Origin: Actinomycetota bacterium
Lineage (GTDB): Bacteria > Actinomycetota > UBA4738 > HRBIN12
Direction: 5' to 3'
NCBI GenBank assembly: GCA_035640355.1
Contig: DASQWI010000022.1
Span: forward strand, 1 to 64,000
Length of the DNA: 64,000 nt
Under the pieces are notes generated by a model. It searched no databases. It was not told the DNA's origin and was given only the letters and a program-made list of their open reading frames with translations. A program made the position numbers and the translations under genes. This document shows positions 1-64,000 of this stretch, piece by piece (position 1 is the first letter of the stretch; every line of letters starts with the position of its first letter).

Positions 1-78
1 CGCCGTTGTCGCCGCCGCCGTTCCCGCCGCCGCCGCCGTTACCGCCGCCGCCGTTTCCACCGCCACCGCCGTTCCCGC
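1..78 (-). repeat. GCC/GCG triplet-type low-complexity tract encoding Gly/Asn
   Basis: A near-perfect run of (c/g)cc-gcc trinucleotides on the plus strand encodes repeated Gly-Gly-Asn-Gly on the minus strand inside the receiver-domain protein. It is likely slippage-prone and may vary between strains. Confidence 0.8.
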
Positions 79-1015
79 CCGTGAGGTTCGGGCCTTCGAC
101 GGGGCCACCACCGCCCTCGTCTGACAGGTCGGGGTACAGGCTGCCCAGGATCGACGACAGCGCCGTGTTGACGCGCGACGGCAGCAGAGCGACGAAGGTG
201 CTGAGGCGGGCGGTGATATCTGCGTCCAGACCGTTGATCGAGAAGCCCTGTTCCTTGGCTCGGTCGCGGACGTCCACCAGCTCTTCGGCCACCAGGCTTG
301 CGAGGACGTAGTCGCCGCTCTCGAGCGCGCCCACCAGCTCACGAAGTGTCGCGCGAGCGTGGTCCATCGGGTCGACTAGGTCGATGACGTTGCCGCCAGT
401 GCCTCCCTCGGTCCGATCCACCGGCCGCGGCGTCGGACCGCCCGTCGCGAGCATCGCGATCAGCCCCCATACCACCAGCGTCGCGCCGCTGGCGATGGCC
501 ACGAGACGCGCCATCCCGCCGGCGCCGTTCACGTTCGACGCGGCAGCAACGCGCTTGGGGGGACCGTCAGGCGCTGATGCGGTCGCCGCGACGCCGGTCG
601 CCGCCGCGGTGCCCGACGCGGCCGGTTGGACGATCCGCGGGGGTTCGGCGACGAACATGTTTCCGAGAAGGGCGGTCAGGGCCGAGAGCCCAACCCCCTT
701 CTCGAGATATCCGTCCGCGCCCGGCGGCGGGGGTCCACTAGCGGCCGGGCCGCCGGTGAACACGATGACCTTCGCGTCGGGGACGGCCTCGCGGATCCTC
801 GCGAGCGTACCGCCGGCGGCGCCGGCCGCCAGCAGGTCTCCGTCGACCACCACCGCGTCCGGCTCGCCCGCACGGATCCTGGCCACCATCGCCTTCTGGG
901 ATGCGGTCGTCCCGACGACGTCGTAGCCGTCGTCCTCGAGGAATCGGCGCACGAGGCCCCGCTTGGGATAGATGTCGCCCACGATGAACACGCGGATGCG
1001 CTCGGCCGGCGTCAT
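1..1015 (-). CDS. Receiver-domain protein with one TM segment and Gly/Asn-rich tail (3' end beyond window)
   Basis: Reading from an ATG at 1015 gives an open frame to the window edge, so the C-terminus is missing. Residues 7-120 look like a CheY-type receiver: D14, D58 as likely phosphoacceptor, T87 and K106 fit the conserved positions, although the usual first acidic pair is reduced to one Asp. An Ala/Pro linker follows, then one membrane span near 170-190, a region of about 100 residues likely outside the membrane, and from about residue 302 a low-complexity Gly/Asn tail. AGGGAG lies 9 nt before the start. A receiver N-terminal to a TM segment and lacking a DNA-binding output is unusual. 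The output function is unknown. Confidence 0.75.
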   Translation of the reverse strand, partial: MTPAERIRVFIVGDIYPKRGLVRRFLEDDGYDVVGTTASQKAMVARIRAGEPDAVVVDGDLLAAGAAGGTLARIREAVPDAKVIVFTGGPAASGPPPPGADGYLEKGVGLSALTALLGNMFVAEPPRIVQPAASGTAAATGVAATASAPDGPPKRVAAASNVNGAGGMARLVAIASGATLVVWGLIAMLATGGPTPRPVDRTEGGTGGNVIDLVDPMDHARATLRELVGALESGDYVLASLVAEELVDVRDRAKEQGFSINGLDADITARLSTFVALLPSRVNTALSSILGSLYPDLSDEGGGGPVEGPNLTGGNGGGGGNGGGGNGGGGGNGGGDNG

Positions 1016-1166
1016 CTACTGCCTCTCCCTCACTGCTCGATGGGGCATGGTAGTTAGAGGCTACCCAGTACTGCCCAGGATGCTTCCACGCACGACCCAC
1101 ATCGAACCTCAGCCGAAAGGCGGAAACCGCAGGTGATTCCTGCCTGAGATACCTGGGCTGAGTCGC

Positions 1167-1757
1167 TCAGCCCGTCACAGAAGGCAGGCGGGTGGGCCGT
1201 TTGGCCTCGTAGCGGGCGATCTCCGCCTCCCGACGAAGCGTGAGGCCGATGTCGTCCAGACCCTCGATGAGTCGCCACCGAGTGTAGGGGTCGATCGTGA
1301 ACGGCTCCTCGCCGGCGGACGACGAGACTCGGAGCGCCTCCAGGTCGACGGTGATCTCGCTTCTTGGATCCGTGTGAGCGAGATCCATCAGCCTTTGGAC
1401 TGACGCCTCTGGGAGCTCCAAAGCGAGGAGCCCGATCTTCCCGCAGTTGTTCCGGAAGATGTCGGCGAACGACGGCGCGATGACCGCTCGGAATCCCGCG
1501 TCCTCGAGGGCCCAGACAGCATGCTCGCGGCTCGAGCCGCTTCCGAAGTTCGCGCCCGCGAGAAGGATCGAGGCGCCCTCGAATCGCGGATCGTTGAGGA
1601 CGAACGACGGATCCGTTCTCCACTCGGCGAAGAGGAACGGACCGAAGCCCGCGCGCTCGATGCGCTTCAGGTGCTCAGCCGGGATGATCTGGTCCGTATC
1701 GACATCCGCGCGATCGAGTGGGAGCGCCCGCCCCGTGTGCGAAGTGAACGGCCTCAT
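1167..1757 (-). CDS. leuD: 3-isopropylmalate dehydratase small subunit
   Basis: This 196-residue protein is the small subunit of isopropylmalate isomerase, which converts 2-isopropylmalate to 3-isopropylmalate in leucine biosynthesis together with LeuC. The N-terminal segment with [14 protein letters not shown] and the [17 protein letters not shown] motif are diagnostic of the LeuD swivel domain. The length is normal for bacterial LeuD. Its ATG overlaps the leuC stop by 4 nt, so the two subunits are translationally coupled. Control is probably by the IclR-family regulator divergent from leuC. Confidence 0.95.
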
Positions 1758-3208
1758 GTGTTCATTTGGGGAGACGACGTTCGCTCGCCCGCTCGCTCAC
1801 TTCTTGGGTCCTCCGCAGCCCCTGCCAGATCCTGCGGCGTAGCGAAGTGTCCGGCGACGGCCGTCGCCGCCGCGACGGCGGGCGACACGAGGTGAGTTCG
1901 GCCACCGCGCCCCTGGCGCCCCTCGAAGTTGCGGTTGCTCGTGCTCGCGCTGCGCTCGCCGGGATCGAGCCTGTCAGGGTTCATGCCGAGGCACATCGAG
2001 CAACCGGCGTCACGCCATTCGAATCCAGCCTCTTTGAACACGAGGTCGATTCCCTCTTCCTCGGCTTGCTGCTTCACCAACATCGAGCCGGGAACCACCA
2101 TCGCACGCAACCCCGCCGCCACCTTTCGGCCGCGCAGGATGCTCGCCGCCTCGCGAAGGTCCGTGATCCTGCTGTTCGTGCACGAGCCGATGAAGATCGT
2201 GTCGGGACGGATCTCCCGGATCGGCATCCCGGGCTTCAGCGCCATGTACGCGAGCGCGCGCTCGGCGGCGTCGTTCGCCGGTTCGGGAACGACGTCGTCG
2301 ATCGTGACCGTCTGTCCCGGGTTCGTTCCCCAGCTCACGTGGGGCCGAAGCTTCGTCGCGTCGAGCACGACGTCGTCGTCGAACGCCGCGCCGTCATCCG
2401 TGGGAAGCGTTCGCCAGTCGTCGAGAGCGTCCTCCCAGTTGGCGCCGTTCGGCGCGTGCGGCCTGCGCTCGAGCCACGCGAAAGTCGTGTCGTCCGGCGC
2501 GACCATGCCTGCCCTCGCACCCGCTTCGATCGACATGTTGCACACGGTCATGCGGCCTTCCATCGACAGTCCCCGGATGGCGCTTCCCCGGTATTCGATG
2601 ATCTTGCCTACGCCACCACCGGTTCCGATGCGCGCGATGATGGCGAGGATCACGTCCTTCGCCGAGACGCCCTCGGGCAGCTCGCCCTCCACGGTGACCG
2701 CCATCGTTCCGGGCTTGGACTGGGGAAGCGTCTGCGTCGCGAGGACGTGCTCGACCTCCGACGTCCCGATCCCGATCGCCAGTGCACCGAAGGCGCCGTG
2801 AGTGCTCGTGTGCGAATCGCCGCAGGCGATGAACAGCCCCGGCTGCGTGAGCCCCATCTGCGGCCCGATCACGTGGACGATCCCCTGGCCCAGATGGCCC
2901 GTCGGGAAGAGCTCGATGCCGAACTCGGCGCAGTTGCGGGCAAGGGCCTCCATCTGCTTCACGCTCACGGGATCCACGTCACCCGGCCCGGTCGGCACGT
3001 TGTGGTCCATCGTCGCCACCGTGAGATCAGGACGCCTGACGCCACGGCCGGCCATGCGCAGTCCGTCGAACGCCTGCGGGCTGGTCACCTCGTGAACGAG
3101 GTGGAGGTCGACGTAGAGCAGGTCGGGCTCGCCTTCCGCGCGATGAACGACGTGGCGTTCCCAGACCTTCTCGGCGAGCGTTCGGGCCGTCCCGGACATC
3201 GTCTTCAT
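1754..3208 (-). CDS. leuC: 3-isopropylmalate dehydratase large subunit
   Basis: The 484-residue large subunit belongs to the aconitase family and carries the 4Fe-4S cluster. The three cysteine ligands are visible: C343 in FIGSCTNSR, and C403 and C406 in [14 protein letters not shown] at 3208 has no clear Shine-Dalgarno; a second ATG at 3199 is also possible. The last 25-30 residues after [11 protein letters not shown] are atypical for LeuC. They are encoded by a sequence that recurs at 9112-9155, so the C-terminal tail appears to come from a short repeat inserted at the leuC-leuD junction. Confidence 0.95.
1768..1811 (-). repeat. Short interspersed repeat, copy A (inside leuC 3' end)
   Basis: On the minus strand this carries AAGAAGTGAGCGAGCG followed by CGAGCGAACGTCGTC, nearly identical to 9112-9155 (one length difference in the middle). 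It encodes the Ser-Glu-Arg-rich tail of LeuC. Two copies about 7 kb apart in unrelated contexts indicate a small dispersed element. Confidence 0.7.
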
Positions 3209-3240
3209 GGTGACAGGGCACGCCGAGTCCGTCTAGGCTA

Positions 3241-3257
3241 GTTCCACATAGTGGAAC
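3241..3257. promoter_or_regulatory. Perfect palindrome, probable IclR-family operator
   Basis: GTTCCACATAGTGGAAC is a perfect 7-3-7 inverted repeat between the leuC and IclR start codons. It lies just downstream of a TAGGCT hexamer at 3235-3240, the likely -10 of the regulator gene, and 33 bp upstream of leuC. The position suggests dual control of leuCD and of the regulator. Confidence 0.75.
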
Positions 3258-3260
3258 GGG

Positions 3261-3277
3261 GTTCCGATGGGCGGAAC
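3261..3277. promoter_or_regulatory. Second palindromic operator overlapping the IclR start codon
   Basis: GTTCCGATGGGCGGAAC is a perfect 6-5-6 inverted repeat with the same GTTCC/GGAAC ends as the site at 3241-3257. The two centres are 20 bp apart, about two helical turns. It covers the regulator ATG at 3267, consistent with autorepression. Confidence 0.7.
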
Positions 3278-4016
3278 AGGCCGAACGACCGTGACGATCG
3301 CCGATACCGGCGTGGGGACTCTGGACCGGGCCGTTGCGATCCTCGACGCCGTCGAGTCCGGCGTCCATCGGTTCACCGGGATCATGCACGCGACGGGCCT
3401 TCCGAGGGGCACGACTCACCGCTTGATCGCCTCGCTCGAGCGTCACGGCTTCCTCTCGAGGTATCCGGGGTTCGGGTACCGGCTCGGACCGCGACTGCTC
3501 CGTCTGGCCCACGAGGGAATGCGGGAGCTCCCGCTGCGCGACGTGGCGCATCCTTCCCTCGAGCGCCTCGCGCGTGTCACGGGCGAGAGCGCACAGCTGT
3601 ACGTGCGGTCGGGCGACGAGCGCGTTTGCATCGACGCCGTCGAATCGCAGAGCGAGCTCCGAACGATCGTCCGGGTCGGCGCGTCGCTCCCGCTCCACGC
3701 CGGATCCGCCGCGAAGGTGTTCCTGGCGTTCGCACCCGATCGGGGGCGACACGTCCGCAAGGCCGCCGATCCGGTTCGGTTCGGCCGCGACGTCGAGGTC
3801 GTTCTGACGCGCGGATGGGCGTCGAGCGTCGACGAACGTCAACAGGGCGTGGGCTCGGTCAGCGCTCCCATCCTCGGCGACCGCGACGCGCTGCTCGGCG
3901 TCGTCTCGATCTCCGGTCCGTCGTCGCGGATGAGCAAGGCCAACGCAAGGCGATACGTCCCTGCGCTGCAGGAGGCCGCGCGACGGATCGAGTCCGCCCT
4001 CGGCGTCCCCGGCTAG
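3267..4016 (+). CDS. IclR-family transcriptional regulator of leuCD
   Basis: A 249-residue IclR-family protein with an N-terminal winged helix (about 16-75) and a C-terminal effector domain. The gene is divergent from leuCD, the conserved actinobacterial arrangement of the LtbR/NdgR subfamily that controls leucine and other amino-acid genes. Residues such as TLDRAVAILDAV and the RGTTHRLIASLERHGF helix fit the DNA-binding domain. The start at 3267 follows GGAACGGGG. Two palindromes in the 58-bp divergent region are probable operators, one overlapping its own start codon. The leuCD assignment rests on gene order and operator position. Confidence 0.9.
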   Translation: MGGTGRTTVTIADTGVGTLDRAVAILDAVESGVHRFTGIMHATGLPRGTTHRLIASLERHGFLSRYPGFGYRLGPRLLRLAHEGMRELPLRDVAHPSLERLARVTGESAQLYVRSGDERVCIDAVESQSELRTIVRVGASLPLHAGSAAKVFLAFAPDRGRHVRKAADPVRFGRDVEVVLTRGWASSVDERQQGVGSVSAPILGDRDALLGVVSISGPSSRMSKANARRYVPALQEAARRIESALGVPG

Positions 4017-4019
4017 GGC

Positions 4020-5933
4020 CTACTGCGCGACGCTGACGGCATCGCGCGCGCCGTTGGTGACGTCCGCGTTGCCGTCGGCCAGATACACGTGGAACGACGC
4101 GCCGCCGCCCTCACGGTCCTCGACCCACGCATGTCCGCCGTGGAGTTCGGCGAAACGCGCGACGAGTGAGAGCCCGATACCGCTTCCGGGCTTGGAGCGC
4201 GAGCGAGGTCCGCGACGGAACGCCTCGAAGATCGAAAGCTTGTGTTCGTCCGGCACGCCGGGTCCCTCGTCCTCGACGACGATCGTTGCTCCACCTTCAT
4301 CGTGCCGCGTCACTCGTACCCAGATACGTGCCCACGGGGGCGTGTACCGCACGGCGTTCAGGATGAGGTTGTCGATGATGCGTTCCACCTTCGGCTCGTC
4401 GACGTTCACGGTCACGCGCGTGTCGCCGATGATCACCTTGCGGTGATGCAGCAGCTCGACCCGGTCCGCGAGGCGCTGCACGAGCTCGCCGAGATCACAC
4501 GGGAACCTCCGCGGCTCGACGAAGCCGCGGTCCAGCCGGTCGAGGTCGAGCAGATCGGACAGCAGCGCATTCATCGCTTTCGTTCGCTCGACCATCGTCT
4601 TCAGCAGGTGCGCGCGCTCGGCCGGATCGAGGTCTCGATCCAGTCGGTCGAGCGTGCTGGCGGCGCCCATGATGGCGGTGAGCGGTTCCTTGAGATCGTG
4701 CGACAGCGTGTGCAGGAGCGTGTTGTTCAAGCGGTTGAGCGCGAACAGCCGTTCCTCTGAGTGCCGGCGCTGTGTGATGTCGTACATCACGCCCTGCAGG
4801 AACAGCGCGTTGCCGTCGTCGTCCCGGACGACTGACGCTTCGTCCAAGATCCACCGCCATCGGCCGTCCCGGTGGCGCATCCGGTACTCGTAACGGAACG
4901 GAGCTGCGCTCGCGTGCGAGCGCTCCTCCGCCTCGAGAAGACCGGGAAGGTCGTCGGGGTGCGTGAACGTCCCTTGCGGGCTGGGGTGCGCGAGCCATTC
5001 TTCCGGCGTGAAGCCCATCAGCTGCTCGATCTGCGGGCTGATGTAGACCCAGTCTCCGTCCGAACCGTACCCGGCGAGGTAGACGACGGCGGGGATCCGC
5101 TCGACCAGGTTGCGGTACTTGGCATCGGTCTGCGCGTGCTGCTCTGCTGCGATGTGGGCGTCGGTGACGTCCATCATGACGCCCTGCCAGAACCGAGCGC
5201 CGGTCGTCGGTTCTTCGACGAAGAACGCCTCGTCGCGGAACCACCGCACGGTCCCGTCCTTGGCGAGCATCCGGTACTCCGACTCGAAGCGTTTCGCCAC
5301 GCCCACCGCGTTGCTGTCGCGGCTGACACGTTCGCGATCGTCCGGATGGATGGCGGCGAGCCACAGCGATGGGTCGGAGATCCACTCGTCCGCCGAGTAG
5401 CCGAGCAGCGTGGTCACCTGGGGGCTCACGTAGACGCCCCGGTACCCCTCCGCCGCGCTGGAGTCCGGAACGAGCGTGTACGTGATGGCGGGGATCTGTT
5501 CGACGAGCATTCGGTAGCGCACCTCCGCCTCGCGAAGCTCGAGGTAGCGCGCCTTGGCGGTCGTGCGTCCATCGATGTCGAAGGCACGAACGACCAGGAT
5601 CGGCTCGACGCCTTCGATCAACTCCGCCGAGACGCGCACGATGCGTGTCTCGCCCTCGGATGCCGTGAGGGTCGTGTCGTACCCGTCGATCAGTCCGGTC
5701 TGGCGGAGCCGCTCGCGCGAGCGCTCCGGGCCGAGGTCGCCCCACAGCCCGAGGTCGTCCACGCTCGAGCCGAGGACGTCGCCGATGCTCAGGCCTGCGA
5801 GCGAGCAGAAGGTGTCGTTGGCCTCGAGGACGACGCCGTCGTCGAACCGGGCGATGACCATCCCGACGAGGCTTCCGTGGAAGACACCGTCGAAGAGGCC
5901 CTCGCGGTGCGGGGCGGAGATGTCCGAGTCCAT
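4020..5933 (-). CDS. Triple-PAS sensor histidine kinase
   Basis: The 637-residue protein has three PAS/PAC units (about 15-125, 140-270 and 275-400; each of the last two ends with an F-x-QGVM-x-D-x-T signature), then a HisKA dimerisation domain with phosphoacceptor H412 in LSHDLKEPLTAI. The ATPase domain follows, with the N-box NLILNAVRYTP, G1 VEDEGPGVP and G2 GSGIGLSLV. There is no membrane span, so it is a cytoplasmic sensor. No cognate response regulator lies next to it. Its stop is a few bases from the convergent IclR gene. Confidence 0.92.
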   Translation of the reverse strand: MDSDISAPHREGLFDGVFHGSLVGMVIARFDDGVVLEANDTFCSLAGLSIGDVLGSSVDDLGLWGDLGPERSRERLRQTGLIDGYDTTLTASEGETRIVRVSAELIEGVEPILVVRAFDIDGRTTAKARYLELREAEVRYRMLVEQIPAITYTLVPDSSAAEGYRGVYVSPQVTTLLGYSADEWISDPSLWLAAIHPDDRERVSRDSNAVGVAKRFESEYRMLAKDGTVRWFRDEAFFVEEPTTGARFWQGVMMDVTDAHIAAEQHAQTDAKYRNLVERIPAVVYLAGYGSDGDWVYISPQIEQLMGFTPEEWLAHPSPQGTFTHPDDLPGLLEAEERSHASAAPFRYEYRMRHRDGRWRWILDEASVVRDDDGNALFLQGVMYDITQRRHSEERLFALNRLNNTLLHTLSHDLKEPLTAIMGAASTLDRLDRDLDPAERAHLLKTMVERTKAMNALLSDLLDLDRLDRGFVEPRRFPCDLGELVQRLADRVELLHHRKVIIGDTRVTVNVDEPKVERIIDNLILNAVRYTPPWARIWVRVTRHDEGGATIVVEDEGPGVPDEHKLSIFEAFRRGPRSRSKPGSGIGLSLVARFAELHGGHAWVEDREGGGASFHVYLADGNADVTNGARDAVSVAQ

Positions 5934-6008
5934 GTCGTCAGAACATCGGCCGGACGGGGGAGTGAGTTTACGGTCAGGTGGCCGAAACCAGCGGTTCGGG
6001 CCCGGTCG

Positions 6009-7763
6009 TCACCGCGCGTGTTCGGCCAGGATCTTCACGATGCGGTCCTCGAGATGGATCGCCGTCGACTTGGAGATCCTCGAGCCCAGGATGGAGAACT
6101 CGACCCAGGCGTTCAGCCGCTCCGCGTAGACCCAGCCCGAGAGCGCCGAGACGTCCTCCAGCGTGCCGGTCTTGGCCCGAACGGAAACCTCGCGGAGACG
6201 ATGCTCGAGCGTGCCCTGACCGCCCCTCGGGAGCGCCAAGCGCAGGTCGTCGCCCCAGGTTTCCTCCTCCGACTGGCCGAGCAGCTCGACCAGGCCGGCC
6301 GCGGTCACGCGGTTGTCGTACGAGAGCCCGGAGGAGTCCATCGCCGTGATCCGGACGCCGCGGTGAGCGGCCCAGCCTTCGATCGTGGCCGCGCCCTTGG
6401 CGATGGTCCCCGGCCTTCCGCGCACCTCTGCACCGAGTCCCTTCCCGAGCACCTCCGCGGCGAAGTTCCACGACGAGCGGAGCGTCGTCGCCAGGAGCCT
6501 TTGCAGCTCGTCCGACTCGATCTCCGCGATGAACTCCAGCCCGGGGGGCGGTGAGCCCGCGCCCGGCCGCCCGGCGACTTGCACGGCACGGCGCTCGAGC
6601 AGCTTCATGAGCGCATCCGCCGCCTCGCGTTCGGCAACGGGATCATGGTTGCTCTCGAACGTGAGCGCGGTCGGCCGGTTTACGTAGTCTCGTGCCACCT
6701 TGTTCCACCCGGGCGCGTCCCAGTCGTGACGGAAGAACGACGTCGAGCCCATCACGCGACCGGTCACACGCCGCACGCCCGCCTCCACGAGCTGCACGGC
6801 GATGGCGCGCATCGACCGTCGGTCGACGAACGGGTCGCCGCGTCCGAGGATCCACAGGTTGCCACGGACCACGCCGCCCCTGAATCCCTCGGCGCCAACG
6901 CGCGTGACGATTCGATGCTCGGGGCCGAACGTGTCGAGGGACGCCATCGCGAGCAGGAGCTTCTCGGTCGACGCCGGGATGCGCGACGCCGCGTCGGCAT
7001 GCCGATACAGGAACGCGCCTTGTTCGGCAACCGCGACGGAGACGTGGCGGCGTCCGATCGCCTCGTCGATCTGTTCGATCCACTTTGGCTTGACGACTTC
7101 GAACGTGAGCATTCGGCTCGTCGACGTCTCGTTCAGCGGATCCTGTGCGCGCCACCTGACGCGAAAACGCGCAACGCCGATGTCGTTCGCTGGGACGCAC
7201 AGCTGCGTTTGGGCGAAGCTGATCGCGTCGAGCGTGAGGGTCTCGACGATGGTCCACGCGCCACCGTCCCGCTTCAGCACGTCGACCGTCTGCCCAGCTT
7301 TCGGGGGCGAGACGACGACCGTCAGATCGGCGCACGATCCGGCGACGTTCGACCCGACGACGAGCGTCGCGTGGACGAGCGCGCGAACGCCCACCAGCGC
7401 CTCGCCGGAGGTCGCCTCCGCGCACCCGCCGACCGCTGGCAGTTGGACGCGATACGCGCCGCTGTGCTCCTGCGACTGCGCGAACGAGAACGCGCCGCCG
7501 GCTGCGGTGGTTCCCGTCGCGACGGTCGCGAAGCTGACGGACAAGGCGGGCCGCCACTGCAGGAGGATCTGTCGCGGGCCGACGCACGTCGCATCGCCGG
7601 TGACGTTGCCTGAGACGGTGACGTCCTCGTGAAAGTCGACGATGGCCGTCGACGCGGTGAGCTCGATCGTCGCCGATCCCGCGACGGCGTCGGGCACCAG
7701 GACGAGTGGCGCGAGCGCCACCGTCGCGGCGACGAGCGCGCCCAGCTTTCGGCCGTGGTTCAT
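6009..7763 (-). CDS. dacB: D-Ala-D-Ala carboxypeptidase/endopeptidase, PBP4 (S13) family, with N-terminal Ig-like region
   Basis: A 584-residue secreted penicillin-binding protein. A signal peptide covers about residues 1-29 (ends PDAVAG). About 200 residues of beta-rich, Ig/Big-like sequence with paired cysteines precede the peptidase. The catalytic domain shows the SxxK motif (RIPASTEKLL, near 260), the SGLSYDNR motif and the KTG box in VRAKTGTLEDVSALSG. It trims or cleaves peptidoglycan peptides outside the membrane. A TAGGCT hexamer sits only 3 nt before the ATG, too close to be its own leaderless -10, so the promoter is uncertain. The long N-terminal extension is unlike classical PBP4, whose insertion lies inside the catalytic domain. 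Confidence 0.88.
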   Translation of the reverse strand: MNHGRKLGALVAATVALAPLVLVPDAVAGSATIELTASTAIVDFHEDVTVSGNVTGDATCVGPRQILLQWRPALSVSFATVATGTTAAGGAFSFAQSQEHSGAYRVQLPAVGGCAEATSGEALVGVRALVHATLVVGSNVAGSCADLTVVVSPPKAGQTVDVLKRDGGAWTIVETLTLDAISFAQTQLCVPANDIGVARFRVRWRAQDPLNETSTSRMLTFEVVKPKWIEQIDEAIGRRHVSVAVAEQGAFLYRHADAASRIPASTEKLLLAMASLDTFGPEHRIVTRVGAEGFRGGVVRGNLWILGRGDPFVDRRSMRAIAVQLVEAGVRRVTGRVMGSTSFFRHDWDAPGWNKVARDYVNRPTALTFESNHDPVAEREAADALMKLLERRAVQVAGRPGAGSPPPGLEFIAEIESDELQRLLATTLRSSWNFAAEVLGKGLGAEVRGRPGTIAKGAATIEGWAAHRGVRITAMDSSGLSYDNRVTAAGLVELLGQSEEETWGDDLRLALPRGGQGTLEHRLREVSVRAKTGTLEDVSALSGWVYAERLNAWVEFSILGSRISKSTAIHLEDRIVKILAEHAR

Positions 7764-7858
7764 GCGAGCCTACCGGGATCGGAGGTCCGCGTATCCTGCC
7801 GCTTCACGTTCCGCGCTACAAGCACAATGGGACAACGCGGCCGCTTGACCGGAGTTGT

Positions 7859-7864
7859 TACCGT
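7859..7864 (+). promoter_or_regulatory. Leaderless -10 (TACCGT)
   Basis: TACCGT is followed by exactly 6 nt and the GTG start at 7871, with no Shine-Dalgarno, as expected for a leaderless transcript. Confidence 0.5.
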
Positions 7865-7870
7865 TTGCCG

Positions 7871-8140
7871 GTGGAGGCGTTCATCTTCCTGCAGGTCCAG
7901 GCGGGCGTGGACGCGAGCGTCGCGCGGGGCGTGGCGGATCTGCCGGGCGTCGTGTCGGTCGACGTCGTCACCGGCCCGCACGACGTGGTGGTGCGGGCCG
8001 AGGCGGACAGCATCGACGAGCTCGGCAAGCGCGTGCTTCGGCCGATCCAACAGATCGACGGCGTTACGCGAACGCTGACGTGTCCGATCATGCGGCGATG
8101 GACGTGGCTCGGGGACGATGCGTCAGCCGACCGTGGGTGA
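7871..8140 (+). CDS. Stand-alone Lrp/AsnC ligand-binding (RAM) domain protein
   Basis: An 89-residue protein starting at GTG 7871. The body, with FIFLQVQAGVDASVARGVADL, VVSVDVVTGPHDVVVRAEA and GVTRTLTCPIM, matches the RAM/SIAM amino-acid-sensing fold of Lrp/AsnC regulators. It has no helix-turn-helix, so it is a small effector-binding protein rather than a DNA-binding regulator. Such orphan RAM proteins are common in actinobacteria. No Shine-Dalgarno precedes the start, which lies 6 nt after TACCGT. Confidence 0.82.
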   Translation: MEAFIFLQVQAGVDASVARGVADLPGVVSVDVVTGPHDVVVRAEADSIDELGKRVLRPIQQIDGVTRTLTCPIMRRWTWLGDDASADRG

Positions 8141-8235
8141 CAAGGGATGCAATCCGCGGGGAGACTGTCCTACGGCTTCGGGGGTAACACGGTGAGCGAA
8201 CCGAACGTTCCACGGCCCCCGGCGAGGAAGGACTC

Positions 8236-9099
8236 ATGAACGCGGTCTCGTATCAGGCCAAACCCGACGTTTACGAACCCACTGTGCTGTGCGCGTTCGC
8301 GGGTTGGAACGACGGAGGCGAAGGGGCGACGAACGCGCTCCGAACCGCACGCGAGCAGTGGGGATCCGTGCCGTTCGCTTCGATCGACCCGGAGGAGTTC
8401 TACGACTTCCAGGTGCATCGCCCCTCGGTCCAACTCGTCGGGGGTCGAACCCGGCGCATCGACTGGCCGGCGAACGAGTTCTCGTGGGCGCGTGTGGGCG
8501 GCCGGTACGTCGTGGTGTTCATCGGCGTCGAGCCAAACGTGCGTTGGCGGACGTACTGCGAGCAGATCCTCGCCGTGTGCTCCGAGCTCGGCGCATCGGT
8601 GCTCGTTACGCTCGGTGCGTTCCTGGCCGACGTGCCGCACACGGTCCCCGCGCCGGTCAGCGCATCGTCCGGGCATCGTTCGTGGGCGAGCCGGCCCGGG
8701 ATCGTTCCTGCGCAGTACGAGGGTCCGACCGGCATCGTCGGCGTGCTGAACGACCTCGCCCTGCGCGCCGGAGTTCCCGCCGTGTCGATCTGGGCGGCAT
8801 CGCCGCATTACCTGCCGCAGATGACGAATCCGAAAGTCACGCTCGCCCTCCTCGAGCGGATGCGCGACCTGCTCGAGCTGCACATCGATACGGGCGCCGT
8901 CGATCTGGCCGCGCGTTCCTGGCAACGCGAGGTGGACGACGCGATCGAGCACGACGGGAATCTCGGGGACTACGTGAAGAGGCTCGAGGACGCGGCCGAG
9001 CAGGGGCTCGTCGCCGATCCCTCGGATGTCCCGAGCGGCGAGGACCTCGCCGCGGAGCTCGAGCGCTACCTTCGCGAGCGCGGTTCGACCGACGACTAG
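8236..9099 (+). CDS. PAC2-family protein
   Basis: A 287-residue member of the PAC2 family (proteasome-assembly-chaperone 2-like), widespread in actinobacteria. It shows the family pattern: an early CAFAGWNDGGEGATNA segment, a central VLVTLGAFLADVPHT strand-loop, and PTGIVGVLNDLALRAGVPAVSIWA followed by HYLPQ. The function in bacteria is not settled; a role in proteasome- or nucleotide-related assembly is inferred only from the eukaryotic relative. AGGAAGGA 3 nt before the ATG supports the start. Confidence 0.88.
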   Translation: MNAVSYQAKPDVYEPTVLCAFAGWNDGGEGATNALRTAREQWGSVPFASIDPEEFYDFQVHRPSVQLVGGRTRRIDWPANEFSWARVGGRYVVVFIGVEPNVRWRTYCEQILAVCSELGASVLVTLGAFLADVPHTVPAPVSASSGHRSWASRPGIVPAQYEGPTGIVGVLNDLALRAGVPAVSIWAASPHYLPQMTNPKVTLALLERMRDLLELHIDTGAVDLAARSWQREVDDAIEHDGNLGDYVKRLEDAAEQGLVADPSDVPSGEDLAAELERYLRERGSTDD

Positions 9100-9111
9100 G
9101 GGGCGCGGGGG

Positions 9112-9155
9112 GGACGCAAGAAGTGAGCGAGCGACGCGAGCGAACGTCGTCCCCC
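9112..9155 (+). repeat. Short interspersed repeat, copy B (PAC2 - aldo/keto reductase spacer)
   Basis: This non-coding copy carries AAGAAGTGAGCGAGCG, then CGAGCGAACGTCGTC, as in copy A at 1768-1811. It fills most of the 68-bp spacer between the two flanking genes. Confidence 0.7.
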
Positions 9156-9167
9156 GACGAGTGAGGC

Positions 9168-9977
9168 GTGGAGCTTCGGAGGTTCGGTCGCGCCGACCTC
9201 GAGGTTCCGGTCATCGGGCTCGGCACGTGGACGGTGTTCGACGTCGCGCCGTCCGATGAAGCCGGTCCAGGCGCGGTTGTCGAGGGCGCGTTCGGTGACG
9301 GGGTTCGACTCGTCGACTCGTCGCCGATGTACGGCCGCGCGGAAGCGGTGCTCGGTCGCGCGCTGACCCGGGCCGGCGTTCGCGCCTCCGCGACGGTGGC
9401 GACCAAGATCTGGACACCGTCGATCGTGGAAGGTCGCCACCAGTTCGAGTCGCAGCTCGACTTCTTCGGTGGGCGCGTCGACATCGAGCAGATCCACAAC
9501 CTCGTCGCGTGGCGAGAGCACCTCGGTTGGCTCGAGGACGAGGTGAAACTAGGGCGTATCGGTCTGCTCGGCGCGACGCACTGGAGCGAGGCGCGGTTCG
9601 GAGAGCTGATCGAGGTGATGGAGACGGGTCACCTCGATTCCATCCAGATCCCGTACAACCCGCTGGAGCGCAAGGCCGAGGGTGAGGTTCTGTCGCAAGC
9701 GGAGGAGCGGGGCATCGGTGTCATCGCCATGCGTCCCTTCGCGGAGGGCAGCTTGCTGGCGCACGCGCCGTCCGATCCGCGTGTCCTCCGCGAGCTCGGC
9801 GTCGAGACATGGGCGCAGGCGTTGCTCAAGTGGACGCTGAGCGATCGACGTGTTCACGTGGCGATCCCGGCGACCTCATCGGTCGAGCACGCGCGCTCGA
9901 ACGCCGCGGCCGGCGACCCGCCGTGGTTCGACGATGAGCAACGCGCCCTCGTCGAGCGGGTCGTCGCGCGGGGATGA
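9168..9977 (+). CDS. Aldo/keto reductase
   Basis: A 269-residue NADPH-dependent oxidoreductase of the AKR superfamily, starting with GTG at 9168. The tetrad is readable: D50 and Y55 in LVDSSPMYGRAE, K80 in VATKIW and H110 in IEQIHN. The C-terminal phosphate-binding segment VAIPATSSVEHARSN is also present. The substrate cannot be predicted. A zinc alcohol dehydrogenase follows 41 bp downstream from its own leaderless promoter. Confidence 0.9.
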   Translation: MELRRFGRADLEVPVIGLGTWTVFDVAPSDEAGPGAVVEGAFGDGVRLVDSSPMYGRAEAVLGRALTRAGVRASATVATKIWTPSIVEGRHQFESQLDFFGGRVDIEQIHNLVAWREHLGWLEDEVKLGRIGLLGATHWSEARFGELIEVMETGHLDSIQIPYNPLERKAEGEVLSQAEERGIGVIAMRPFAEGSLLAHAPSDPRVLRELGVETWAQALLKWTLSDRRVHVAIPATSSVEHARSNAAAGDPPWFDDEQRALVERVVARG

Positions 9978-10006
9978 GCGGCCGAACGAACGCGTCCGTG
10001 CCATCG

Positions 10007-10012
10007 TAGGGT
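10007..10012 (+). promoter_or_regulatory. Leaderless -10 (TAGGGT)
   Basis: TAGGGT, then 6 nt (CCGCCC), then the GTG start at 10019. There is no Shine-Dalgarno. Confidence 0.6.
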
Positions 10013-10018
10013 CCGCCC

Positions 10019-10999
10019 GTGCGCGCCGCGATCATGGACGCCCCGGTTCGCCCCCTGGAGATGCGCGACATGCACGACCCGTGGCCGGGGCCGGGCGAGG
10101 TGCGGATCCGCGTTGCAGCGTGCGCGATCTGCCGGACGGACCTGCACGTGCTGGACGGCGATCTGTCCGAACCGAAGCTCCCCCTCGTGCTGGGACATCA
10201 GATCGTCGGGGTCGTGGAGACCGTCGGGGACGCGGTCGCAGACCGGGCCATCGGCGACCGCGTGGGCGTACCGTGGCTCGGCTGGGCGTGCGGCGAATGC
10301 GACTATTGTCGATCGGAGCGCGAGAACCTGTGCGTCCGCGCCGTCTTCACCGGATATCAACGGGACGGCGGATACGCCGAGCTTGCGGTGGCCGACGGGC
10401 GATTCTGCCTGGAGCTCCCCGAGACGTATGACGACGTCCACGCGACGCCGTTGTTGTGCGCGGGACCGATCGGCTACCGCGCGTACCGGATGGCTGGCGA
10501 CGTGAGCTCGATCGGTCTGTACGGGTTCGGTAACGCGGCACGCCTCGTGGCGCAGATCGCACGAAACGAGGGTCGGTCGGTGTTCGCGTTCACTCGTCCG
10601 GGCGACGCCGAGACACAGCGCGAGGCGCTCGAGCTCGGATGCGCGTGGGCGGGCGACTCCACGGAGTCCGCCCCCGAGCCGCTCGGCGCAGCGGTCGTGT
10701 TCGCGCCCGCGGGCGAGCTCGTTCCGGCGGCGCTCCGTTCGCTCGCGCGCGGTGGCACCGTCGTATGCGCCGAGATCCACATGACCGATATCCCGTCGTT
10801 CCCGTACGAGTTGCTGTGGGGCGAGCGTGTGATCCGCTCGGTCGCGAACCTCACGCGTCGCGACGGACACGAGTTCTTGTCCCTTGCGGCCGCGGCCGGT
10901 GTGACGACGCAAGTGACGACGTATCCGCTCGACCGCTCGAACGACGCGCTCGATGCGGCGAGGGCCGGACTGGGCGGAACCTCCGTTCTCGTTCCCTAG
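10019..10999 (+). CDS. Zinc-dependent alcohol dehydrogenase
   Basis: A 326-residue medium-chain dehydrogenase of the AdhA-like type. Catalytic zinc ligands are C38 and H60 (LGHQIVG, with Gln where Glu is usual). Structural-zinc cysteines are C91, C94, C97 and C105. A Rossmann segment GLYGFGNAARLVAQIA follows. It should oxidise alcohols or reduce aldehydes with NAD(P); the physiological substrate is unknown. The start GTG lies 6 nt after TAGGGT and has no ribosome-binding site, so the transcript is probably leaderless. Confidence 0.9.
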   Translation: MRAAIMDAPVRPLEMRDMHDPWPGPGEVRIRVAACAICRTDLHVLDGDLSEPKLPLVLGHQIVGVVETVGDAVADRAIGDRVGVPWLGWACGECDYCRSERENLCVRAVFTGYQRDGGYAELAVADGRFCLELPETYDDVHATPLLCAGPIGYRAYRMAGDVSSIGLYGFGNAARLVAQIARNEGRSVFAFTRPGDAETQREALELGCAWAGDSTESAPEPLGAAVVFAPAGELVPAALRSLARGGTVVCAEIHMTDIPSFPYELLWGERVIRSVANLTRRDGHEFLSLAAAAGVTTQVTTYPLDRSNDALDAARAGLGGTSVLVP

Positions 11000-11005
11000 G
11001 TTCCG

Positions 11006-12340
11006 CTACAGGAGCGGTTCGACCGCCAGGATCCCGGTGCGGTAGGCCTCGATCGCGCCGGCGTCGTCTCCACCCTCTCGGAGCAGGTCGCCGAGCGTCC
11101 CATACGAGACGGCCAGACCGATCGTCTGCTCGGTGCGCACGTAGATCTCGATCGCCGCGCGGACGTGCTTCTCGCCCTGTGTCCGGTCGAGCTCGGCGAG
11201 CACCCGCCCCAGCGCGAGGTGCGCGTACGCGAGCTCCGGATCGTCGCTCGTCGCCAGCAGGGCGATAGCGTGTTCGAGCAACGCGCGCGCCTTGTGTCGA
11301 TCGCCCTGCAGCTGGGCGAGGCGGGCGAGCTCGTTCATCGTGCGGGCGAGGTCCTTGGTGTTCCCCGTTCGCTCGAACGTCGCACGCGCCGTCTCGAGCT
11401 CGCGCCGTGCGCCGTCGGCGTCTCCTTCACGGAGCATCACGTAGCCGCGCGCGAGGTGCGCTCCTCCGCGTTCCGTCTGGAGTCCTAGCGCGCGGTATGC
11501 ATCCTCCGCGCGCTGCAGCGACGCCGTCGCGTCGTCGATCCGTCCAGCCGCGAGGTACTGGCGCGCGACGTTCATGTGCATCTGAGCGATGCGCGCGGGA
11601 TCGGCGATCCGCGGCTCGAGGAGCTCGAGCTCTCGAGCCGACTCGGCGGCCTTCGCCATCAGCCCGGCATCGATGTACGAATAGACGAGGCTCGCGTGGA
11701 TGCGGGCGATGGCGTCCGGATCGCTGAGGCCCGATCGCTCGATCTCGTCGAGCAGGCTCTCGAGCAGGAAGATCGCGTACCGCACGTCGCCGAGCGCGCT
11801 GAAACAGATCGCCTTCCCGTCGACGGCGTCGACGCGGGCGGCCGCTGGCTCGTCGCGGAGGAGCTCCTCGGCACGCTGGTAACGCTCGAGCGCCAGGTCG
11901 GGGCGTCCGCTGCGCTGGAGCCACAGCCCGTGAAGCTCCTCGGTCCTTGCCTCGATGCCGGACAGGCTGTGGCGGCGGGCGTCACGGCGGATGTGCTCGA
12001 GCTCGCGTTCGGTCTCCTCGAAGCGGCCGTCGGAGATGGCGACGCGCGCGTCGTGCAAACGCATCCGAAGCGAGGTCTCGAGGCCGGGCGGCCGCCCCGT
12101 GATCAGCTCCTCCGCGTCGACTCCGAGCTTCGACGCGAAGTGCTCGAGCGCCTCACGCGACGGCCTTCGCCGCCCGGCCTCGACGGTGCTGACGTACGCG
12201 TGCGTGTAGCGGGGCTCCCCGACCTGGCGCTGCGTGAGGCCGCGCGCCTGGCGTAGTCGCCGCAGTCTTGTGCCGACCACCGCAACCCCTTCGTCGCTCG
12301 CGCTCTCAACTTCGGCAGCGGACGTGCCGAACTTAACCAT
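11006..12340 (-). CDS. XRE-family regulator with C-terminal TPR domain
   Basis: A 444-residue protein with a Cro/CI helix-turn-helix (RLRRLRQARGLTQRQVG ... YVSTVEAGRRRPSREALEHFA, about 22-80), then about ten tetratricopeptide-like helical pairs to the end. HTH-plus-TPR is the layout of peptide-responsive RRNPP regulators and also of many uncharacterised actinobacterial XRE proteins. ATG at 12340 lacks a Shine-Dalgarno; GTG at 12280 (VVGTRLRRLRQ) is preceded by AAGGGG and may be the true start. The gene diverges from a 33-residue peptide gene, with a palindrome in the spacer. Ligand and targets are unknown. Confidence 0.88.
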   Translation of the reverse strand: MVKFGTSAAEVESASDEGVAVVGTRLRRLRQARGLTQRQVGEPRYTHAYVSTVEAGRRRPSREALEHFASKLGVDAEELITGRPPGLETSLRMRLHDARVAISDGRFEETERELEHIRRDARRHSLSGIEARTEELHGLWLQRSGRPDLALERYQRAEELLRDEPAAARVDAVDGKAICFSALGDVRYAIFLLESLLDEIERSGLSDPDAIARIHASLVYSYIDAGLMAKAAESARELELLEPRIADPARIAQMHMNVARQYLAAGRIDDATASLQRAEDAYRALGLQTERGGAHLARGYVMLREGDADGARRELETARATFERTGNTKDLARTMNELARLAQLQGDRHKARALLEHAIALLATSDDPELAYAHLALGRVLAELDRTQGEKHVRAAIEIYVRTEQTIGLAVSYGTLGDLLREGGDDAGAIEAYRTGILAVEPLL

Positions 12341-12345
12341 CGAGG

Positions 12346-12359
12346 TTGCCCGCAGGCAA
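12346..12359. promoter_or_regulatory. Palindrome in the regulator/peptide divergent spacer, possible operator
   Basis: TTGCCCGCAGGCAA is a 5-4-5 inverted repeat 5 bp upstream of the regulator ATG. It includes the -35-like TTGCCC of the peptide promoter, so bound protein could affect both directions. Confidence 0.5.
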
Positions 12360-12374
12360 GCAGCTAGTTACATT
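12346..12374 (+). promoter_or_regulatory. Candidate promoter for the small peptide gene
   Basis: TTGCCC at 12346-12351 and TACATT at 12369-12374 are separated by 17 bp, a standard sigma-70 spacing. They would start a transcript about 30 nt before the peptide ATG. Confidence 0.4.
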
Positions 12375-12408
12375 CGGCTCCCGTTCGGGGGAGGCGAAGG
12401 AGGAGCCG

Positions 12409-12510
12409 ATGCGGGCACATTGGACGGTTCGGGCTCGGTACCTGGCGCTCACGCTGGGCACGCTCGCGGCGATGATCGCTGCCGGCAGCGCCGGTTGGCC
12501 GAGGCACTGA
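12409..12510 (+). CDS. 33-residue putative exported peptide
   Basis: ATG at 12409 follows an excellent Shine-Dalgarno (AAGGAGG, 5 nt spacing) and the frame ends at TGA 12508-12510. The peptide has a basic N-terminus (several Arg/His), a hydrophobic core (YLALTLGTLAAMIAAG) and ends GSAGWPRH. Signal-peptidase cleavage after SAG would release WPRH, a size like processed signalling peptides of RRNPP systems. It could also be a leader or membrane peptide. Divergence from an XRE-TPR regulator makes a signal-receptor pair plausible but unproven. Confidence 0.6.
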   Translation: MRAHWTVRARYLALTLGTLAAMIAAGSAGWPRH

Positions 12511-12536
12511 ACCAAGAACGAGGCCAAGGAAGGGGA

Positions 12537-12809
12537 ATGACGGGGTCCGGGGGTTCCGGGGAACCCCCGACTCGCGCCGACCGCCCCGGGGAGGACGTCG
12601 TGGAGGTCGAACTTCGCGCCGAAGAGCGCTACTACCGTCTCGAGGGCGTCGTCTTCCGGGTGCGCATGGACCGTCTCGAGCAGGGCTCCGAGTACCTGCG
12701 GCAGGGCCGTTGGGTCTGGACGCCCATCACCTCTGGGAGCGTGATCCACAACCCCCACGCGGCGCGTCTGTCGCCCATCGAGGCACAGCCGTACCGCGCT
12801 ATCCGCTGA
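12537..12809 (+). CDS. Hypothetical 90-residue protein downstream of the peptide gene
   Basis: ATG at 12537 is preceded by GGAAGGGGA and lies 26 bp after the peptide gene, so the two are probably co-transcribed. After a Gly/Pro/Asp-rich head, the core (EVELRAEERYYRLEGVVFRVRMD, then GRWVWTPITSGSVIHNP) looks like a small beta-rich fold. I recognise no family. The stop overlaps the convergent peptidase S51 gene by 11 bp. Confidence 0.6.
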   Translation: MTGSGGSGEPPTRADRPGEDVVEVELRAEERYYRLEGVVFRVRMDRLEQGSEYLRQGRWVWTPITSGSVIHNPHAARLSPIEAQPYRAIR

Positions 12810-13536
12810 GCCCCGTCGTCACCCTGCGAGACGGCTCCGGCAGTCCGGCGATGGGCGATCCGCCGTCGAACCGCGTGCGCCCGCTCTGCGTAATCACCGT
12901 GACGGTGCCCTCGCCGACCGCCCACCACATCCCGTCGTGATGAACCGCGGCTGTCCGTTCGTCGATCCCGAGCAGGATGACCTCGTTGTGCTCGGCGCCG
13001 GCGAGCGCCGAGTCGACCCACCGGTGTCCGAAGCCGTCGAAGTGCGGGATCACGGCCACGCGCGGCACGAGTGCAAGCGCCGGCGCGTAGCGCCGTCGCT
13101 GGTCGCCCGGCATCCGCTCACGGGTCAGCGTCCACTCGCCGAACGCCATCGCGCCGGCCGACGAGCCGGCGAGCGCCGCGCCGCCGCGCCAAGCGGTGGC
13201 GATGGCGTCCCACAGCGGCGTTCCGGCGAGCGTCGCCGGAACGAGCGCCGGGTCACCGCCGACCAGATAGAAGAACCGTCCTGCCACCGCGCGTTCGACG
13301 TTCGCGGGCGAAGTCGCATCGCGCTTCCGCAGCGCCGGGAGCTCTTCGACGTGAAGGCCCAATGCGCCGAACCATCGAACCGCGTTCGCGACGGCAATCT
13401 CGGGGCGCTGCCGTCCGGCCGCCGTCGCGAGCACGTACGCCGGAGCCCCCGCAGCGGCACGGACGAGGATCTCGTCCTGCGGCTCGTTCCCCGGTTTCAG
13501 CTCGTCGCCTCCGACGAGCGCGAGCGGGCCCGTCAT
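12799..13536 (-). CDS. Peptidase S51 / cyanophycinase-like hydrolase
   Basis: A 245-residue protein starting at ATG 13536 (MTGPLALVGGDE). The nucleophile elbow AGSSAGAMAFGEW and the YLVGGDPALV segment are typical of peptidase family S51 (dipeptidase E/cyanophycinase), whose Ser attacks aspartyl or Asp-containing peptide bonds. The C-terminal part VAVIPHFDGFGHRWVDSAL ... GIDERTAAVHHDG matches too. It is the last gene of a minus-strand run behind a ParB-like gene (11-bp gap). The substrate is unknown. Confidence 0.82.
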   Translation of the reverse strand: MTGPLALVGGDELKPGNEPQDEILVRAAAGAPAYVLATAAGRQRPEIAVANAVRWFGALGLHVEELPALRKRDATSPANVERAVAGRFFYLVGGDPALVPATLAGTPLWDAIATAWRGGAALAGSSAGAMAFGEWTLTRERMPGDQRRRYAPALALVPRVAVIPHFDGFGHRWVDSALAGAEHNEVILLGIDERTAAVHHDGMWWAVGEGTVTVITQSGRTRFDGGSPIAGLPEPSRRVTTGLSG

Positions 13537-13547
13537 CCCAGGTTCGA

Positions 13548-14456
13548 TCAGTCGATGTTTCGCCTCAGTCGGTTCGTGACGCGACGCGTCGCGCTCGACG
13601 CTCGCCGTTTCGGCCGCGGGGTCGCCTCGCGCGCAGCTCGCACGGTCCCTTCGATGTCGAGATCCTCGGGACGGTCGGGGAACAGCTCGCGGCGTCGCTG
13701 ACCGACCCACAGGAACAGGTCGGCGTCGGTGGCCTTGGGCCACATCGCGTCGAGCCTCTCGCGGCGGATGGCCTCGATGGTCGGAACGTACACGCGGTCG
13801 TACCAGTCCGCGGCGATGTCCTCGGGCGAGAGAACCTCTCCGCGTTCCATCATCAGGTGGAAGCCGTGGATCTTGATGTGCTCGAGCAACTCGATGTATC
13901 CCTGCGGCCGGCTGAACTCGACCGTCGCGTCCGGCCGCGCTCGCCCCAGACCCGACTCCTCCATGAACCGCCGTTCTTGCTCGGCCATGATGATGCTGCC
14001 GACGTCCGCGTCGGCCGGGAGAGGGGTGCGGCTCCGCAGCTCGGTGATCTCGGCGTCGATCATCTCGATGCCGCGTTGCTTGGCGATCGCCACCCGGTGG
14101 TGGCCGTCGACGACGAAATACCGCCCGTCGATCTCGTACACGACGATCGGGGGAAAATCGCCGTCGGGCCACGACTCCTCGACCTGCTGCCACCGCTCCT
14201 GGATCTTCGAGCGCTTGGGCAGGAAATCACGGTCGAAGTCGTCCACTCGGCTGACGGTCCCCACGATCTTGTCAACGGGGATGGGGCGCACGCCGACGTA
14301 CGTCTGCTCGAGTGCGCCGAGGCGCCTCGACACCTCGTCGAGCGACAGGAGCGGTCGTTGCTCGCGGCCCTTCGCCACCGTTGAGAGCCTGCGATAGGCC
14401 TCCTGCCGGCGGGCCTTGGGGAACGACGAGCTCAGGTAGTCCTTTCGTTCGCTCAC
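13548..14456 (-). CDS. ParB/sulfiredoxin-fold nuclease-domain protein
   Basis: A 302-residue protein with a ParB-N-like core: VRPIPVDKIVGTVSR, then PPIVVYEIDGRYFVVDGHHRVAIAKQRG, where the GHHR box is the family nucleotide-binding signature. No ParB helix-turn-helix is visible, so it is not the segregation protein. The C-terminal half (TVEFSRPQGYIELLEHIKIHGFHL) is conserved in relatives of unknown role. The N-terminus overlaps the end of the upstream phosphoesterase by 4 nt (ATGA), showing co-transcription. Confidence 0.8.
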   Translation of the reverse strand: MSERKDYLSSSFPKARRQEAYRRLSTVAKGREQRPLLSLDEVSRRLGALEQTYVGVRPIPVDKIVGTVSRVDDFDRDFLPKRSKIQERWQQVEESWPDGDFPPIVVYEIDGRYFVVDGHHRVAIAKQRGIEMIDAEITELRSRTPLPADADVGSIIMAEQERRFMEESGLGRARPDATVEFSRPQGYIELLEHIKIHGFHLMMERGEVLSPEDIAADWYDRVYVPTIEAIRRERLDAMWPKATDADLFLWVGQRRRELFPDRPEDLDIEGTVRAAREATPRPKRRASSATRRVTNRLRRNID

Positions 14457-15106
14457 GCGTCGAGGTCTATCACCTTGTAGGGCACGACGTTCACGATCCG
14501 CGTTCCGTTCACACGACGGTCTGGTCGAACGATCCCGTACGGGTGGATGTGGCCGTGAAGAAACAGCTTCGGTTGCAGGCGCGCGATCAGGTCGTGGAAC
14601 GCGTCGAACCCCTCGTGCGGTGCGTCGTCATCGTCTCCCATCCCCTGGGGCGGCGAGTGCGCGATCACCACGTCCACGGGTCGTCCGTCGCGACGCGTCT
14701 TCCATGCGACCCGACGGCGGAGCCTGCGTACGCGTCGGCGCATCTCGGTCTGCGTGTACTGGTTCGGGCCTGGTCGATAGCGGATCGAACCGCCGAGTCC
14801 TGCGATCCTCAGGCCCGCGACGTCTTCGACGCGGCCGTCGACGTTCGAGCCGCCCCGCGGCCCGGGGGGATCGACGAAGTGCTGGTTCGCGATCGCCGGA
14901 AGCCCGAGCAACGCGATCGGAGCGGGAGTCAGCGCGGGATCGTGGTTCCCGGGGACGAACAGCAACGGCGCGTTCACCGCGTCCACGATGTGTTCGAGGT
15001 CGTCCCACGGGATGTCGCCGCACGAGACGATGACGTCCGGACGCGCCCGGAGCACGTCCGGGAGACCGGGGAACGGTTCGTCGGCGACGGCGAGGATGCG
15101 TGGCAT
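14453..15106 (-). CDS. Metallophosphoesterase
   Basis: A 217-residue calcineurin-like phosphoesterase starting MPRILAVADEP at 15106. Metal-binding motifs in order: VSCGDIPWDD, VPGNHDP, AHSPPQG and HGHIHPYG. The substrate is not predictable; small phosphoesterases of this type act on phosphodiesters or nucleotides. It heads a three-gene run with the ParB-like and S51 genes. A TAGCAT hexamer lies 17 nt before the ATG as a possible -10. Confidence 0.88.
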   Translation of the reverse strand: MPRILAVADEPFPGLPDVLRARPDVIVSCGDIPWDDLEHIVDAVNAPLLFVPGNHDPALTPAPIALLGLPAIANQHFVDPPGPRGGSNVDGRVEDVAGLRIAGLGGSIRYRPGPNQYTQTEMRRRVRRLRRRVAWKTRRDGRPVDVVIAHSPPQGMGDDDDAPHEGFDAFHDLIARLQPKLFLHGHIHPYGIVRPDRRVNGTRIVNVVPYKVIDLDA

Positions 15107-15153
15107 CGAACGGCCCGATATCGATGCTACGCCGCCGTCGCACGGAGCGGCTC

Positions 15154-16035
15154 TCAGGCGACGGACGCGACGACGTCGCCGAGGGCGCGGATCGAGAGTT
15201 CGGTGATGGGGTCCAGGACGAGGATGATCTCGTCCGCTCCGGCGTCGGCGAGCTGGCGAAGGTGCCGTGCGACTCGCTCGGACGATCCTTCTACCGGCGT
15301 CACGCCGTCGCGGATCGGGCGCTCCATCGCGTCTCGGTCGAGGACGACGAGCGTGCACGCGCTCCGGGTGACCTCGGCGGCTTCGCGTCCCGCATCGACC
15401 ACGAACGAGGAGATGCGTTCGTTCAGCGTCGTGAACCTCGACGGTTCGTTGCCGTAGTCGTCGAACCACGTGTTCCACGCGTCGACGTGCGGGATCGTCG
15501 CCCGAAGGAGTCGTTCTCCGTTCGAGCCGATCATGATCGGCAGCCGCGATGCCGGTCGCGGAAGGAGCACCGCGTCGTTCGTGTGAACGAAACGGCCGTG
15601 GAACGTCACGTGCTCTCCCTCGAGCAGTCGGCGAACGACCGTGAACGCCTCCTCGAACCGCGACGCGCGATGGTCGAACGGAACGCCGAACGCCTGAAAC
15701 TCCGTCTCGTTCCAGCCGGCGCCGATCCCGAGCACGAACCTGCCGCCGCTCACCTCATGAACGTTCGCCGCCATGCGGGCGAGGACACCCGGCGGATGGA
15801 ACGCCGCGCACGCGACGAGCGGTCCGAGGCGAACGCGTTCTGTCGAGGCGGCCAGCGCCGCCAGCATCGTCCACGCGTCCCGCGGGCCGCGTTCGCCGCG
15901 TGAGTCCCGGTACAGCAGGTGATCGCCGAGCCAGATGGAGTCGAAACCGCTTTGCTCGGCGGCGCGCGCCATCGCCACGTACTCGGTCCAGGGAACGTCC
16001 CGTTCGACCTCTGGGAGCTGGACGCCGATGCGCAA
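15154..16035 (-). CDS. LLM-class (probable F420-dependent) oxidoreductase
   Basis: A 293-residue luciferase-like monooxygenase-fold protein. It has the N-terminal MRIGVQLPE strand, SIWLGDHLLY, the NVHEVSGGRFVLGIGAGWNETEF segment and a C-terminal LRQLADAGADEIIL. Such actinobacterial proteins usually use coenzyme F420. It starts 3 nt after the LCP gene stop, so it is co-transcribed with a wall-polymer ligase gene; a functional link is not obvious. Confidence 0.88.
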   Translation of the reverse strand: MRIGVQLPEVERDVPWTEYVAMARAAEQSGFDSIWLGDHLLYRDSRGERGPRDAWTMLAALAASTERVRLGPLVACAAFHPPGVLARMAANVHEVSGGRFVLGIGAGWNETEFQAFGVPFDHRASRFEEAFTVVRRLLEGEHVTFHGRFVHTNDAVLLPRPASRLPIMIGSNGERLLRATIPHVDAWNTWFDDYGNEPSRFTTLNERISSFVVDAGREAAEVTRSACTLVVLDRDAMERPIRDGVTPVEGSSERVARHLRQLADAGADEIILVLDPITELSIRALGDVVASVA

Positions 16036-16038
16036 GTG

Positions 16039-17466
16039 TCAGCCGCCGAGCATCCCGTCGCGTCCGAGGTCTCGAAATATCGCCTGTGCGCGACTATCGA
16101 GGACGACCACGCTCTTCCCGGCGATCGACCCGCCATGTCCACCGGCGACGGCGTTCCGCACGCGCCGGGGCTGGAATGCGGGCGCCGCGACGAGGAGCTC
16201 GAACATCTCGGTGAGCGACAGATCGGTGACCACGTTCCGGGCGGCGGCGAGCGCCCACGGAACGACCGCGGCCGAGCCCTCGGCAACCTCGCGCCGGAGC
16301 GTCGCGAGCGCGGCGATCATCAGACGCCCCTGGTTGAACGATCGGCCGAAGTCGCCGTTCGGCAGGTCGTGGCGGACGCGGGCGAAGGCCAGCGCTTCGC
16401 GCCCCGAGAGGTGCTCCGGACCGCGACGGAAGTGCGCGTTCGCATAGACGTCGCTGATCGGATACTGGATCTTCATGTCGATCCCGCCGACGGCCTTGAC
16501 CATGCGTTCGAACCCCTGGAAGCCAGTCAGAAGGTAGGCGTCGATCCGGATCCCGCTCAGGCGCTCGACGGTGTCGACGAGCAGCCCCGGACCGCCCAGG
16601 ACGAGGGCGGCGTTGATCTTGTCGGAGCCGTAGCCGGGGATCGACACCCACGAGTCGCGCGGGATCCCCACGATCGACACGCGACCGTGGCGCGGGTTCA
16701 CGCCGACGATGTGGATCGAGTCCGCGCGCGTGCCGGTGACCGACTGGCCTGGTCGCGCGTCGCTTCCGATCACGAGCACGAACAACGGCTCGTTCGAGGG
16801 AAGGCCCGGCGCGATTGCGGCGTCCCTCGGGCCGCCCTCGAGGACGTTCGGCACGTGGCCATGCACGTCGTACGACACGATTCGCCACTCGCCGTTCACG
16901 CGGCGGAGGACGTACTCGCCCTCGTGCGTCACTGGGGCACGCTTCTCGCCCGCCTGGGCGATGCCGGCGAACCGCGCATCCGCGACGGCGAAGAGCGGAC
17001 GCTTCTGCCCGTCCGCCAGGAACCGAACGTCCAGGAGCGCGCGCCTCGGCTGCAGTGCATCGACGTCGCGCGCGACAGGACCGAGCGTCAGATCCGCGAT
17101 GTCGCGGCTCGCCTGATCCCGAACGGGCCCGGCGAACAGACGGAAGAGCGAGGGGAACTCGCCGTCCTGCCACCGCACAGGATCGACGAAGCCGATCGTG
17201 TAGAGCTCGGAAATCGTCCGGCGGACCGCGCGCGTCGGTTCCGCTAGGTCGCTTCGGCGGATCCTCCCTTCCACGCCGTGCGCGTCCACCTCACGAAGCG
17301 TCATCGAGAGCTCGTGGACCGGCGGCGCCGCCAGCGAGCCGCTCGGTGCCACCGGAACCGTCGTCGGTTCGTCGACCTGTCGCGGCGACGGCGACGTGCA
17401 CGCGGTGGCGACGGTCGCGAGGAGCGCGATCGCGTGTCCGACCGCCCGGACGGCCGCCTTCAGCAT
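16039..17466 (-). CDS. LytR-CpsA-Psr (LCP) family protein
   Basis: A 475-residue envelope protein. The N-terminal hydrophobic segment (IALLATVATAC) may be a lipoprotein signal with a weak lipobox at the Cys. A roughly 200-residue N-terminal region of unknown fold precedes the LCP catalytic domain: VLVIGSDARPG, TGTRADSIHIV, SIVGIPRDSWVSIPG and DKINAAL, then the ALAFARVRHDLPNGDFGRS segment. LCP enzymes attach lipid-linked polymers to peptidoglycan. The start is 7 nt after TAGGCT. Confidence 0.9.
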   Translation of the reverse strand: MLKAAVRAVGHAIALLATVATACTSPSPRQVDEPTTVPVAPSGSLAAPPVHELSMTLREVDAHGVEGRIRRSDLAEPTRAVRRTISELYTIGFVDPVRWQDGEFPSLFRLFAGPVRDQASRDIADLTLGPVARDVDALQPRRALLDVRFLADGQKRPLFAVADARFAGIAQAGEKRAPVTHEGEYVLRRVNGEWRIVSYDVHGHVPNVLEGGPRDAAIAPGLPSNEPLFVLVIGSDARPGQSVTGTRADSIHIVGVNPRHGRVSIVGIPRDSWVSIPGYGSDKINAALVLGGPGLLVDTVERLSGIRIDAYLLTGFQGFERMVKAVGGIDMKIQYPISDVYANAHFRRGPEHLSGREALAFARVRHDLPNGDFGRSFNQGRLMIAALATLRREVAEGSAAVVPWALAAARNVVTDLSLTEMFELLVAAPAFQPRRVRNAVAGGHGGSIAGKSVVVLDSRAQAIFRDLGRDGMLGG

Positions 17467-17473
17467 TCGCCCG

Positions 17474-17479
17474 AGCCTA
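17474..17479 (-). promoter_or_regulatory. Leaderless -10 (TAGGCT) of the LCP gene
   Basis: On the minus strand TAGGCT is followed by 7 nt and the ATG at 17466; no Shine-Dalgarno is present. Confidence 0.55.
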
Positions 17480-17505
17480 TCGGCTGCGTATGGATCGAAC
17501 CGCCG

Positions 17506-17667
17506 CTACGACTTCTTCCGGCGTTTCGCGGCGGCCTTCTTCCCGCCGCGCTTCGATGCTCCCGGAGAGTTGGCGATCCTCGCCGCGCGCTCCTTCGACA
17601 TGCCCTTCTCGCGGAGCCCTTCGTACTGTTTGGAGTTCTTGACGTTGCCGTGCTTCTTCTGTGGCAT
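17506..17667 (-). CDS. Small basic DUF7218-like protein
   Basis: A 53-residue Lys/Arg-rich protein: MPQKKHGNVKNSKQYEGL, then GMSKERAARIANSPGASKRG and a KKAAAKRRKKS tail. The GMSKE-RAARIANSPGASK core is typical of DUF7218-like proteins. An AGGAGGTGA Shine-Dalgarno precedes the start. It lies 59 bp after the LigD-type polymerase gene on the same strand, the last gene of the repair operon. A nucleic-acid-binding or stress role is inferred from charge and context only. Confidence 0.8.
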   Translation of the reverse strand: MPQKKHGNVKNSKQYEGLREKGMSKERAARIANSPGASKRGGKKAAAKRRKKS

Positions 17668-17726
17668 GACGTCACCTCCTGTCGGGCAGATACCCACCGG
17701 CGACGCGACGCAATCGAGCGTGCGCG

Positions 17727-18638
17727 TCAGCCCGCCGGCAGCTGCTGCCGGAGCGTCTGTACGTCGGCGAACGGGTCGCCGTCCCGATCGAGCCGTTCGA
17801 GGGCTCGCCTCGGCCCGAACCACAGGTCACGTTCGGAACGCTTCTCGACGGCTGCGTGGATCTCACCCCAGTCGAGCGGCATCGACACGGTCGGGAATGG
17901 ACCGGCTCGAAGCGAGTACGGCGCGACGGTCGAGCGCCGCCAATCGTTCTGGAGCCAGTCGACGAGCACCTTGCCCGCGCGCACGCCCTTCGCCTGGCGA
18001 TCGACGACGAGGGTCGGAGTGGACACGGCGAGCGCCTTCGCAACGACCCGCGCGAACGACTTGGTCTCCCCGAACGTCGCCCGCATATTCAGAGGGACGG
18101 CAACATGGAGCCCGAGCGAGCCGGACGTCTTCACGAACGAGCGCAGGCCGACGCCCGCGAGGGCTTCGTGGAGCAGGAGCGCGACGCGACTGCACTCGAT
18201 CAGGCCGGCACCTCCACCGGGGTCGAGGTCGAACATCATCATCGTCGGGGTGTCGACGTCGTTCGTGCGCATCAACAGTGGATGGAGCTCGATCGCCGAG
18301 AGGTTCGCGGCCCACAGCAGCCCCGCGAGATCGTTCACAACGCAGTAGTCCTGGGGCTCGCCTCCAGGAACGGTGAGGACGGACGTGTCCACGAACTCGG
18401 GGCGGTTCGAACCGCACCGCGTTTGGTACCAGGTGTTGCCCTCGACGCCCTCGGGGAATCGTCGAAGCGTCAGTGGACGCTCGGCGATGTGGCGGAGCAG
18501 CGCGGCCGAGACCTCGTAGTAGTACGTGAGCATCTGGCCCTTCGTGAACCGGCCGCGTGGGTACAGGATGCGTTCGGGCGTCGTGATCCGGACGGTCGTG
18601 CCGCCGACGTCTATGCGCGTCGCGTCGCGCGCCGTCAC
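17727..18638 (-). CDS. LigD-type DNA polymerase/primase domain protein
   Basis: A 303-residue stand-alone polymerase domain of the archaeo-eukaryotic primase superfamily, as in LigD. The GTG start at 18638 gives VTARDATRIDVGGTTVRITTP. Metal-binding Asp pair in MMMFDLDPGGG, substrate motif KTSGSLGLHVAVPL and third acidic site KVLVDWLQND are all present. It fills short gaps with ribo- or deoxyribonucleotides during non-homologous end joining. The ligase is a separate gene 44 bp upstream, and Ku is encoded at 50369-51325. Confidence 0.9.
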   Translation of the reverse strand: MTARDATRIDVGGTTVRITTPERILYPRGRFTKGQMLTYYYEVSAALLRHIAERPLTLRRFPEGVEGNTWYQTRCGSNRPEFVDTSVLTVPGGEPQDYCVVNDLAGLLWAANLSAIELHPLLMRTNDVDTPTMMMFDLDPGGGAGLIECSRVALLLHEALAGVGLRSFVKTSGSLGLHVAVPLNMRATFGETKSFARVVAKALAVSTPTLVVDRQAKGVRAGKVLVDWLQNDWRRSTVAPYSLRAGPFPTVSMPLDWGEIHAAVEKRSERDLWFGPRRALERLDRDGDPFADVQTLRQQLPAG

Positions 18639-18682
18639 GTCTTTCTCGGCGGGGGCCGCACCTTGATCGTCACGCCCATGTT

Positions 18683-19753
18683 CTACCCGTGCACTCCCCG
18701 GCCGGCGGCGACGAGGAGGGCCGGCGAGCGGTGGTCCACCTCGAGCTGGTCGAACGTGCAGGAACGCGGATCGCGATCGGGACGCCACCTGAGGAAGCGC
18801 GCCGGATGTCGGAAGCGGTCACGGTCGAACCTGTCGTACGCGACCTCTGCGACGCGATCGAGCCGGATGGGGACCCAGTCGTGCGCCATGTCGGGCGTCC
18901 ATCGCCCGGCTGTCCCTTTCAGCCGGCCGAGCGGACTCGGTTCGATCAGGAACCCCTCCGCCCAGGGGTGCTCCGGGAGCGGGACGGCGAGCGGCGACAG
19001 CTCGTCGAGGAACGCTCGTCGCGAGGCGTCGGTGAACGAGCTGACGACGCCGACGTGGCGGAGGTGGCCCTCCTCGTCGAACAGGCCCAGCAGGAGCGAC
19101 CCGATCGCGGGCCGGCTCTCGAGCCAACGGTAGCCCGCGACGACGCACTCCGCGGTGTGCTCGCGTTTGACCTTCAGCATGGCGCGTTCGCCCGGCACGT
19201 AGCGAAGATCTCGGTGCTTCGCGACCACGCCGTCGACGCCACCGCCGGCGTACCCGTCCAGCCAGCGCTCGGCGAGATCGGGGTCGTCCGTGATCGGCGT
19301 GAGCGCGACCGAGTCGGGCGGATCTTCGAGCAGCGACTCGAGACGTCGACGCCGCTCGTCGAACCGTTCGTCGCGGAGGTCGTCCTCGGCGATCTGAATC
19401 ACGTCGAACGCAACGAACGATGCGGGCGTCTCGCTCCGCAATCGTTGGACGCGGGACGCAGCGGGATGCAGTCGCGAGAGCAGCGCGGCGAAGTCGAACG
19501 CCCCGTCCTTGTCGCGGACGAGGATCTCCCCGTCGACGATCAGCCGGTCAGGCTCCATTGACCCGAACGCCTCGACGAGCTCGGGGAAGTAGCGGGCGAG
19601 CGGCCGCGCATGACGGCTCCACAGCTCGACGTCGTCGCCGTCGCGTACGACGAGCGCGCGGAACCCGTCCCACTTCGGCTCGTAACGATGTCCCTCCGCG
19701 TGGGGCAGCTCGCGGACGAGTCGAGCAAGCATCGGCTCGATCGGCGGCGACAT
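18683..19753 (-). CDS. ATP-dependent DNA ligase (LigD ligase-module type)
   Basis: A 356-residue ligase. The nucleotidyl-acceptor lysine is K27 in EPKWDGFRALV; further motifs are VDGEILV, FVAFDVIQ, GGGVDGVVAKH and the AMLKVKREHTAECVVAGYRW segment leading into the OB fold. It matches the ligase module of LigD, without fused polymerase or phosphoesterase domains. It begins 4 nt after the UdgX stop, so excision, ligation and polymerase functions are co-transcribed. Confidence 0.92.
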   Translation of the reverse strand: MSPPIEPMLARLVRELPHAEGHRYEPKWDGFRALVVRDGDDVELWSRHARPLARYFPELVEAFGSMEPDRLIVDGEILVRDKDGAFDFAALLSRLHPAASRVQRLRSETPASFVAFDVIQIAEDDLRDERFDERRRRLESLLEDPPDSVALTPITDDPDLAERWLDGYAGGGVDGVVAKHRDLRYVPGERAMLKVKREHTAECVVAGYRWLESRPAIGSLLLGLFDEEGHLRHVGVVSSFTDASRRAFLDELSPLAVPLPEHPWAEGFLIEPSPLGRLKGTAGRWTPDMAHDWVPIRLDRVAEVAYDRFDRDRFRHPARFLRWRPDRDPRSCTFDQLEVDHRSPALLVAAGRGVHG

Positions 19754-19757
19754 CTCT

Positions 19758-20420
19758 TCAGCCGTCGAGCGAGCGACGAACGGTGGTCAGATCGCGGACG
19801 AACGCGGTCATCTCGGCGTCCCTGTTCGCGTCGTCCGCTCGGAGGATCGAGCTCGGGTGAACGGTCGCAGTCACGAGAGCGTCGATCCCTTCCACGTCGA
19901 CGAACTCGCCGCGACGCTCGGTCACCTTGAATGACTTGCCGGCGATGGCCTGCGCCGCGGTCGCACCGAGGCACACGAGGACCTCCGGGTTGACCACGGC
20001 CAGTTCCGCGTCGAGCCAGGGGCGGCACGCCGTGATGTGCGCCATGGCCGGCTTTCGATGAAGCCGACGCTTGCCGCGCGCCTCCCACCGGAAGTGCTTC
20101 ACGACGTTCGTGACGTAGACGTCGTCGCGCTCGATCTCCGCGTCCTCCAGCGCGCGGTCCAGGAGCTTGCCCGCCGGACCGACGAAGGGGTGCCCTTCGA
20201 CGTCCTCTCGGTCGCCGGGCTGCTCCCCGACGAGCATCACGCGGGCCTTCTCCGGCCCCTCGCCGAAGACCGTCTGTGTGCCGAGCAGATGCAGCTCGCA
20301 CGCGGTGCACGGCGCCGCGGCCTGCTGGAGCTTGGGGATCGTTGGGTTCTCCGGGACCAGCGGGGCAGCGGTCTCCCGGGCCGCTTTGGCCCCGTCCGAG
20401 CGAGACGCTGGATCGGCCAC
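19758..20420 (-). CDS. udgX: UdgX-type uracil-DNA glycosylase (family 4-like, covalent uracil binder)
   Basis: A 220-residue Fe-S uracil-DNA glycosylase homologue. Likely cluster cysteines are C38, C41, the Cys of ITACRPW and the Cys of VLVCLG. The motif GEQPGDREDVEGHPFVGPAG, the inserted basic loop KRRLHRKP with H121, and HPSSILR are diagnostic of UdgX, first studied in Mycobacterium smegmatis, where the equivalent His becomes covalently attached to the sugar at uracil sites. The GTG start is 7 nt after TAGGTA (possibly leaderless). It leads the repair operon. Confidence 0.9.
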   Translation of the reverse strand: MADPASRSDGAKAARETAAPLVPENPTIPKLQQAAAPCTACELHLLGTQTVFGEGPEKARVMLVGEQPGDREDVEGHPFVGPAGKLLDRALEDAEIERDDVYVTNVVKHFRWEARGKRRLHRKPAMAHITACRPWLDAELAVVNPEVLVCLGATAAQAIAGKSFKVTERRGEFVDVEGIDALVTATVHPSSILRADDANRDAEMTAFVRDLTTVRRSLDG

Positions 20421-20518
20421 GAACGCGTACCTACCCGGCGCCTTGCGCGCCGAACCGCTCCCGGGTTCGCGACCTCGGGCTTCTCAGCGCGGCCGCGCCG
20501 TCGTATGCTGGGCGGGGT

Positions 20519-20538
20519 GTTTGAATGGCCGTTCAAAC
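20519..20538. promoter_or_regulatory. Inverted repeat upstream of the Rieske oxygenase, TetR-like operator
   Basis: GTTTGAATGGCCGTTCAAAC has perfect 7-bp arms and a 6-bp spacer. It lies 30 bp before the ATG and about 9 bp after a TATGCT hexamer (20504-20509), where a repressor would block initiation. The TTGAA...TTCAA symmetry resembles TetR-family sites; no such regulator is encoded nearby. Confidence 0.6.
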
Positions 20539-20567
20539 GGCCGGAGTGTGGACCTGAGGAGCCCGAG

Positions 20568-21725
20568 ATGCAGACCGACCGCCGCGCCGATCGCCTCCGC
20601 TACGACGAACGCGACTGGCGACCTCGTCCGACGCTGGCGGGGCACGAGTACACGAGTCAGGAGGTCTACGACGAGGAGCGGGACAAGATCTGGTGGGCCG
20701 ACTGGGTCACGATCGGCCGGAGCGAGGAGGTCGCGAACCCCGGCGACTTCGTGGTGAAGGACCTTGCCGGCGAGTCGATCTTCGTCGTTCGCAACCAGGA
20801 CTCCGCCCTCCGTGGCTTCTACAACGTCTGCGCGCACCGCGGAACCAAGTTCCTCGACGACAACGCCACGGGGAATGCACGCAAGGCGTTCCGCTGCCCC
20901 TACCACGCGTGGACCTACGATCTCGACGGGCGGCTGATCGGCACGCCGAACGTCAAGGAAGACGAGCTGTTCGATCGGTCAAACTACCCGCTGCACCCGG
21001 TCACGATCGACGAGTACGCGGGGTTCCTGTTCGCCAACCTGTCACCGGAGCCTCGTCCGCTGATGGAGGCCCTCACGGACGGCGCCGAGACGATCACCGT
21101 GTTCGAACGGTTCAAGATGCAAGACCTGCGGATCGGCGTCCGCATCGTCTACGAGGTGAACGCCAACTGGAAGATCGTCGTCGAGAACTACAACGAGTGC
21201 CTGCACTGCCCGAGCATCCATCCCGAGCTCGTGCAGGTCGTTCCGCTGTTCCGGTTCGGAGAGGTATGGGACGAGGAGACGCGCGACGACGGCAACGCGA
21301 TGCGCGACGGCGCGACGAGCTTCACGATCTCCGGTACATCCGAGCTCCCGAAGCTCCCGGGCCTCGATCCCGTCGACTACACGATGTACTACGGGTCGTA
21401 CGAGTTCCCAAACCTGATGCTGAACCTGCACCCGGACTGTGGGATGTATTACATCGCGTTCCCGAAAGGTCCACGCCACACGCAGGTCGTCTCGGAATAC
21501 CTGTTCCGACCCGAGGTGATTGCCGATCCGACCGTGTTCAAGCCCGAGCCGGTCGTCGAGTTCTGGGACCTCATCTCAAAGCAGGACTGGGACGTCTGCG
21601 AGCGCGCTCAGACCGGGGTCGGCTCGCGTGCGTTCACGGCAGGCGTATATCCGCGCCAGGATCGATTCCTCTACTGGTTCAACGAGGAGTACAGACTGGC
21701 CATGGGTCGCGACCTCCTCGGCTGA
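20568..21725 (+). CDS. Rieske-type ring-hydroxylating oxygenase alpha subunit
   Basis: A 385-residue oxygenase. The Rieske 2Fe-2S ligands are in VCAHRGTKF and RCPYHAWTY. The mononuclear iron site is NYNECLHCPSIHP with a later Asp (KQDWDVCERAQTG, also the inter-subunit bridging type). It resembles the choline/carnitine monooxygenase-like clade more than classical aromatic dioxygenases. ATG 20568 has GAGGAG 8 nt upstream. No reductase or ferredoxin partner is adjacent. A palindrome sits in the promoter. Confidence 0.9.
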   Translation: MQTDRRADRLRYDERDWRPRPTLAGHEYTSQEVYDEERDKIWWADWVTIGRSEEVANPGDFVVKDLAGESIFVVRNQDSALRGFYNVCAHRGTKFLDDNATGNARKAFRCPYHAWTYDLDGRLIGTPNVKEDELFDRSNYPLHPVTIDEYAGFLFANLSPEPRPLMEALTDGAETITVFERFKMQDLRIGVRIVYEVNANWKIVVENYNECLHCPSIHPELVQVVPLFRFGEVWDEETRDDGNAMRDGATSFTISGTSELPKLPGLDPVDYTMYYGSYEFPNLMLNLHPDCGMYYIAFPKGPRHTQVVSEYLFRPEVIADPTVFKPEPVVEFWDLISKQDWDVCERAQTGVGSRAFTAGVYPRQDRFLYWFNEEYRLAMGRDLLG

Positions 21726-21821
21726 GCGTGGTTTTCGAACCGCCAAACCCCCCTCAACGGCCGTCCGTAGTACCCGCGAGGCCGCGTCGCGGCCGCAACC
21801 GGATCAGAGAGGGGGAGTTCG

Positions 21822-22337
21822 ATGCGTCTACGCGTCGCGATCGCGGTGCTCGCGTTGCTCGTGGTGGCGTCGGTCGGAAGCCTGCAGGCCTCAGCCGGCG
21901 GCGGCAGGGTGTTCATGGCCATGCTCGACGGCTACCAGGAGGCGCCGCTCACGCTGTCGGTCCCAGGTACGGGCTCGTTTCGTGCCGATCTCGCCGTGGC
22001 CGGTGAATCGCTGTCGTACCGTCTGAGCTACTCGGACCTCACCGGTCCGGCGCTGTTCGCACACATCCATCTCGGTGAGCCCGCGATCGCCGGCGGGGTC
22101 ATCGCGTTCCTCTGCGATTCGACCGAGAACGCCCTGCCGGGCGTGCCCGATTGCCCTGGAGCGGGCGGTACCGTCACGGGGACGATCGAACCGGATGACG
22201 TGATCGGTCCGGCGGGCCAGGGCATCGCTTCGGGTGAGTTCGACGAGCTCGTAGCGGCGCTGCGCGTCGGCGCCGCCTATGCGAACGTGCACACGGTGCT
22301 GTTCCAGCCCGGCGAGATCCGCGGCCAGATCCGATAG
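21822..22337 (+). CDS. Secreted CHRD-domain protein
   Basis: A 171-residue protein with a signal peptide (about 1-26, ending LQASAG) and one CHRD domain. The domain hallmarks FAHIHLGEPAIAGGVIAFLC and the final YANVHTVLFQPGEIRGQI are clear. CHRD is a beta domain found in chordin and many bacterial exported proteins; its bacterial role is unknown. An AGAGGGGGAG Shine-Dalgarno precedes the ATG. A GC-rich hairpin follows the stop. Confidence 0.88.
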   Translation: MRLRVAIAVLALLVVASVGSLQASAGGGRVFMAMLDGYQEAPLTLSVPGTGSFRADLAVAGESLSYRLSYSDLTGPALFAHIHLGEPAIAGGVIAFLCDSTENALPGVPDCPGAGGTVTGTIEPDDVIGPAGQGIASGEFDELVAALRVGAAYANVHTVLFQPGEIRGQIR

Positions 22338-22355
22338 GGGGTCGTAGGGCGGGGA

Positions 22356-22382
22356 AGCCCGCCCGGTTCGCCCGGGCGGGCT
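22356..22382. terminator. GC-rich hairpin between convergent genes
   Basis: AGCCCGCCCGG and CCGGGCGGGCT form an 11-bp stem with a 5-nt loop (TTCGC). It lies between the CHRD gene and the convergent gene at 22400-22678, so it could terminate both. There is no T-run. Confidence 0.7.
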
Positions 22383-22399
22383 CCTGCTTGCGCCGGCGA

Positions 22400-22678
22400 T
22401 CAGCTGGCCTTGCGGATCGCCTCGATCAGCTCCCACTTGCCCATCTTGGAGCGACCGGGGATGCCCTTGCGCTTCGCGACGTCGTAGAGCTGTGTCCGGT
22501 TGCGATCCTCGAGCGAGCGTCCGGCCTTTCCGCCGCGTCGTCGTGATGCCGCGGCCTGCCGGCCGAGGTCTCGCCGGGTCGCCTTGGGCAGCTTCGCGAT
22601 GGTCCGTTTCCGCTTCGCCGCCGAGCTCGCCTTGCGGATGTTGCGCCTCGCCGCCTGAGTCTGCTTCCTGGTCGCCAT
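22400..22678 (-). CDS. Small basic SAP/Rho_N-like protein
   Basis: A 92-residue Arg/Lys-rich protein. The N-terminal half is strongly basic (KQTQAARRNIRKASSAAKRK). The C-terminal helix pair, with RTQLYDVAKRKGIPGRSKMG and ending ELIEAIRKAS, resembles Rho_N/SAP-type helix-extended-helix nucleic-acid-binding motifs. The same C-terminal module recurs in the protein at 45550-45894. A strong GGAGGTGG Shine-Dalgarno precedes the ATG. A nucleoid or DNA-associated role is an inference. Confidence 0.8.
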   Translation of the reverse strand: MATRKQTQAARRNIRKASSAAKRKRTIAKLPKATRRDLGRQAAASRRRGGKAGRSLEDRNRTQLYDVAKRKGIPGRSKMGKWELIEAIRKAS

Positions 22679-22787
22679 GCCACCACCTCCATCGGAGGTC
22701 GTACCCGCCTCGCGCCTGTGGAACCGTCCGGCGCGTCGATGCCCGATTCGGCATAGCATCGATGGGTCCCTGAGTGAGGAGGCCGAC

Positions 22788-23078
22788 GTGGACGAACCGA
22801 CGACCGACCGAACCTTGTCCGACGACGACATCCAGACCATCTCGCCGCCCGTGGGGTCGGCCAGCACGGAGCGGCCGCAAGACGCCGACGGGACCGACAG
22901 CCGCGACGGAAAGGACGGCGACGCCACGGACATGCGCGACGGCGACGCGCGCGACCAGGACGGGCAGGACTCCCAGGACACCGACTCGAAGGACATGAAG
23001 GACGCCGACGGCACCGACACACGCGACACCGACGGCACCGACAGCCGGGACACGGACGGAACCGACCAGCGTTCGTGA
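22788..23078 (+). CDS. Asp-rich octapeptide-repeat protein, candidate substrate of the adjacent oxygenase
   Basis: A 96-residue acidic protein from GTG 22788, with GAGGAGG 6 nt upstream. Residues 1-31 form a non-repetitive, leader-like head. Residues 32-96 are repeats of consensus D-x-D-G-T-D-S-R: seven 8-residue units plus two shorter ones, 24 Asp in 65 residues, spaced 2-3-3 with no adjacent Asp pair. All Asp codons are GAC. The TGA stop overlaps the GTG of the downstream JmjC oxygenase (GTGA, 4 nt), so the two are translationally coupled. The pattern suggests a hydroxylation substrate or Ca2+-binding polyanion. No family was recognised. Confidence 0.8.
   Translation: MDEPTTDRTLSDDDIQTISPPVGSASTERPQDADGTDSRDGKDGDATDMRDGDARDQDGQDSQDTDSKDMKDADGTDTRDTDGTDSRDTDGTDQRS
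22881..23072 (+). repeat. Asp-rich 24-bp coding repeats
   Basis: Tandem units encoding DxDGTDSR-like octapeptides. The last three (DADGTDTR, DTDGTDSR, DTDGTDQR) are the most alike, with synonymous differences in Gly and Thr codons, suggesting protein-level conservation rather than a fresh duplication. Confidence 0.8.
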
Positions 23079-24259
23079 CGTCCGTCATCGAGCTCGAGCG
23101 CACGGGCGCCACGTCCGCGCTCGAGCTCTGCACCGGTGACGTCTCCGCGTTCAGGGAGCGAACGTGGGGGCGGAGCGTGCTCGTTCATCGGAGCGCCGGG
23201 CCGAACGCGTTCGCGGGACTGCTGAGCCTGGACGACGTCGATCGCATCCTTTCGACGACGTCGCTGCGGACGCCGTCGTTTCGGCTGGTGAAGGCCGGCG
23301 AGCAGATCCCGGAGTCGTCGTACACGCGCTCCGGCACGACTGGCTCGAAGCCGGTGAGCGGGATGGCCGATCCCATGCGCGTGTTCGAGCTCTTCCGGGC
23401 GGGCGCGACGATCGTCTTGCAGGGCCTGCATCGGTACTGGGAACCGGTCTCGCTGTTCACCCGCGATCTGGAGCTCGAGCTGGGGCATGCATGTCAGGTG
23501 AACGCCTATGTCACGCCGCCGGGAGCGCAGGGTCTCGAGCTGCACGAGGACCCGCACGACGTGTTCGTGCTGCAGGCGTTCGGGAAGAAGGCGTGGGAGC
23601 TACATGCCGCGCCTGGTGAGCCGACGCGCGACCCCGTGAGCGCGACGATCGAACCGGGCGACTCCATCTATATGCCGAAGGGAACGCCGCACGCGGCGTC
23701 CACGCAGGAGGCCGTGTCGGGCCACCTGACGGTCGGCGTTCACGTTGGGACGTGGCGCGACGTGGTGACGCGGGGGTGGCGCGTCGTCGAGCGCGATGCT
23801 GCATTCGACGAGCCGCTCCCGCTCGGATGGCATCGCGATCCCGAATCCGTGGAGCGCGCTTTGGAGGACAAGCTCGGAGTCGCACGCGGCGAGCTCGGAC
23901 GCCTGTCGGCGCGCGAGCTCGCCGATACCCACGCGTCGGACTTCCTCTCCACCCGCGCTTCGCTCCTCCGCGGCGCGCTCACCGATGTCCTCGAGCTCGA
24001 CGAGATCGGAGATGAGACGCTGGTCGAACGCAGGCGCGGTTCCGTGTGTGAGCTGCGTGCCCGCGGCGACCGCCTCGAGGTGCTCCTCGGCGATCGCCGC
24101 CTCGAGATGCCGTTTTGGGTGGAGCCGGCCATGCGCCGGATCGCGGCCGCCGACCAGTTTCGTGTTCACGACCTCGCCGACGCGGTGAACGATGCGGACA
24201 GCCGAGCCGTTCTGACCCGGCGGCTGGTCCGGGAGGGCTTGCTGACGATCGTTCGCTAG
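23075..24259 (+). CDS. JmjC/cupin-fold Fe(II)/2-oxoglutarate oxygenase (YcfD/RoxA-like)
   Basis: A 394-residue protein of the ribosomal-oxygenase-like JmjC family. The iron triad is H157-x-D159 in LELHEDPHDVFVLQAFGKKAW and H206 in YMPKGTPHAAS. The C-terminal half (about 250-394) resembles the dimerisation plus winged-helix part of YcfD/MINA53 proteins, ending in LTRRLVREGLLTI. Known members hydroxylate protein side chains; YcfD acts on an Arg of ribosomal protein L16. Its GTG start overlaps the stop of the Asp-repeat gene, so that protein is the most obvious candidate substrate here. Confidence 0.88.
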   Translation: MTSVIELERTGATSALELCTGDVSAFRERTWGRSVLVHRSAGPNAFAGLLSLDDVDRILSTTSLRTPSFRLVKAGEQIPESSYTRSGTTGSKPVSGMADPMRVFELFRAGATIVLQGLHRYWEPVSLFTRDLELELGHACQVNAYVTPPGAQGLELHEDPHDVFVLQAFGKKAWELHAAPGEPTRDPVSATIEPGDSIYMPKGTPHAASTQEAVSGHLTVGVHVGTWRDVVTRGWRVVERDAAFDEPLPLGWHRDPESVERALEDKLGVARGELGRLSARELADTHASDFLSTRASLLRGALTDVLELDEIGDETLVERRRGSVCELRARGDRLEVLLGDRRLEMPFWVEPAMRRIAAADQFRVHDLADAVNDADSRAVLTRRLVREGLLTIVR

Positions 24260-24386
24260 TTCGCCTGGCTGAAGGTTATGCGCGTACCGCTGGCGGGCGC
24301 ACCGAGCTCGAAACGGTCTCGCCAGCACAGCCCGTACGCTCAGCGCCGTGGCCCTACGAGCGGAGCGCTGCTGCCAAGAGAGCCAG

Positions 24387-25247
24387 ATGCGTGGCGAACC
24401 CATGACCGGGACAGCGTCGGTCGTCCGTTCGTGGCTGCTCCTGGAGCATGCCGGGCCCTGGGGCGAAGACGCCTTCGTCGATGCCCGCCTCCCGGCAGGG
24501 TTCGCCGCCGAGGTCAGCGCCCGGTGTGAAGCAGCCCTCGTTCGCCCGCTCCTCATTCGGCGCGCTGCACCCGCTGGGGATCGAGGCGGTGTGAGGTGTT
24601 TCGCGATCCGCTCCGGGCCCGAACCACCGTGGATCGAGACGACATCGCTCGAGCGCCTGACCGACGCGCTGGAGCTCGACATCGAAGCGCTCGGCCGCGG
24701 TTCGTCCGTCGGACTCGACGCGCACGAAGACCCGGTGTTCCTCGTGTGCACCCACGGTCGGCACGACCGGTGCTGTGCCGAACGCGGCCGGCCACTCGCC
24801 TCCGCGCTCGCGGCGACGTACCCCCGGCAGACGTGGGAGAGCAGTCACTTCGGTGGCGACCGGTTTGCCGGCAACCTGATCGCGTTCCCCCACGGCCTCT
24901 ACTTCGGTCGGGTTGCACCGGCCGACGCCGACCACGTGGTGACGGAGTACACAGGCGGACGACTCGACCTAGATCGCCTTCGGGGGCGTTCGTGTTACCC
25001 GATGGCGGTGCAAGCGGCGGAGCTCCAACTCCGGACGAGGGAACGTCTCGTGGGTCTCGACGACGTGGTGTTCGAACGAGCGAGCCGTTTCACCTCGACG
25101 CTCGAGGCTTCGTTCCGAACACCACGCGGCCGGTTCGAGATCGTGCTCGATATCGACGAGGCAGACCGGCACTACCTCACCTGCAGGAGTGAAACCGAAC
25201 AGCCCCCGCCTCGTTACCGTGCTGCATCGATCAGCCGGATCGACTGA
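24387..25247 (+). CDS. Sucrase/ferredoxin-like (thioredoxin-fold Fe-S) protein
   Basis: A 286-residue protein of the Suc_Fer-like family. The signature CTHGRHDRCCAERGRPLASAL and the segment TWESSHFGGDRFAGNLIAFP are both present; family members have a thioredoxin-like ferredoxin fold that may bind a 2Fe-2S cluster. Starts at 24387 (AAGAGAG upstream), 24402 and GTG 24348 are all possible. It lies 127 bp after the JmjC gene on the same strand and could supply electrons to a redox enzyme, but no direct link is shown. Confidence 0.83.
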   Translation: MRGEPMTGTASVVRSWLLLEHAGPWGEDAFVDARLPAGFAAEVSARCEAALVRPLLIRRAAPAGDRGGVRCFAIRSGPEPPWIETTSLERLTDALELDIEALGRGSSVGLDAHEDPVFLVCTHGRHDRCCAERGRPLASALAATYPRQTWESSHFGGDRFAGNLIAFPHGLYFGRVAPADADHVVTEYTGGRLDLDRLRGRSCYPMAVQAAELQLRTRERLVGLDDVVFERASRFTSTLEASFRTPRGRFEIVLDIDEADRHYLTCRSETEQPPPRYRAASISRID

Positions 25248-25282
25248 CGGGGGCGCCGAGTCCTCGACGGCTTCGAACGGCG

Positions 25283-26194
25283 CTACGTCGCTGCGCGGGT
25301 GCGTGATGCCGCGTCCATCGCGGCTCGAAGCCGTTGGACGGGCCCCCGGATGGCCAGCTCTTCGGCGAGCTCGGTGAGCGACTCGTCGTCTCGCTCGCCC
25401 TGCCACCGGTCGAGCGGCGCGGTTGCGTTCACCGGAACGATCCGCCGCATGGTCGCGATGTAGTCGGCCGATTCACGGATCCTCGCTCGGAGCGCGGGCT
25501 TTCCCTTCAGAGGCCCGGCGCGCGGATGTTCCGACGCAGAGTCGGCGACGAGGTCGTCGAGCGACGCATACGACTCGATCAGCGCCTGAGCCGTCTTCGC
25601 GCCGACGCCACGAACCCCGGGGAGCGAGTCGCTCGGATCCCCGCGCAAGATGGCGAACTCCGCGTAGCGGTTGGCCGGGACACCCATGCGTTCGAGCACG
25701 CCGGCCTCGTCGAGCTCGGCGAGCTCCGACACCCCGCGAACGGTGAGGAGCAGCTTCACCGCCGGATCGCGAACCAGCTGGATGAGGTCGCGGTCGCCGC
25801 TGACGATCTCGTTCCGATCGTTCGGCGCCGCCTGCACGCAGAGGGCACCGATGGCGTCCTCGGCCTCCCACCCCTGCGTCTGCGCCTGCGGCATCCCCGC
25901 GAGGTCGAGCACCTGGCGGAGCATCGTGAACTGATCGGGCAGGCCCTCCGGGTCCGCCTGGCGTTGCGACTTGTACCCGGCGTACAGGTCCGTTCGCGCG
26001 GACGGACGCCACTCGTGGTCGTACGCGTGGACGACCTCGTCGGGTCGCCGCGACAGGAGCAGGCTCGTCACCATGTCGAGGTAGCCGTGGAGCGCGCCCG
26101 ACGGGCGTCCGCCCGGGGTCTTGATCGCCTCGCCCATCGCGAAATACGCGCGGTACATCAGGCTCGACACATCCAAGAGAACGCGGTGGGTCAC
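25283..26194 (-). CDS. 5'-3' exonuclease (PolI N-terminal/FEN-like)
   Basis: A 303-residue flap-nuclease-family protein, GTG start at 26194 (VTHRVLLDVSSLMYRAYFAM). The metal-binding acidic motifs appear in order: YDHEWRPSARTDLYAGYK, QGWEAEDAIG and IVSGDRDLIQLV. The helix-hairpin-helix GDPSDSLPGVRGVGAKTAQALI follows. It resembles the exonuclease domain of DNA polymerase I encoded separately. The GTG overlaps the DinB stop (GTGA). Confidence 0.9.
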   Translation of the reverse strand: MTHRVLLDVSSLMYRAYFAMGEAIKTPGGRPSGALHGYLDMVTSLLLSRRPDEVVHAYDHEWRPSARTDLYAGYKSQRQADPEGLPDQFTMLRQVLDLAGMPQAQTQGWEAEDAIGALCVQAAPNDRNEIVSGDRDLIQLVRDPAVKLLLTVRGVSELAELDEAGVLERMGVPANRYAEFAILRGDPSDSLPGVRGVGAKTAQALIESYASLDDLVADSASEHPRAGPLKGKPALRARIRESADYIATMRRIVPVNATAPLDRWQGERDDESLTELAEELAIRGPVQRLRAAMDAASRTRAAT

Positions 26195-26709
26195 GCGCGC
26201 AGCGTATCGGCGGCTGGCCAGGGGAGCTCGAACGCGCCGAGGAGGTTGTCGAGATCGCCTGGGGAGTGCCCGCATTCGGTGAAGTACCGAGCGAGTTCGC
26301 TCCGGTGCTGCGTGCCGTGACTCACGATGTGGGCGACCACAAGCCATCGCGGTCTCGTGAAGTGGGCATCAGTGCCCCACGGCTCGGCGAGCGCTTGGTC
26401 GTCGAGCGACTCGACGAAGGCGCGGAGCCGCACGTCCTCCTCGAGGCAGAACGCGTGCAGGGCGCTGAGGTCCTCGAGCGTGAACCCGTATTCCCACACG
26501 TACGTCTCGCCCACGTCGTTGCCGATGCAGAACTCGCGCCAGCTCCAGTCGACGTCGACGAGGTGCCGGATCGTCTGGAACGCGCTCCCGTGGTCGAGCA
26601 CACCGTCCTTTCGGAGTTCGTCGTCGGAGAGATCCGCGGCGGTCGTCAGGATTCGATCGTTCGCCCAGGCGTGATATCGAACGAACGCGAGCAGGGATTC
26701 GCCATCCAT
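26191..26709 (-). CDS. DinB-family metal-binding four-helix protein
   Basis: A 172-residue DinB/YfiT-like protein. The metal-binding histidines are in IRHLVDVDWSWREF and VVAHIVSHGTQHRSELARYF. Family members include thiol-dependent S-transferases and DNA-damage-inducible proteins of unknown activity. It is translationally coupled to the downstream exonuclease. The promoter is leaderless: TAGGGT then 6 nt then ATG. Confidence 0.88.
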   Translation of the reverse strand: MDGESLLAFVRYHAWANDRILTTAADLSDDELRKDGVLDHGSAFQTIRHLVDVDWSWREFCIGNDVGETYVWEYGFTLEDLSALHAFCLEEDVRLRAFVESLDDQALAEPWGTDAHFTRPRWLVVAHIVSHGTQHRSELARYFTECGHSPGDLDNLLGAFELPWPAADTLRA

Positions 26710-26715
26710 CCGTCA

Positions 26716-26721
26716 ACCCTA
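26716..26721 (-). promoter_or_regulatory. Leaderless -10 (TAGGGT) of the DinB-exonuclease pair
   Basis: On the minus strand TAGGGT is followed by TGACGG and the ATG at 26709. Confidence 0.6.
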
Positions 26722-26831
26722 GCGGTGCTGTAGTCAGGCGTCGTCCGGGCGAGCCATGATGCTCGGTACATAACGAACGCCTCGACACGTCGAGCAGTAA
26801 ACGCTCAACGACAGCAGCGTACGACCGTGAC

Positions 26832-27293
26832 CTAGCCTGTTGGGGCACCCTTCGTCGGGTACTCGCGCGACAGCTTGTCGAGATCATCGATGAGCGGTGG
26901 AAGGTCGGTCCGGTCCATGGCATCGGTCAGGTGGAAGTTGAGGCGAACCTTGCCGAAAACCTTGCCGAAGCCCTCCGGACCGGCATCGCCCTTGATCGTT
27001 ATGTGGCCAAGCGCGTCCAGCTCCAAGGTGAGGCCGATCCACGGCTCCATCGGCTCGAAGGATGCTTCCTTCCTCTCCCCTTCGTACATCTCGCGGAGCT
27101 GGTCATGGAATTGTGAGAATTCTTCAGTGCGAAGCTGCGCCGCGTACGTCGCTCGCCATGGCTTGATGTCAATCCGGATCTCGCTTTCCACCCAGTTGCC
27201 ATCCCAGTAGTCATTAGCCTGCGGGCGACTCCGTCGCAGGACCCGGATTTCGATGTGGTCCTCGCCTCGCCGCCCAACAAATAGCTCTGGCAT
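26832..27293 (-). CDS. WapI-like immunity-family hypothetical protein
   Basis: A 153-residue acidic protein. The pattern NDYWDGNWVESEIRIDI, then an EEFSQFHDQLREMY helix, LTLELDALGHITIKG and a closing DLDKLSREY resembles WapI-type immunity and related DUF proteins. No toxin gene is adjacent, so it is an orphan. Base composition is visibly less GC-rich than its neighbours (runs such as gaaaacc and gaattgtgagaattc), suggesting recent acquisition. The family call is moderate only. Confidence 0.6.
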   Translation of the reverse strand: MPELFVGRRGEDHIEIRVLRRSRPQANDYWDGNWVESEIRIDIKPWRATYAAQLRTEEFSQFHDQLREMYEGERKEASFEPMEPWIGLTLELDALGHITIKGDAGPEGFGKVFGKVRLNFHLTDAMDRTDLPPLIDDLDKLSREYPTKGAPTG

Positions 27294-27426
27294 CGGTTTT
27301 CAGTGTGACACGGAGACATGACGGACAGCGGGTGGCTCGCCTCGGTCAGACCACGCCGGTTACGGCGAGAAGGCGGTGATCACGGGCGAACCCTAGGCGA
27401 GAACAGCTCACCGGCGGCGTCATCGC

Positions 27427-27432
27427 TAGACT
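27427..27432 (+). promoter_or_regulatory. Leaderless -10 (TAGACT) before the AlkZ-like gene
   Basis: TAGACT is followed by 6 nt (CCGCCG) and then ATC at 27439, where ATG or GTG would be expected. The geometry matches the other leaderless promoters in this window. Confidence 0.5.
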
Positions 27433-27438
27433 CCGCCG

Positions 27439-28482
27439 ATCGCCGAGCGGACCCTCACCGAACGTCAGCTGAATCGCGCGCTGCTCGCGCGTCAGCTCCT
27501 GCTCGAGCGTCGACGCGTGCCGCTCGCCACGGCGGTCGAGCGCGTCGGCGGACTTCAGACGCAGTACGCGCCGACGGCGTACATCGGTCTGTGGTCACGG
27601 CTCGACCGGTTCCGCCGCGACGACCTCACCCGGGCCCTCGAACGACGTACCGTCGTGCAGGGAACGCTCATGCGGGCGACCATCCACATCGTCTCGGCCC
27701 GCGACTATCCACTGTTCGTCGAGGCCGTGCGGGGGACGCGCCGCGAGTGGTGGCTCTCGGCGACGCGACGTCGCGATCAGCCTCACAACCTTCAGGCTGT
27801 GGCGGGGCGCCTGCGAGCGCTCCTCGCCGACGGGCCACGGCGTCGCGAGGAGCTCATTGCGCACCTCGGCGTCGACACCACGACGTGGAACGGCGTGCAG
27901 ATGTGGGTCGACCTCGTGCGGGCGCCTCCGTCCGGCACCTGGGAACGCCGGCGCGCCGACGTATTCGCGCTCGCCGACCACTGGCTCGGCCGGTCGTCGC
28001 CGGTTTCGGAGCGCGACGCGATCGATCACCTCGTGCGCCGGTATCTCGGCGCGTTCGGCCCCGCGTCGCGCAAAGACGTGCAGAGCTTCACCGGTCTGTC
28101 GGCGAAGGCGCTCGCGTCATCGTTCGAACGCCTGAGCCTTCGGCGCTTCCGCGACGAGCAGGGCGGTGAGCTGCTCGACGCCCAGCGTGCGCCCCTGCCC
28201 GATCCCGAAACGGAGGTGCCGCCGAGGTTCCTGGGGCCGTGGGAGGCGGCGCTCCTCGTTCACGCCCGTCGAACCCAGATCCTGCCCGAGCGCCATCGAT
28301 CCCGGGTCTTCCACGTCAAGATCCCGCAGTCGATATCCACGTTCCTCGTCGACGGCCGGGTCGCCGGGGCGTGGACGTACGAGGGCGGCCGGGTCGAGCT
28401 CGAACCGTTCGAGAAGCTCCCGCGACAGGCGAAGCAGGATCTGGATGAGGAGGCCGAGCGCCTGTCGGCATTCCTTGCGTGA
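27439..28482 (+). CDS. AlkZ-like winged-helix DNA-binding protein (HTH_42 family)
   Basis: About 347 residues from codon 27439. The family N-terminus LTERQLNRALLARQLLLERR continues into GGLQTQYAPTAYIGLWSRLD and GTLMRATIHIVSARDY; the C-terminal VFHVKIPQSISTFLVDGRVAGAW segment also fits. AlkZ homologues are DNA glycosylases that unhook interstrand crosslinks; many relatives are uncharacterised. The first ATG/GTG/TTG in frame is GTG 27517, which would delete the conserved N-terminus. ATC at 27439 sits exactly where a leaderless start should be. Confidence 0.8.
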   Translation: MAERTLTERQLNRALLARQLLLERRRVPLATAVERVGGLQTQYAPTAYIGLWSRLDRFRRDDLTRALERRTVVQGTLMRATIHIVSARDYPLFVEAVRGTRREWWLSATRRRDQPHNLQAVAGRLRALLADGPRRREELIAHLGVDTTTWNGVQMWVDLVRAPPSGTWERRRADVFALADHWLGRSSPVSERDAIDHLVRRYLGAFGPASRKDVQSFTGLSAKALASSFERLSLRRFRDEQGGELLDAQRAPLPDPETEVPPRFLGPWEAALLVHARRTQILPERHRSRVFHVKIPQSISTFLVDGRVAGAWTYEGGRVELEPFEKLPRQAKQDLDEEAERLSAFLA

Positions 28483-28521
28483 GACAGCTCGCGTCGGTGG
28501 GAAGCACTAGGGTTGCGTGCC

Positions 28522-28785
28522 ATGCGGGGCGATCGGGTGGAGGTCGTCGTCGACTCGGGCGCGGGTGTCGTGAAGTACGACATCGAGGCGACGAAGGCCG
28601 GCCGTCGCGTCGAGATCACCACGTCTCGCGGCGTCATCGAGGTCTCCGAGGTGACGCGGAACGGAACGCCGGTCCGCACCGGTCGGTTCATGGCCGACCG
28701 CGTGGTCGCCCTCGTGGAGCATCCGGCGCCGGACGTTGCGCCGCGCCGCCGCCGCGTCGCGCGCGGTCAGAGCAGCCTGCTCTAG
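28522..28785 (+). CDS. Hypothetical 87-residue protein
   Basis: ATG at 28522 lies 8 nt after TAGGGT (28508-28513), probably leaderless. The sequence alternates charged and hydrophobic residues (DRVEVVVDSGAGVVKYDIEA), suggesting a small beta protein, with an Arg-rich C-terminal tail (PRRRRVARGQ). I recognise no family. It is convergent with the peroxiredoxin gene. Confidence 0.65.
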   Translation: MRGDRVEVVVDSGAGVVKYDIEATKAGRRVEITTSRGVIEVSEVTRNGTPVRTGRFMADRVVALVEHPAPDVAPRRRRVARGQSSLL

Positions 28786-28789
28786 GCGG

Positions 28790-29245
28790 CTACGCGCTGA
28801 GCGCGGCGAGCGCGTTCGGAACGGTGTCCTGCGGCGTGACCGCGTACCACGCCCGCTCGATCCGTCCCTCCTCGTCGACGAGGAACGAGGACCGGATGAT
28901 GCCGATGCTCCCGCGTTTCTTCTCGCCCCACGCGCCCCACGCCTCGGCCACCTCGTGGCGGGGATCGGAAAGCAGTGGAAACCCAAGCCCGTACTTCCGG
29001 TCGAACGCCAGCTGCTTGTCGGGCATGTCCGGCGAGATCCCGATGACCTCCGTCCCGATGCCGGCGAGGTCCTGCCTGTGGTCGCGGAGCGAGCAGGACT
29101 GGGTGGTGCACCCCGGCGTGTCCGCCTCGGGATAGAAGTAGACGAGCACCTTGCGGCCGCGCAGGTCGGCCAGGCTGACCCGCCTCTCGTGCTGGTCGGC
29201 CAGCTCGAACGGCGGGGCGGTGTCTCCGGGTTCAAGTCTCGCCAT
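28790..29245 (-). CDS. bcp: Thioredoxin-dependent peroxiredoxin (Bcp/PrxQ type)
   Basis: A 151-residue peroxiredoxin that reduces H2O2 and organic peroxides. The peroxidatic Cys is in YFYPEADTPGCTTQSCSLRD (PxxxTPGC), and the second Cys five residues on is the PrxQ-type resolving Cys. GGAGG 5 nt before the ATG supports the start. Confidence 0.93.
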   Translation of the reverse strand: MARLEPGDTAPPFELADQHERRVSLADLRGRKVLVYFYPEADTPGCTTQSCSLRDHRQDLAGIGTEVIGISPDMPDKQLAFDRKYGLGFPLLSDPRHEVAEAWGAWGEKKRGSIGIIRSSFLVDEEGRIERAWYAVTPQDTVPNALAALSA

Positions 29246-29382
29246 CGATCCTCCGAACAGAACCTACCCCGTTCGTCATCCCCACCACGTGGTCGTGGCC
29301 GACGCCGACTGGGCTCAACGGCCGAGCCGAATGAGCCGATACCGCACTACGGACTCGAATTTTTGAGCGAGGTGGATCCGCG

Positions 29383-31071
29383 CTGCCCAACGCCGACCAG
29401 AACGCCGCACCGAAGAGAAGGCTCGAACGGAGCAAGGAAGCCGCCCCCACGGCCGCCGACCGGAAGTGGGCCGCTCGCCCCGGCCTGAGCTGGCTCCTGC
29501 GTGTTGGCATCTTCCTGTTCCCGCTGGCGTGCGCGTTTGCGGCGACGCTCCTCGTCCGCGCGCTGTTGCCCGATGCGACCGAGAGAACCGTTGCCGCTTG
29601 GATCGGGCTGCTGGTGCTCGGCATCGTCGTGGCGATCGTCGCGGAGAATGCCGCTCGACGGCTCATCCCACTCGCCACGCTCCTGAAGCTGGCAATGCTG
29701 TTCCCGGGCAGGGCGCCGTCCCGGTTCAAGCTCGCGCGACGGGCCGGCAGCGTTCGGCAGCTCGAGGAACTGACGGAGAGCGAGGCAGGCGATGCCAGCG
29801 GTGTTGCGGAGGCCATCCTGACCCTCGTCACAGCGCTCGGGGCGCACGACAGTGCGACGCGAGGTCACGCAGAACGGGTTCGCGTGTACACGGACATGCT
29901 CGCGGAAGAGCTCGAGCTCCATGAGATCGATCGATACAAGCTGCGGTGGGCCGCGCTCTTGCACGACATCGGCAAGCTCTCGGTCGACGCCGCGATCCTC
30001 AACAAGAAGGAACCGCTTACCGACGGAGAGTGGGACCAGATCAAGAAGCACCCGGTCGAGGGCGTTCGGATGATCGAACCCCTCGCCGGCTGGCTCGGGA
30101 CGTGGGCCGACGCGATCGCGCACCACCACGAGCGTTACAACGGCACCGGGTACCCGGCCGGGCTCGCGGGAGAGCAGATCCATATCGGCGCGCGGATCGT
30201 CGCGGTTACCGACGTGTACGACACCATGACGTCGGCGCGGTCGTACAAGAAGCCGCTGTCGGCACGAGCCGCACGTGAGGAGCTGGTGTGGGCCGCAGGC
30301 AAGCAGTTCGACCCGGTGGTCGTTCGGGCCTTCCTGTCGATCTCGCTTCCGCGCTTGCTGTGGGCCACCGGTCCGGCCTCGCTCCTCGTGCACCTTCCGT
30401 TCCTCGCCCGGCTCCCCACGCTGGGCAGGGTCGTGACGTCCTCCGGTGCGCAGGCCGTCACCGCGTCCGTTGCCGCCGGCGTTGTCGCTGTTGGATTGAT
30501 CGCCCCTGCGGCCGCTCCCGCGGTGCGCCCGGTCACCGACGTCGTCCGCACGCAGGGGGAGGACACAAGGGATATCGGCGGGTCGGGTGAAGTCAGGAAC
30601 GAAAACGTCACCGATGAAGGCCACGACGGCGATCGTGACCGAGATGGAAAGGGCTCAGGTGACAAGGGCGAAGGTGGCGGCGGCGCCGGCGGAGGCGGCG
30701 CAGGCGGAGGCGGCGCAGGCGGAGGCGGTGGCGGACAGGTAAATGAACCGGTGGCACCGTCCCCGCAGCCCGAACCGCAACCGCAGCCGGACCCCGAGCC
30801 GGACCCGAAGCCGGATCCCAAGCCGGATCCCAAGCCAGAGCCGTCGCCGACCCCCGAAGGCGTGCGGGTTCCCGACGTCGTTGGGCTCCGCGAGACCGAC
30901 GCGACGGCCCGCCTCGAAGCGGCGGGGTTCGTCGTGCGCGTGGTCAAAGAATGGACTAACGACCCTGAGTTCAAGAATCTCGTCGGTGACCAGTCGGACC
31001 CAGCCGGATCTCGCGTGCCGGACGGGACGAGGATCACCGTCACCGTGATGAAGTGGCGGAACAAGAACTGA
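29383..31071 (+). CDS. Membrane HD-GYP phosphodiesterase fused to an extracytoplasmic PASTA domain
   Basis: The open frame runs from 29335 and contains conserved-looking sequence before any ATG/GTG/TTG. CTG 29383, with GAGGTGG upstream, is the best start (562 residues); TTG 29566 would cut the first membrane span. Order: basic head, two TM segments (about 48-100), HD-GYP domain (HDIGK at 194-198; HHHERYNGTGYP at 247-258), a hydrophobic span near 361-383, a Gly-rich then Pro/Asp/Lys-rich linker, and a PASTA domain (about 493-562, VRVPDVVGLRETDATARLEA). HD-GYP hydrolyses cyclic di-GMP; PASTA binds peptidoglycan fragments. I know of no characterised protein with this layout. Confidence 0.85.
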   Translation: MPNADQNAAPKRRLERSKEAAPTAADRKWAARPGLSWLLRVGIFLFPLACAFAATLLVRALLPDATERTVAAWIGLLVLGIVVAIVAENAARRLIPLATLLKLAMLFPGRAPSRFKLARRAGSVRQLEELTESEAGDASGVAEAILTLVTALGAHDSATRGHAERVRVYTDMLAEELELHEIDRYKLRWAALLHDIGKLSVDAAILNKKEPLTDGEWDQIKKHPVEGVRMIEPLAGWLGTWADAIAHHHERYNGTGYPAGLAGEQIHIGARIVAVTDVYDTMTSARSYKKPLSARAAREELVWAAGKQFDPVVVRAFLSISLPRLLWATGPASLLVHLPFLARLPTLGRVVTSSGAQAVTASVAAGVVAVGLIAPAAAPAVRPVTDVVRTQGEDTRDIGGSGEVRNENVTDEGHDGDRDRDGKGSGDKGEGGGGAGGGGAGGGGAGGGGGGQVNEPVAPSPQPEPQPQPDPEPDPKPDPKPDPKPEPSPTPEGVRVPDVVGLRETDATARLEAAGFVVRVVKEWTNDPEFKNLVGDQSDPAGSRVPDGTRITVTVMKWRNKN

Positions 31072-31079
31072 CGCGCGGG

Positions 31080-31625
31080 CTACGCGAGTAGCACCAGGAT
31101 GACGAGCACTGCGGCCGGGATCTCCACCACCGCCGCCAAAGCCGCAACCAGGGCGGCCACGAGGATGGCCGGACGGAGCACGGCTGAGATCGCCGCGTAC
31201 GGTGAGAGCACCTCGCGGGATCCGAACACCACCTTGGCCAGGCCGAAAAGCGCGGCGAGCGTTGCGATCGGACCCCGTCTCCGCGTCGAGGGGTCGCGGA
31301 GATGCGCGGCCCGAGTGCGAACGTCCGCCGGGAGCGTTCGAGCTCGCTTCGGAAGCTCGCGCAGCTGTCCCACTCCGGCCACGAACAGGACGAGTACTCC
31401 GGCCGGGATGAGCGCGATCGCGAGGATGACGATGCGCGCGATCCATTCGTTCGCGTCCTCGGGCGGGGCATCCGCGAGGCCAACGCCCCACGCAGCCGTC
31501 ACCGAGATCGCCGCGACAGTCGCGAGCGACGACAGTCCTCTGAGGACGCGAGCCGCGACTGCGAGGACGCGTCGAAGCGCGTTCGCGGCGCGCTCCTGAA
31601 CCGGGAGCGTTGGTGCTCCGTTCAC
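31080..31625 (-). CDS. Hypothetical membrane protein
   Basis: A 181-residue protein with three to four predicted membrane spans: around 33-50, IARIVILAIALIPAGVLVLF, and a C-terminal pair AILVAALVAALAAVVEIPAAVLVILVLL. Between the spans is a basic cytoplasmic loop (LRELPKRARTLPADVRTRAA). No family recognised. It is convergent with the HD-GYP-PASTA gene (8-bp gap) and shares its strand with the gene at 31635-32384. Confidence 0.65.
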   Translation of the reverse strand: MNGAPTLPVQERAANALRRVLAVAARVLRGLSSLATVAAISVTAAWGVGLADAPPEDANEWIARIVILAIALIPAGVLVLFVAGVGQLRELPKRARTLPADVRTRAAHLRDPSTRRRGPIATLAALFGLAKVVFGSREVLSPYAAISAVLRPAILVAALVAALAAVVEIPAAVLVILVLLA

Positions 31626-31634
31626 GCTGAGGCT

Positions 31635-32384
31635 CTACCCCGCGGCGGTCGCGTCGAGTCGCTCGAGCTCGGGCGTCGTGGCGATTCGCGACAGGAAGGA
31701 CGCGGCTACGTCCACCAACCGGCGCTTGGCCAGCGAGAGGTAATGGCCGTCCACGACGTCGCGGACGCTGCTCCATGCGGCCACGAGCATCTCGGCGTTG
31801 GCCGGATAGCCCGGATGCGTCGACAGGCCTGACAGCACGCGCACGTTCGAGTTCACGGACCGTGCGAGTAGGGCGGTCTCCAAGACGAACGCGCGATACA
31901 CGGCCGGCTCGTTCTGGAGCCGCTGGGCCTGAGTCTCGTAGACGTCCGCGTTCTTGGCGCACACCTCGACGATGCCCGAGCGCAGGTACGCGTCCTCGCG
32001 CGACTCGCCCGGCTCCTGGACATGACGGCTACCGGGTACGGCCACGAGGTTCGGATGCGGGGTGACAGCGACGGAGAATCCGTTCGCGCGTGCGAGTGCG
32101 CAGAACGCCTCGATGTACCGAACCGGGTGGAGCCGTTCGTGGAGCGGTGTCTTGTCCCACGCCTCCGGGTCGTACATGACGAGTGTGACGTCATCGGGGA
32201 TCGCGCCGCTCTGAACATCCTCCGCGAATGCCTCGTAGCTGGCCCACGCGCGCCCGTGCGTCGCGCCGGGCCATCCGCCGAGCGCGACCGCGTCGTCGGA
32301 CCCGAACACCCGGTCGGCCACCCCACGATCGACGGCGGCGATCGCGCGAACCGAACCCGTCGCGGTCATCCACAGCTGTCTCAC
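31635..32384 (-). CDS. Hypothetical protein, possibly TIM-barrel-like
   Basis: A 249-residue soluble protein from GTG 32384 (ATG 32369 is possible). Segments such as LVMYDPEAWDKTPLHERLHP, YIEAFCALARANGFSVAVTPHPNL and VRVLSGLSTHPGYPANAEML suggest an alternating beta/alpha barrel that may bind a sugar or peptide, but I do not recognise a named family and no signal peptide is present. It diverges from a small acidic protein gene 20 bp away. Confidence 0.65.
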   Translation of the reverse strand: MRQLWMTATGSVRAIAAVDRGVADRVFGSDDAVALGGWPGATHGRAWASYEAFAEDVQSGAIPDDVTLVMYDPEAWDKTPLHERLHPVRYIEAFCALARANGFSVAVTPHPNLVAVPGSRHVQEPGESREDAYLRSGIVEVCAKNADVYETQAQRLQNEPAVYRAFVLETALLARSVNSNVRVLSGLSTHPGYPANAEMLVAAWSSVRDVVDGHYLSLAKRRLVDVAASFLSRIATTPELERLDATAAG

Positions 32385-32404
32385 GGAGATGACAGACTAC
32401 GGCG

Positions 32405-32638
32405 ATGAACGAGACGCCTCGCGACCGTGACGAAGCGGACGCAGCCGATGAAGCGCTGGAGTCACGAGACGACGTCTCGAGTGACGCGACGGTGCCCGAA
32501 GCGGATGCGCTCGAACAGGCCGCCGACGCCACACGCCGGAGCGTGGACGATGACCCCTCGGTAGGGGATCGTCCCGAGGCGGACGCGCTCGAGCAAGCGC
32601 GCGGTGTCGGCGATGACGAGGACGAAGAACGGCGCTAA
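32405..32638 (+). CDS. Small acidic protein with PEADALEQA repeats
   Basis: A 77-residue highly acidic protein. The motif PEADALEQA occurs twice, encoded by 32495-32520 and 32573-32598, separated by an Asp-rich stretch, and the protein ends DDEDEERR. Similar small acidic proteins are frequent in actinobacteria and have no assigned function. No Shine-Dalgarno is evident, so the start is tentative. Confidence 0.6.
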   Translation: MNETPRDRDEADAADEALESRDDVSSDATVPEADALEQAADATRRSVDDDPSVGDRPEADALEQARGVGDDEDEERR

Positions 32639-32776
32639 ACGCGGCGGGCCAGCGGATCGGTGAACCGTCCGTCCAACAGGGGGTCGCGTCCCTCGCGGGC
32701 GGTCGGTACCATCGGACCAGCGCATCCCTGGAACGTCGCGCCCGCGGACGCCGGGCCATCGCCGAGGAGGAACGCC

Positions 32777-33616
32777 ATGACGATCGTCAAAGCCGCACTG
32801 CTCCAGACCGACTGGTCGGGCGACCAGGAGTCGATGACGGACAAGCACGAGGAGGCCGCCCGCGAGGCCGCCGCCCAGGGAGCGCAGGTCATGTGCTTCC
32901 AGGAGCTCTTCTACGGTCCGTACTTCTGCCAGGTCCAGGACGCGCAGTACTACAGCTACACCGAACCGATCCCGGACGGGCCGACGACGAAGCGGTTCCA
33001 GAGCGTGGCCAAAGAGCTCGGCATGGTCATGGTGCTGCCCATGTACGAAGTCGTGCAGTCCGGGCTGTACCACAACACCGCCGCGGTGATCGACGCCGAC
33101 GGCACCTACCTCGGCAAGTACCGCAAGCAGCACATCCCGCAGGTGAAAGGGTTCTGGGAGAAGTTCTACTTCGCGCCGGGAACCGGCGGATATCCCGTGT
33201 TCGAGACCGCCGTGGGCAAGGTCGGCGTCTACATCTGCTACGACCGTCACTTCCCGGAGGGCTGGCGGATCCTCGGGCTGCACGGCGCGGAGATCGTGTT
33301 CAACCCGTCGGCGACGCACCGGGGACTCTCCGAGTACATCTGGCGGCTCGAGCAGCCCGCGGCCGCCGTGGCGAACATGTACTTCGTCGGCGCCATCAAC
33401 CGGGTCGGAATCGAGCCGCTCGGAGAGAACGACTTCTACGGGCAGAGCTACTTCGTCGATCCCGAAGGGCAGTTCGTCGGCGAGGTTGGTGACGCCTACA
33501 AGCCGGAGCTGATCGTCCGGGACCTGGACCTCAACAAGATCCGTGAGGTTCGCGATCGGTGGGCGTTCTACCGGGACCGCCGGCCCGACGCGTACGACTC
33601 GATCGTCGCGCGGTAA
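32777..33616 (+). CDS. Nitrilase-superfamily N-carbamoyl amidohydrolase (beta-ureidopropionase type)
   Basis: A 279-residue carbon-nitrogen hydrolase. The Glu-Lys-Cys triad is visible in CFQELFYGPYF, KYRKQHIP and VYICYDRHFPEG. The sequence resembles beta-ureidopropionase/N-carbamoylputrescine amidase, which releases CO2 and NH3 from N-carbamoyl compounds. GAGGAGG precedes the ATG. It heads an operon with an LLM enzyme and an ABC importer. Use of carbamoyl amino acids from pyrimidine or hydantoin breakdown is inferred; dihydropyrimidinase is not in the window. Confidence 0.88.
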   Translation: MTIVKAALLQTDWSGDQESMTDKHEEAAREAAAQGAQVMCFQELFYGPYFCQVQDAQYYSYTEPIPDGPTTKRFQSVAKELGMVMVLPMYEVVQSGLYHNTAAVIDADGTYLGKYRKQHIPQVKGFWEKFYFAPGTGGYPVFETAVGKVGVYICYDRHFPEGWRILGLHGAEIVFNPSATHRGLSEYIWRLEQPAAAVANMYFVGAINRVGIEPLGENDFYGQSYFVDPEGQFVGEVGDAYKPELIVRDLDLNKIREVRDRWAFYRDRRPDAYDSIVAR

Positions 33617-33627
33617 GGGGTAGGCCG

Positions 33628-34644
33628 ATGGACGTCGGCGTCGTTCTCCAGACGACACCACCGAGCGCGCGCGTGGTCGACCTGGCCAAGAAGGCCGAGA
33701 CGTACGGGTTCAGCCACGTGTGGACGTTCGACAGCCACATCCTGTGGCAGGAGCCGTACCCGATCCACACGGAGATCCTGGCCAACACGCGCAACGTGAC
33801 GGTCGGGCCGATGGTGACGAACCCGGCCACGCGCGACTGGACCGTGACGGCGAGCGTGTTCGCGACGCTGAACGAGATGTTCGGCAACCGGACCGTGATC
33901 GGCATCGGGCGTGGAGATTCCGCCGTGCGCGTAACGAACGGCAAGCCAACGACGCTCGAGACCCTTGGCCACGCGGTACACGTGATCCGCGAGTTGGCTA
34001 ACGGACGCCCGGTCGACTATCGCGGTTCGACGATCCGGTTCCCGTGGGCGGGCAGGAGCCGCGTCGAGGTGTGGATCGCCGGGTACGGGCCGAAGGCGCT
34101 GAAGCTGGTCGGTGAGGCGGGCGACGGGTTCATCCTGCAGCTCGCCGACCCCGACATCGCCGCGTGGACGATCGGGTCCGTTCGACGCGCCGCCGAAGAG
34201 GCGGGGCGCGATCCCGACGAGATCACGATGTGCGTCGCCGCACCGGCGTACGTCGGTGACGAGCTTGGATACGCGCGCGATCAGTGCCGGTGGTTCGGCG
34301 GCATGGTCGGCAACCACGTGGCCGACATCGTGGCGCGGTACGGCGACAGCTCAGAGGTTCCTCGGGCGTTGACCGACTACATCAAGGGCCGGCAGGGCTA
34401 CGACTACAACGAGCACGGGCAGGTGGGGAACGTGCACACGCAGTTCGTGCCGGACGAGATCGTCGACCGGTTCTGCATCCTCGGTCCGGTCGAGGAGCAC
34501 GTGCGCCGGCTCGAGGAACTCCGCAAGCTCGGCGTCGATCAGTTCGCGCTCTACCTGCAGCACGACGCCAAGGACGAGACGCTGCAAGCCTACGGCGAGA
34601 AGGTTCTTCCGGCCATCGCCGAAGGCGTCGTCGCCAGGACGTGA
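33628..34644 (+). CDS. LLM-class F420-type oxidoreductase (TIGR03842-like)
   Basis: A 338-residue luciferase-like protein that fits the TIGR03842 (CPS_4043) group: VWTFDSHILWQEPYPI, GPMVTNPATRDWTVTASVFATL, GIGRGDSAVR and VWIAGYGPKALKL. Members are often encoded beside hydantoinase or nitrilase genes, as here. The substrate is unknown. It starts 11 nt after the amidohydrolase, with AAGGGG upstream, and overlaps the next gene by GTGA. Confidence 0.87.
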   Translation: MDVGVVLQTTPPSARVVDLAKKAETYGFSHVWTFDSHILWQEPYPIHTEILANTRNVTVGPMVTNPATRDWTVTASVFATLNEMFGNRTVIGIGRGDSAVRVTNGKPTTLETLGHAVHVIRELANGRPVDYRGSTIRFPWAGRSRVEVWIAGYGPKALKLVGEAGDGFILQLADPDIAAWTIGSVRRAAEEAGRDPDEITMCVAAPAYVGDELGYARDQCRWFGGMVGNHVADIVARYGDSSEVPRALTDYIKGRQGYDYNEHGQVGNVHTQFVPDEIVDRFCILGPVEEHVRRLEELRKLGVDQFALYLQHDAKDETLQAYGEKVLPAIAEGVVART

Positions 34645-35573
34645 GCGAGGCCGCAGCGGCGCGGCCGGCTCGCTCGGATTCGGCGCCACGAGCGCGCGAC
34701 GGCTACCTGCGCATGTTGCGCGCCGTTTGGATGTTCGCGCTCGCCCTGCTGCTCGTCGCGATCCTGTGGGAGCTGTACAAGGTGGTCGGTCCTCAGGACG
34801 GCGGAACGGTCTTCGGCTGGAAGATCCTTCCTCGCGCGAACGACCAGGCGATGCCGCACGTGTGGCAGATGCTGGCGAGGTTCGGCGAACCCGAACGCGC
34901 CGGATTCCCCGGAACGATCCTGACGACCATCCTTTCTGGCGCGTGGTTCACGTTCCGGCTGTCGTTCGCCGGGTTCGTCATCGGCGCAGCGGTCGGCCTG
35001 GGGCTCGCCGTGCTGATGGCGCGGTTCAGGGTGTTCGAGCGCGGGCTGCTGCCGTACCTCGTCGTGTCGCAGACCGTTCCGCTGATCGCGCTGGCGCCGC
35101 TCGTCGTGAGTTGGGGCGGAAAGCTGCATCTCGGCGCGTTCGAGTGGCCGCGGTGGCTGTCGGCGGCGGTGTTGGGCGCGTTCCTCGCATTCTTCCCCGT
35201 GGCCGTCGGAACCCTGAAGGGACTGACGTCGGCGCCGCCGACGGCGGTCGAGCTCATGAACTCGTACGCGGCGTCGTGGCGCCAGACGTTGTTCAAGCTG
35301 CGATTCCCCGCCGCGGTGCCGTACATGGTTCCGGCGTTCCGGCTGGCCGCGACGGCGTCGGTCGTCGGTGTGGTCGTCGCCGAGCTGTCGACCGGGCTCG
35401 CCGGCGGGATCGGACGGCTGATCATCGAGTACGCGCGCGAGGCGACGGCCGACCCGGCGAAGGTGTACACCGCGGTGTTCGGCGCGGCGGCACTGGGGTT
35501 GTTCATGGCGGGGATCGTCGGCGTGGCCGACGTCGTGTTGATGCGGAACCGCCCGCGGGAGGCGCCAGAGTGA
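34641..35573 (+). CDS. ABC transporter permease (SsuC/ThiX type)
   Basis: A 310-residue permease, GTG start in a GTGA overlap. About six TM segments; the cytoplasmic EAA loop is around ELMNSYAASWRQTLFKLRFPAAVPY. It belongs to the nitrate/sulfonate/taurine/thiamine-precursor (BPD_transp_1) family. It pairs with a second permease at 36406-37185, suggesting a heterodimeric channel. Confidence 0.9.
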   Translation: MSEAAAARPARSDSAPRARDGYLRMLRAVWMFALALLLVAILWELYKVVGPQDGGTVFGWKILPRANDQAMPHVWQMLARFGEPERAGFPGTILTTILSGAWFTFRLSFAGFVIGAAVGLGLAVLMARFRVFERGLLPYLVVSQTVPLIALAPLVVSWGGKLHLGAFEWPRWLSAAVLGAFLAFFPVAVGTLKGLTSAPPTAVELMNSYAASWRQTLFKLRFPAAVPYMVPAFRLAATASVVGVVVAELSTGLAGGIGRLIIEYAREATADPAKVYTAVFGAAALGLFMAGIVGVADVVLMRNRPREAPE

Positions 35574-36409
35574 AAACTGGAGTGACCGACGCGGTCGACG
35601 TTCGGGGCGTCTCGAAGGTGTTCAACCGGGGGCGGCCGAACGAGGTTCGCGCGCTCGTCGACGTCGATCTGGCGATCGAGCCGGGCGAGTTCGTCTCGTT
35701 GATCGGCCCGTCGGGGTGCGGAAAGTCGACGGCGTTGCGGCTGATGGCGAACCTGCTCGAACCGACGAGCGGCGACATCCTCGTGAACGGCAAGCCCGCC
35801 CGGAAGGCTCGGCTCGACCAGGACTACGGCATGGCGTTCCAGCAGGCCGGCCTGTTCGACTGGCGAAACGTCACGAAGAACGTCGAGCTTCCCCTGGAGC
35901 TGAAGGGCTGGGACCGATCGCGACGGCGGGAGCGCGCGCTCGAGATGCTGCATCTCGTCAAGCTGGACGAGTTCGCCGAGCACATGCCGTGGCAGCTGTC
36001 GGGAGGGATGCAGCAGCGAGTGGCTATCGCTCGGGCGCTCGCTGCGCACCCGCCGCTCCTGCTGATGGACGAGCCGTTCGGCGCGCTCGACGAGATGACG
36101 CGCGAGCACATGCAGGCCGAGCTCCTCCGCATCTGCGGTGAGACGTCGACGACCGTCGTGTTCGTCACCCACTCGATCCCGGAGGCGGTGTACCTGTCGA
36201 CGCGAGTGGTCGTGATGTCGCCCCGTCCGGGCCGGATCACCGACGTGATCGATGTGGACCTCGGTCCTCGTCGCGACGTCGACACGCGAGAGGACCCCGG
36301 GTTCTTCAAGAAGATCACCGAGGTGCGTGAGGCCCTACGCGGCACGGACCGGGCCTCGAGCAGAGAAGCGGCAGGCCCATCCCAGACGGCGGGCATGGAG
36401 GATCGATGA
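35570..36409 (+). CDS. ABC transporter ATPase (SsuB/TauB type)
   Basis: A 279-residue ATPase. Walker A GPSGCGKST, Q-loop FQQAGLFDWRNV, signature LSGGMQQRVAIARAL, Walker B LLLMDEPFGALDE and H-loop VTHSIPEAVYLS are all present. It is coupled to both permeases by 4-nt overlaps (GTGA and ATGA). Confidence 0.95.
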   Translation: MKTGVTDAVDVRGVSKVFNRGRPNEVRALVDVDLAIEPGEFVSLIGPSGCGKSTALRLMANLLEPTSGDILVNGKPARKARLDQDYGMAFQQAGLFDWRNVTKNVELPLELKGWDRSRRRERALEMLHLVKLDEFAEHMPWQLSGGMQQRVAIARALAAHPPLLLMDEPFGALDEMTREHMQAELLRICGETSTTVVFVTHSIPEAVYLSTRVVVMSPRPGRITDVIDVDLGPRRDVDTREDPGFFKKITEVREALRGTDRASSREAAGPSQTAGMEDR

Positions 36410-37185
36410 ACCGTTCGCCGCGCACCGTTGCGGTGATGGTGGTGGCGCCGGTCGCGTTCGGCGTCGCGTTCGTCGCCTTGTGGGAGGCGACTGTAAAGGT
36501 GCTCGACCTCCAGCCGTACTTCCTGCCGCCGCCCAGCGCGATCTGGCGGGAGTTCCAGGCGAACGCCGCGCTCATCTGGGAGGCGACGAAGGTCTCAGGC
36601 TCCAACGCGCTCGTCGGCCTGGTGATCGGGACCGTGCTCGGTATCGCCCTTGCGTTCGTGCTGAGCCGGTTCCGTGTGCTGAACGAGCTGGTCACGCCGC
36701 TGGCCATCGCGCTCAATGCCGTGCCGATCTTCGTGCTCGTCGCGTTGTTCAACAACATGTTCTCGGTGACGAGCGAGGTTCCCCGGCGGTTGATGGTCAC
36801 GCTCGTCGTGAACTTCATCGTGCTGGTGAACGTGGCGAAGGGCCTGACGCAGGTGGATCGAACGCACGTCGAGCTGATGCGGTCCTACGCCGCGAGCGAT
36901 GTGGCCGTGCTACGGAAGGTCCGTGTGCCGAACGCCGTGCCGTATCTGTTCACCGCGCTGAAGATCGCCGCCCCGGCGGCGGTCATCACGGCGTTCGTCT
37001 CCGAGTACTTCGGCGGGTCGCAGAACGGGCTGGGTAGCCGGATCGTCGGCAACATCGCGATCTCGAAGAACGCCACTGCCTGGGGGTACGTGCTCGGAGC
37101 GTGCCTGCTCGGCCTGGCGTTCTACCTCACGGCCGTTGTGGCCGAGCGCGCGGCGACGCCGGGACGAGCGCAGTCGGCGGAGTAG
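36406..37185 (+). CDS. ABC transporter permease, second subunit
   Basis: A 259-residue six-TM permease with the EAA-like loop ELMRSYAASDVAVLRKVRVPNAVPYLF. It is similar in type to, but clearly diverged from, the permease at 34641-35573. The start ATG overlaps the ATPase stop (ATGA). Confidence 0.9.
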   Translation: MNRSPRTVAVMVVAPVAFGVAFVALWEATVKVLDLQPYFLPPPSAIWREFQANAALIWEATKVSGSNALVGLVIGTVLGIALAFVLSRFRVLNELVTPLAIALNAVPIFVLVALFNNMFSVTSEVPRRLMVTLVVNFIVLVNVAKGLTQVDRTHVELMRSYAASDVAVLRKVRVPNAVPYLFTALKIAAPAAVITAFVSEYFGGSQNGLGSRIVGNIAISKNATAWGYVLGACLLGLAFYLTAVVAERAATPGRAQSAE

Positions 37186-37267
37186 GTCTCGCGGGCGGGC
37201 GGACCGGCGCGGCAGAGCTTGGCGTGATGGGGCATGATGCACGGCTGAGCGAGAGGGGGAGGAGTGC

Positions 37268-38413
37268 ATGAGGGGTCCAAGGTTGCGCGCGTTCGGGGCA
37301 GGCCTGCTCGTGCTGGCACTGCTCGGGGCGGCGTGTGGGGACGACGGCGGAGACGCCGCAATCGACACGGGCGACTGCGACTCGGTCGACAACACCAGTC
37401 TGCAGCTGCAGTGGTTCGTCCAGGCGCAGTTCGCCGGCTACTTCGCGGCGGACGAACAGGGGTTCTACGCCGACCAGTGCCTCGCGGTCGAGATCGTCGA
37501 GGGCGGCGTCGACATCGTGCCGCAGCAGCAGCTCGCGGACGGGGCCGTCGACTTCGCGATCGCGTGGGTGCCGAAGGCGCTCGCGACGCGTGAGGCCGGC
37601 GCGGACATCGTGAACATCGCGCAGGTCTTCCAGCGCTCGGGGACGCTACAGGTTTCGTTCGCCGAGGACGGGATCACCTCGCCGGCCGACTTCGAGGGCC
37701 GCACGGTCGGCAACTGGGGATTCGGCAACGAGTACGAGATCTTCGCCGCGCTTGCGGAGGAGGGCCTGGACCCGGCGACGGACGTGGAGCTCGTCCAGCA
37801 GGACTTCGACATGTCGGGGCTGCTGTCGGGCGATATCGACGCGGCCGAGGCGATGACCTACAACGAGTACGCGCAGGTGCTCGAGGCCGTGAACCCCGAC
37901 ACAGGCGAGCTGTACCAGCCGGATGACTTCAACGTCATCTCGTACGAAGAGGTCGGCGTGGGCATGCTGCAGGACGCGATCTGGGCCGATGGAACGCGGC
38001 TCGGCGACGAGGAGTACCGCGACATCGCGGAGCGGTTCCTCACCGCGTCACTGCAGGGGTGGGCGTACTGCCGCGACAACGTCGAGGAGTGTCGAGACAT
38101 CGTGCTCGCGCGGGGGTCGCGGCTCGGTGCGAGCCACCAGCTCTGGCAGATGAACGAGATCAATAGGCTCATCTGGCCGGCCGAGAACGGCGTCGGCTTC
38201 ATCGATCAGGCAGCCTGGGATCGAACGGTGGAGATCGCGCTCAACACGCCGAACCTCGAGGGCGCCACGGTGTTGACGGAGCCCGCCCACCCCGACGCGT
38301 TCACGAACGAAATCGTCGAGGCGGCGCACGAGAACCTCGAGGTGCTCGACGTCGACATCACTGGCGGGGACTTCCTGCCGATCGAGGTGACGCTGGAAGA
38401 GGGTGGTGCCTGA
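37268..38413 (+). CDS. NMT1/THI5-like substrate-binding lipoprotein
   Basis: A 381-residue periplasmic-type binding protein. A signal with lipobox-like LLGAAC places the acylated Cys at C23. The mature part shows NTSLQLQWFVQAQFAGYFAA and GQQ-type loops (VPQQQLADGAVDFAIAWVP) characteristic of NMT1/THI5-like proteins, which bind pyrimidine or related heterocycles. Together with the N-carbamoyl hydrolase this favours uptake of a pyrimidine-like or hydantoin-like ligand. GGAGGAG precedes the ATG. Confidence 0.9.
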   Translation: MRGPRLRAFGAGLLVLALLGAACGDDGGDAAIDTGDCDSVDNTSLQLQWFVQAQFAGYFAADEQGFYADQCLAVEIVEGGVDIVPQQQLADGAVDFAIAWVPKALATREAGADIVNIAQVFQRSGTLQVSFAEDGITSPADFEGRTVGNWGFGNEYEIFAALAEEGLDPATDVELVQQDFDMSGLLSGDIDAAEAMTYNEYAQVLEAVNPDTGELYQPDDFNVISYEEVGVGMLQDAIWADGTRLGDEEYRDIAERFLTASLQGWAYCRDNVEECRDIVLARGSRLGASHQLWQMNEINRLIWPAENGVGFIDQAAWDRTVEIALNTPNLEGATVLTEPAHPDAFTNEIVEAAHENLEVLDVDITGGDFLPIEVTLEEGGA

Positions 38414-39086
38414 CCCGGAGCGCTCGAGTCCCGACGACGCAAGGGCGGCGCCCCGAGAACGCTTCCGCGCCGCGCCGAGCACGCGCCTCGCCGTCTGCGC
38501 GGGGGCGGGGATCACGGTTTCGACGGCGGCCGCCTTCCTCGCGCCGTGGGAGGTCGCGGTGCTCGCGGGGTGGGACGCGGCGTTGGCCGTCTACGTCGCT
38601 TGGGTCTGGGCGAGCGTGGGCGCGCTGGACGCCCAGGCAACCCAACGTGTCGCGGGAAGCGAGGACCTCTCGCACGCGGCGACCGAGTTCGTCCTGATCG
38701 CCGCGAGCGTGATGAACCTCGTCGCGGTGGCGCTGGCGCTCATTCACGCGAACGACGTGTCGCTCGTGGCGGCTGCGATGATCAACGTGGCCACGGTGTT
38801 GAGCGTCTCCCTGTCCTGGGCTGCCGTCCACACGGTGTATGCGCTTCGGTATGCCCGGCTGTACTACGACGCCGGGGGTCTTCGCTTCGACGGTGGTCCC
38901 CCCGATTACAGGGACTTCGCGTACCTGGCGTTCACGATCGGGATGACGTATCAGGTCTCCGATACGCCCATCGTCACGAGGGCCATGCGCCGGGTAGCGC
39001 TGCGCCACACCTTGCTGTCGTATCTGTTCGGCGCCGTGATCGGCGCCACGGTCATCAACGTCGTGGTCGGCCTGTTCCGTGGATAA
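38403..39086 (+). CDS. DUF1345 membrane protein
   Basis: A 227-residue membrane protein. The C-terminal segment AFTIGMTYQVSDTPIVTRAMRR is the DUF1345 signature. Several TM helices are evident (about 28-45, 50-70, 93-115, 120-145, 195-220). It overlaps the binding-protein gene by 11 nt. The function of DUF1345 is unknown. Confidence 0.85.
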   Translation: MVPDPERSSPDDARAAPRERFRAAPSTRLAVCAGAGITVSTAAAFLAPWEVAVLAGWDAALAVYVAWVWASVGALDAQATQRVAGSEDLSHAATEFVLIAASVMNLVAVALALIHANDVSLVAAAMINVATVLSVSLSWAAVHTVYALRYARLYYDAGGLRFDGGPPDYRDFAYLAFTIGMTYQVSDTPIVTRAMRRVALRHTLLSYLFGAVIGATVINVVVGLFRG

Positions 39087-39168
39087 GGAGTCCACCGTAC
39101 GGAACGCGCAGTAGTTCGGTAACGGTACGTCGAGTGTCTCTTTCAACGTGAATGGGACCTCCGCCGGA

Positions 39169-39198
39169 TTGACAGCGAAACGGCGCGCTAACTAGCTT
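39169..39198 (+). promoter_or_regulatory. Sigma-70-like promoter of the subtilase gene
   Basis: TTGACA (39169-39174) and TAGCTT (39193-39198), 18-bp spacer, about 110 bp upstream of the protease ATG. The 224-bp spacer 39087-39310 shows nothing else I can name. Confidence 0.5.
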
Positions 39199-39310
39199 TG
39201 GTGCCGCTCGGGCCCCGCACGTTCGCCGAAACGCGCACGCGATCGACCGCGCGCTCGTTCCGTCCGATGAGCGGGACGAGGGCATAGAGAGTTCCTCACA
39301 AGGAGGTCGC

Positions 39311-42283
39311 ATGTCGCGCAGCACCGTGGCTCGCAGGTCCGCCGCATCGCTCGGCGCGCTCCTTCTGGTCGCTCTTCTCGTCCCGACCGGCGAGGCCATC
39401 GCCAGGGACGAGGCTCGGGTTCCGTCCCGGGGAGACTCGGTCCTCGCCAGCCCGTATGGCAGCTACGTCGTGATCATGAAGGACGATCCGCTCGTCGCGA
39501 CGTTCGCCGTGGATGAGCTGGACACCGCGGCGGCGAAGAACCGGGGACAGCAGCTTCGCGCGAGCCACTCACGCGCGCTGAAGGCACTTCCCGGCGGCGT
39601 GCAAAAGATCCACGACTACACGGTCGCGCTGAACGGGTTCTCGGCGCTCCTCTCGCAGGCGCAGGCGGAGCAGCTCGCCGCGCGGAAGGACGTCCTGCTG
39701 GTCCTGCCCGACGAGCTGCAGCAGGCCCAGACGGACTCGAGCCCGCAGTTCCTGGGCCTGACCGGGAGCGGCGGGGCGCACTCGAGCGGCGTGCGCGGCC
39801 AGGGTGTTGTCGTCGGGGTCATCGACACCGGCATCTGGCCCGAGCACCCCAGCTTCGCGGACGACGGCAGCTACCGCTCGCCGATCAAGAACCTCCCCTG
39901 CGAGTTCGGCAATACTGCGGCCAACCCCGCCGACGCGCCCTTCACGTGTAACGACAAGCTGATCGGCGCCGACCAGGTGCTCGACACCTACCGTGCGGTG
40001 CTTGGAGCCGACCCCGACGAGTTCGACTCCGCCCGCGACGACGACGGTCACGGCACGCACACGGCGTCGACCGCCGCCGGAAACGCCGGCGTCGCGGCGA
40101 GCATCAAGGGCCGGAATGTCGGAGTCATCTCCGGTATCGCCCCGCGCGCCCACGTGATCGCGTACAAGGCGCTCGGCAACCAGGGCGGGTTCGGGTCGGA
40201 CCTCGCCGCGGCGATCGACGAGGCCGTCGAGCAGGGCGTCGACGTCATCAACTACTCGATCGGCGGCGGCGCCGGCCTCACCGGCCCAGATGACATCGCG
40301 TTCCTGTTCGCGGCCGACGCCGGCGTGCACGTCGCGACGTCCGCCGGCAACTCCGGTCCGGGGCCTGCCACGATCGGCGGTCCCGCATCGGTCCCATGGC
40401 TCACGGCCGTCGGCGCGAACACGCAGAGCCGCTTCTTCAAGGGGACCGTGACCCTCGGCAGCGGCGCGACCTTCACCGGCGCGGCGATCTACGGCAACGT
40501 CGGATCCTCGCCGCTCGTCGATGCGGCCGACGTCGCGCGCCAGCACGACGACCTGTGCCAGCCGGGCACTCTCGACGCCCGCAAGGTGTCCGGCGCGATC
40601 GTGCTCTGCCGGCGAGGCGTGGTCGGTCGTGTCGAGAAGAGCAAGGAAGTCTTCGACGCCGGCGGCGTCGGGATGATCATGTACGAGAACAACAACATCG
40701 GGAACCTGTTCACCGACACGCACTGGGTCCCGACGGTGCACGTCGACAACGCGCCGGGTCTCGCCATCAAGGGATACATCGACGCTGCGACGGGAAGCAA
40801 CCCCGCCACGGCGTCGATCACGACCGACGCGCCGTCGACGTGGCCGAGCGCGCCGTCGATGACCGACTTCTCCTCGCGGGGACCCGACCCTGTCGCCGAG
40901 GACATCATCAAGCCGGATATCACGGCGCCCGGCATCCAGATCCTCGCCGGCAACTCGCCGTTCCCGGACCCGGGGATGGTGCCGGACGAGCTGTTCCAGG
41001 CGATCGCGGGCACGTCGATGTCGAGTCCGCACATCGCCGGAATGCTCGCGCTGATCGATCAGCAGCACCCGAGCTGGTCCGCCGCGGCGGCCAAGTCGGC
41101 CATGATGACCACGGCGAACACGGACGTTCGCGACAACGATCGGACGAGCCAGGCCACGCCGTTCGAGATGGGCGCCGGTCAGGTCAAGCCGGGCGGGCCG
41201 TCGCAGGCCGGTTCGATGTTCCAGCCGGGTCTGGTCTACGACGCCGGGTTCAACGACTACCTCGGCTTCCTGTGTGATGAGGCTCCCGAGGTGTTCGCGA
41301 ACCCCACTGCGACCTGTACGTCGCTGGCCAACGCCGGCGTCCCAACTGAGGCTCACAACCTGAACTATCCGTCGATCGGCGTGGCCGCCGTGCCCGGCCG
41401 GGAGACCGTCACGCGGACGGTGACGAGCGTGGCGAGCTCGCGGCGAACGTACACCGTCTCCGTCCAGGAGCCGGAGGGGTACGACATCGCCGTCTCCCCG
41501 TCGACGTTCACCATCTCTCCGGGGCACGAGCAGACGTACACGGTCACGATCACCAACGAAACCGCACCGATCGGCGAGTTTCGGTTCGGGTCGCTGACGT
41601 GGACGTCGGGCGCCTACAACGTCCGAAGCCCGATCGCGGTGCGGGGGGCGAAGTTCGCCGCGCCGGAGGAGATCACGGGCACGGGCGTGAACGGCTCGGC
41701 CAGCTTCGAGGTGACGTTCGGGTACAGCGGCGCGTACACGGCGCGGGCCCATGGGCTCGAGCCGGCGACGCTCACAGTCGACAACGTCCTGCAGGACCCG
41801 GATCAGTCGTTCGATCCCAGTGATGTGCGTGCGGGAGGCGCGAACGCACATGAGTTCGACCTGAGCGGTGTGGCGCACTTCCGCATCGCGATCCCGCCGG
41901 AGGCGACGGAACCCGATGCGGACCTGGACGTCTACGTCTTCGATCCGAACGGTGATCTGGTCGCCTCGAGCACGCTCGGCGGGACCGACGAGCAGGTCGA
42001 TCTCTCGGAGCCGGCAGACGGAACGTGGACCGTGTACGTCCACGGCTGGCAGGCGCCCGGCGGTGACTCGGACTACACGATGTACTCGTGGGCGATCTCC
42101 GGCACCCCCGGCGGCAATCTGACGATCGACAGCGCCCCGTCGGCCGCGGTGAAGAACGAGACGGCCACGATCCAGGTGTCGTGGACCGGCGCGACGGCGG
42201 GCGAGTGGCACCTCGGTGCGGTGTCGCACAACGACGCCACCGGCCGCTTCGGGCTCACGCTGGTGGAGGTCGACAACCGCTGA
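39311..42283 (+). CDS. Secreted subtilisin-like serine protease (S8)
   Basis: A 990-residue exported protease. Signal peptide 1-31, inhibitor_I9-type prodomain (about 50-135, YVVIMKDDP ... VLLVLPDE), then the catalytic domain with D172 (VIDTGIWPEHPS), H247 (DDDGHGTHTAS) and S569 (GTSMSSPHIAGMLAL). A PA-like insertion lies before the Ser, as in plant-type subtilases. The C-terminus contains a fibronectin-III-like region and a pre-peptidase C-terminal-type domain (DLDVYVFDPNGDLVASS). AAGGAGG precedes the ATG. It probably scavenges extracellular protein. Confidence 0.95.
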   Translation: MSRSTVARRSAASLGALLLVALLVPTGEAIARDEARVPSRGDSVLASPYGSYVVIMKDDPLVATFAVDELDTAAAKNRGQQLRASHSRALKALPGGVQKIHDYTVALNGFSALLSQAQAEQLAARKDVLLVLPDELQQAQTDSSPQFLGLTGSGGAHSSGVRGQGVVVGVIDTGIWPEHPSFADDGSYRSPIKNLPCEFGNTAANPADAPFTCNDKLIGADQVLDTYRAVLGADPDEFDSARDDDGHGTHTASTAAGNAGVAASIKGRNVGVISGIAPRAHVIAYKALGNQGGFGSDLAAAIDEAVEQGVDVINYSIGGGAGLTGPDDIAFLFAADAGVHVATSAGNSGPGPATIGGPASVPWLTAVGANTQSRFFKGTVTLGSGATFTGAAIYGNVGSSPLVDAADVARQHDDLCQPGTLDARKVSGAIVLCRRGVVGRVEKSKEVFDAGGVGMIMYENNNIGNLFTDTHWVPTVHVDNAPGLAIKGYIDAATGSNPATASITTDAPSTWPSAPSMTDFSSRGPDPVAEDIIKPDITAPGIQILAGNSPFPDPGMVPDELFQAIAGTSMSSPHIAGMLALIDQQHPSWSAAAAKSAMMTTANTDVRDNDRTSQATPFEMGAGQVKPGGPSQAGSMFQPGLVYDAGFNDYLGFLCDEAPEVFANPTATCTSLANAGVPTEAHNLNYPSIGVAAVPGRETVTRTVTSVASSRRTYTVSVQEPEGYDIAVSPSTFTISPGHEQTYTVTITNETAPIGEFRFGSLTWTSGAYNVRSPIAVRGAKFAAPEEITGTGVNGSASFEVTFGYSGAYTARAHGLEPATLTVDNVLQDPDQSFDPSDVRAGGANAHEFDLSGVAHFRIAIPPEATEPDADLDVYVFDPNGDLVASSTLGGTDEQVDLSEPADGTWTVYVHGWQAPGGDSDYTMYSWAISGTPGGNLTIDSAPSAAVKNETATIQVSWTGATAGEWHLGAVSHNDATGRFGLTLVEVDNR

Positions 42284-42290
42284 GTGGGTA

Positions 42291-42315
42291 GGGCGCCCGG
42301 TTCGGCCGGGCGCCC
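42291..42315. terminator. Hairpin terminator after the subtilase gene
   Basis: GGGCGCCCGG and CCGGGCGCCC form a 10-bp stem with a TTCGG loop, 8 bp after the stop. It sits between convergent genes (subtilase and MarR) and lacks a T-run. Confidence 0.7.
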
Positions 42316-42392
42316 ATCCGCTCGCGCCTCGTCAAAGGGCTCGGCTGGCACGCAGCGTCAGAGCTGACGATCACGTTGTGTGTGACGCCTTG

Positions 42393-42869
42393 CTAGGCGG
42401 TGCGACTGCGCCTCCGCGGCAAGGGCACACCGAACGGTGTGAAGGGGAGCCGCGAGACCGCGTCTCTGATCACCACGAGATCGGCGCGGTCGAGCTCGAG
42501 CAGCTCGGGCGGGGGCTCGAACATCGCGTGGAGCACTCGGTCGCGTGTCTTCGCTCCGCGGGAGGTCAACACGACGGACTTCACCCGCCGGTCACCCGGC
42601 ACGGTTCGGCGCTCGGCCAGGCCCCGCTCTTCCAGGCGATCGACGATCCACGTTGCGTTCGACGCATCGCATACCCACTCGTCGGCCATCTCGCGCATCG
42701 TTCGACCGGTCTCCGTGTCCAACGTGGCGAGCGCTCGCATGTCGTTCGGCGTGAGGCCGTACGCGGCGAGGATCCGCTGGCGCTGTCGAACGGTGTCGAA
42801 GAAGTAGCGGGCAAGCGGTTGCCACGCTTCGCGCGCCAACGTCTGCTTGCTTCCCCGATCGGTGGTCAT
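42393..42869 (-). CDS. MarR-family transcriptional regulator
   Basis: A 158-residue winged-helix regulator: YGLTPNDMRALATLD, MREMADEWVCDASNATWIVDRLEERGL and the wing TVPGDRRVKSVVLTSRG. It diverges from a drug-type ABC exporter (42992-44784) and probably represses it. A TACGAT hexamer 8 nt before the ATG suggests a leaderless or very short leader. Confidence 0.9.
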   Translation of the reverse strand: MTTDRGSKQTLAREAWQPLARYFFDTVRQRQRILAAYGLTPNDMRALATLDTETGRTMREMADEWVCDASNATWIVDRLEERGLAERRTVPGDRRVKSVVLTSRGAKTRDRVLHAMFEPPPELLELDRADLVVIRDAVSRLPFTPFGVPLPRRRSRTA

Positions 42870-42991
42870 CTATCTCAATCGTAGACGGTCCGACAGGAAC
42901 ATTCAAGAAGCTCAAACGTCTCAACGACTCGATAGTTGCATGATCTCAAGCATCTGTGGTATCACATGACGCCTGAACGAGGAGGGTTTCG
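42870..42991. promoter_or_regulatory. MarR/ABC-exporter divergent control region
   Basis: A 122-bp spacer visibly richer in A/T than its surroundings. TCTCAA occurs at 42873, 42919 and 42944, with a related GCTCAAA at 42910. These direct repeats are candidate operator half-sites. AGGAGGG precedes the exporter ATPase ATG. Confidence 0.45.
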
Positions 42992-43981
42992 ATGAGCGAC
43001 AGCGCGATCATCGCTGAAGGGCTGGAGAAGCGGTTCGGGGATGTGGAGGCGCTCGCCGGCGTCGACTTCCAAGTCCGAGCCGGCTCCGTCTTTGGTCTTC
43101 TCGGGCCGAACGGCGCCGGCAAGACCACGGCGGTTCGGATCCTCACGACGATCCTCGAGCCCGACGCAGGCAGGGCGACCGTCCTCGGACACGACGTGGT
43201 CGCCGAGGCCGAACGGGTGCGGCTCCGGATCGGCTTGGCCGGTCAGTCCGCGACCGTCGACCCGAACCTCACCGGGCGCGAGAACCTCCGCCTCGTCGGA
43301 CGGCTCGTGCGCCTCGACCGTCCGACCATTTCGACTCGCGCGTCCGAGCTCCTGGAGCGCTTCGACCTGGCCGACGCGGCCGACCGGCCGGTCAAGACGT
43401 ACTCGGGAGGGATGCGCCGGCGTCTCGACGTCGCGGCCTCGCTCGTCGGGCGGCCGCCCGTCCTGTTCCTGGACGAACCGACGACCGGGCTCGACCTGCG
43501 AAGCCGCGAGGCGCTGTGGGACACGATCCGCGCGCTAGTCGCCGAAGGCACGACGGTCCTGCTCACTACGCAGTACCTCGAGGAGGCCGACCGGCTGGCC
43601 GACCGCGTCGCGGTTGTCGACAACGGGAGGGTCATCGCCGAGGGAACGCCCCCCGAGCTCAAGGCGCAGCTCGGAAACACGGTGATCGAGTTCGGCATGG
43701 GCGACGAATCCGACGCGTCACGCGCCGAGTCGGTGCTCGCCCGCCTCGGCGGGATCTCGCCGGAGCGCGAGGGCACCACGATCCGGGTTCCGTCCGGCGA
43801 CGGACCCCGAGCGCTCATGGGCGTTCTCCGTGAGCTCGACATGGAACAGCTGTTCCCGGCGACGCTCGCCGTTCGAGAACCGAGCCTCGACGACGTGTTC
43901 CTGAGGCTCACCGGTCATCACGTCGAGGGGGCGGTCGAGGAAGAAACAGAGCCCGCACCCGTGGGAGGTGTTCGTCGATGA
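42992..43981 (+). CDS. Drug-exporter ABC ATPase (DrrA-like)
   Basis: A 329-residue ATPase. Walker A GPNGAGKTT, signature YSGGMRRRLDVAASL, Walker B LFLDEPTTGLD and H-loop TTQYLEEAD. The C-terminal DrrA-type extension includes EPSLDDVFLRLTGHHVE. It works with the permease encoded by the overlapping next gene to export lipophilic drugs or other compounds. Confidence 0.93.
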   Translation: MSDSAIIAEGLEKRFGDVEALAGVDFQVRAGSVFGLLGPNGAGKTTAVRILTTILEPDAGRATVLGHDVVAEAERVRLRIGLAGQSATVDPNLTGRENLRLVGRLVRLDRPTISTRASELLERFDLADAADRPVKTYSGGMRRRLDVAASLVGRPPVLFLDEPTTGLDLRSREALWDTIRALVAEGTTVLLTTQYLEEADRLADRVAVVDNGRVIAEGTPPELKAQLGNTVIEFGMGDESDASRAESVLARLGGISPEREGTTIRVPSGDGPRALMGVLRELDMEQLFPATLAVREPSLDDVFLRLTGHHVEGAVEEETEPAPVGGVRR

Positions 43982-44784
43982 GTGCCATCGCCATCCCGGC
44001 AGAACGGCAGGGCCTCGGCAGACTGAGCGGCGCGGTCTCCGACACGCTGGCCATGACGTGGCGCGGCTTGCTGACCTACATCCGTGTGCCTCAGCTGCTG
44101 GTGTTCTCCACGATTCAACCCGTGTTGTTCGTGCTGCTCTTCCGGTACGTGTTCGGCGGCGTGGTCGGGAACGACCTTTCGGTGCCGTACGTGGATTTCC
44201 TGCTCCCCGGTGTGTTCGTCCAGATGACGGTCTTCGGCGCGACGGCCACCGCGGTCGGCTTGGCAACCGATCTGAAGAGCGGTCTTCTCGAGCGGTTCCG
44301 CTCACTCCCCATGGCGCGTTCGGCGGTGCTTGCCGGACGCACCTCGGCGGATCTGTTCCGCAACGTGTTCGTCATCCTGCTCGTGATGCTCGTCGGGTTC
44401 GCCGTCGGGTTCCGCGTGCACACGAACGTGTTCGCGGTCCTCGCCGGGATCGGGATCGTCCTGCTGTTTGCGTACTCGCTGTCGTGGACCTTCGCCGGCG
44501 TCGGGTTGGCGGTCGGCGATCCGGAGACGGCGCAGGCGGCGTCCTTCCCGATCGTCTTCCCGCTGATCTTCGCCTCGTCGCTGTTCATCCCGGTCGCGTC
44601 GATGCCCACGTGGCTGCAGGGGTTCGCCGAGCATCAGCCCGTCTCGGTGACGGCCTCGGCGGTTCGGGCGCTGATGATCGGGGGTGAGACGGCGACGTAC
44701 GTCGTGCAATCGCTCGCCTGGATCGTTGTCATCATCGCCATTGCGGCGCCGCTCGCCGTTCGGAAGTACCGCCGGACGATCTAG
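43978..44784 (+). CDS. ABC-2 type exporter permease (DrrB-like)
   Basis: A 268-residue ABC-2 permease with about six TM segments. LFVLLFRYVFGG near the N-terminus and GLATDLKSGLLERFRSLPMARSAVLAGR in the cytoplasmic loop are typical of DrrB. Start and preceding stop overlap (ATGA). Confidence 0.92.
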   Translation: MSAIAIPAERQGLGRLSGAVSDTLAMTWRGLLTYIRVPQLLVFSTIQPVLFVLLFRYVFGGVVGNDLSVPYVDFLLPGVFVQMTVFGATATAVGLATDLKSGLLERFRSLPMARSAVLAGRTSADLFRNVFVILLVMLVGFAVGFRVHTNVFAVLAGIGIVLLFAYSLSWTFAGVGLAVGDPETAQAASFPIVFPLIFASSLFIPVASMPTWLQGFAEHQPVSVTASAVRALMIGGETATYVVQSLAWIVVIIAIAAPLAVRKYRRTI

Positions 44785-44873
44785 CAGCAGCGACGGCCAC
44801 GGGCGGAGCAACGTCGGGGCGAGGCGTCAGCCTGGGCGGGCGGTCATTCCGGGCAGCTGTTGGCGCCGCACGG

Positions 44874-44909
44874 CCCGCGGCGCCCGCGCTGCCCGCGGCG
44901 CCCGCGCTG
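44874..44909. repeat. Two perfect 18-bp tandem repeats
   Basis: CCCGCGGCGCCCGCGCTG occurs twice in a row, followed by two related 9-mers (CCCGCGCTG, CCCGCAGCG). The unit is almost pure G/C. Confidence 0.8.
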
Positions 44910-44940
44910 CCCGCGCTGCCCGCAGCGACCCGCACGGCGC

Positions 44941-44974
44941 GCGGCAGCGCACGGCCCGCGGCAGCGCACGGCCC
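44941..44974. repeat. Two perfect 17-bp tandem repeats
   Basis: GCGGCAGCGCACGGCCC occurs twice, then a partial copy. With the 18-bp array 32 bp upstream it fills most of the 223-bp spacer between the exporter permease and the cupin gene. Confidence 0.8.
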
Positions 44975-45007
44975 GCGGCGGCGCGGGGCGTGGCAAGCTT
45001 TCGCATC

Positions 45008-45541
45008 GTGGATCAGCGCATCGGCCACCAGATCGGCGACCTCGCCGAGGTGCTCGCCAACCTCGGCGTGTTCAGGATGCACCCGGAGGACGTCATCGCC
45101 CTCTGCCCGTCGGGGTTCCGACGGGTGCCGATCAACCAGGGCTCGGACCACTACCTCTCGTTGCAGGGGTTCGCGCCCGGGCAGATCGCTTACGCGCACA
45201 CCCATCCCGACTCGGAGGAGTGGATCGTGGTGCTGCGCGGCGGAGGTCGCGCGCTCCTTGCCGAGAATCCCGTCCCGCTCGCGCCCGGCGTGATCATCGG
45301 TCGGGCGGCGGCGCACCCGCACGGGTTCGTGAGCGACGACGGCGGGCCGCTGCACATGATCTCGTTGCAGGTCCCGCGGCCGTCCGAGAAGACGACGACC
45401 TGGGACCAGCCCGGCGAGACGACCGATCCTGCCGACTGCGCGGTGGGCGGGACGTGTCGGCGGTGCTCCCGATGCGGCGGGCACAGCGCAAACGCGCGCG
45501 CCCGCATCTTCGTCTGCGAGAACTGCAACTTCGAGCTGTAG
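45008..45541 (+). CDS. Cupin-domain protein with C-terminal zinc ribbon
   Basis: A 177-residue protein from GTG 45008. A single cupin barrel (about 45-130) shows AYAHTHPDSEEWIVVLRGGGRALL and AAAHPHGFVSDDG, with several His/Glu ligands. The C-terminus has CAVGGTCRRCSRCGGHS and FVCENCNFEL, paired Cys motifs of a zinc-ribbon type. The combination suggests a sugar- or metal-binding enzyme with a structural zinc, but the reaction is unknown. No Shine-Dalgarno is seen. Confidence 0.75.
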   Translation: MDQRIGHQIGDLAEVLANLGVFRMHPEDVIALCPSGFRRVPINQGSDHYLSLQGFAPGQIAYAHTHPDSEEWIVVLRGGGRALLAENPVPLAPGVIIGRAAAHPHGFVSDDGGPLHMISLQVPRPSEKTTTWDQPGETTDPADCAVGGTCRRCSRCGGHSANARARIFVCENCNFEL

Positions 45542-45549
45542 GTCCCGCG

Positions 45550-45894
45550 TCAGCCTCGACGGCTTTCGGCTCCGCCGACCGCCCGCGCGAGCTGTGCCTT
45601 GGTCATCTTCGACCGGCCCTTGATGCCCTTGCGCTTCGCCGCCTCGTACAGCTGATCGCGCGTCCGACCGCCCGGTCCGCTGTGCGAGCGAAGCCCGCCG
45701 CGCCGACCCGACGACACGTCCTTCTTCGAGAGACGGCTGGCCGTCTTGGCTTCACCCGTGCGCGCCCGCTCCTTGTTGACGGTCGCCGCGGCGATCCGCT
45801 CTGCGGTGTCCTCGCTCCGGCCGCCCCTCTTCAGGCCCTTCTTGATGTGCTCGTACTGCCGTTCGCGCTTCGTGCTCCACGCCTTTTGCGGCAT
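45550..45894 (-). CDS. Small basic 'plasmid stabilization'-type SAP/Rho_N protein
   Basis: A 114-residue basic protein. The N-terminal part KRERQYEHIKKGLKRGGRSE with ERIAAATVNKERARTGE is the conserved core of proteins annotated as plasmid-stabilization or ChaB-like. The C-terminal module RDQLYEAAKRKGIKGRSKMT matches the C-terminus of the protein at 22400-22678. GGAGGTG lies 7 nt before the ATG. In other genomes such genes often accompany end-joining or stress genes. A DNA-binding role is inferred. Confidence 0.8.
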   Translation of the reverse strand: MPQKAWSTKRERQYEHIKKGLKRGGRSEDTAERIAAATVNKERARTGEAKTASRLSKKDVSSGRRGGLRSHSGPGGRTRDQLYEAAKRKGIKGRSKMTKAQLARAVGGAESRRG

Positions 45895-46118
45895 CCGTCG
45901 CACCTCCGTGTCGTTCTCGTTCTTCGCCTTCCAAAACCAGATGGTCAATGGCGACACGTACTCATTGGTGCGTGTACCCCGCGCACCCACTGGTGAAGCA
46001 CGACTCGCGGGCTTCTTGCCTGTCCGCGATGCGGCCCGGCAGGCTGCCCAGCCGGTTCAGCCGGCGGGTTGCCTGGCTGGTTCAGCCGATTAAGGGACGT
46101 GGCGTGACGTAGATGCCG

Positions 46119-47325
46119 CTACGGCGGCGCCCGATCCGCGGGCTCGAGCACCGAGCCGTCCGCTCGGTAGAACCGCGGCAGGCCGTCCACGATCTCCACC
46201 GAGAAACGCTTGTGGTGGGTCAGCCGGTGGTGTCGCCGGCACAGCAGCACGAGGTTCGACAGTGCGGTCGGACCACCGTTGGTCCAGTGGACAACGTGGT
46301 GCGGATCGCACCACGAGGGTGGTCTCCCGCAGTCGGGGAAGGCACATCCACCGTCCCTGACGAGGAGCGCCTTGCGGATCCACGGCGGGGTTATCCGGGT
46401 GGTCCGTCCCACGTCGAGCGGTCTCGAGCCGGCGTCGGTGATCACCCGAGTGACCTGGGCGTCACACGCCCACATCAGCGCGTCCGCCGCGGAGATCGCG
46501 CCGACGTCTGCAAGCCGCCCGCCAAGGCGCGCCCCGGCGGACCGAGCGGTGCCCGGCGCGCTCCTTCCTCCACCCAGGCTCTCGACATCGATGGTGACGA
46601 TGACGTGCGGACGCTCCCCGGCCACGGTCGGCCGGCCCGAGGAGTCCAGCCACTGGCGGCAGATCGCCCCCAAGGCGTCGGCGCGACGGCGGGCGGGTGA
46701 GCGGGTGTCGGTCCGGTCGTTCGAGCGCATCTCCGCATCCTGGACGGCCCGGAGCGCGGTGATCATTAGTTGCGTGGTGTCGGCGTTCAGATCGCCGGCG
46801 AGCTTGCCCCGACCGCGCAGCGTCGGTGAGAGATAGAGCTCCTGGCGATCGTCGTCGGCCTCATCGGCGTGGTCGTGGCGCCACCGCGTCACTGTGGCCT
46901 TGAGTTCCTCGACAGGCATCGTTCTCGCCGCGTCGACGAGCTGCGCTTCCGAGCGCGAGAACGCTTCGGGCGACGCGTCACGGGCGTGCGCGAGCAATGA
47001 CACCGCCGACGAGGAGACATCGCCAGAGGCAAGCGCATCAGCGGCAACCGGCATCGCCTCCAACGTCCGAGCCATTCGGACGTGACTGGCCGTCCGTCGA
47101 CGGCGCTAAACGATGTCTCGCGGTCAGCCATGAGGCCAGCGAAAGGTGGCCGTCGCGTGCATACGTGTCCCGTCGCTCCAGTTCGGCGACCCGGCGGCCA
47201 CGCTCGACCTCGAATACGCGCGTGGCGTGTTCGAGCTCGTCGAGGTCGGATGCGATTTGCTCCTCACTCAGTGCGAACACGTCCGTGGACCGGAGTTCAT
47301 CGAGCGCAGATCGAAGCGTGCTCAT
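46119..47325 (-). pseudogene. DUF222-HNH endonuclease, frameshifted
   Basis: Two frames encode one DUF222-HNH protein. The 5' part from ATG 47325 reads STLRSALDELRSTDV ... DGHLSLASWLTARHRL. The continuation RRRTASHVRMARTLEAMP is in the next frame; the switch is needed at about 47095-47110, where the second frame is closed upstream by TAG. The 3' part is intact, with the HNH domain CAFPDCGRPPSWCDPHHVVHW ... LVLLCRRHHRLTHH. Such genes are multicopy in many actinobacteria. The break may be real or a sequencing error. Confidence 0.8.
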
Positions 47326-47452
47326 CGCACGAACGACGATAGGCAACGCGCGTTCTCGCCGCAGTGAGCTAGGTCACACCGCCGATGAAATGGGCCCGAT
47401 GAGCGAACTGCGGCGCAGCTCGGGGGATACGGGCGGCCCTGAACTCGCGGAC

Positions 47453-48085
47453 TCAGATATCGAAGTCGAGCCCGCCGAACCCCACACCGCCCGTGTCGTC
47501 CTGCTTCAGCGCCGTGTCGACCCCCGCCGCCGACGCCACCATCAGTTGCCGCATCGGACGCGAGACGTTTCCGGAGATGTGCAGCAGGTACCGGTCCGCG
47601 GTCGTGAATCCCTCGCGAAGGATCCCCGTCCACTTCTTGGTGATCCGGCCGACCTCGTTGCCGGCCGCGTCGTTGATAGCGAAGTCCCACGAGCGCCAAT
47701 TCTCCGCATTGATTGAGCCGAGGGTTTCGTCAGACGGCCCGTCGAGTCGGAAGCGCTTCTTCCCGACGATGTTCTCCTGCACGATCTTGCCGACGTGCGT
47801 TCCGCTCGCGTCGAGAACCTCGACCGTCGACTTGAACACCTTCGCCGGGCGAACGAGCTCGAGCACCGTCGCCCCGCCGGCGTCCCGCACTGCCAGCTTA
47901 TGGGTGAGGAACTGATCGACGCTCGTCACCAGGCGCAGGAGCTTTCGCGCCTTCGATTGTCCCTCCTGACGAACCGTGCCCACCGGCGTGCCGTTCTCGT
48001 CGGTGATCTCGTACTCGTTGGTCATCTCGATGAACTTCGGCTTCTGGCTGATGACCATGACGTTCATGTTCAACAGATCCGACAC
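47453..48085 (-). CDS. LURP-one/scramblase-like protein
   Basis: A 210-residue protein from GTG 48085 (VSDLLNMNVMVISQKPKF), with GAGGAG 6 nt upstream. The repeated beta pattern (YEITDENGTPVGTVRQEGQS, VEVLDASGTHVGKIVQEN, WDFAINDAAGNEVGRITKKW) followed by a hydrophobic C-terminal helix fits the LURP-one/phospholipid-scramblase fold. The role in bacteria is unknown. Confidence 0.78.
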   Translation of the reverse strand: MSDLLNMNVMVISQKPKFIEMTNEYEITDENGTPVGTVRQEGQSKARKLLRLVTSVDQFLTHKLAVRDAGGATVLELVRPAKVFKSTVEVLDASGTHVGKIVQENIVGKKRFRLDGPSDETLGSINAENWRSWDFAINDAAGNEVGRITKKWTGILREGFTTADRYLLHISGNVSRPMRQLMVASAAGVDTALKQDDTGGVGFGGLDFDI

Positions 48086-48264
48086 GGCGGCTCCTCGCCT
48101 TCCAGGGACGGCCGAGTCTATCCCTCCCCCGCCGTTCGCTGTGCGCGAACACGCCACGCACACGATTGGCCACGTGAGCCCGTGATCCGTTGCGTCGCAG
48201 TCACTGAGCCCCGCGCGGAGCGCGTTTCCTCATCTCGCCTCACGCGCATGATCCCGCCATGGCG

Positions 48265-48277
48265 GTGGGTAACCCAC
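48265..48277. promoter_or_regulatory. Palindrome in the PRC-barrel leader
   Basis: GTGGGTAACCCAC is a perfect inverted repeat, directly after CCGCCATGGCGG, another perfect 12-bp palindrome. Both lie 20-45 bp before the PRC-barrel start and could be operator or leader structure. The rest of the 212-bp spacer 48086-48297 shows no gene. Confidence 0.4.
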
Positions 48278-48297
48278 GATTTCGAGGAGGTGATCAC

Positions 48298-48648
48298 GTG
48301 TACACAGAGATTTGGACGTACCGCACGAACGTGATGCCGAACGGCCGCAAGCTCGAGGGATTCTCCGTCGAGGCCCGAGATGGTCGCATCGGTAAGGTCG
48401 ATGAGGCCAGCGACGAGGTTGGCGGTTCGGCGATCGTCGTCGACACGGGGCCGTGGATCTTCGGTCGGAAGGTCATCGTCCCCGCCGGGACGATCGAGCG
48501 GGCGGACTTCGACACCAGCACGGTCCACGTCGCGCTGACGAAGGACCAGATCAAGAGCTCGCCCGAGTTCGATGCCGAGCGTGGTTGGCGGAACGAGGAC
48601 TACCGCAACCGCCTTGGCGAGTACTACGCCGGTCGCCGCGCCAGCTAG
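48298..48648 (+). CDS. PRC-barrel domain protein
   Basis: A 116-residue protein. GTG 48298 is chosen because AGGAGG lies 7 nt upstream. The PRC-barrel is seen in LEGFSVEARDGRIGKVDEAS and WIFGRKVIVPAGTIERADFD; the C-terminus (IKSSPEFDAERGWRNEDYRN) is typical of actinobacterial PRC proteins. PRC domains occur in photosynthetic reaction centres, RimM and many stress proteins; the function here is unknown. An intrinsic terminator follows. Confidence 0.88.
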   Translation: MYTEIWTYRTNVMPNGRKLEGFSVEARDGRIGKVDEASDEVGGSAIVVDTGPWIFGRKVIVPAGTIERADFDTSTVHVALTKDQIKSSPEFDAERGWRNEDYRNRLGEYYAGRRAS

Positions 48649-48681
48649 CTGATCACCCACGCGGCAGCGGTAGCAAAAGAG

Positions 48682-48710
48682 GGAGCGGGGCCAACGCCCC
48701 GCTCCTTCTT
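48682..48710 (+). terminator. Intrinsic terminator after the PRC-barrel gene
   Basis: GGAGCGGGGC pairs with GCCCCGCTCC around the loop CAAC (10 bp), followed by TTCTT. It also faces the convergent coiled-coil gene. Confidence 0.85.
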
Positions 48711-48716
48711 CATGTG

Positions 48717-50273
48717 CTAATCGACCCCGGACTCGGCCTTCAAGCGCTCGAGCTCACTTTGAACACGAAGCAGGTCGGCCTTCGCAACGTCGCGTTCGGC
48801 CCTGAGCACCTCGATCTCCAAGCCGGACGCCGCCGGCGGCGGCGGGTGCTCCTCGGTCACCCGTCCGGCGAGCTTGGCCCTCGCGTCCACGAGGGACGCG
48901 TTCGCCTCGATCAGCGCAGACTTCGTCTCGGCGAGGGCCGCTTCGGTCGCGCTGAGCTTCTCCTTGAGCGCCGCCGTCTCGTCCTTCGCCGCGCTGATCT
49001 CCTTCGTTCGGTCGCCCTGCTTCGGAACCCCGACATAGGCCGTCCTGTCGAACGCGGCGCGCTCGACCTGACGAAGCGCGCGCTCGAGCTCGGTGATCCG
49101 TGTTTCGGCGAGCGCCAGTCGTTGCGTGGCGTCTGCCGCGCGGCGCTCGGCGTCCTCGGCGCGCTCGTCGCCCCTCGCGGCGCGCTTCTCCGCTTCCTCG
49201 AAACGTTTGCGGGCGACGTCCGCCTCGTTCCTCGCTTTGTCGAGGGCCTTCGCGGAAGTGGCCGTCTCGGCCTCGACTGCGGCCCGCGTCTCTTCCGACG
49301 ATCGCGCAAGCTGGGCGTCTTTCGCGGCCACGATCTCGCGGGCCTGCGCCAGCTCGGAATCCTTGGTCACCAGCTCAGCGTTCCTCGCCTCCAGCTCCCC
49401 ACTCAGCCTTTGCATCTCGGAGTCCGACCGTTCGCGCTCCGCTGCGTGGGCCGCCATCCGCGCCTCGAGCTCGTCGACCTGAGCCACGATGCTCGCGGGA
49501 ATCTGCAACGTCGATGCGTCCTTGATCTGGCGTTCGGCGGTGGCCAGTCGCTCCTTGGCCTCCGCCGCCTCGGCCTCCGCCTCGCGAAGGCGTTCCTCGA
49601 GCGAGAGCGTCGCCGCGGTCTCGGCGAGAACGGGCTGCGGCGCCACGGTATGTCGTTCCCGACGGAACGAGTAGACGATGAGGCCGCCCAAGACGACGAG
49701 TATGCCGAGCAGGGCAAGTTGCACCGGACGCCAGAAACGGAGCGCCTGAGCCACGATCGCCGAGTACCGCTGATCGATCTGCGCAACCGCGTACGGAGAG
49801 CCCCCGTCAGACGGCCGAACCGGCACGAACGTTCGATGAACTCGGTCCGACGACTCGGTCGATTCGGTGATGAAGCTCGAGATCGCACCCGCCGCGGCCT
49901 GCGAGAAGTGCAGGTCGGTGCGGGGGATCGTCTCGGATGGAACCTCGGCGACGGCAGAGGAGAAGACCAGATCGCCGAACGGCGTCCAGACGAGGACTCG
50001 CGCGACGGTGTCGTCGAGGGCTCGGGAACGCAGGCGCTCGAGGAGATCTCGGCGAGCCGTCCCCACGATGTCGCCCGTCAATGGTGGTGGAACCGCGTCC
50101 GAGACGACCGAGTCGGCGAGCCGACCGGCCCGTTCTCGCGCGTCGGCTTCGGCGCCGTCCACCAACGAGGCGGAGATGGGAACCGAGAGCCCCAGCAGGA
50201 CGAGGTCCAGCAGGGCGAGCACCACCCACAGGTTTCGTCGCGCCGGGGCATCGGAAGATCGCCTTTCGTGCAT
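48717..50273 (-). CDS. Membrane sensor-like protein with extracytoplasmic domain and long coiled coil
   Basis: A 518-residue protein from ATG 50273. Upstream in-frame starts overlap a hairpin and are less likely. TM1 (about 14-35), an extracytoplasmic region of roughly 140 residues with Cache-like sequence (VLVWTPFGDLVFSSAVAEVP), TM2 (VQLALLGILVVLGGLIVYSF), then more than 280 residues of Ala/Glu/Arg coiled coil. No kinase, HAMP or cyclase output is visible. It could be a scaffold or a sensor that signals through the coiled coil. Confidence 0.75.
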   Translation of the reverse strand: MHERRSSDAPARRNLWVVLALLDLVLLGLSVPISASLVDGAEADARERAGRLADSVVSDAVPPPLTGDIVGTARRDLLERLRSRALDDTVARVLVWTPFGDLVFSSAVAEVPSETIPRTDLHFSQAAAGAISSFITESTESSDRVHRTFVPVRPSDGGSPYAVAQIDQRYSAIVAQALRFWRPVQLALLGILVVLGGLIVYSFRRERHTVAPQPVLAETAATLSLEERLREAEAEAAEAKERLATAERQIKDASTLQIPASIVAQVDELEARMAAHAAERERSDSEMQRLSGELEARNAELVTKDSELAQAREIVAAKDAQLARSSEETRAAVEAETATSAKALDKARNEADVARKRFEEAEKRAARGDERAEDAERRAADATQRLALAETRITELERALRQVERAAFDRTAYVGVPKQGDRTKEISAAKDETAALKEKLSATEAALAETKSALIEANASLVDARAKLAGRVTEEHPPPPAASGLEIEVLRAERDVAKADLLRVQSELERLKAESGVD

Positions 50274-50295
50274 GAGGGGCAAAGTGTGAGCCGCC

Positions 50296-50322
50296 CAACG
50301 CAGGCACATCAATCCTGCGTTG
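50296..50322. terminator. Perfect 9-bp inverted repeat downstream of Ku
   Basis: CAACGCAGG and CCTGCGTTG flank a 9-nt loop, 47 bp after the Ku stop and 23 bp before the next gene on the same strand. It may be a terminator or attenuator; there is no T-run. Confidence 0.5.
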
Positions 50323-50368
50323 GTCGGTCTTTCGGCACGTCACCGTGCCTGTGAACTCGTCGCCGGCG

Positions 50369-51325
50369 CTAGCCCACCTTCTTCGACCCCGGGGGCCCCT
50401 TCTCCTGCTTGGCCTTGGCCTGCTCGACGCTCTCCTTGAGTGCGGCCATCAGCTGCTCGACCGCCGACCCGCCCTCCGCGGTGGTGGTGGCCGCCACCGC
50501 TTCCTCGGCGCGCCGGGTCGGTGCCTTCTCGGCGAGCATCCGCAGGAGCTCCTCGCGGTAGGTGTCCGAGTACCGCGACGGGTCCCACTCGGTCTTGAGC
50601 ATCTCGACGAGCTTCGCGGCGAGGTCGAGCTCGCGTTCGTCGACCTGGAGGCTGCCGAGTCCGGGCGCCAACGCCGAGGGATCTCGAACCTCGTCGCCGA
50701 AGAACAACGTCTCGACGGCGAGCACGTCGTCCATCGGCCGTACGGCGACGAGATGCGGCTTCGTCCTCAGGACGAACCGGCCGATGCCGACCCGACCGGT
50801 CGTTTGCATCGCCCGGTGTAGGAGCACGTACGGCTTGGCCGCCTCGAGCGACTGCGGGATCGCGTAGTAGGTCTTCTCGAAGAACACGGGGTCGATGTCG
50901 GCGAGGTCGACGAAGTCCTCGACGTCGATCGCGCGGCTGCGTTGCGGCCGCGCGCGGTCGATCTCCTCGCGCGAGAGCAACACGACGTCGCCCGTGTCGG
51001 TCTCCATTCCGCGAACGACGTCCTCCCAGCCGATCCGCCCGCCGCCCGAAGGCTCGACCCGCTCGACGGGCACCTCGCCAACGGCAGACGGCGGTTGCGA
51101 CTCGGCATCCCGGTCCTGAACCGGCTCCGGCTCGGCGGCTTCCTCGCTCCGCTGCGGTGGTTCCCACGAGGGCTCCTCGTCCACGACCCGTTCGTACCGA
51201 ACGCGCCGTCCCGACCGGTCATACAGATGGAATCGAACGTCCTTCGGCTCGGTAGCCGGGATCAGCCGAACCGGCACGTTCACCAGCCCGAAGCTGAGAC
51301 TTCCGCTCCACACGGCGTTCGGCAC
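50369..51325 (-). CDS. ku: Non-homologous end-joining protein Ku
   Basis: A 318-residue bacterial Ku, GTG start at 51325. The N-terminal VWSGSLSFGLVNVPVRLIPATE, RIGWEDVVRGMETD and DFVDLADIDPVFFEKTYYAIP are conserved; the core ring segment RFVLRTKPHLVAVRP is present. An acidic insertion (EEAAEPEPVQDRDAESQ) interrupts the N-terminal part, and a basic C-terminal tail ends KGPPGSKKVG. Ku binds DNA ends and recruits the ligase and polymerase, encoded 30 kb away at 17727-19753. Confidence 0.94.
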   Translation of the reverse strand: MPNAVWSGSLSFGLVNVPVRLIPATEPKDVRFHLYDRSGRRVRYERVVDEEPSWEPPQRSEEAAEPEPVQDRDAESQPPSAVGEVPVERVEPSGGGRIGWEDVVRGMETDTGDVVLLSREEIDRARPQRSRAIDVEDFVDLADIDPVFFEKTYYAIPQSLEAAKPYVLLHRAMQTTGRVGIGRFVLRTKPHLVAVRPMDDVLAVETLFFGDEVRDPSALAPGLGSLQVDERELDLAAKLVEMLKTEWDPSRYSDTYREELLRMLAEKAPTRRAEEAVAATTTAEGGSAVEQLMAALKESVEQAKAKQEKGPPGSKKVG

Positions 51326-51332
51326 GAACCGA

Positions 51333-51338
51333 AGCCTA
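51333..51338 (-). promoter_or_regulatory. Leaderless -10 (TAGGCT) of ku
   Basis: On the minus strand TAGGCT is followed by 7 nt (TCGGTTC) and GTG at 51325. Confidence 0.6.
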
Positions 51339-51398
51339 CCCTCGCGCCGAGCGAGCCGGTGGTTGAACTCGGTAGGGTTCCTCCCCGGAGGTAGCGCG

Positions 51399-51866
51399 AT
51401 GTACGAATGGATCGTCCTGATCCACATCGTGGGGGTGCTGGGCTTCATGTTCAGCCACGGCGTCTCGGCGGCGATGGCGCTGCGGCTCCGGCACGAGCGC
51501 AACCCCGACCGGATCCGCGTGATGCTCCAGATCTCGAACTCCTCGCTCAGCGCGTTCTACGTATCGGTCGTGCTACTGCTGGGCGGCGGGATCTGGGCGG
51601 GGTTCAGCGGGAGCTGGTGGGACCAGGGCTGGATCTGGGTTGGCCTCGGAGTGTTCCTGGCGAACCTCATCTTCATGTACGCCCTCCCCGCTCCGTACTA
51701 CAAGAAGATCCGAGAGGTCATGACCATCGAGGAGTCGAGCAGCTCGGCCGTTGCGCCCGCACAGCTCGACGCGATGCTGCGCTCGAACGTTCCCTTGATC
51801 GTCGTGATCGTCGGCCTCGCGTCGGTCCTGTTCATCGCGTACCTGATGGTCATCAAGCCGTTCTGA
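51399..51866 (+). CDS. Small membrane protein (DUF2269-like)
   Basis: A 155-residue protein with four TM helices: WIVLIHIVGVLGFMFSHG, FYVSVVLLLGGGIWAGF, IWVGLGVFLANLIFMYAL and LIVVIVGLASVLFIAYLMV. The conserved His/Gly pattern in helix 1 resembles DUF2269-type integral membrane proteins. CGGAGG 9 nt before the ATG and TAGGGT at 51372-51377 give a promoter with a short leader. It is 18 bp upstream of the Usp-Rieske gene. Confidence 0.72.
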   Translation: MYEWIVLIHIVGVLGFMFSHGVSAAMALRLRHERNPDRIRVMLQISNSSLSAFYVSVVLLLGGGIWAGFSGSWWDQGWIWVGLGVFLANLIFMYALPAPYYKKIREVMTIEESSSSAVAPAQLDAMLRSNVPLIVVIVGLASVLFIAYLMVIKPF

Positions 51867-51884
51867 CACGGAGGACGCATCAAC

Positions 51885-52910
51885 ATGTACGGAACGATTG
51901 CCGTCGGGACCGACGGATCCGAGACGGCCACGATCGCGGAGAACGTCGCGCTCCAGCTCGCCACGTCGTCGAACGGACGAGTCCTGTTCATCTCGGCGTT
52001 CACCGACGGTCCGAGCAGACGAAGGTCCGTCGAGGCGCTCGAGCGCGCCCGGGCGAGGGCCGGCGCCGCCGGCGTCCCCGTCGACGCCGAACCGGTCAAG
52101 GGCGAACCCGCCGCTGGCGTCGTCGAGATCGCCGACCGTCGCAACGCCGAGCTCCTCATCGTCGGAGACATCGGGATGGGAGAACGCCACATGCTCCGGC
52201 TTGGTGGCGTCCCCGACCGCGTCTCGCACGAGATGCCGTGCGATCTGCTGATCATCCGTACGTCCAAGCCCGAACGGGCCAAGGGTCCCGGTGAGTACGC
52301 CAGCGTGCTGATCGCGACGGACGGTTCCCCCACGGCCGACCGAGCCGCGCGTGTGGGCGCCGAGTTCGCCAAGGCGCACGGCGCGAGCGTCACGCTCGTC
52401 CACGTCGGTGAGGAGCCGGTCGGCCAGATCATCCTTCGCGACACCGCGGAGCGCCTCGGCAACCGCGACATGCCGACGAAGGTCCTCGCCGGCGATCCCG
52501 GGGACAGGATCGCCGAGCTGGCCGCCTCGGAAGGACACGACCTCGTCGTCGTCGGCAACAAGGGGATGACCGGGGGCCTCCGGTTCCTGCTGGGGGTGGT
52601 GCCCGACAAGGTCTCCCACCAAGCGCCGTGCGACGTGCTGATCGTCAACACCGTGGGGCGCTCGGCGGCGGATCTCGAGCCTGGCGAGGGCGGGATCGTG
52701 GAGCTCCACGGCAAGAGGGTCGCCGCCTATCGAGACGAGCATGGCGCGCTCACCGTGCTGTCGCCACGGTGCAAGCACATGGGATGCACCGTCGGATGGA
52801 ACCACCGCGCGAAGACGTGGGACTGCCCGTGCCACGGAAGCCGCTACGAAGCCGACGGCACCGTGAAGAACGGCCCGACGCGTCACCCGCTCGATCCGAT
52901 CTCGACCTGA
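51885..52910 (+). CDS. UspA-UspA-Rieske fusion protein
   Basis: A 341-residue fusion. Two tandem universal stress protein domains (about 1-128 and 136-255) have ATP-binding-type loops: VGDIGMGERHMLRLGGVPD and VGNKGMTGGLRFLLGVVPD, each leading to a VSHxxPCDxLI strand. A C-terminal Rieske domain follows with C296-x-H298 (RCKHMGCTVGW) and C314-x-x-H317 (DCPCHGSRY), complete for a 2Fe-2S cluster. No reading-frame break separates the parts. I know of no characterised protein with this architecture; redox control of a nucleotide-binding stress protein is a hypothesis. Confidence 0.9.
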   Translation: MYGTIAVGTDGSETATIAENVALQLATSSNGRVLFISAFTDGPSRRRSVEALERARARAGAAGVPVDAEPVKGEPAAGVVEIADRRNAELLIVGDIGMGERHMLRLGGVPDRVSHEMPCDLLIIRTSKPERAKGPGEYASVLIATDGSPTADRAARVGAEFAKAHGASVTLVHVGEEPVGQIILRDTAERLGNRDMPTKVLAGDPGDRIAELAASEGHDLVVVGNKGMTGGLRFLLGVVPDKVSHQAPCDVLIVNTVGRSAADLEPGEGGIVELHGKRVAAYRDEHGALTVLSPRCKHMGCTVGWNHRAKTWDCPCHGSRYEADGTVKNGPTRHPLDPIST

Positions 52911-52991
52911 CGCGGCCTTTCGGTGGCAGAAGTCCAGCCCCGACGCGCGACGGCATAGTTACATGCAGGAGCGGCATGCGACGATGGCCTG

Positions 52992-53296
52992 GTGAGCCTC
53001 GCGGACCTCAGCCGCCTGGCGGCCGAGCTCGACGGTGTCTCCGAGAGCCGTCGTGACGGCTTGCTTCATTGGCGGTATCGCGGCCGTCTGGTGGCGCGGC
53101 AGCTCGATGACAGCCACATCGGATTCGTGCGTCGTTCGAGTTTCGAGACTTCCTACTCCAGTCGTTCCCGGAGACCTTCTCGGTGCCGAAGCGCTTCACG
53201 AAGCACATGATGGTGGTGGCGGACCTTGTGAACGGAAATGCCGATGCCGTCGAAGACGCCGTGATCGCCGCCTGGGAGCTGCAGTCCGGGAAGTAA
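52992..53296 (+). pseudogene. MmcQ/YjbR-like protein, frameshifted
   Basis: GTG 52992 encodes SLADLSRLAAELDGVSES ... LLHWRYRGRLVARQLDDSHIGF. Near 53128-53142 the family-like continuation moves to another frame: SFEFRDFLLQSFPETFSVPK, then FTKHMMVVADLVNGNADAVE and AWELQSGK to TAA 53296. Together they make one protein of about 100 residues. A single-base indel explains the break; real mutation and assembly error cannot be told apart. Confidence 0.7.
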
Positions 53297-53350
53297 CACC
53301 ACAGCCCAGCCGAGGATCTATCGTCCGGACCCAGGGGGACGACGAGTGAG

Positions 53351-54298
53351 GTGGACATGTCTGAGCGGCGGCCCTCGGGGCAGGTGGCGCTGGTTGCGGG
53401 AGCGACGCGCGGGGCGGGCCGTGCCATTGCGGTGGAGCTGGCGCGGGCGGGCTTCTTCGTGTTCGCGACGGGCCGCAGCAGCCGTGCGTCCGGGCCGTCG
53501 GAGATGGGAAGGCCCGAAACGATCGAGGAGACCGGGGAACTGATCTCGGCCGCAGGCGGGGTGGGCTCGGCACTCGTGGTCGATCACGAAGACCCCGCCT
53601 CGGTTGCCGAGCTCGTCGGGGGAATCGAACGCGACCATGGCCGGTTGGACGTGCTCGTCAACGACATCTTCGGCGGCGACAGGTACGCGGAATGGGACAA
53701 GCCGCTCTGGGAGCACGACTGGGCGGGCGGACTACGGATGCTGCAGATGGGCGTGCACACGCATCTGATCACGTGTCGCGCAGCGATCCCCTTCATCTTG
53801 CGCACCGCGGGTGCTGACGGAACGATTGGCCTCGTCGTCGAGATGACGGACGGCACCTCGGAGGCGAACGCCGAGTTTCGGCGCAACGTGGGCTTCTACT
53901 ACGACCTCGTCAAGGCCAACGTCGAGCGGATCGTGAAGGGCCTTGCGGTCGAGCTGGAGAACGATCCGGTGGCGGTCGTCGGGGTGACTCCGGGCTGGCT
54001 GCGCTCGGAGAAGATGCTGGAGAACTTCGGCGTCACCGAGGCGAACTGGCGGGACGCCTGCCGGGACCGTCCCGGCTTCGCGATCTCAGAGTCGCCGACG
54101 TATGTCGCCCGAGGCGTCGCCGCGCTCGCCCGGGCCGGCGACGCCGAGCGCTGGAAGGGCTCGATCGTCAGCGCGCGCCAGCTTGCCGACGCCTACGGCG
54201 TCACGGACACCGACGGCAGCCGGCCCGACTGCTGGGGCTACATCGCCGCCCACGGCTGGGAGCAGGAAGACGGCCACGGCATCGACGAGTTCCGGTAA
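53351..54298 (+). CDS. Short-chain dehydrogenase/reductase (extended C-terminus)
   Basis: A 315-residue SDR. The cofactor motif is VAGATRGAGRAIA and the catalytic YxxxK is YYDLVKAN, but the region before it reads LVVEMTDGTSEANAEF, where the usual catalytic Ser is not obvious, and the N-N-A-G motif is NDIFGG. A long C-terminal part (DTDGSRPDCWGYIAAHGWE) is characteristic of a distinct SDR clade. GTG 53351 or ATG 53357 may be the start. The gene ends 1 bp before the LivM remnant. Confidence 0.85.
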   Translation: MDMSERRPSGQVALVAGATRGAGRAIAVELARAGFFVFATGRSSRASGPSEMGRPETIEETGELISAAGGVGSALVVDHEDPASVAELVGGIERDHGRLDVLVNDIFGGDRYAEWDKPLWEHDWAGGLRMLQMGVHTHLITCRAAIPFILRTAGADGTIGLVVEMTDGTSEANAEFRRNVGFYYDLVKANVERIVKGLAVELENDPVAVVGVTPGWLRSEKMLENFGVTEANWRDACRDRPGFAISESPTYVARGVAALARAGDAERWKGSIVSARQLADAYGVTDTDGSRPDCWGYIAAHGWEQEDGHGIDEFR

Positions 54299-54299
54299 G

Positions 54300-54851
54300 G
54301 ACATCGCGTTCGGTGACCTCTCGCCCGACGCGCGTCAACGCGCGTACTACTGGCTGGCACCGCCGCTGAAGGCGCTTCGCGACTCACCCGGTTACGCCGC
54401 AGCGCGCGGTGTGAGCCCGATGCGCATGCAGATCATCACGTTCTTGGTTTCCGCGTTCATCGCCGGCATCGCGGGGGCCTTCTACGCGCACTACTTCGGC
54501 GTGATCGCGCCCAGCGTGATGGGTCTCGCGCCGATGGCGTTGTTCGTGGCCATGCTCGTGGTCGGCGGGCTCGGCACGTTCGCCGGTCCGATCGTCGGCA
54601 CCGCCGTGATCACGGTCGTGTCCGAGTACCTGCGCGACTTCCAGGAGGCGCGTCTGATCATCGTGGGGCTCATTCTGCTCGGGACGATCGTGATCGCGCC
54701 TCGAGGCCTCGTCCCCGCCTTCGGCGATGCGTGGAAACGCGTGCAGCGATGGATGGCCGAGGACGAGACGGAGAAAGGGAAGGGGGCGACGGCAGAGCCG
54801 ACCGACGAGCCGTCCGAAGCCCGCGTCCGCGTGGGACGGAGGGAGCCATGA
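54300..54851 (+). pseudogene. Truncated LivM-type branched-chain amino acid ABC permease remnant
   Basis: About 183 codons encode only the C-terminal half of a LivM permease: ALRDSPGYAAARGVSPMRMQ, FIAGIAGAFYAHYFGVIAPS, LVVGGLGTFAGPIVGTAV and IAPRGLVPAF. The N-terminal membrane helices are missing, there is no proper start (first ATG at 54420), and the residues between AYYWLA and LKALRD are shorter than in LivM. It begins immediately after the SDR stop, marking a deletion or assembly junction. The stop overlaps the deacetylase ATG. Confidence 0.75.
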
Positions 54852-55636
54852 CCGACTGGCCGAACGGCGCCCGCGCCGCGGTGGCGTTCACCTTCGACTT
54901 CGACGCGGAGGAGGTGTGGATCGGCGAGGACCCGGCCAACGCGGAGCGCCCGGGCATCCTTTCGCAGGGCACATACGGGGCGAAGGTGGCGGTGCCGCTC
55001 GTGCTCGACGTCCTTCGTCGCCGCGAGGTTCGCGCGAGCTTCTTCATCCCCGGACGCGTGGCCGAGAGACATCCACACCGCGTCGAGGAGATCGTCGCCG
55101 CGGGGCACGAGATCGCGCACCACGGGTACACGCATACCTCGCCGACGAACCTGTCTCGCGATGAAGAGGAGGCGGAGCTGGTCAAGGGCCGCGAGGCCCT
55201 CGAGGGGTTCGGCGTGCGGGTCCACGGCTACCGATCGCCCTCGTGGGATTTCAGCGGCCACACGCTTTCGCTGCTCGAGACCCACGGGTTCGCCTACTCC
55301 TCGAACCTCATGGACGAGATCCGGCCGTACCGCCACGAGGGATCCCAGGTCGTGGAGGTCCCCATCCAGTGGATCCTCGACGACGCGCCGCACTTCTGGT
55401 TCGACCCGTCGACGTGGACGAAGAAAATCTCCACGGTCGAAGAAGTGCGCTCCATCTGGGAGAAGGAGGTGCTCGGCATCGCCGAGCTCGGCGGAGCCGC
55501 GGTCATCACCTGTCATCCGCAGATCATCGCCAGGCCGGGGCGGATCGCCTTCCTCGAGGAGTTCATAGGGTTCGTTCAGGGTCTCGACGGGGTGTGGATC
55601 GCCACGACGGGCGAGATCGCGGAGCACGCCGGATGA
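54848..55636 (+). CDS. Polysaccharide deacetylase-family protein (PuuE/PgdA-like)
   Basis: A 262-residue NodB-fold hydrolase: FTFDFDAEEVW (metal Asp), ASFFIPGRVAE, HEIAHHGYTHTSP (H-x3-H) and HGYRSPSWDFS, ending with VITCHPQIIARPGR. Family members deacetylate sugars or hydrolyse cyclic ureides such as allantoin (PuuE). Position in a hydantoinase operon favours an amide or ureide substrate. Coupled by ATGA overlaps on both sides. Confidence 0.87.
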   Translation: MTDWPNGARAAVAFTFDFDAEEVWIGEDPANAERPGILSQGTYGAKVAVPLVLDVLRRREVRASFFIPGRVAERHPHRVEEIVAAGHEIAHHGYTHTSPTNLSRDEEEAELVKGREALEGFGVRVHGYRSPSWDFSGHTLSLLETHGFAYSSNLMDEIRPYRHEGSQVVEVPIQWILDDAPHFWFDPSTWTKKISTVEEVRSIWEKEVLGIAELGGAAVITCHPQIIARPGRIAFLEEFIGFVQGLDGVWIATTGEIAEHAG

Positions 55637-56394
55637 GGAGCCTGGTCACCGGAGCCGCGCGGGGGCTCGGTGAGGGCGTTGCCGCGCGCCTTGTCGCGGA
55701 CGGGGGCCGCGTCGCGCTCGTCGACGTGGACGAGACGGTCATGGTGACGGCCGATCGGGTCCAACGGGAGAACTCCCGCGGGGAGGCGTTCGGGATCCGG
55801 TGCGACGTCTCGGATGAAGAGGAAGTCGCCTCCGCCGTCGGCCAGATCGTCGAGCGCCTCGATGGGATCGACCTGCTCGTCAACAACGCCGGCGTCGGCG
55901 GTCCGTCGACCACCGTCGCCGACACGTCGATCGAGGAGTTCCACCGCGTGCTGGACGTGAACCTGATCGGAACGTTCCTCATGTCGAAGGCGTGTGTACG
56001 CGCCATGGCCAACGGCGGGTGCATCGTCAACATGGGATCGATCTTCGGGCAGCAGGGCGTCCCGAACGCCGCGGCGTACTGCGCGTCGAAAGCTGCGGTC
56101 GCGCTCTTCACGCACTCGCTCGCGCTCGAGGTGGCGCCGCGTGGGATCCGGGTCAACACGATCGCCCCGGGCAACATGCTCACCGAGATGCACCTCGCCG
56201 ACCTCCGGCTGCGCGCCGGGGAGCGCGGTGTCGCGGTCGACGACGAGGTCGAGGCCGTCCGGGCGAGCGTTCCGCTCGAACGACACGGAACCGGCGCCGA
56301 CGTGGCCGGCGCGGTTGCGTGGCTCGCGTCGCCCGATGCGGCCTATGTGACCGGGCAGACGATCGGCGTGAACGGCGGAGTCGTCCTGACATGA
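55633..56394 (+). CDS. Short-chain dehydrogenase/reductase
   Basis: A 253-residue classical SDR: VTGAARGLGEGVA cofactor loop, LLVNNAGVGG, Ser in VNMGSIFGQ and YCASKAAV (YxxxK), ending VTGQTIGVNGG. NAD(P)-dependent; the substrate is unknown. The start overlaps the deacetylase stop and its stop overlaps the next SDR. Confidence 0.9.
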   Translation: MRSLVTGAARGLGEGVAARLVADGGRVALVDVDETVMVTADRVQRENSRGEAFGIRCDVSDEEEVASAVGQIVERLDGIDLLVNNAGVGGPSTTVADTSIEEFHRVLDVNLIGTFLMSKACVRAMANGGCIVNMGSIFGQQGVPNAAAYCASKAAVALFTHSLALEVAPRGIRVNTIAPGNMLTEMHLADLRLRAGERGVAVDDEVEAVRASVPLERHGTGADVAGAVAWLASPDAAYVTGQTIGVNGGVVLT

Positions 56395-57143
56395 CGACCG
56401 ACAGGTTCGACGGGCGGCGGGCGGTGGTGACCGGTGGCGCGTCGGGGATCGGCCGGGCCACCGCGGCTCTGCTCACCGATCGGGGCGCGCGGGTGGCCCT
56501 CGTCGATCGCTCGGCGGAGGAGCTGGCCGTCGCCGCCAAGGAGATCGGGGCGGTCGCCGTCGAGGCCGACGTTCGAGACGAGTCGAGCGTCGGCCGTGCC
56601 GTCGCCGAGGCCGTCGAGGCGCTGGATGGTGGGATGGAGGTGCTGGTGAACGCCGCGGGCATCTATCGAATCGCGCCTGTCGACGACGTCTCGGTCGCGG
56701 AGTGGGACGACGTCCTCGACACGAACCTCCGTGGGACCTTCCTCGTGTCGCGCGCCGTGATGCGATCGGCCCCCGCGACCGAGCCGCGCTCGATCGTGAA
56801 CGTCGCGTCCATCGCCGCAGTCATCGCCGACGCCGGCGAACCGGCCGCGCACTACAACGCGAGCAAGGCGGGCGTCGTCGCGCTCACCAAGCAGTTGGCG
56901 ATCGAATGGGCGGCCCGGGGCGTGCGGGTGAACGCGGTCGCCCCCGGCGTCATCGACACGCCGATGCTGCGCATGATGGACGACCCCCACGCCGGGCAGG
57001 CCTACCTCGACGCCCGCGTCCCACTTGGGCGCCTCGGCCGACCCGAGGAGGTGGCCGAGGTGATCGCGTTCCTCGCCTCCGATCGCGCGGCATACGTGAC
57101 GGGGACGACCGTCTTCGTGGATGGTGGCGTCACGGCGTTGTAG
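56391..57143 (+). CDS. Short-chain dehydrogenase/reductase
   Basis: A 250-residue classical SDR: VTGGASGIGRATA, VLVNAAGIYRI, NVASIAAV and YNASKAGVVALTKQLA, ending VTGTTVFVDGG. It is adjacent to, but diverged from, the SDR at 55633-56394. Part of the hydantoinase operon. Confidence 0.9.
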   Translation: MTTDRFDGRRAVVTGGASGIGRATAALLTDRGARVALVDRSAEELAVAAKEIGAVAVEADVRDESSVGRAVAEAVEALDGGMEVLVNAAGIYRIAPVDDVSVAEWDDVLDTNLRGTFLVSRAVMRSAPATEPRSIVNVASIAAVIADAGEPAAHYNASKAGVVALTKQLAIEWAARGVRVNAVAPGVIDTPMLRMMDDPHAGQAYLDARVPLGRLGRPEEVAEVIAFLASDRAAYVTGTTVFVDGGVTAL

Positions 57144-57158
57144 AGAGGTGTCCGAGGG

Positions 57159-58322
57159 ATGAACGACACGTTCCCGCACGTACGAGTCACCGGCGATCCC
57201 CGCGAGCGCGGCCGGGCGTACGGCGAGCAGGCTAGGTCGCGCATCGCGCGCTCGATAGAGGCGTATCGCGAGGTGTTCCGCGCCTACGCCGGATGGGAGT
57301 GGGACCAGGTTCGCCGCGAGGCGGCGCGGTTCGAGGCGCCGATCGCTGCCTTCGACGAACGGTACGTCCAGGAGATCGGCGGGATCGCCGACGGGGCGGG
57401 CGTCGACCTCGAGGACGTACTGGCGATCAACGTCCGCACCGAGGTGATGTTCGCGGCCAAGGCGCGCGCCGCTCGGCGGGGTGGCGACGGGCAGCGTCAG
57501 GGCGAGTGCAGCGCGTTCGCCGTTCTTCCGGAGGCGAGCGCCGACGGCCACACGCTTGTCGGTCAGAACTGGGACTGGCTGCTCCACTCGTTCGACACCG
57601 TGGTCGTCCTCGAGTCCGAACAGAACGACGGACCGAACTTCGTCAGCGTCGTCGAGGCGGGACTGCTCGCGAAAACCGGGATGAACTCCTCCGGCCTCGG
57701 GGTGGTCACGAACGCGCTCGTCACCGACGACGATCGGGGAGAGCCGGGCGTCCCGTACCACGTGCTGCTCCGAGCCTTCATGGACTGCGAGAACTTGTCG
57801 GACGCGCTGGCTGCGGCCCAGCGGGGAGTCCGCTCTTCGTCGGCGAACTATCTGATCGCGCATCGCGACGGCATCGCCGTGAACATCGAGGCGACGCCGG
57901 GTGATTACTCGCGCCTGTTCCTCGCGTTTCCCGAACAGGGCGTCCTGCTTCACACGAACCACTTCGTGTCGAACGCGTTCGATCGGCGTGACGTCTCGCT
58001 CTGGGTGATGCCCGACAGCCCCATCCGGCTGGAACGCCTCCGGAGCGCCGTGGGAATCGCGCGCGCCGGCGCGCTGTCGCTCGACACGTTCCGCGCGGCG
58101 CTCGCCGACCACGCCAACTATCCGTCCGGAATCTGTTGCCATCCCGACGGGCGCATGGAGCCGCTCGACCAGGGCGCGACGGTCGCGTCGGTGTTGATGG
58201 ATCTCGACGCCCGGCGGATGTGGGTGGCCGACGGACACCCCTGCACGTCGCCCTATCGGCAGCTCGACGTCGGCGGGCTCCTGGCGAAGCCGAGCCCGGT
58301 TACCGAGGGCATGCCGGCGTGA
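57159..58322 (+). CDS. C45-family autoproteolytic acyltransferase/hydrolase
   Basis: A 387-residue Ntn-type enzyme of peptidase family C45 (acyl-CoA:6-aminopenicillanate acyltransferase-like). The presumed processing site and nucleophile Cys is in QGECSAFAVLPEAS; downstream GHTLVGQNWDWLLHS and GMNSSGLGVVTNAL are conserved in the family. The proenzyme cleaves itself before that Cys and then hydrolyses or transfers an acyl-amide. It may act on amide intermediates of the operon pathway. Confidence 0.88.
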   Translation: MNDTFPHVRVTGDPRERGRAYGEQARSRIARSIEAYREVFRAYAGWEWDQVRREAARFEAPIAAFDERYVQEIGGIADGAGVDLEDVLAINVRTEVMFAAKARAARRGGDGQRQGECSAFAVLPEASADGHTLVGQNWDWLLHSFDTVVVLESEQNDGPNFVSVVEAGLLAKTGMNSSGLGVVTNALVTDDDRGEPGVPYHVLLRAFMDCENLSDALAAAQRGVRSSSANYLIAHRDGIAVNIEATPGDYSRLFLAFPEQGVLLHTNHFVSNAFDRRDVSLWVMPDSPIRLERLRSAVGIARAGALSLDTFRAALADHANYPSGICCHPDGRMEPLDQGATVASVLMDLDARRMWVADGHPCTSPYRQLDVGGLLAKPSPVTEGMPA

Positions 58323-59344
58323 GCGTCGCGTTCGGCTTCGGACTGATCACGTGCCAGCGGTATCCGGGGGACCGACGGACGGACGTGGAGCTGTATGCCG
58401 AGGCGATCGAGCTCGCCGTCGAGGCGGAGCGACTCGGGTTCGACTCCGTGTGGACCTCGGAGCATCATTTCGTGGACGACGGCTACCTTCCGTCGCTGTT
58501 CGTCCTCGGCGCGGCGATCGCGGCTCGAACCGACCGCGTGGCCATCGGCACCGGACTGCTCCTCGCGCCGCTGCACGAACCGTTGCGTGTCGCCGAGGAC
58601 GCGGCGGTGGTCGACCTGCTCTCGGGGGGACGCACGATCCTCGGCGTCGGACTCGGCTGGCGCGCCGAGGAATTCGAGGGCCTCGGTATCGAGATGAGCG
58701 AGCGTGTCCGGCGGCTCGAGGACTCGATCGCCGTCTGCCGCCAGGCGTGGCGAGGCGAGCTCGTGAGCGGCGGCGAGCTCTTCCGGTACCCGAACGTGCC
58801 GGTCCGCCCGGTGCCGGCGACGCCTGGTGGTCCGCCGATCTGGATCGGCGCGTGGAGCGAGCCGGCGCTTCGCCGCGCCGGACGGTTGGGGGACGGGTTC
58901 ATGGCGTCCGAACCGCCGGCCTCGGAGCTTGCGAGGCAGGTCTCGATCGTGCGAGAGGCGCGCGCCGCCGCCGGCATCGAGGAGGACATCGCCATCTCGA
59001 TCCACATGCCGACGTTCGCGTGGAACGGCGACGACGCGTGGGAACGCGTCCGTGACCACCACCACTACGTGCAATGGAAGTACGACGACATGGACGCCGC
59101 TCGAAGCAGGGCCGGCCCGCCGCAACCACCGCCGGCGCTCACGGACGAAGAGGAGTCGTCGCTTCGCCGGTCGATCGTCCTGGGACGGCCCGACGACGTG
59201 GCCGAGCAGATCGCGCAGATCCGTGACGCCGCCGGCGGCGAGCTCCACTACATCGCCCGGTTGTACTGGCCGGGGATCGACCCCGCGGTTCAGCGCGAGG
59301 CGATGGCGATCTTCGCCGAGGAGGTGACCCCCAAGCTCCGCTGA
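58319..59344 (+). CDS. LLM-class flavin/F420 oxidoreductase
   Basis: A 341-residue luciferase-like monooxygenase: FDSVWTSEHHFVDDGYLPS, GTGLLLAPLHEPLRVAEDAAVVD, LGVGLGWRAEEFEGLG and IWIGAWSEPALRRAG. The EHHF motif is typical of alkanal-monooxygenase-like members. GTG start within a GTGA overlap. Confidence 0.88.
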   Translation: MSVAFGFGLITCQRYPGDRRTDVELYAEAIELAVEAERLGFDSVWTSEHHFVDDGYLPSLFVLGAAIAARTDRVAIGTGLLLAPLHEPLRVAEDAAVVDLLSGGRTILGVGLGWRAEEFEGLGIEMSERVRRLEDSIAVCRQAWRGELVSGGELFRYPNVPVRPVPATPGGPPIWIGAWSEPALRRAGRLGDGFMASEPPASELARQVSIVREARAAAGIEEDIAISIHMPTFAWNGDDAWERVRDHHHYVQWKYDDMDAARSRAGPPQPPPALTDEEESSLRRSIVLGRPDDVAEQIAQIRDAAGGELHYIARLYWPGIDPAVQREAMAIFAEEVTPKLR

Positions 59345-59363
59345 CGGAGCGAGGGGCTCGTCG

Positions 59364-61412
59364 GTGGCCCTCGGCTGGATCGTCGGCATCGATGTCGGAG
59401 GGACGTTCACCGACGCGATCGCGCTCCACCGCGACGGCCGAGCGAGGGTGGCGAAGGTCGCGTCGACGCCGAAGGATCCGTCGATCGCGCTCGTCGACGC
59501 GTTCGAGGAGCTGGTGAAGGACGGCGTCGAAGCAGCGGAGGTTGGTCTCGTCTTCCACGGCACGACCGTCGCCACGAACGCGATGCTCACCGGACGCGGG
59601 GGCCGCGTCGTGCTCCTGGCCACCGAAGGCTTCCGCGACATCATGGCGTTCCGGAACGGAACCAAGCCCCACCTGTACGACCTGCGGCAGCCGCGGCCGA
59701 ACGAGCTCGTCCGGCGCGAGGACCGACTCGACGTGCGGGAGCGCCTTTCCGGGCTCGGCGAGGTCGTCGAGCCGCTCACGCAAACGGAGATCGGCCGCGT
59801 CGTCGCCGAGGTGAAGGCTCGGCAGCCCCAGGCCGTCGCCATCGCGTTCCTGTTCAGCTACCTCCGCGACGACCACGAGCGCGCGCTTGCAGACGAGATC
59901 CGAAGCGCGCTCCCCGGCGTTCCCGTGACCGCGTCGTCGGAGATCGCGCGCGAGTTTCGCGAGTATCCGCGCACCGCGACGGCCGTCGTGAACGCCTCGC
60001 TCCGTCCGATCGTGGGGCGATACGTGGCCGACGCCGCCGCGGGGCTTCGTGAGATCGACGTCGACGCGCCATTTCTGGTCATGCAGTCGAACGGTGGATG
60101 CGTGCCGGCCGAGCGCGCCGAGCGCGAGGCGCACCGGCTGCTGCTCTCGGGGCCGACCGCCGGCGTTGCGGGCACGATCGCCCTCGCCGCACGTCACGGT
60201 GTCGACGGCGTCATCGCGTTCGACATGGGAGGCACGTCGCTTGACGTGTGTCTCGTGCAGGGGGGCGTGCCGCCGACGACCTCGACCCAGGTCGTTCAGG
60301 ACCATCCGATCCTCGCGCCGTCGGTCGACATCGTGACGGCGGGTGCCGGAGGCGGAAGCATCGCGGAGGTCGATCGGGCAGGACGGCTCCGCGTCGGTCC
60401 GCAGAGCGCCGGGGCGGATCCGGGACCGGCGGCGTACGGCCGCGGCGGGACCGACGCCACGCTCACGGACGCGCACGTCGTCGCGGGCATCCTCGGACCC
60501 ACGCCGCTCGCCGGGCGGCTGCCGCTCGACGTCGACGAGGCGCACGGTGCCGTCGGCGCGGTCGCCGGCCGTCTCGGGCTGGAACCGATCCGCGCGGCGG
60601 AAGGGATCATCGCGGTCGCCGCCGCGCACGGCGTTCGGGCGCTCCGTCGTGTCTCCGTCGAACGCGGTCTGGACCCGCGCGGATACGCACTCGTTGCGTT
60701 CGGTGGTGCGGGGCCGCTGCTCGCCGGCCGCGTTCTGGACGAGCTGGGCGTCGCGTCGGTACTGATCCCCGCGCATCCTGGGTTGTTCTCCGCACACGGC
60801 CTGATGGCGGCGAGCGTGCGGATCGACGACGCGCAGACGATCCTCCGTCTACTCGACGACGACGTCGCTCGGGAGCTGTTGACCTGGTACCGGGCGGCGA
60901 GCGCCCGACTCGTCGACCAGCTCCGCGATGACGGGATCTCGCGATCGAAGATCCGGATCATCGCCAGCGCGGACTGCCGGTACGAGGGTCAGGGCTACGA
61001 GCTCGAGCTGCCGGTTCCATCGGTCTCGAACCGCGGGATCGGCGCGCTCCCTCGCGCGTTCGCCGAACGGCACGCAGCGATGTACGGGCACGCGGATCCC
61101 CGCGAGACGGTCGAGATCGTCACGACGCGCGTGGCGGCGTTCGGCGACCTCGAGCGCCACGAGCCCGAACGCATCCCGCGCGGCACGAGGACGCCGCCAG
61201 ACGAGGCTCGCATCGGCGAGCGTCGTGCGCTCGTTCACGGCCTGACCGCGCCGCGCCGGGTGGCCGTGTATCGGCGCGAACACCTGCGATCGCGAAACGT
61301 CATCGACGGTCCGGCGATCGTCGAACAGATGGACTCGACGATCGTCGTGGGGCGGGGTCAGCGGGCGACCGTCGACGAGGAGGGGAGCCTGTGGCTCCGC
61401 GCCGCCCGATGA
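59364..61412 (+). CDS. hyuA: Hydantoinase/oxoprolinase subunit A
   Basis: A 682-residue ATP-dependent N-methylhydantoinase/5-oxoprolinase-type A subunit (ASKHA fold). N-terminal VGIDVGGTFTDAIAL, VFHGTTVATNAML, LLSGPTAGVAGTIALA and IAFDMGGTSLDVCLV are hallmarks, and the central GPQSAGADPGPAAYGRGG is intact. Together with the B subunit it opens cyclic amides at the cost of ATP. GTG start 19 bp after the LLM gene. Confidence 0.95.
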   Translation: MALGWIVGIDVGGTFTDAIALHRDGRARVAKVASTPKDPSIALVDAFEELVKDGVEAAEVGLVFHGTTVATNAMLTGRGGRVVLLATEGFRDIMAFRNGTKPHLYDLRQPRPNELVRREDRLDVRERLSGLGEVVEPLTQTEIGRVVAEVKARQPQAVAIAFLFSYLRDDHERALADEIRSALPGVPVTASSEIAREFREYPRTATAVVNASLRPIVGRYVADAAAGLREIDVDAPFLVMQSNGGCVPAERAEREAHRLLLSGPTAGVAGTIALAARHGVDGVIAFDMGGTSLDVCLVQGGVPPTTSTQVVQDHPILAPSVDIVTAGAGGGSIAEVDRAGRLRVGPQSAGADPGPAAYGRGGTDATLTDAHVVAGILGPTPLAGRLPLDVDEAHGAVGAVAGRLGLEPIRAAEGIIAVAAAHGVRALRRVSVERGLDPRGYALVAFGGAGPLLAGRVLDELGVASVLIPAHPGLFSAHGLMAASVRIDDAQTILRLLDDDVARELLTWYRAASARLVDQLRDDGISRSKIRIIASADCRYEGQGYELELPVPSVSNRGIGALPRAFAERHAAMYGHADPRETVEIVTTRVAAFGDLERHEPERIPRGTRTPPDEARIGERRALVHGLTAPRRVAVYRREHLRSRNVIDGPAIVEQMDSTIVVGRGQRATVDEEGSLWLRAAR

Positions 61413-63040
61413 ACGCGCGCACGGCACGAGGCGGACGGCGCCGCGGCGTGGACGGCCGGCTCGACCCGATCACGTTCGAGCTCGTTCAGGCCGGGCTCAT
61501 CTCGACGGCCGAGGAGATGGGCGTCGTCCTGAAGCGCTCGAGCTATAGCCCGATCATCCGCGACATGGAGGACTTCAGCTGCGCGATCTTCGACTCGGAC
61601 GGTGCGCTCGTCGCGCAGGCAGACTTCATCCCCGCCCAGCTCGGCGCGATGTCCCTCGTCGTCGGTTCGGTCCTCGAGCGGTGGGGGGACGAGGTGGACG
61701 ACGGCGACGTGTTCGTGGCTAACCACCCGTACATGGGGGCGATGCACACCCCGGACGTGAACATCCTCCAGCCCGTGTTCGTGGGTGGTCGGCTGTTCGC
61801 GTGGACGGGCGCGACGGCACATCACCTCGACGTCGGCGGGGTGAACCCCGGCACCGAGGGACCCGAGCTTCGCGAGATCTACGCGGAGGGCGTCGTGCTT
61901 CCGCCGATCCGGCTGTACAGGCGCGGTGCGGACAACCGTGATGTGTTCGATCTCCTGGCGGAGAACGTTCGCGATCCCGCGTCGACGATCTCGGACCTTC
62001 GAGCGCAGCGAGCGGCATGTGCGCTCGGGGAGCGGCGCGTGCGCGAGCTGATCGATCGGTTCGGCCATCGCGCCATCCGGACCGGCTTTCGTCAGGCGAT
62101 CGACGTCGTCGAACACTCCACGCGCGAGCTCCTCAAGGAGCTGCCGGACGGCGACGTCGAGGCCGAGGGCTTCATGGACGACGACGGCCGCGGAGGACCG
62201 GCGACGCGGATCCACGCGCGGATCACCAAGGAGCGAGATCGACTCAACGTCGACCTGTCCGGGTCGTCGCGTCAGGTGGCCGGTGCGTTCAACGTGCCGT
62301 GGGCGAGCACACGCGCGTCCGTCGTCTACGCGCTTCGTGCGATGACCGACCCATCGATGACTGCGAACGACGGGCTGCTGCGTCCCCTCCGGATCATCTG
62401 TCCGCGCGGGACGGTGCTCAACCCTGACCCGCCGGCCGCCGTCTCGGTTCGTCACAACACGTGCCAGCGGCTTGCCGACGTGCTCGTTCGCGCGTTCTCC
62501 GAGTTGTGGCCGAGCCGCGCCGTCGCGAGCAGCACCGTCACGTTCGCCGCGATGAACCTCGGCAGCCGTTCGCCGGCGACGGGACATCGCTCCGTGCTGA
62601 GCGACGTCCTCGGCGGCGGAACCGGCGCGCATCCGGACGGGGCGGGTCTCGACGGTGTCGATACGTATATGGCGAACGTGGGCTTGATGCCAGTCGAGGT
62701 GGCGGAGACGAACTACTCGGTCCGCGTCCTTCGCACCGAGCTCATCGACGGGTCGCAGGGTCGGGGAACCCACGACGGCGGGCGCGGTATCCGCCGCGAG
62801 TACCTGGTTCTCCAGGGACCCGAGGTGGCGACGTACTACGCGGAGCAAACGGATCCACGGTTCCGCCCCGCCGGAGTTGTGGGCGGGGGGGACGCCGCCC
62901 CGTCGCGCGTCACCGTGGTCGATCCGGGCGGGAACGCTCGCGACCTGCCGCAGAAGACGACGGTCGAGGTCGAGCAGGGGACGATCGTCCGGTTCGAGAC
63001 GAGCGGCGGCGGAGGGTACGGCCCGCCGGACGAGCGTTAG
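61409..63040 (+). CDS. hyuB: Hydantoinase/oxoprolinase subunit B
   Basis: A 543-residue B subunit: DPITFELVQAGLISTAEEMG, IIRDMEDFSCAIFDSDG, DVFVANHPYMGAMHTPDV and YVVR-type C-terminal ETSGGGGYGPP. The start ATG overlaps the hyuA stop (ATGA). Last gene of the operon; the RTX-like gene is convergent 4 bp away. Confidence 0.95.
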   Translation: MNARTARGGRRRGVDGRLDPITFELVQAGLISTAEEMGVVLKRSSYSPIIRDMEDFSCAIFDSDGALVAQADFIPAQLGAMSLVVGSVLERWGDEVDDGDVFVANHPYMGAMHTPDVNILQPVFVGGRLFAWTGATAHHLDVGGVNPGTEGPELREIYAEGVVLPPIRLYRRGADNRDVFDLLAENVRDPASTISDLRAQRAACALGERRVRELIDRFGHRAIRTGFRQAIDVVEHSTRELLKELPDGDVEAEGFMDDDGRGGPATRIHARITKERDRLNVDLSGSSRQVAGAFNVPWASTRASVVYALRAMTDPSMTANDGLLRPLRIICPRGTVLNPDPPAAVSVRHNTCQRLADVLVRAFSELWPSRAVASSTVTFAAMNLGSRSPATGHRSVLSDVLGGGTGAHPDGAGLDGVDTYMANVGLMPVEVAETNYSVRVLRTELIDGSQGRGTHDGGRGIRREYLVLQGPEVATYYAEQTDPRFRPAGVVGGGDAAPSRVTVVDPGGNARDLPQKTTVEVEQGTIVRFETSGGGGYGPPDER

Positions 63041-63044
63041 GGCG

Positions 63045-63623
63045 CTAGTCGGCGAAGCACGTCGCGACCTGCTCGACCCCGCTCACGTCGTCGTCCGGAT
63101 CTCCCTGGCCGACGTCGACGCCGAGCCCGCCGACGAGCGTGTCCCCGCCGGAGCTGTCGGCGGTCGCGAGGCACTGATCGTTGCCACGGCCGCCGAACAC
63201 CGCGTCGATGCCGTTGAAGTCCGTCAGGTGGTCGGCGCCGACCCCTCCGACCCAACGGTCGTTGCCGGCAGACGTCACGCCGCTGAAGTCGCGGCCCTTG
63301 CCGCCCCGGGAGACGTCGTCGTCCGCTCCCGGATCGAGGAAGTCCGAACCGCCCCCGCCGAGCAGACGGTCATCGCCACTCCCGCCCTGAAGCGTGTCGT
63401 CTCCGGTGTCCCCACGGAGGACGTCGTCGCCTGCAAGGCCGCGGATGATGTCGTTACCGCCGCCGCCGCAGATGACGTCGCGGCCGTCGGTTCCGCGCAG
63501 CCGGTCGTCCTGACCTGTGCCCTCGATCGTGCACCCGCCGGCAGCCACCATCGCCGCCGACATCCCCATGGTTCCGAACGCTAGAAGGATCACGGAGGCG
63601 ATGGCCGTTCCGCGTGCACGCAT
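63045..63623 (-). CDS. Secreted RTX-like calcium-binding repeat protein
   Basis: A 192-residue protein from ATG 63623 (AAGGAG upstream). Signal peptide about 1-29. The mature part is a run of hemolysin-type nonapeptides (GGGGNDIIRG, LAGDDVLRGDTGDDTLQGGSG) that form Ca2+-bound beta rolls; later repeats are degenerate. There is no toxin or protease domain, so it is a small extracellular Ca2+-binding protein of unknown role. Confidence 0.85.
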   Translation of the reverse strand: MRARGTAIASVILLAFGTMGMSAAMVAAGGCTIEGTGQDDRLRGTDGRDVICGGGGNDIIRGLAGDDVLRGDTGDDTLQGGSGDDRLLGGGGSDFLDPGADDDVSRGGKGRDFSGVTSAGNDRWVGGVGADHLTDFNGIDAVFGGRGNDQCLATADSSGGDTLVGGLGVDVGQGDPDDDVSGVEQVATCFAD

Positions 63624-63716
63624 GGCCACTCCTTTCGATCTGCCTCGATGGGCCGCCAATCCTATGGCCCCTCAATGGAGGGGTCGAAGCACGGGGACCC
63701 GGATGGTGCGAGACCG

Positions 63717-64000
63717 CTACGACCGCCCGGCCGCCTTCGCCAGCCGTACGGCGTCGTCCACCGACCCCGTCCACGGATCGCCGTGACCCGGAAGCAGCAC
63801 GTCGGCGGGTAGTCCGGTGAGGTCGTCGAGCGACCGCAACGCCAGCTCCGAGTCGCGATTCAGCGCGTCGGGATGGATCTGCGGTCCGGTACGTCCCGTA
63901 AGCGGGTTCAGCGTCGACATGGCGTCGCCGGTCACGAGGGCACGACGGCTTTCGAGCACCACGGCGCAGCTGCCCTCCGTGTGACCGGGCGCGTGGACCA
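63717..64000 (-). CDS. MBL-fold metallo-hydrolase, C-terminal part (5' end beyond window)
   Basis: The open frame enters from the right edge with VHAPGHTEGSCAVVLESRRA, then LVTGDAMSTLNPLTG and LLPGHGDPWTG. These are the third, fourth and fifth metal-site regions of the metallo-beta-lactamase fold (APGHTEGS, GDAM, GHG). The N-terminal HxHxDH site lies outside the window. The substrate is unknown. Confidence 0.85.
   Translation of the reverse strand, partial: VHAPGHTEGSCAVVLESRRALVTGDAMSTLNPLTGRTGPQIHPDALNRDSELALRSLDDLTGLPADVLLPGHGDPWTGSVDDAVRLAKAAGRS

Follow-up and report, generated by a model that had tools for sequence, protein, structure and literature searches.

An aspartate-repeat peptide gene paired with a NO66/MINA53/YcfD-type JmjC oxygenase gene in an apparently undescribed bacterial cassette

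Introduction

Characterized protein side-chain hydroxylases of the NO66/YcfD fold target His or Arg residues of ribosomal proteins. These ribosomal oxygenases hydroxylate at C-beta, and a C-terminal winged helix is a general feature of the group. Hydroxylation of Asp is known from RiPP peptides, in which the 2-oxoglutarate (2OG) enzymes CinX (cinnamycin) and CanE (canucin) carry out beta-hydroxylation of a single Asp, and Xia et al. reportedly described macrocyclization in RiPPs by an alpha-KG dioxygenase (in J Am Chem Soc, in 2025). The principle of a JmjC-type enzyme in a RiPP pathway is already known from PbsQ, a JmjC-type, cupin-like hydroxylase encoded in a RiPP cluster (PMC12257519). A second report states that PF08007 proteins can have RRE-like folds and that bacterial homologues occur in RiPP-like contexts (PMC12710340). 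Finally, characterized thioredoxin-like ferredoxins bind a [2Fe-2S] cluster through the motif CX8C...HX3H (PMC8482512).

Here we analyze a peptide-JmjC-Suc_Fer cassette found in the window, a stretch of 64,000 nucleotides from an Actinomycetota bacterium. Its oxygenase resembles NO66, MINA53 and YcfD (JmjC_2, PF08007) in fold, in the HxD...H iron site, in the Lys of a GxKxW motif and in the C-terminal winged helix, but differs in its gene partners, a gene for a dedicated acidic repeat peptide and a Suc_Fer gene. Whereas NO66, MINA53 and YcfD act on ribosomal proteins, the gene context argues that the substrate of the cassette enzyme is apparently non-ribosomal. CinX and CanE are a parallel, in that a 2OG enzyme beta-hydroxylates Asp of a ribosomal peptide, as proposed here, but they belong to other enzyme families and modify a single Asp, whereas the cassette peptide contains many repeats. 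The PbsQ/BpmG enzymes of biphenomycin-type clusters, and the PF08007 proteins with RRE-like folds noted in PMC12710340, share with the cassette a RiPP-like context and a JmjC-type oxygenase for which a ribosomal peptide is the known or proposed substrate; the cassette differs from such clusters in comprising only a precursor, the JmjC enzyme and Suc_Fer, with Asp-repeat cores. Like the preliminary description of this DNA, which knew of no such system, we found no description of the cassette in the open-access literature, Pfam or NCBIfam (a subscription paper could exist), and the cassette is real, conserved and apparently undescribed. Its features, all on the forward strand, are as follows.

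22776-22782, + strand: Shine-Dalgarno-like GAGGAGG preceding the GTG of the peptide gene at 22788, read directly from the sequence
22788-23078, + strand: Asp-repeat precursor-like protein, 96 aa, GTG start; the homologous position is filled in 118 of 121 relatives
22815-22838, + strand: leader motif LSDDDIQT, residues 10-17, matching the family consensus L-[ST]-D-[DE]-[DE]-[IM]-x-T
22881-23075, + strand: Asp-repeat core, 65 aa, 24 Asp, DxDxxD units
23075-24259, + strand: JmjC 2OG/Fe(II) oxygenase of the NO66/MINA53/YcfD type, 394 aa, assigned from PF08007, NO66 in the PDB, and AF2 with Foldseek
23543-23692, + strand: iron site H157, D159 and H206 with candidate 2OG-binding K172, invariant in a 54-row alignment
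24020-24256, + strand: winged-helix-like C-terminal domain (strands, then three helices, from AF2 secondary structure), candidate leader-binding site
24402-25247, + strand: redox protein of the Suc_Fer type (PF06999), with C117-x8-C126 and H150-x3-D154 in numbering from 24399; its start codon was chosen by judgement

Results

An acidic repeat peptide overlaps the oxygenase gene

The window peptide contains 29 Asp among its 96 residues, 24 of them in the 65-residue core that starts at residue 32, and every Asp-Asp distance within this core is 2 or 3. The pattern DxDxxD occurs eight times, compared with 0.78 expected from composition shuffles (p ≤ 5e-5), and a 24-base DNA tandem repeat lies inside the core at 23001-23066. 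Searches with the peptide against Pfam and NCBIfam found nothing, even with the threshold at E ≤ 1. Its TGA stop codon (23076-23078) overlaps the GTG start codon of the JmjC gene (23075-23077), the shared four bases being GTGA. Direct reading of the sequence bears out the preliminary description of a 96-residue protein with a leader and an Asp-repeat region (24 Asp in 65 residues) whose stop codon overlaps the oxygenase start. The DxDGTDSR-type repeats that it named are also real, but the octapeptide is one variant of a DxDxxD unit that runs through the whole family.

The oxygenase is closest to NO66

The window JmjC matched the PF08007 profile with E 7.7e-18. Searching the PDB by sequence gave NO66 as the best match (E 5.7e-17), followed by MINA53 and YcfD (YcfD E 2e-5), and NO66 was also the top Foldseek match of the AF2 model (pLDDT 93; E 9.4e-25, TM 0.69). 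The enzyme had been introduced as a YcfD-like JmjC oxygenase with an intact H157-x-D159...H206 iron site. It is a JmjC oxygenase and its iron site is intact: all three ligands, and K172, are unchanged across 54 aligned relatives. The label YcfD-like needs correcting, as NO66 is nearer by sequence and fold, and we use NO66/MINA/YcfD-type instead. No other PF08007 protein occurs in the source genome, and a search there for a separate YcfD gene found none. In the AF2 model, the C-terminus, which we inspected for an RRE-type domain, forms strands and then three helices. Since this winged-helix layout is general to ribosomal oxygenases, it is no proof of leader binding; binding of the leader by this domain would be in line with the RRE-like folds of PF08007 proteins noted in PMC12710340.

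The peptide and the oxygenase are paired across genomes

In a first survey of 101 relatives, 14 encoded the JmjC enzyme, and in these 14 genomes acidic repeat ORFs that share a leader precede the JmjC genes wherever the contig covers the upstream DNA. A wider scan of about 85,000 species genomes returned at least 557 JmjC relatives, and the best 80 of these at least 557 show the same peptide-JmjC pairing; they come from Nocardioides, Aeromicrobium, Micropruina, Propioniciclava, Acidimicrobiia, Nitriliruptorales, Cellulomonas, Micromonospora, two Chloroflexi (Chloroflexota) and others. Most often joined by the Suc_Fer gene, the pair is spread over Actinomycetota and also occurs in two Chloroflexota genomes. 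Even sampling of the phylum found a match in 47 of 302 good genomes.

The peptide lies directly upstream of JmjC in 118 of the 121 distinct loci whose upstream sequence reaches 250 bases or more; an initial composition filter gave 119, and the ORF at one locus (L139) was judged on inspection to be no real precursor. Of 6958 control ORFs in the same loci, 11 (0.16%) were D/G-rich in this sense. As a negative set we used about ten JmjC proteins from Streptomyces-like genomes that are more distant (98-152 bits); an Asp-repeat peptide accompanies none of them. The overlap of the two genes had earlier been taken to mean a dedicated substrate-enzyme pair, to be checked by looking for a conserved small Asp-repeat gene upstream of JmjC in relatives, and on both points the frequency of the pairing, 118/121 against 11/6958 in controls, speaks strongly in favor. 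The dedicated pairing of peptide and JmjC is near-certain, a dedicated substrate-enzyme relation is close to certain, and the peptide is very probably modified by the adjoining oxygenase.

A conserved leader precedes variable, Asp-rich cores

Under a strict rule, the leader consensus L-[ST]-D-[DE]-[DE]-[IM]-x-T is present in 107 of 119 peptides. The cores have a median length of 62 aa (34-138 aa) and consist of 31% Asp and 23% Gly. A core Asp is followed almost exclusively by G, A, S or T, with the next Asp 3 or 2 residues away; adjacent DD pairs are avoided (27 observed vs. 678 expected). In 91 of 106 cores, DxDxxD is more frequent than in shuffles (p<0.01). A second core type, EGPADGG...HDGGADG, is built from repeats of 21-22 residues and was seen in Micromonospora, Cellulomonas and several other genomes. 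This type was also found in about 12 of the loci examined from the genus Streptomyces, where the acidic leader motif is missing. GPRDA, GGGLLGGGGDASGDT and DENLDAPGEHSQDTGDE represent rarer core types. Core type follows JmjC clade, with 5 changes on the JmjC tree compared with 15.5 for shuffled labels.

The only residues found in every core are D and G, with A and T nearly so; Arg is present in 25 of 107 cores, and Thr is absent from some EGPADGG cores. In pairwise comparisons, where pairs are not independent, Asp codons changed in 11% of aligned positions vs. 33.5% for other codons. Synonymous changes outnumber non-synonymous ones between the closest pairs, also not independent (e.g. 30 to 4 for a pair of Micromonospora). 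The control ORF frequency and this codon conservation led us to reject chance, or low complexity driven by GC content, as the origin of the peptide.

The Streptomyces clavuligerus relative of JmjC (34% identity) has an upstream 48-aa peptide with the leader SLEPDEIEVI and the units DNDPSD and DPDPFD, and a 76%-identical enzyme from another Streptomyces genome comes with the same peptide design. On the S. clavuligerus megaplasmid (L216:5769-9116 and 9890-12184), a 48-aa DxDxxD peptide, JmjC, an S9 peptidase and an ABC transporter lie together, making this cluster a candidate source of a secreted product of the same chemistry.

A Suc_Fer protein with an altered ligand motif is the third gene

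The window Suc_Fer protein matches PF06999 with E 5e-21 (76.1 bits; cut-off 34.9). A Suc_Fer gene lies directly downstream of JmjC on the same strand in 103 of 119 loci (82 of 96 in the set examined first), and at least five of the 16 loci without one stop at a contig edge. About a tenth of the loci have no Suc_Fer although there is room for it, so Suc_Fer is not essential. In the survey of 101 relatives, Suc_Fer occurs in 13 of the 14 JmjC genomes vs. 5 of the 87 without JmjC (Fisher p 1e-11, uncorrected for kinship).

Cassette members share the CX8C and the first His of HX3H with the thioredoxin-like ferredoxins Apd1 and Aim32, which have a second His where the cassette members have Asp at that predicted ligand position. 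The window protein, with H150-x3-D154, accordingly departs from the bis-His motif CX8C...HX3H. Asp replaces the second His in 104 of 109 cassette Suc_Fer proteins, whereas His is kept in 20 of 21 non-cassette ones, and this split holds even where one genome has both kinds. This is a clean cassette-specific change at a predicted [2Fe-2S] ligand position. A Foldseek search with the Suc_Fer model found no solved relative. Taken together, the linkage, the co-occurrence and the cassette-specific ligand change support the earlier suggestion that the downstream sucrase/ferredoxin-like gene is a partner of the oxygenase.

Beyond the peptide, the only broadly conserved members of the neighborhood are JmjC and Suc_Fer; an S9 peptidase and an ABC transporter occur nearby only in S. 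clavuligerus. Clustering of neighbor ORFs, for which ORF calling is noisy in GC-rich DNA, yielded no conserved exporter or protease. In the window, a Rieske oxygenase gene and a CHRD gene upstream of the cassette were considered as parts of the system and rejected, being absent from every other locus (upstream flanks are short in some).

Discussion

The cassette has two hallmarks of RiPP systems, a small gene with a conserved leader and a variable core, and an adjacent modifying enzyme; the dedicated protease or exporter that is common in such systems, and not strictly required, was not found. That neither is conserved argues for an intracellular role of the modified protein. We favor, as likely on balance, a RiPP-like leader/core cassette in which the leader is bound by the JmjC enzyme, which hydroxylates numerous Asp of the core, with Suc_Fer as its redox or iron partner and a cytosolic product. 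The acidic leader LxDDDIxT would be recognized by JmjC, most likely through its C-terminal winged-helix domain. With Fe(II), 2-oxoglutarate and O2, the enzyme would then place hydroxyl groups on C-beta of numerous Asp in the core, and Suc_Fer, with its altered [2Fe-2S] ligand set, may keep the enzyme iron reduced or supply iron or electrons. The result would be a poly-(beta-hydroxy)Asp protein in the cytosol that plausibly serves as a metal-binding polymer; binding of hard metal ions, Fe(III) or Ca(II) for example, by a string of beta-hydroxyaspartates is speculation.

Hydroxylation of Asp by JmjC is, in our estimate, likely. The target had been proposed as Asp, or else Arg or Thr. Asp is well supported by inference from core composition, as the sole hydroxylatable side chain in every core; Arg, present in 25/107 cores, is rejected and seems unlikely as a general target, and Thr is missing from some EGPADGG cores. 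By analogy with the ribosomal oxygenases, C-beta would most likely be the site. On the other hand, the HDGGADG clade, which has far fewer Asp, could be modified elsewhere, and the side chain or the substrate on which JmjC acts could be a different one.

The same cassette might instead perform other JmjC chemistry, namely hydroxylation of Thr, Ser, Ala or His, desaturation, an oxidative crosslink or an aspartimide-type change in which Suc_Fer participates. 2OG enzymes perform varied oxidations, the conserved Suc_Fer with its altered ligand could itself be catalytic, and the related cupin-like hydroxylase PbsQ targets Orn in a RiPP (PMC12257519). We nonetheless consider such chemistry rather unlikely, because only D and G occur in every core, T being absent from some EGPADGG cores, and the most conserved positions are Asp. 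It is more improbable still that JmjC is an ordinary ribosomal-protein hydroxylase of the YcfD/NO66 kind, bound by the acidic peptide as an inhibitor, chaperone or regulator: its nearest solved structures are ribosomal oxygenases and no other PF08007 protein exists in the genome, but an enzyme present in only 14 of 101 relatives would be odd for a housekeeping function, and variable repeats that track the enzyme clade suit a substrate better. There is very little probability that the peptide ORF encodes no functional protein and is either an attenuator built on Asp codons or low-complexity sequence arising from GC-rich DNA, since the tandem DNA is indeed rich in GAC and GGC but the leader is conserved across phyla, close relatives show a synonymous excess, control ORFs reach 0.16%, and cores of 34-138 aa far exceed attenuator leaders.

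If hydroxylation of core Asp by the JmjC enzyme is correct, the cassette would represent a large bacterial family of peptide-modifying JmjC enzymes with a clear, repetitive, encoded substrate, and a link between ribosomal oxygenases and RiPP biosynthesis. It would also lend itself to a simple assay, with one peptide, one enzyme and steps of +16 Da. The cassette Suc_Fer would offer an iron-sulfur ligand set that is new and open to testing, and the cassette would give a handle on many proteins annotated as 'cupin domain-containing' or 'sucrase ferredoxin'. A bolder and rather less probable reading is a widespread, hitherto undescribed class of encoded, multiply beta-hydroxylated Asp polymers that would bind Fe or Ca in the cytosol and would not be secreted natural products, made by dedicated NO66-type JmjC enzymes with a new Cys2-His-Asp subclass of [2Fe-2S] ferredoxins.

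Distant relatives of JmjC occur near other RiPP genes. In Streptomyces-type genomes, distant PF08007 JmjC genes lie near TfuA proteins (PF07812; E 3.5e-32 and 1.8e-22) at L092:7087-7866 and L146, and this points to a second group of JmjC enzymes belonging to RiPP clusters of the thioamide type. Plasmid pPg_03 of Pseudanabaena galeata (L247) encodes, at 2935-4155, a JmjC/cupin protein with about 30% identity to that of S. clavuligerus, and a gene for a LanM lanthipeptide synthetase lies some 3 kb away. We count the distant relatives beside TfuA or LanM genes in favor of the RiPP-like reading, together with the S. clavuligerus peptide and the lack of a second PF08007 protein in the source genome. 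At two further loci (L232 and L233), a short peptide upstream of JmjC, MENVDFDDIEFIETAEELLATSYYKNIQ, has a DDI leader-like motif without an Asp core and is possibly another JmjC-linked RiPP precursor.

Elsewhere in the window, a small basic protein with a Rho N-terminal motif (PF07498) at its end is encoded divergently from the cassette (22400-22681, − strand). At 17727-19753 (− strand), genes for a LigD-type primase-polymerase (PF21686) and an ATP-dependent DNA ligase lie side by side, an ordinary split end-joining set. Downstream, an unusual fusion at 29566-31071 (+ strand) joins an HD domain through a long proline/glycine linker to a C-terminal PASTA domain (PF13487, PF03793).
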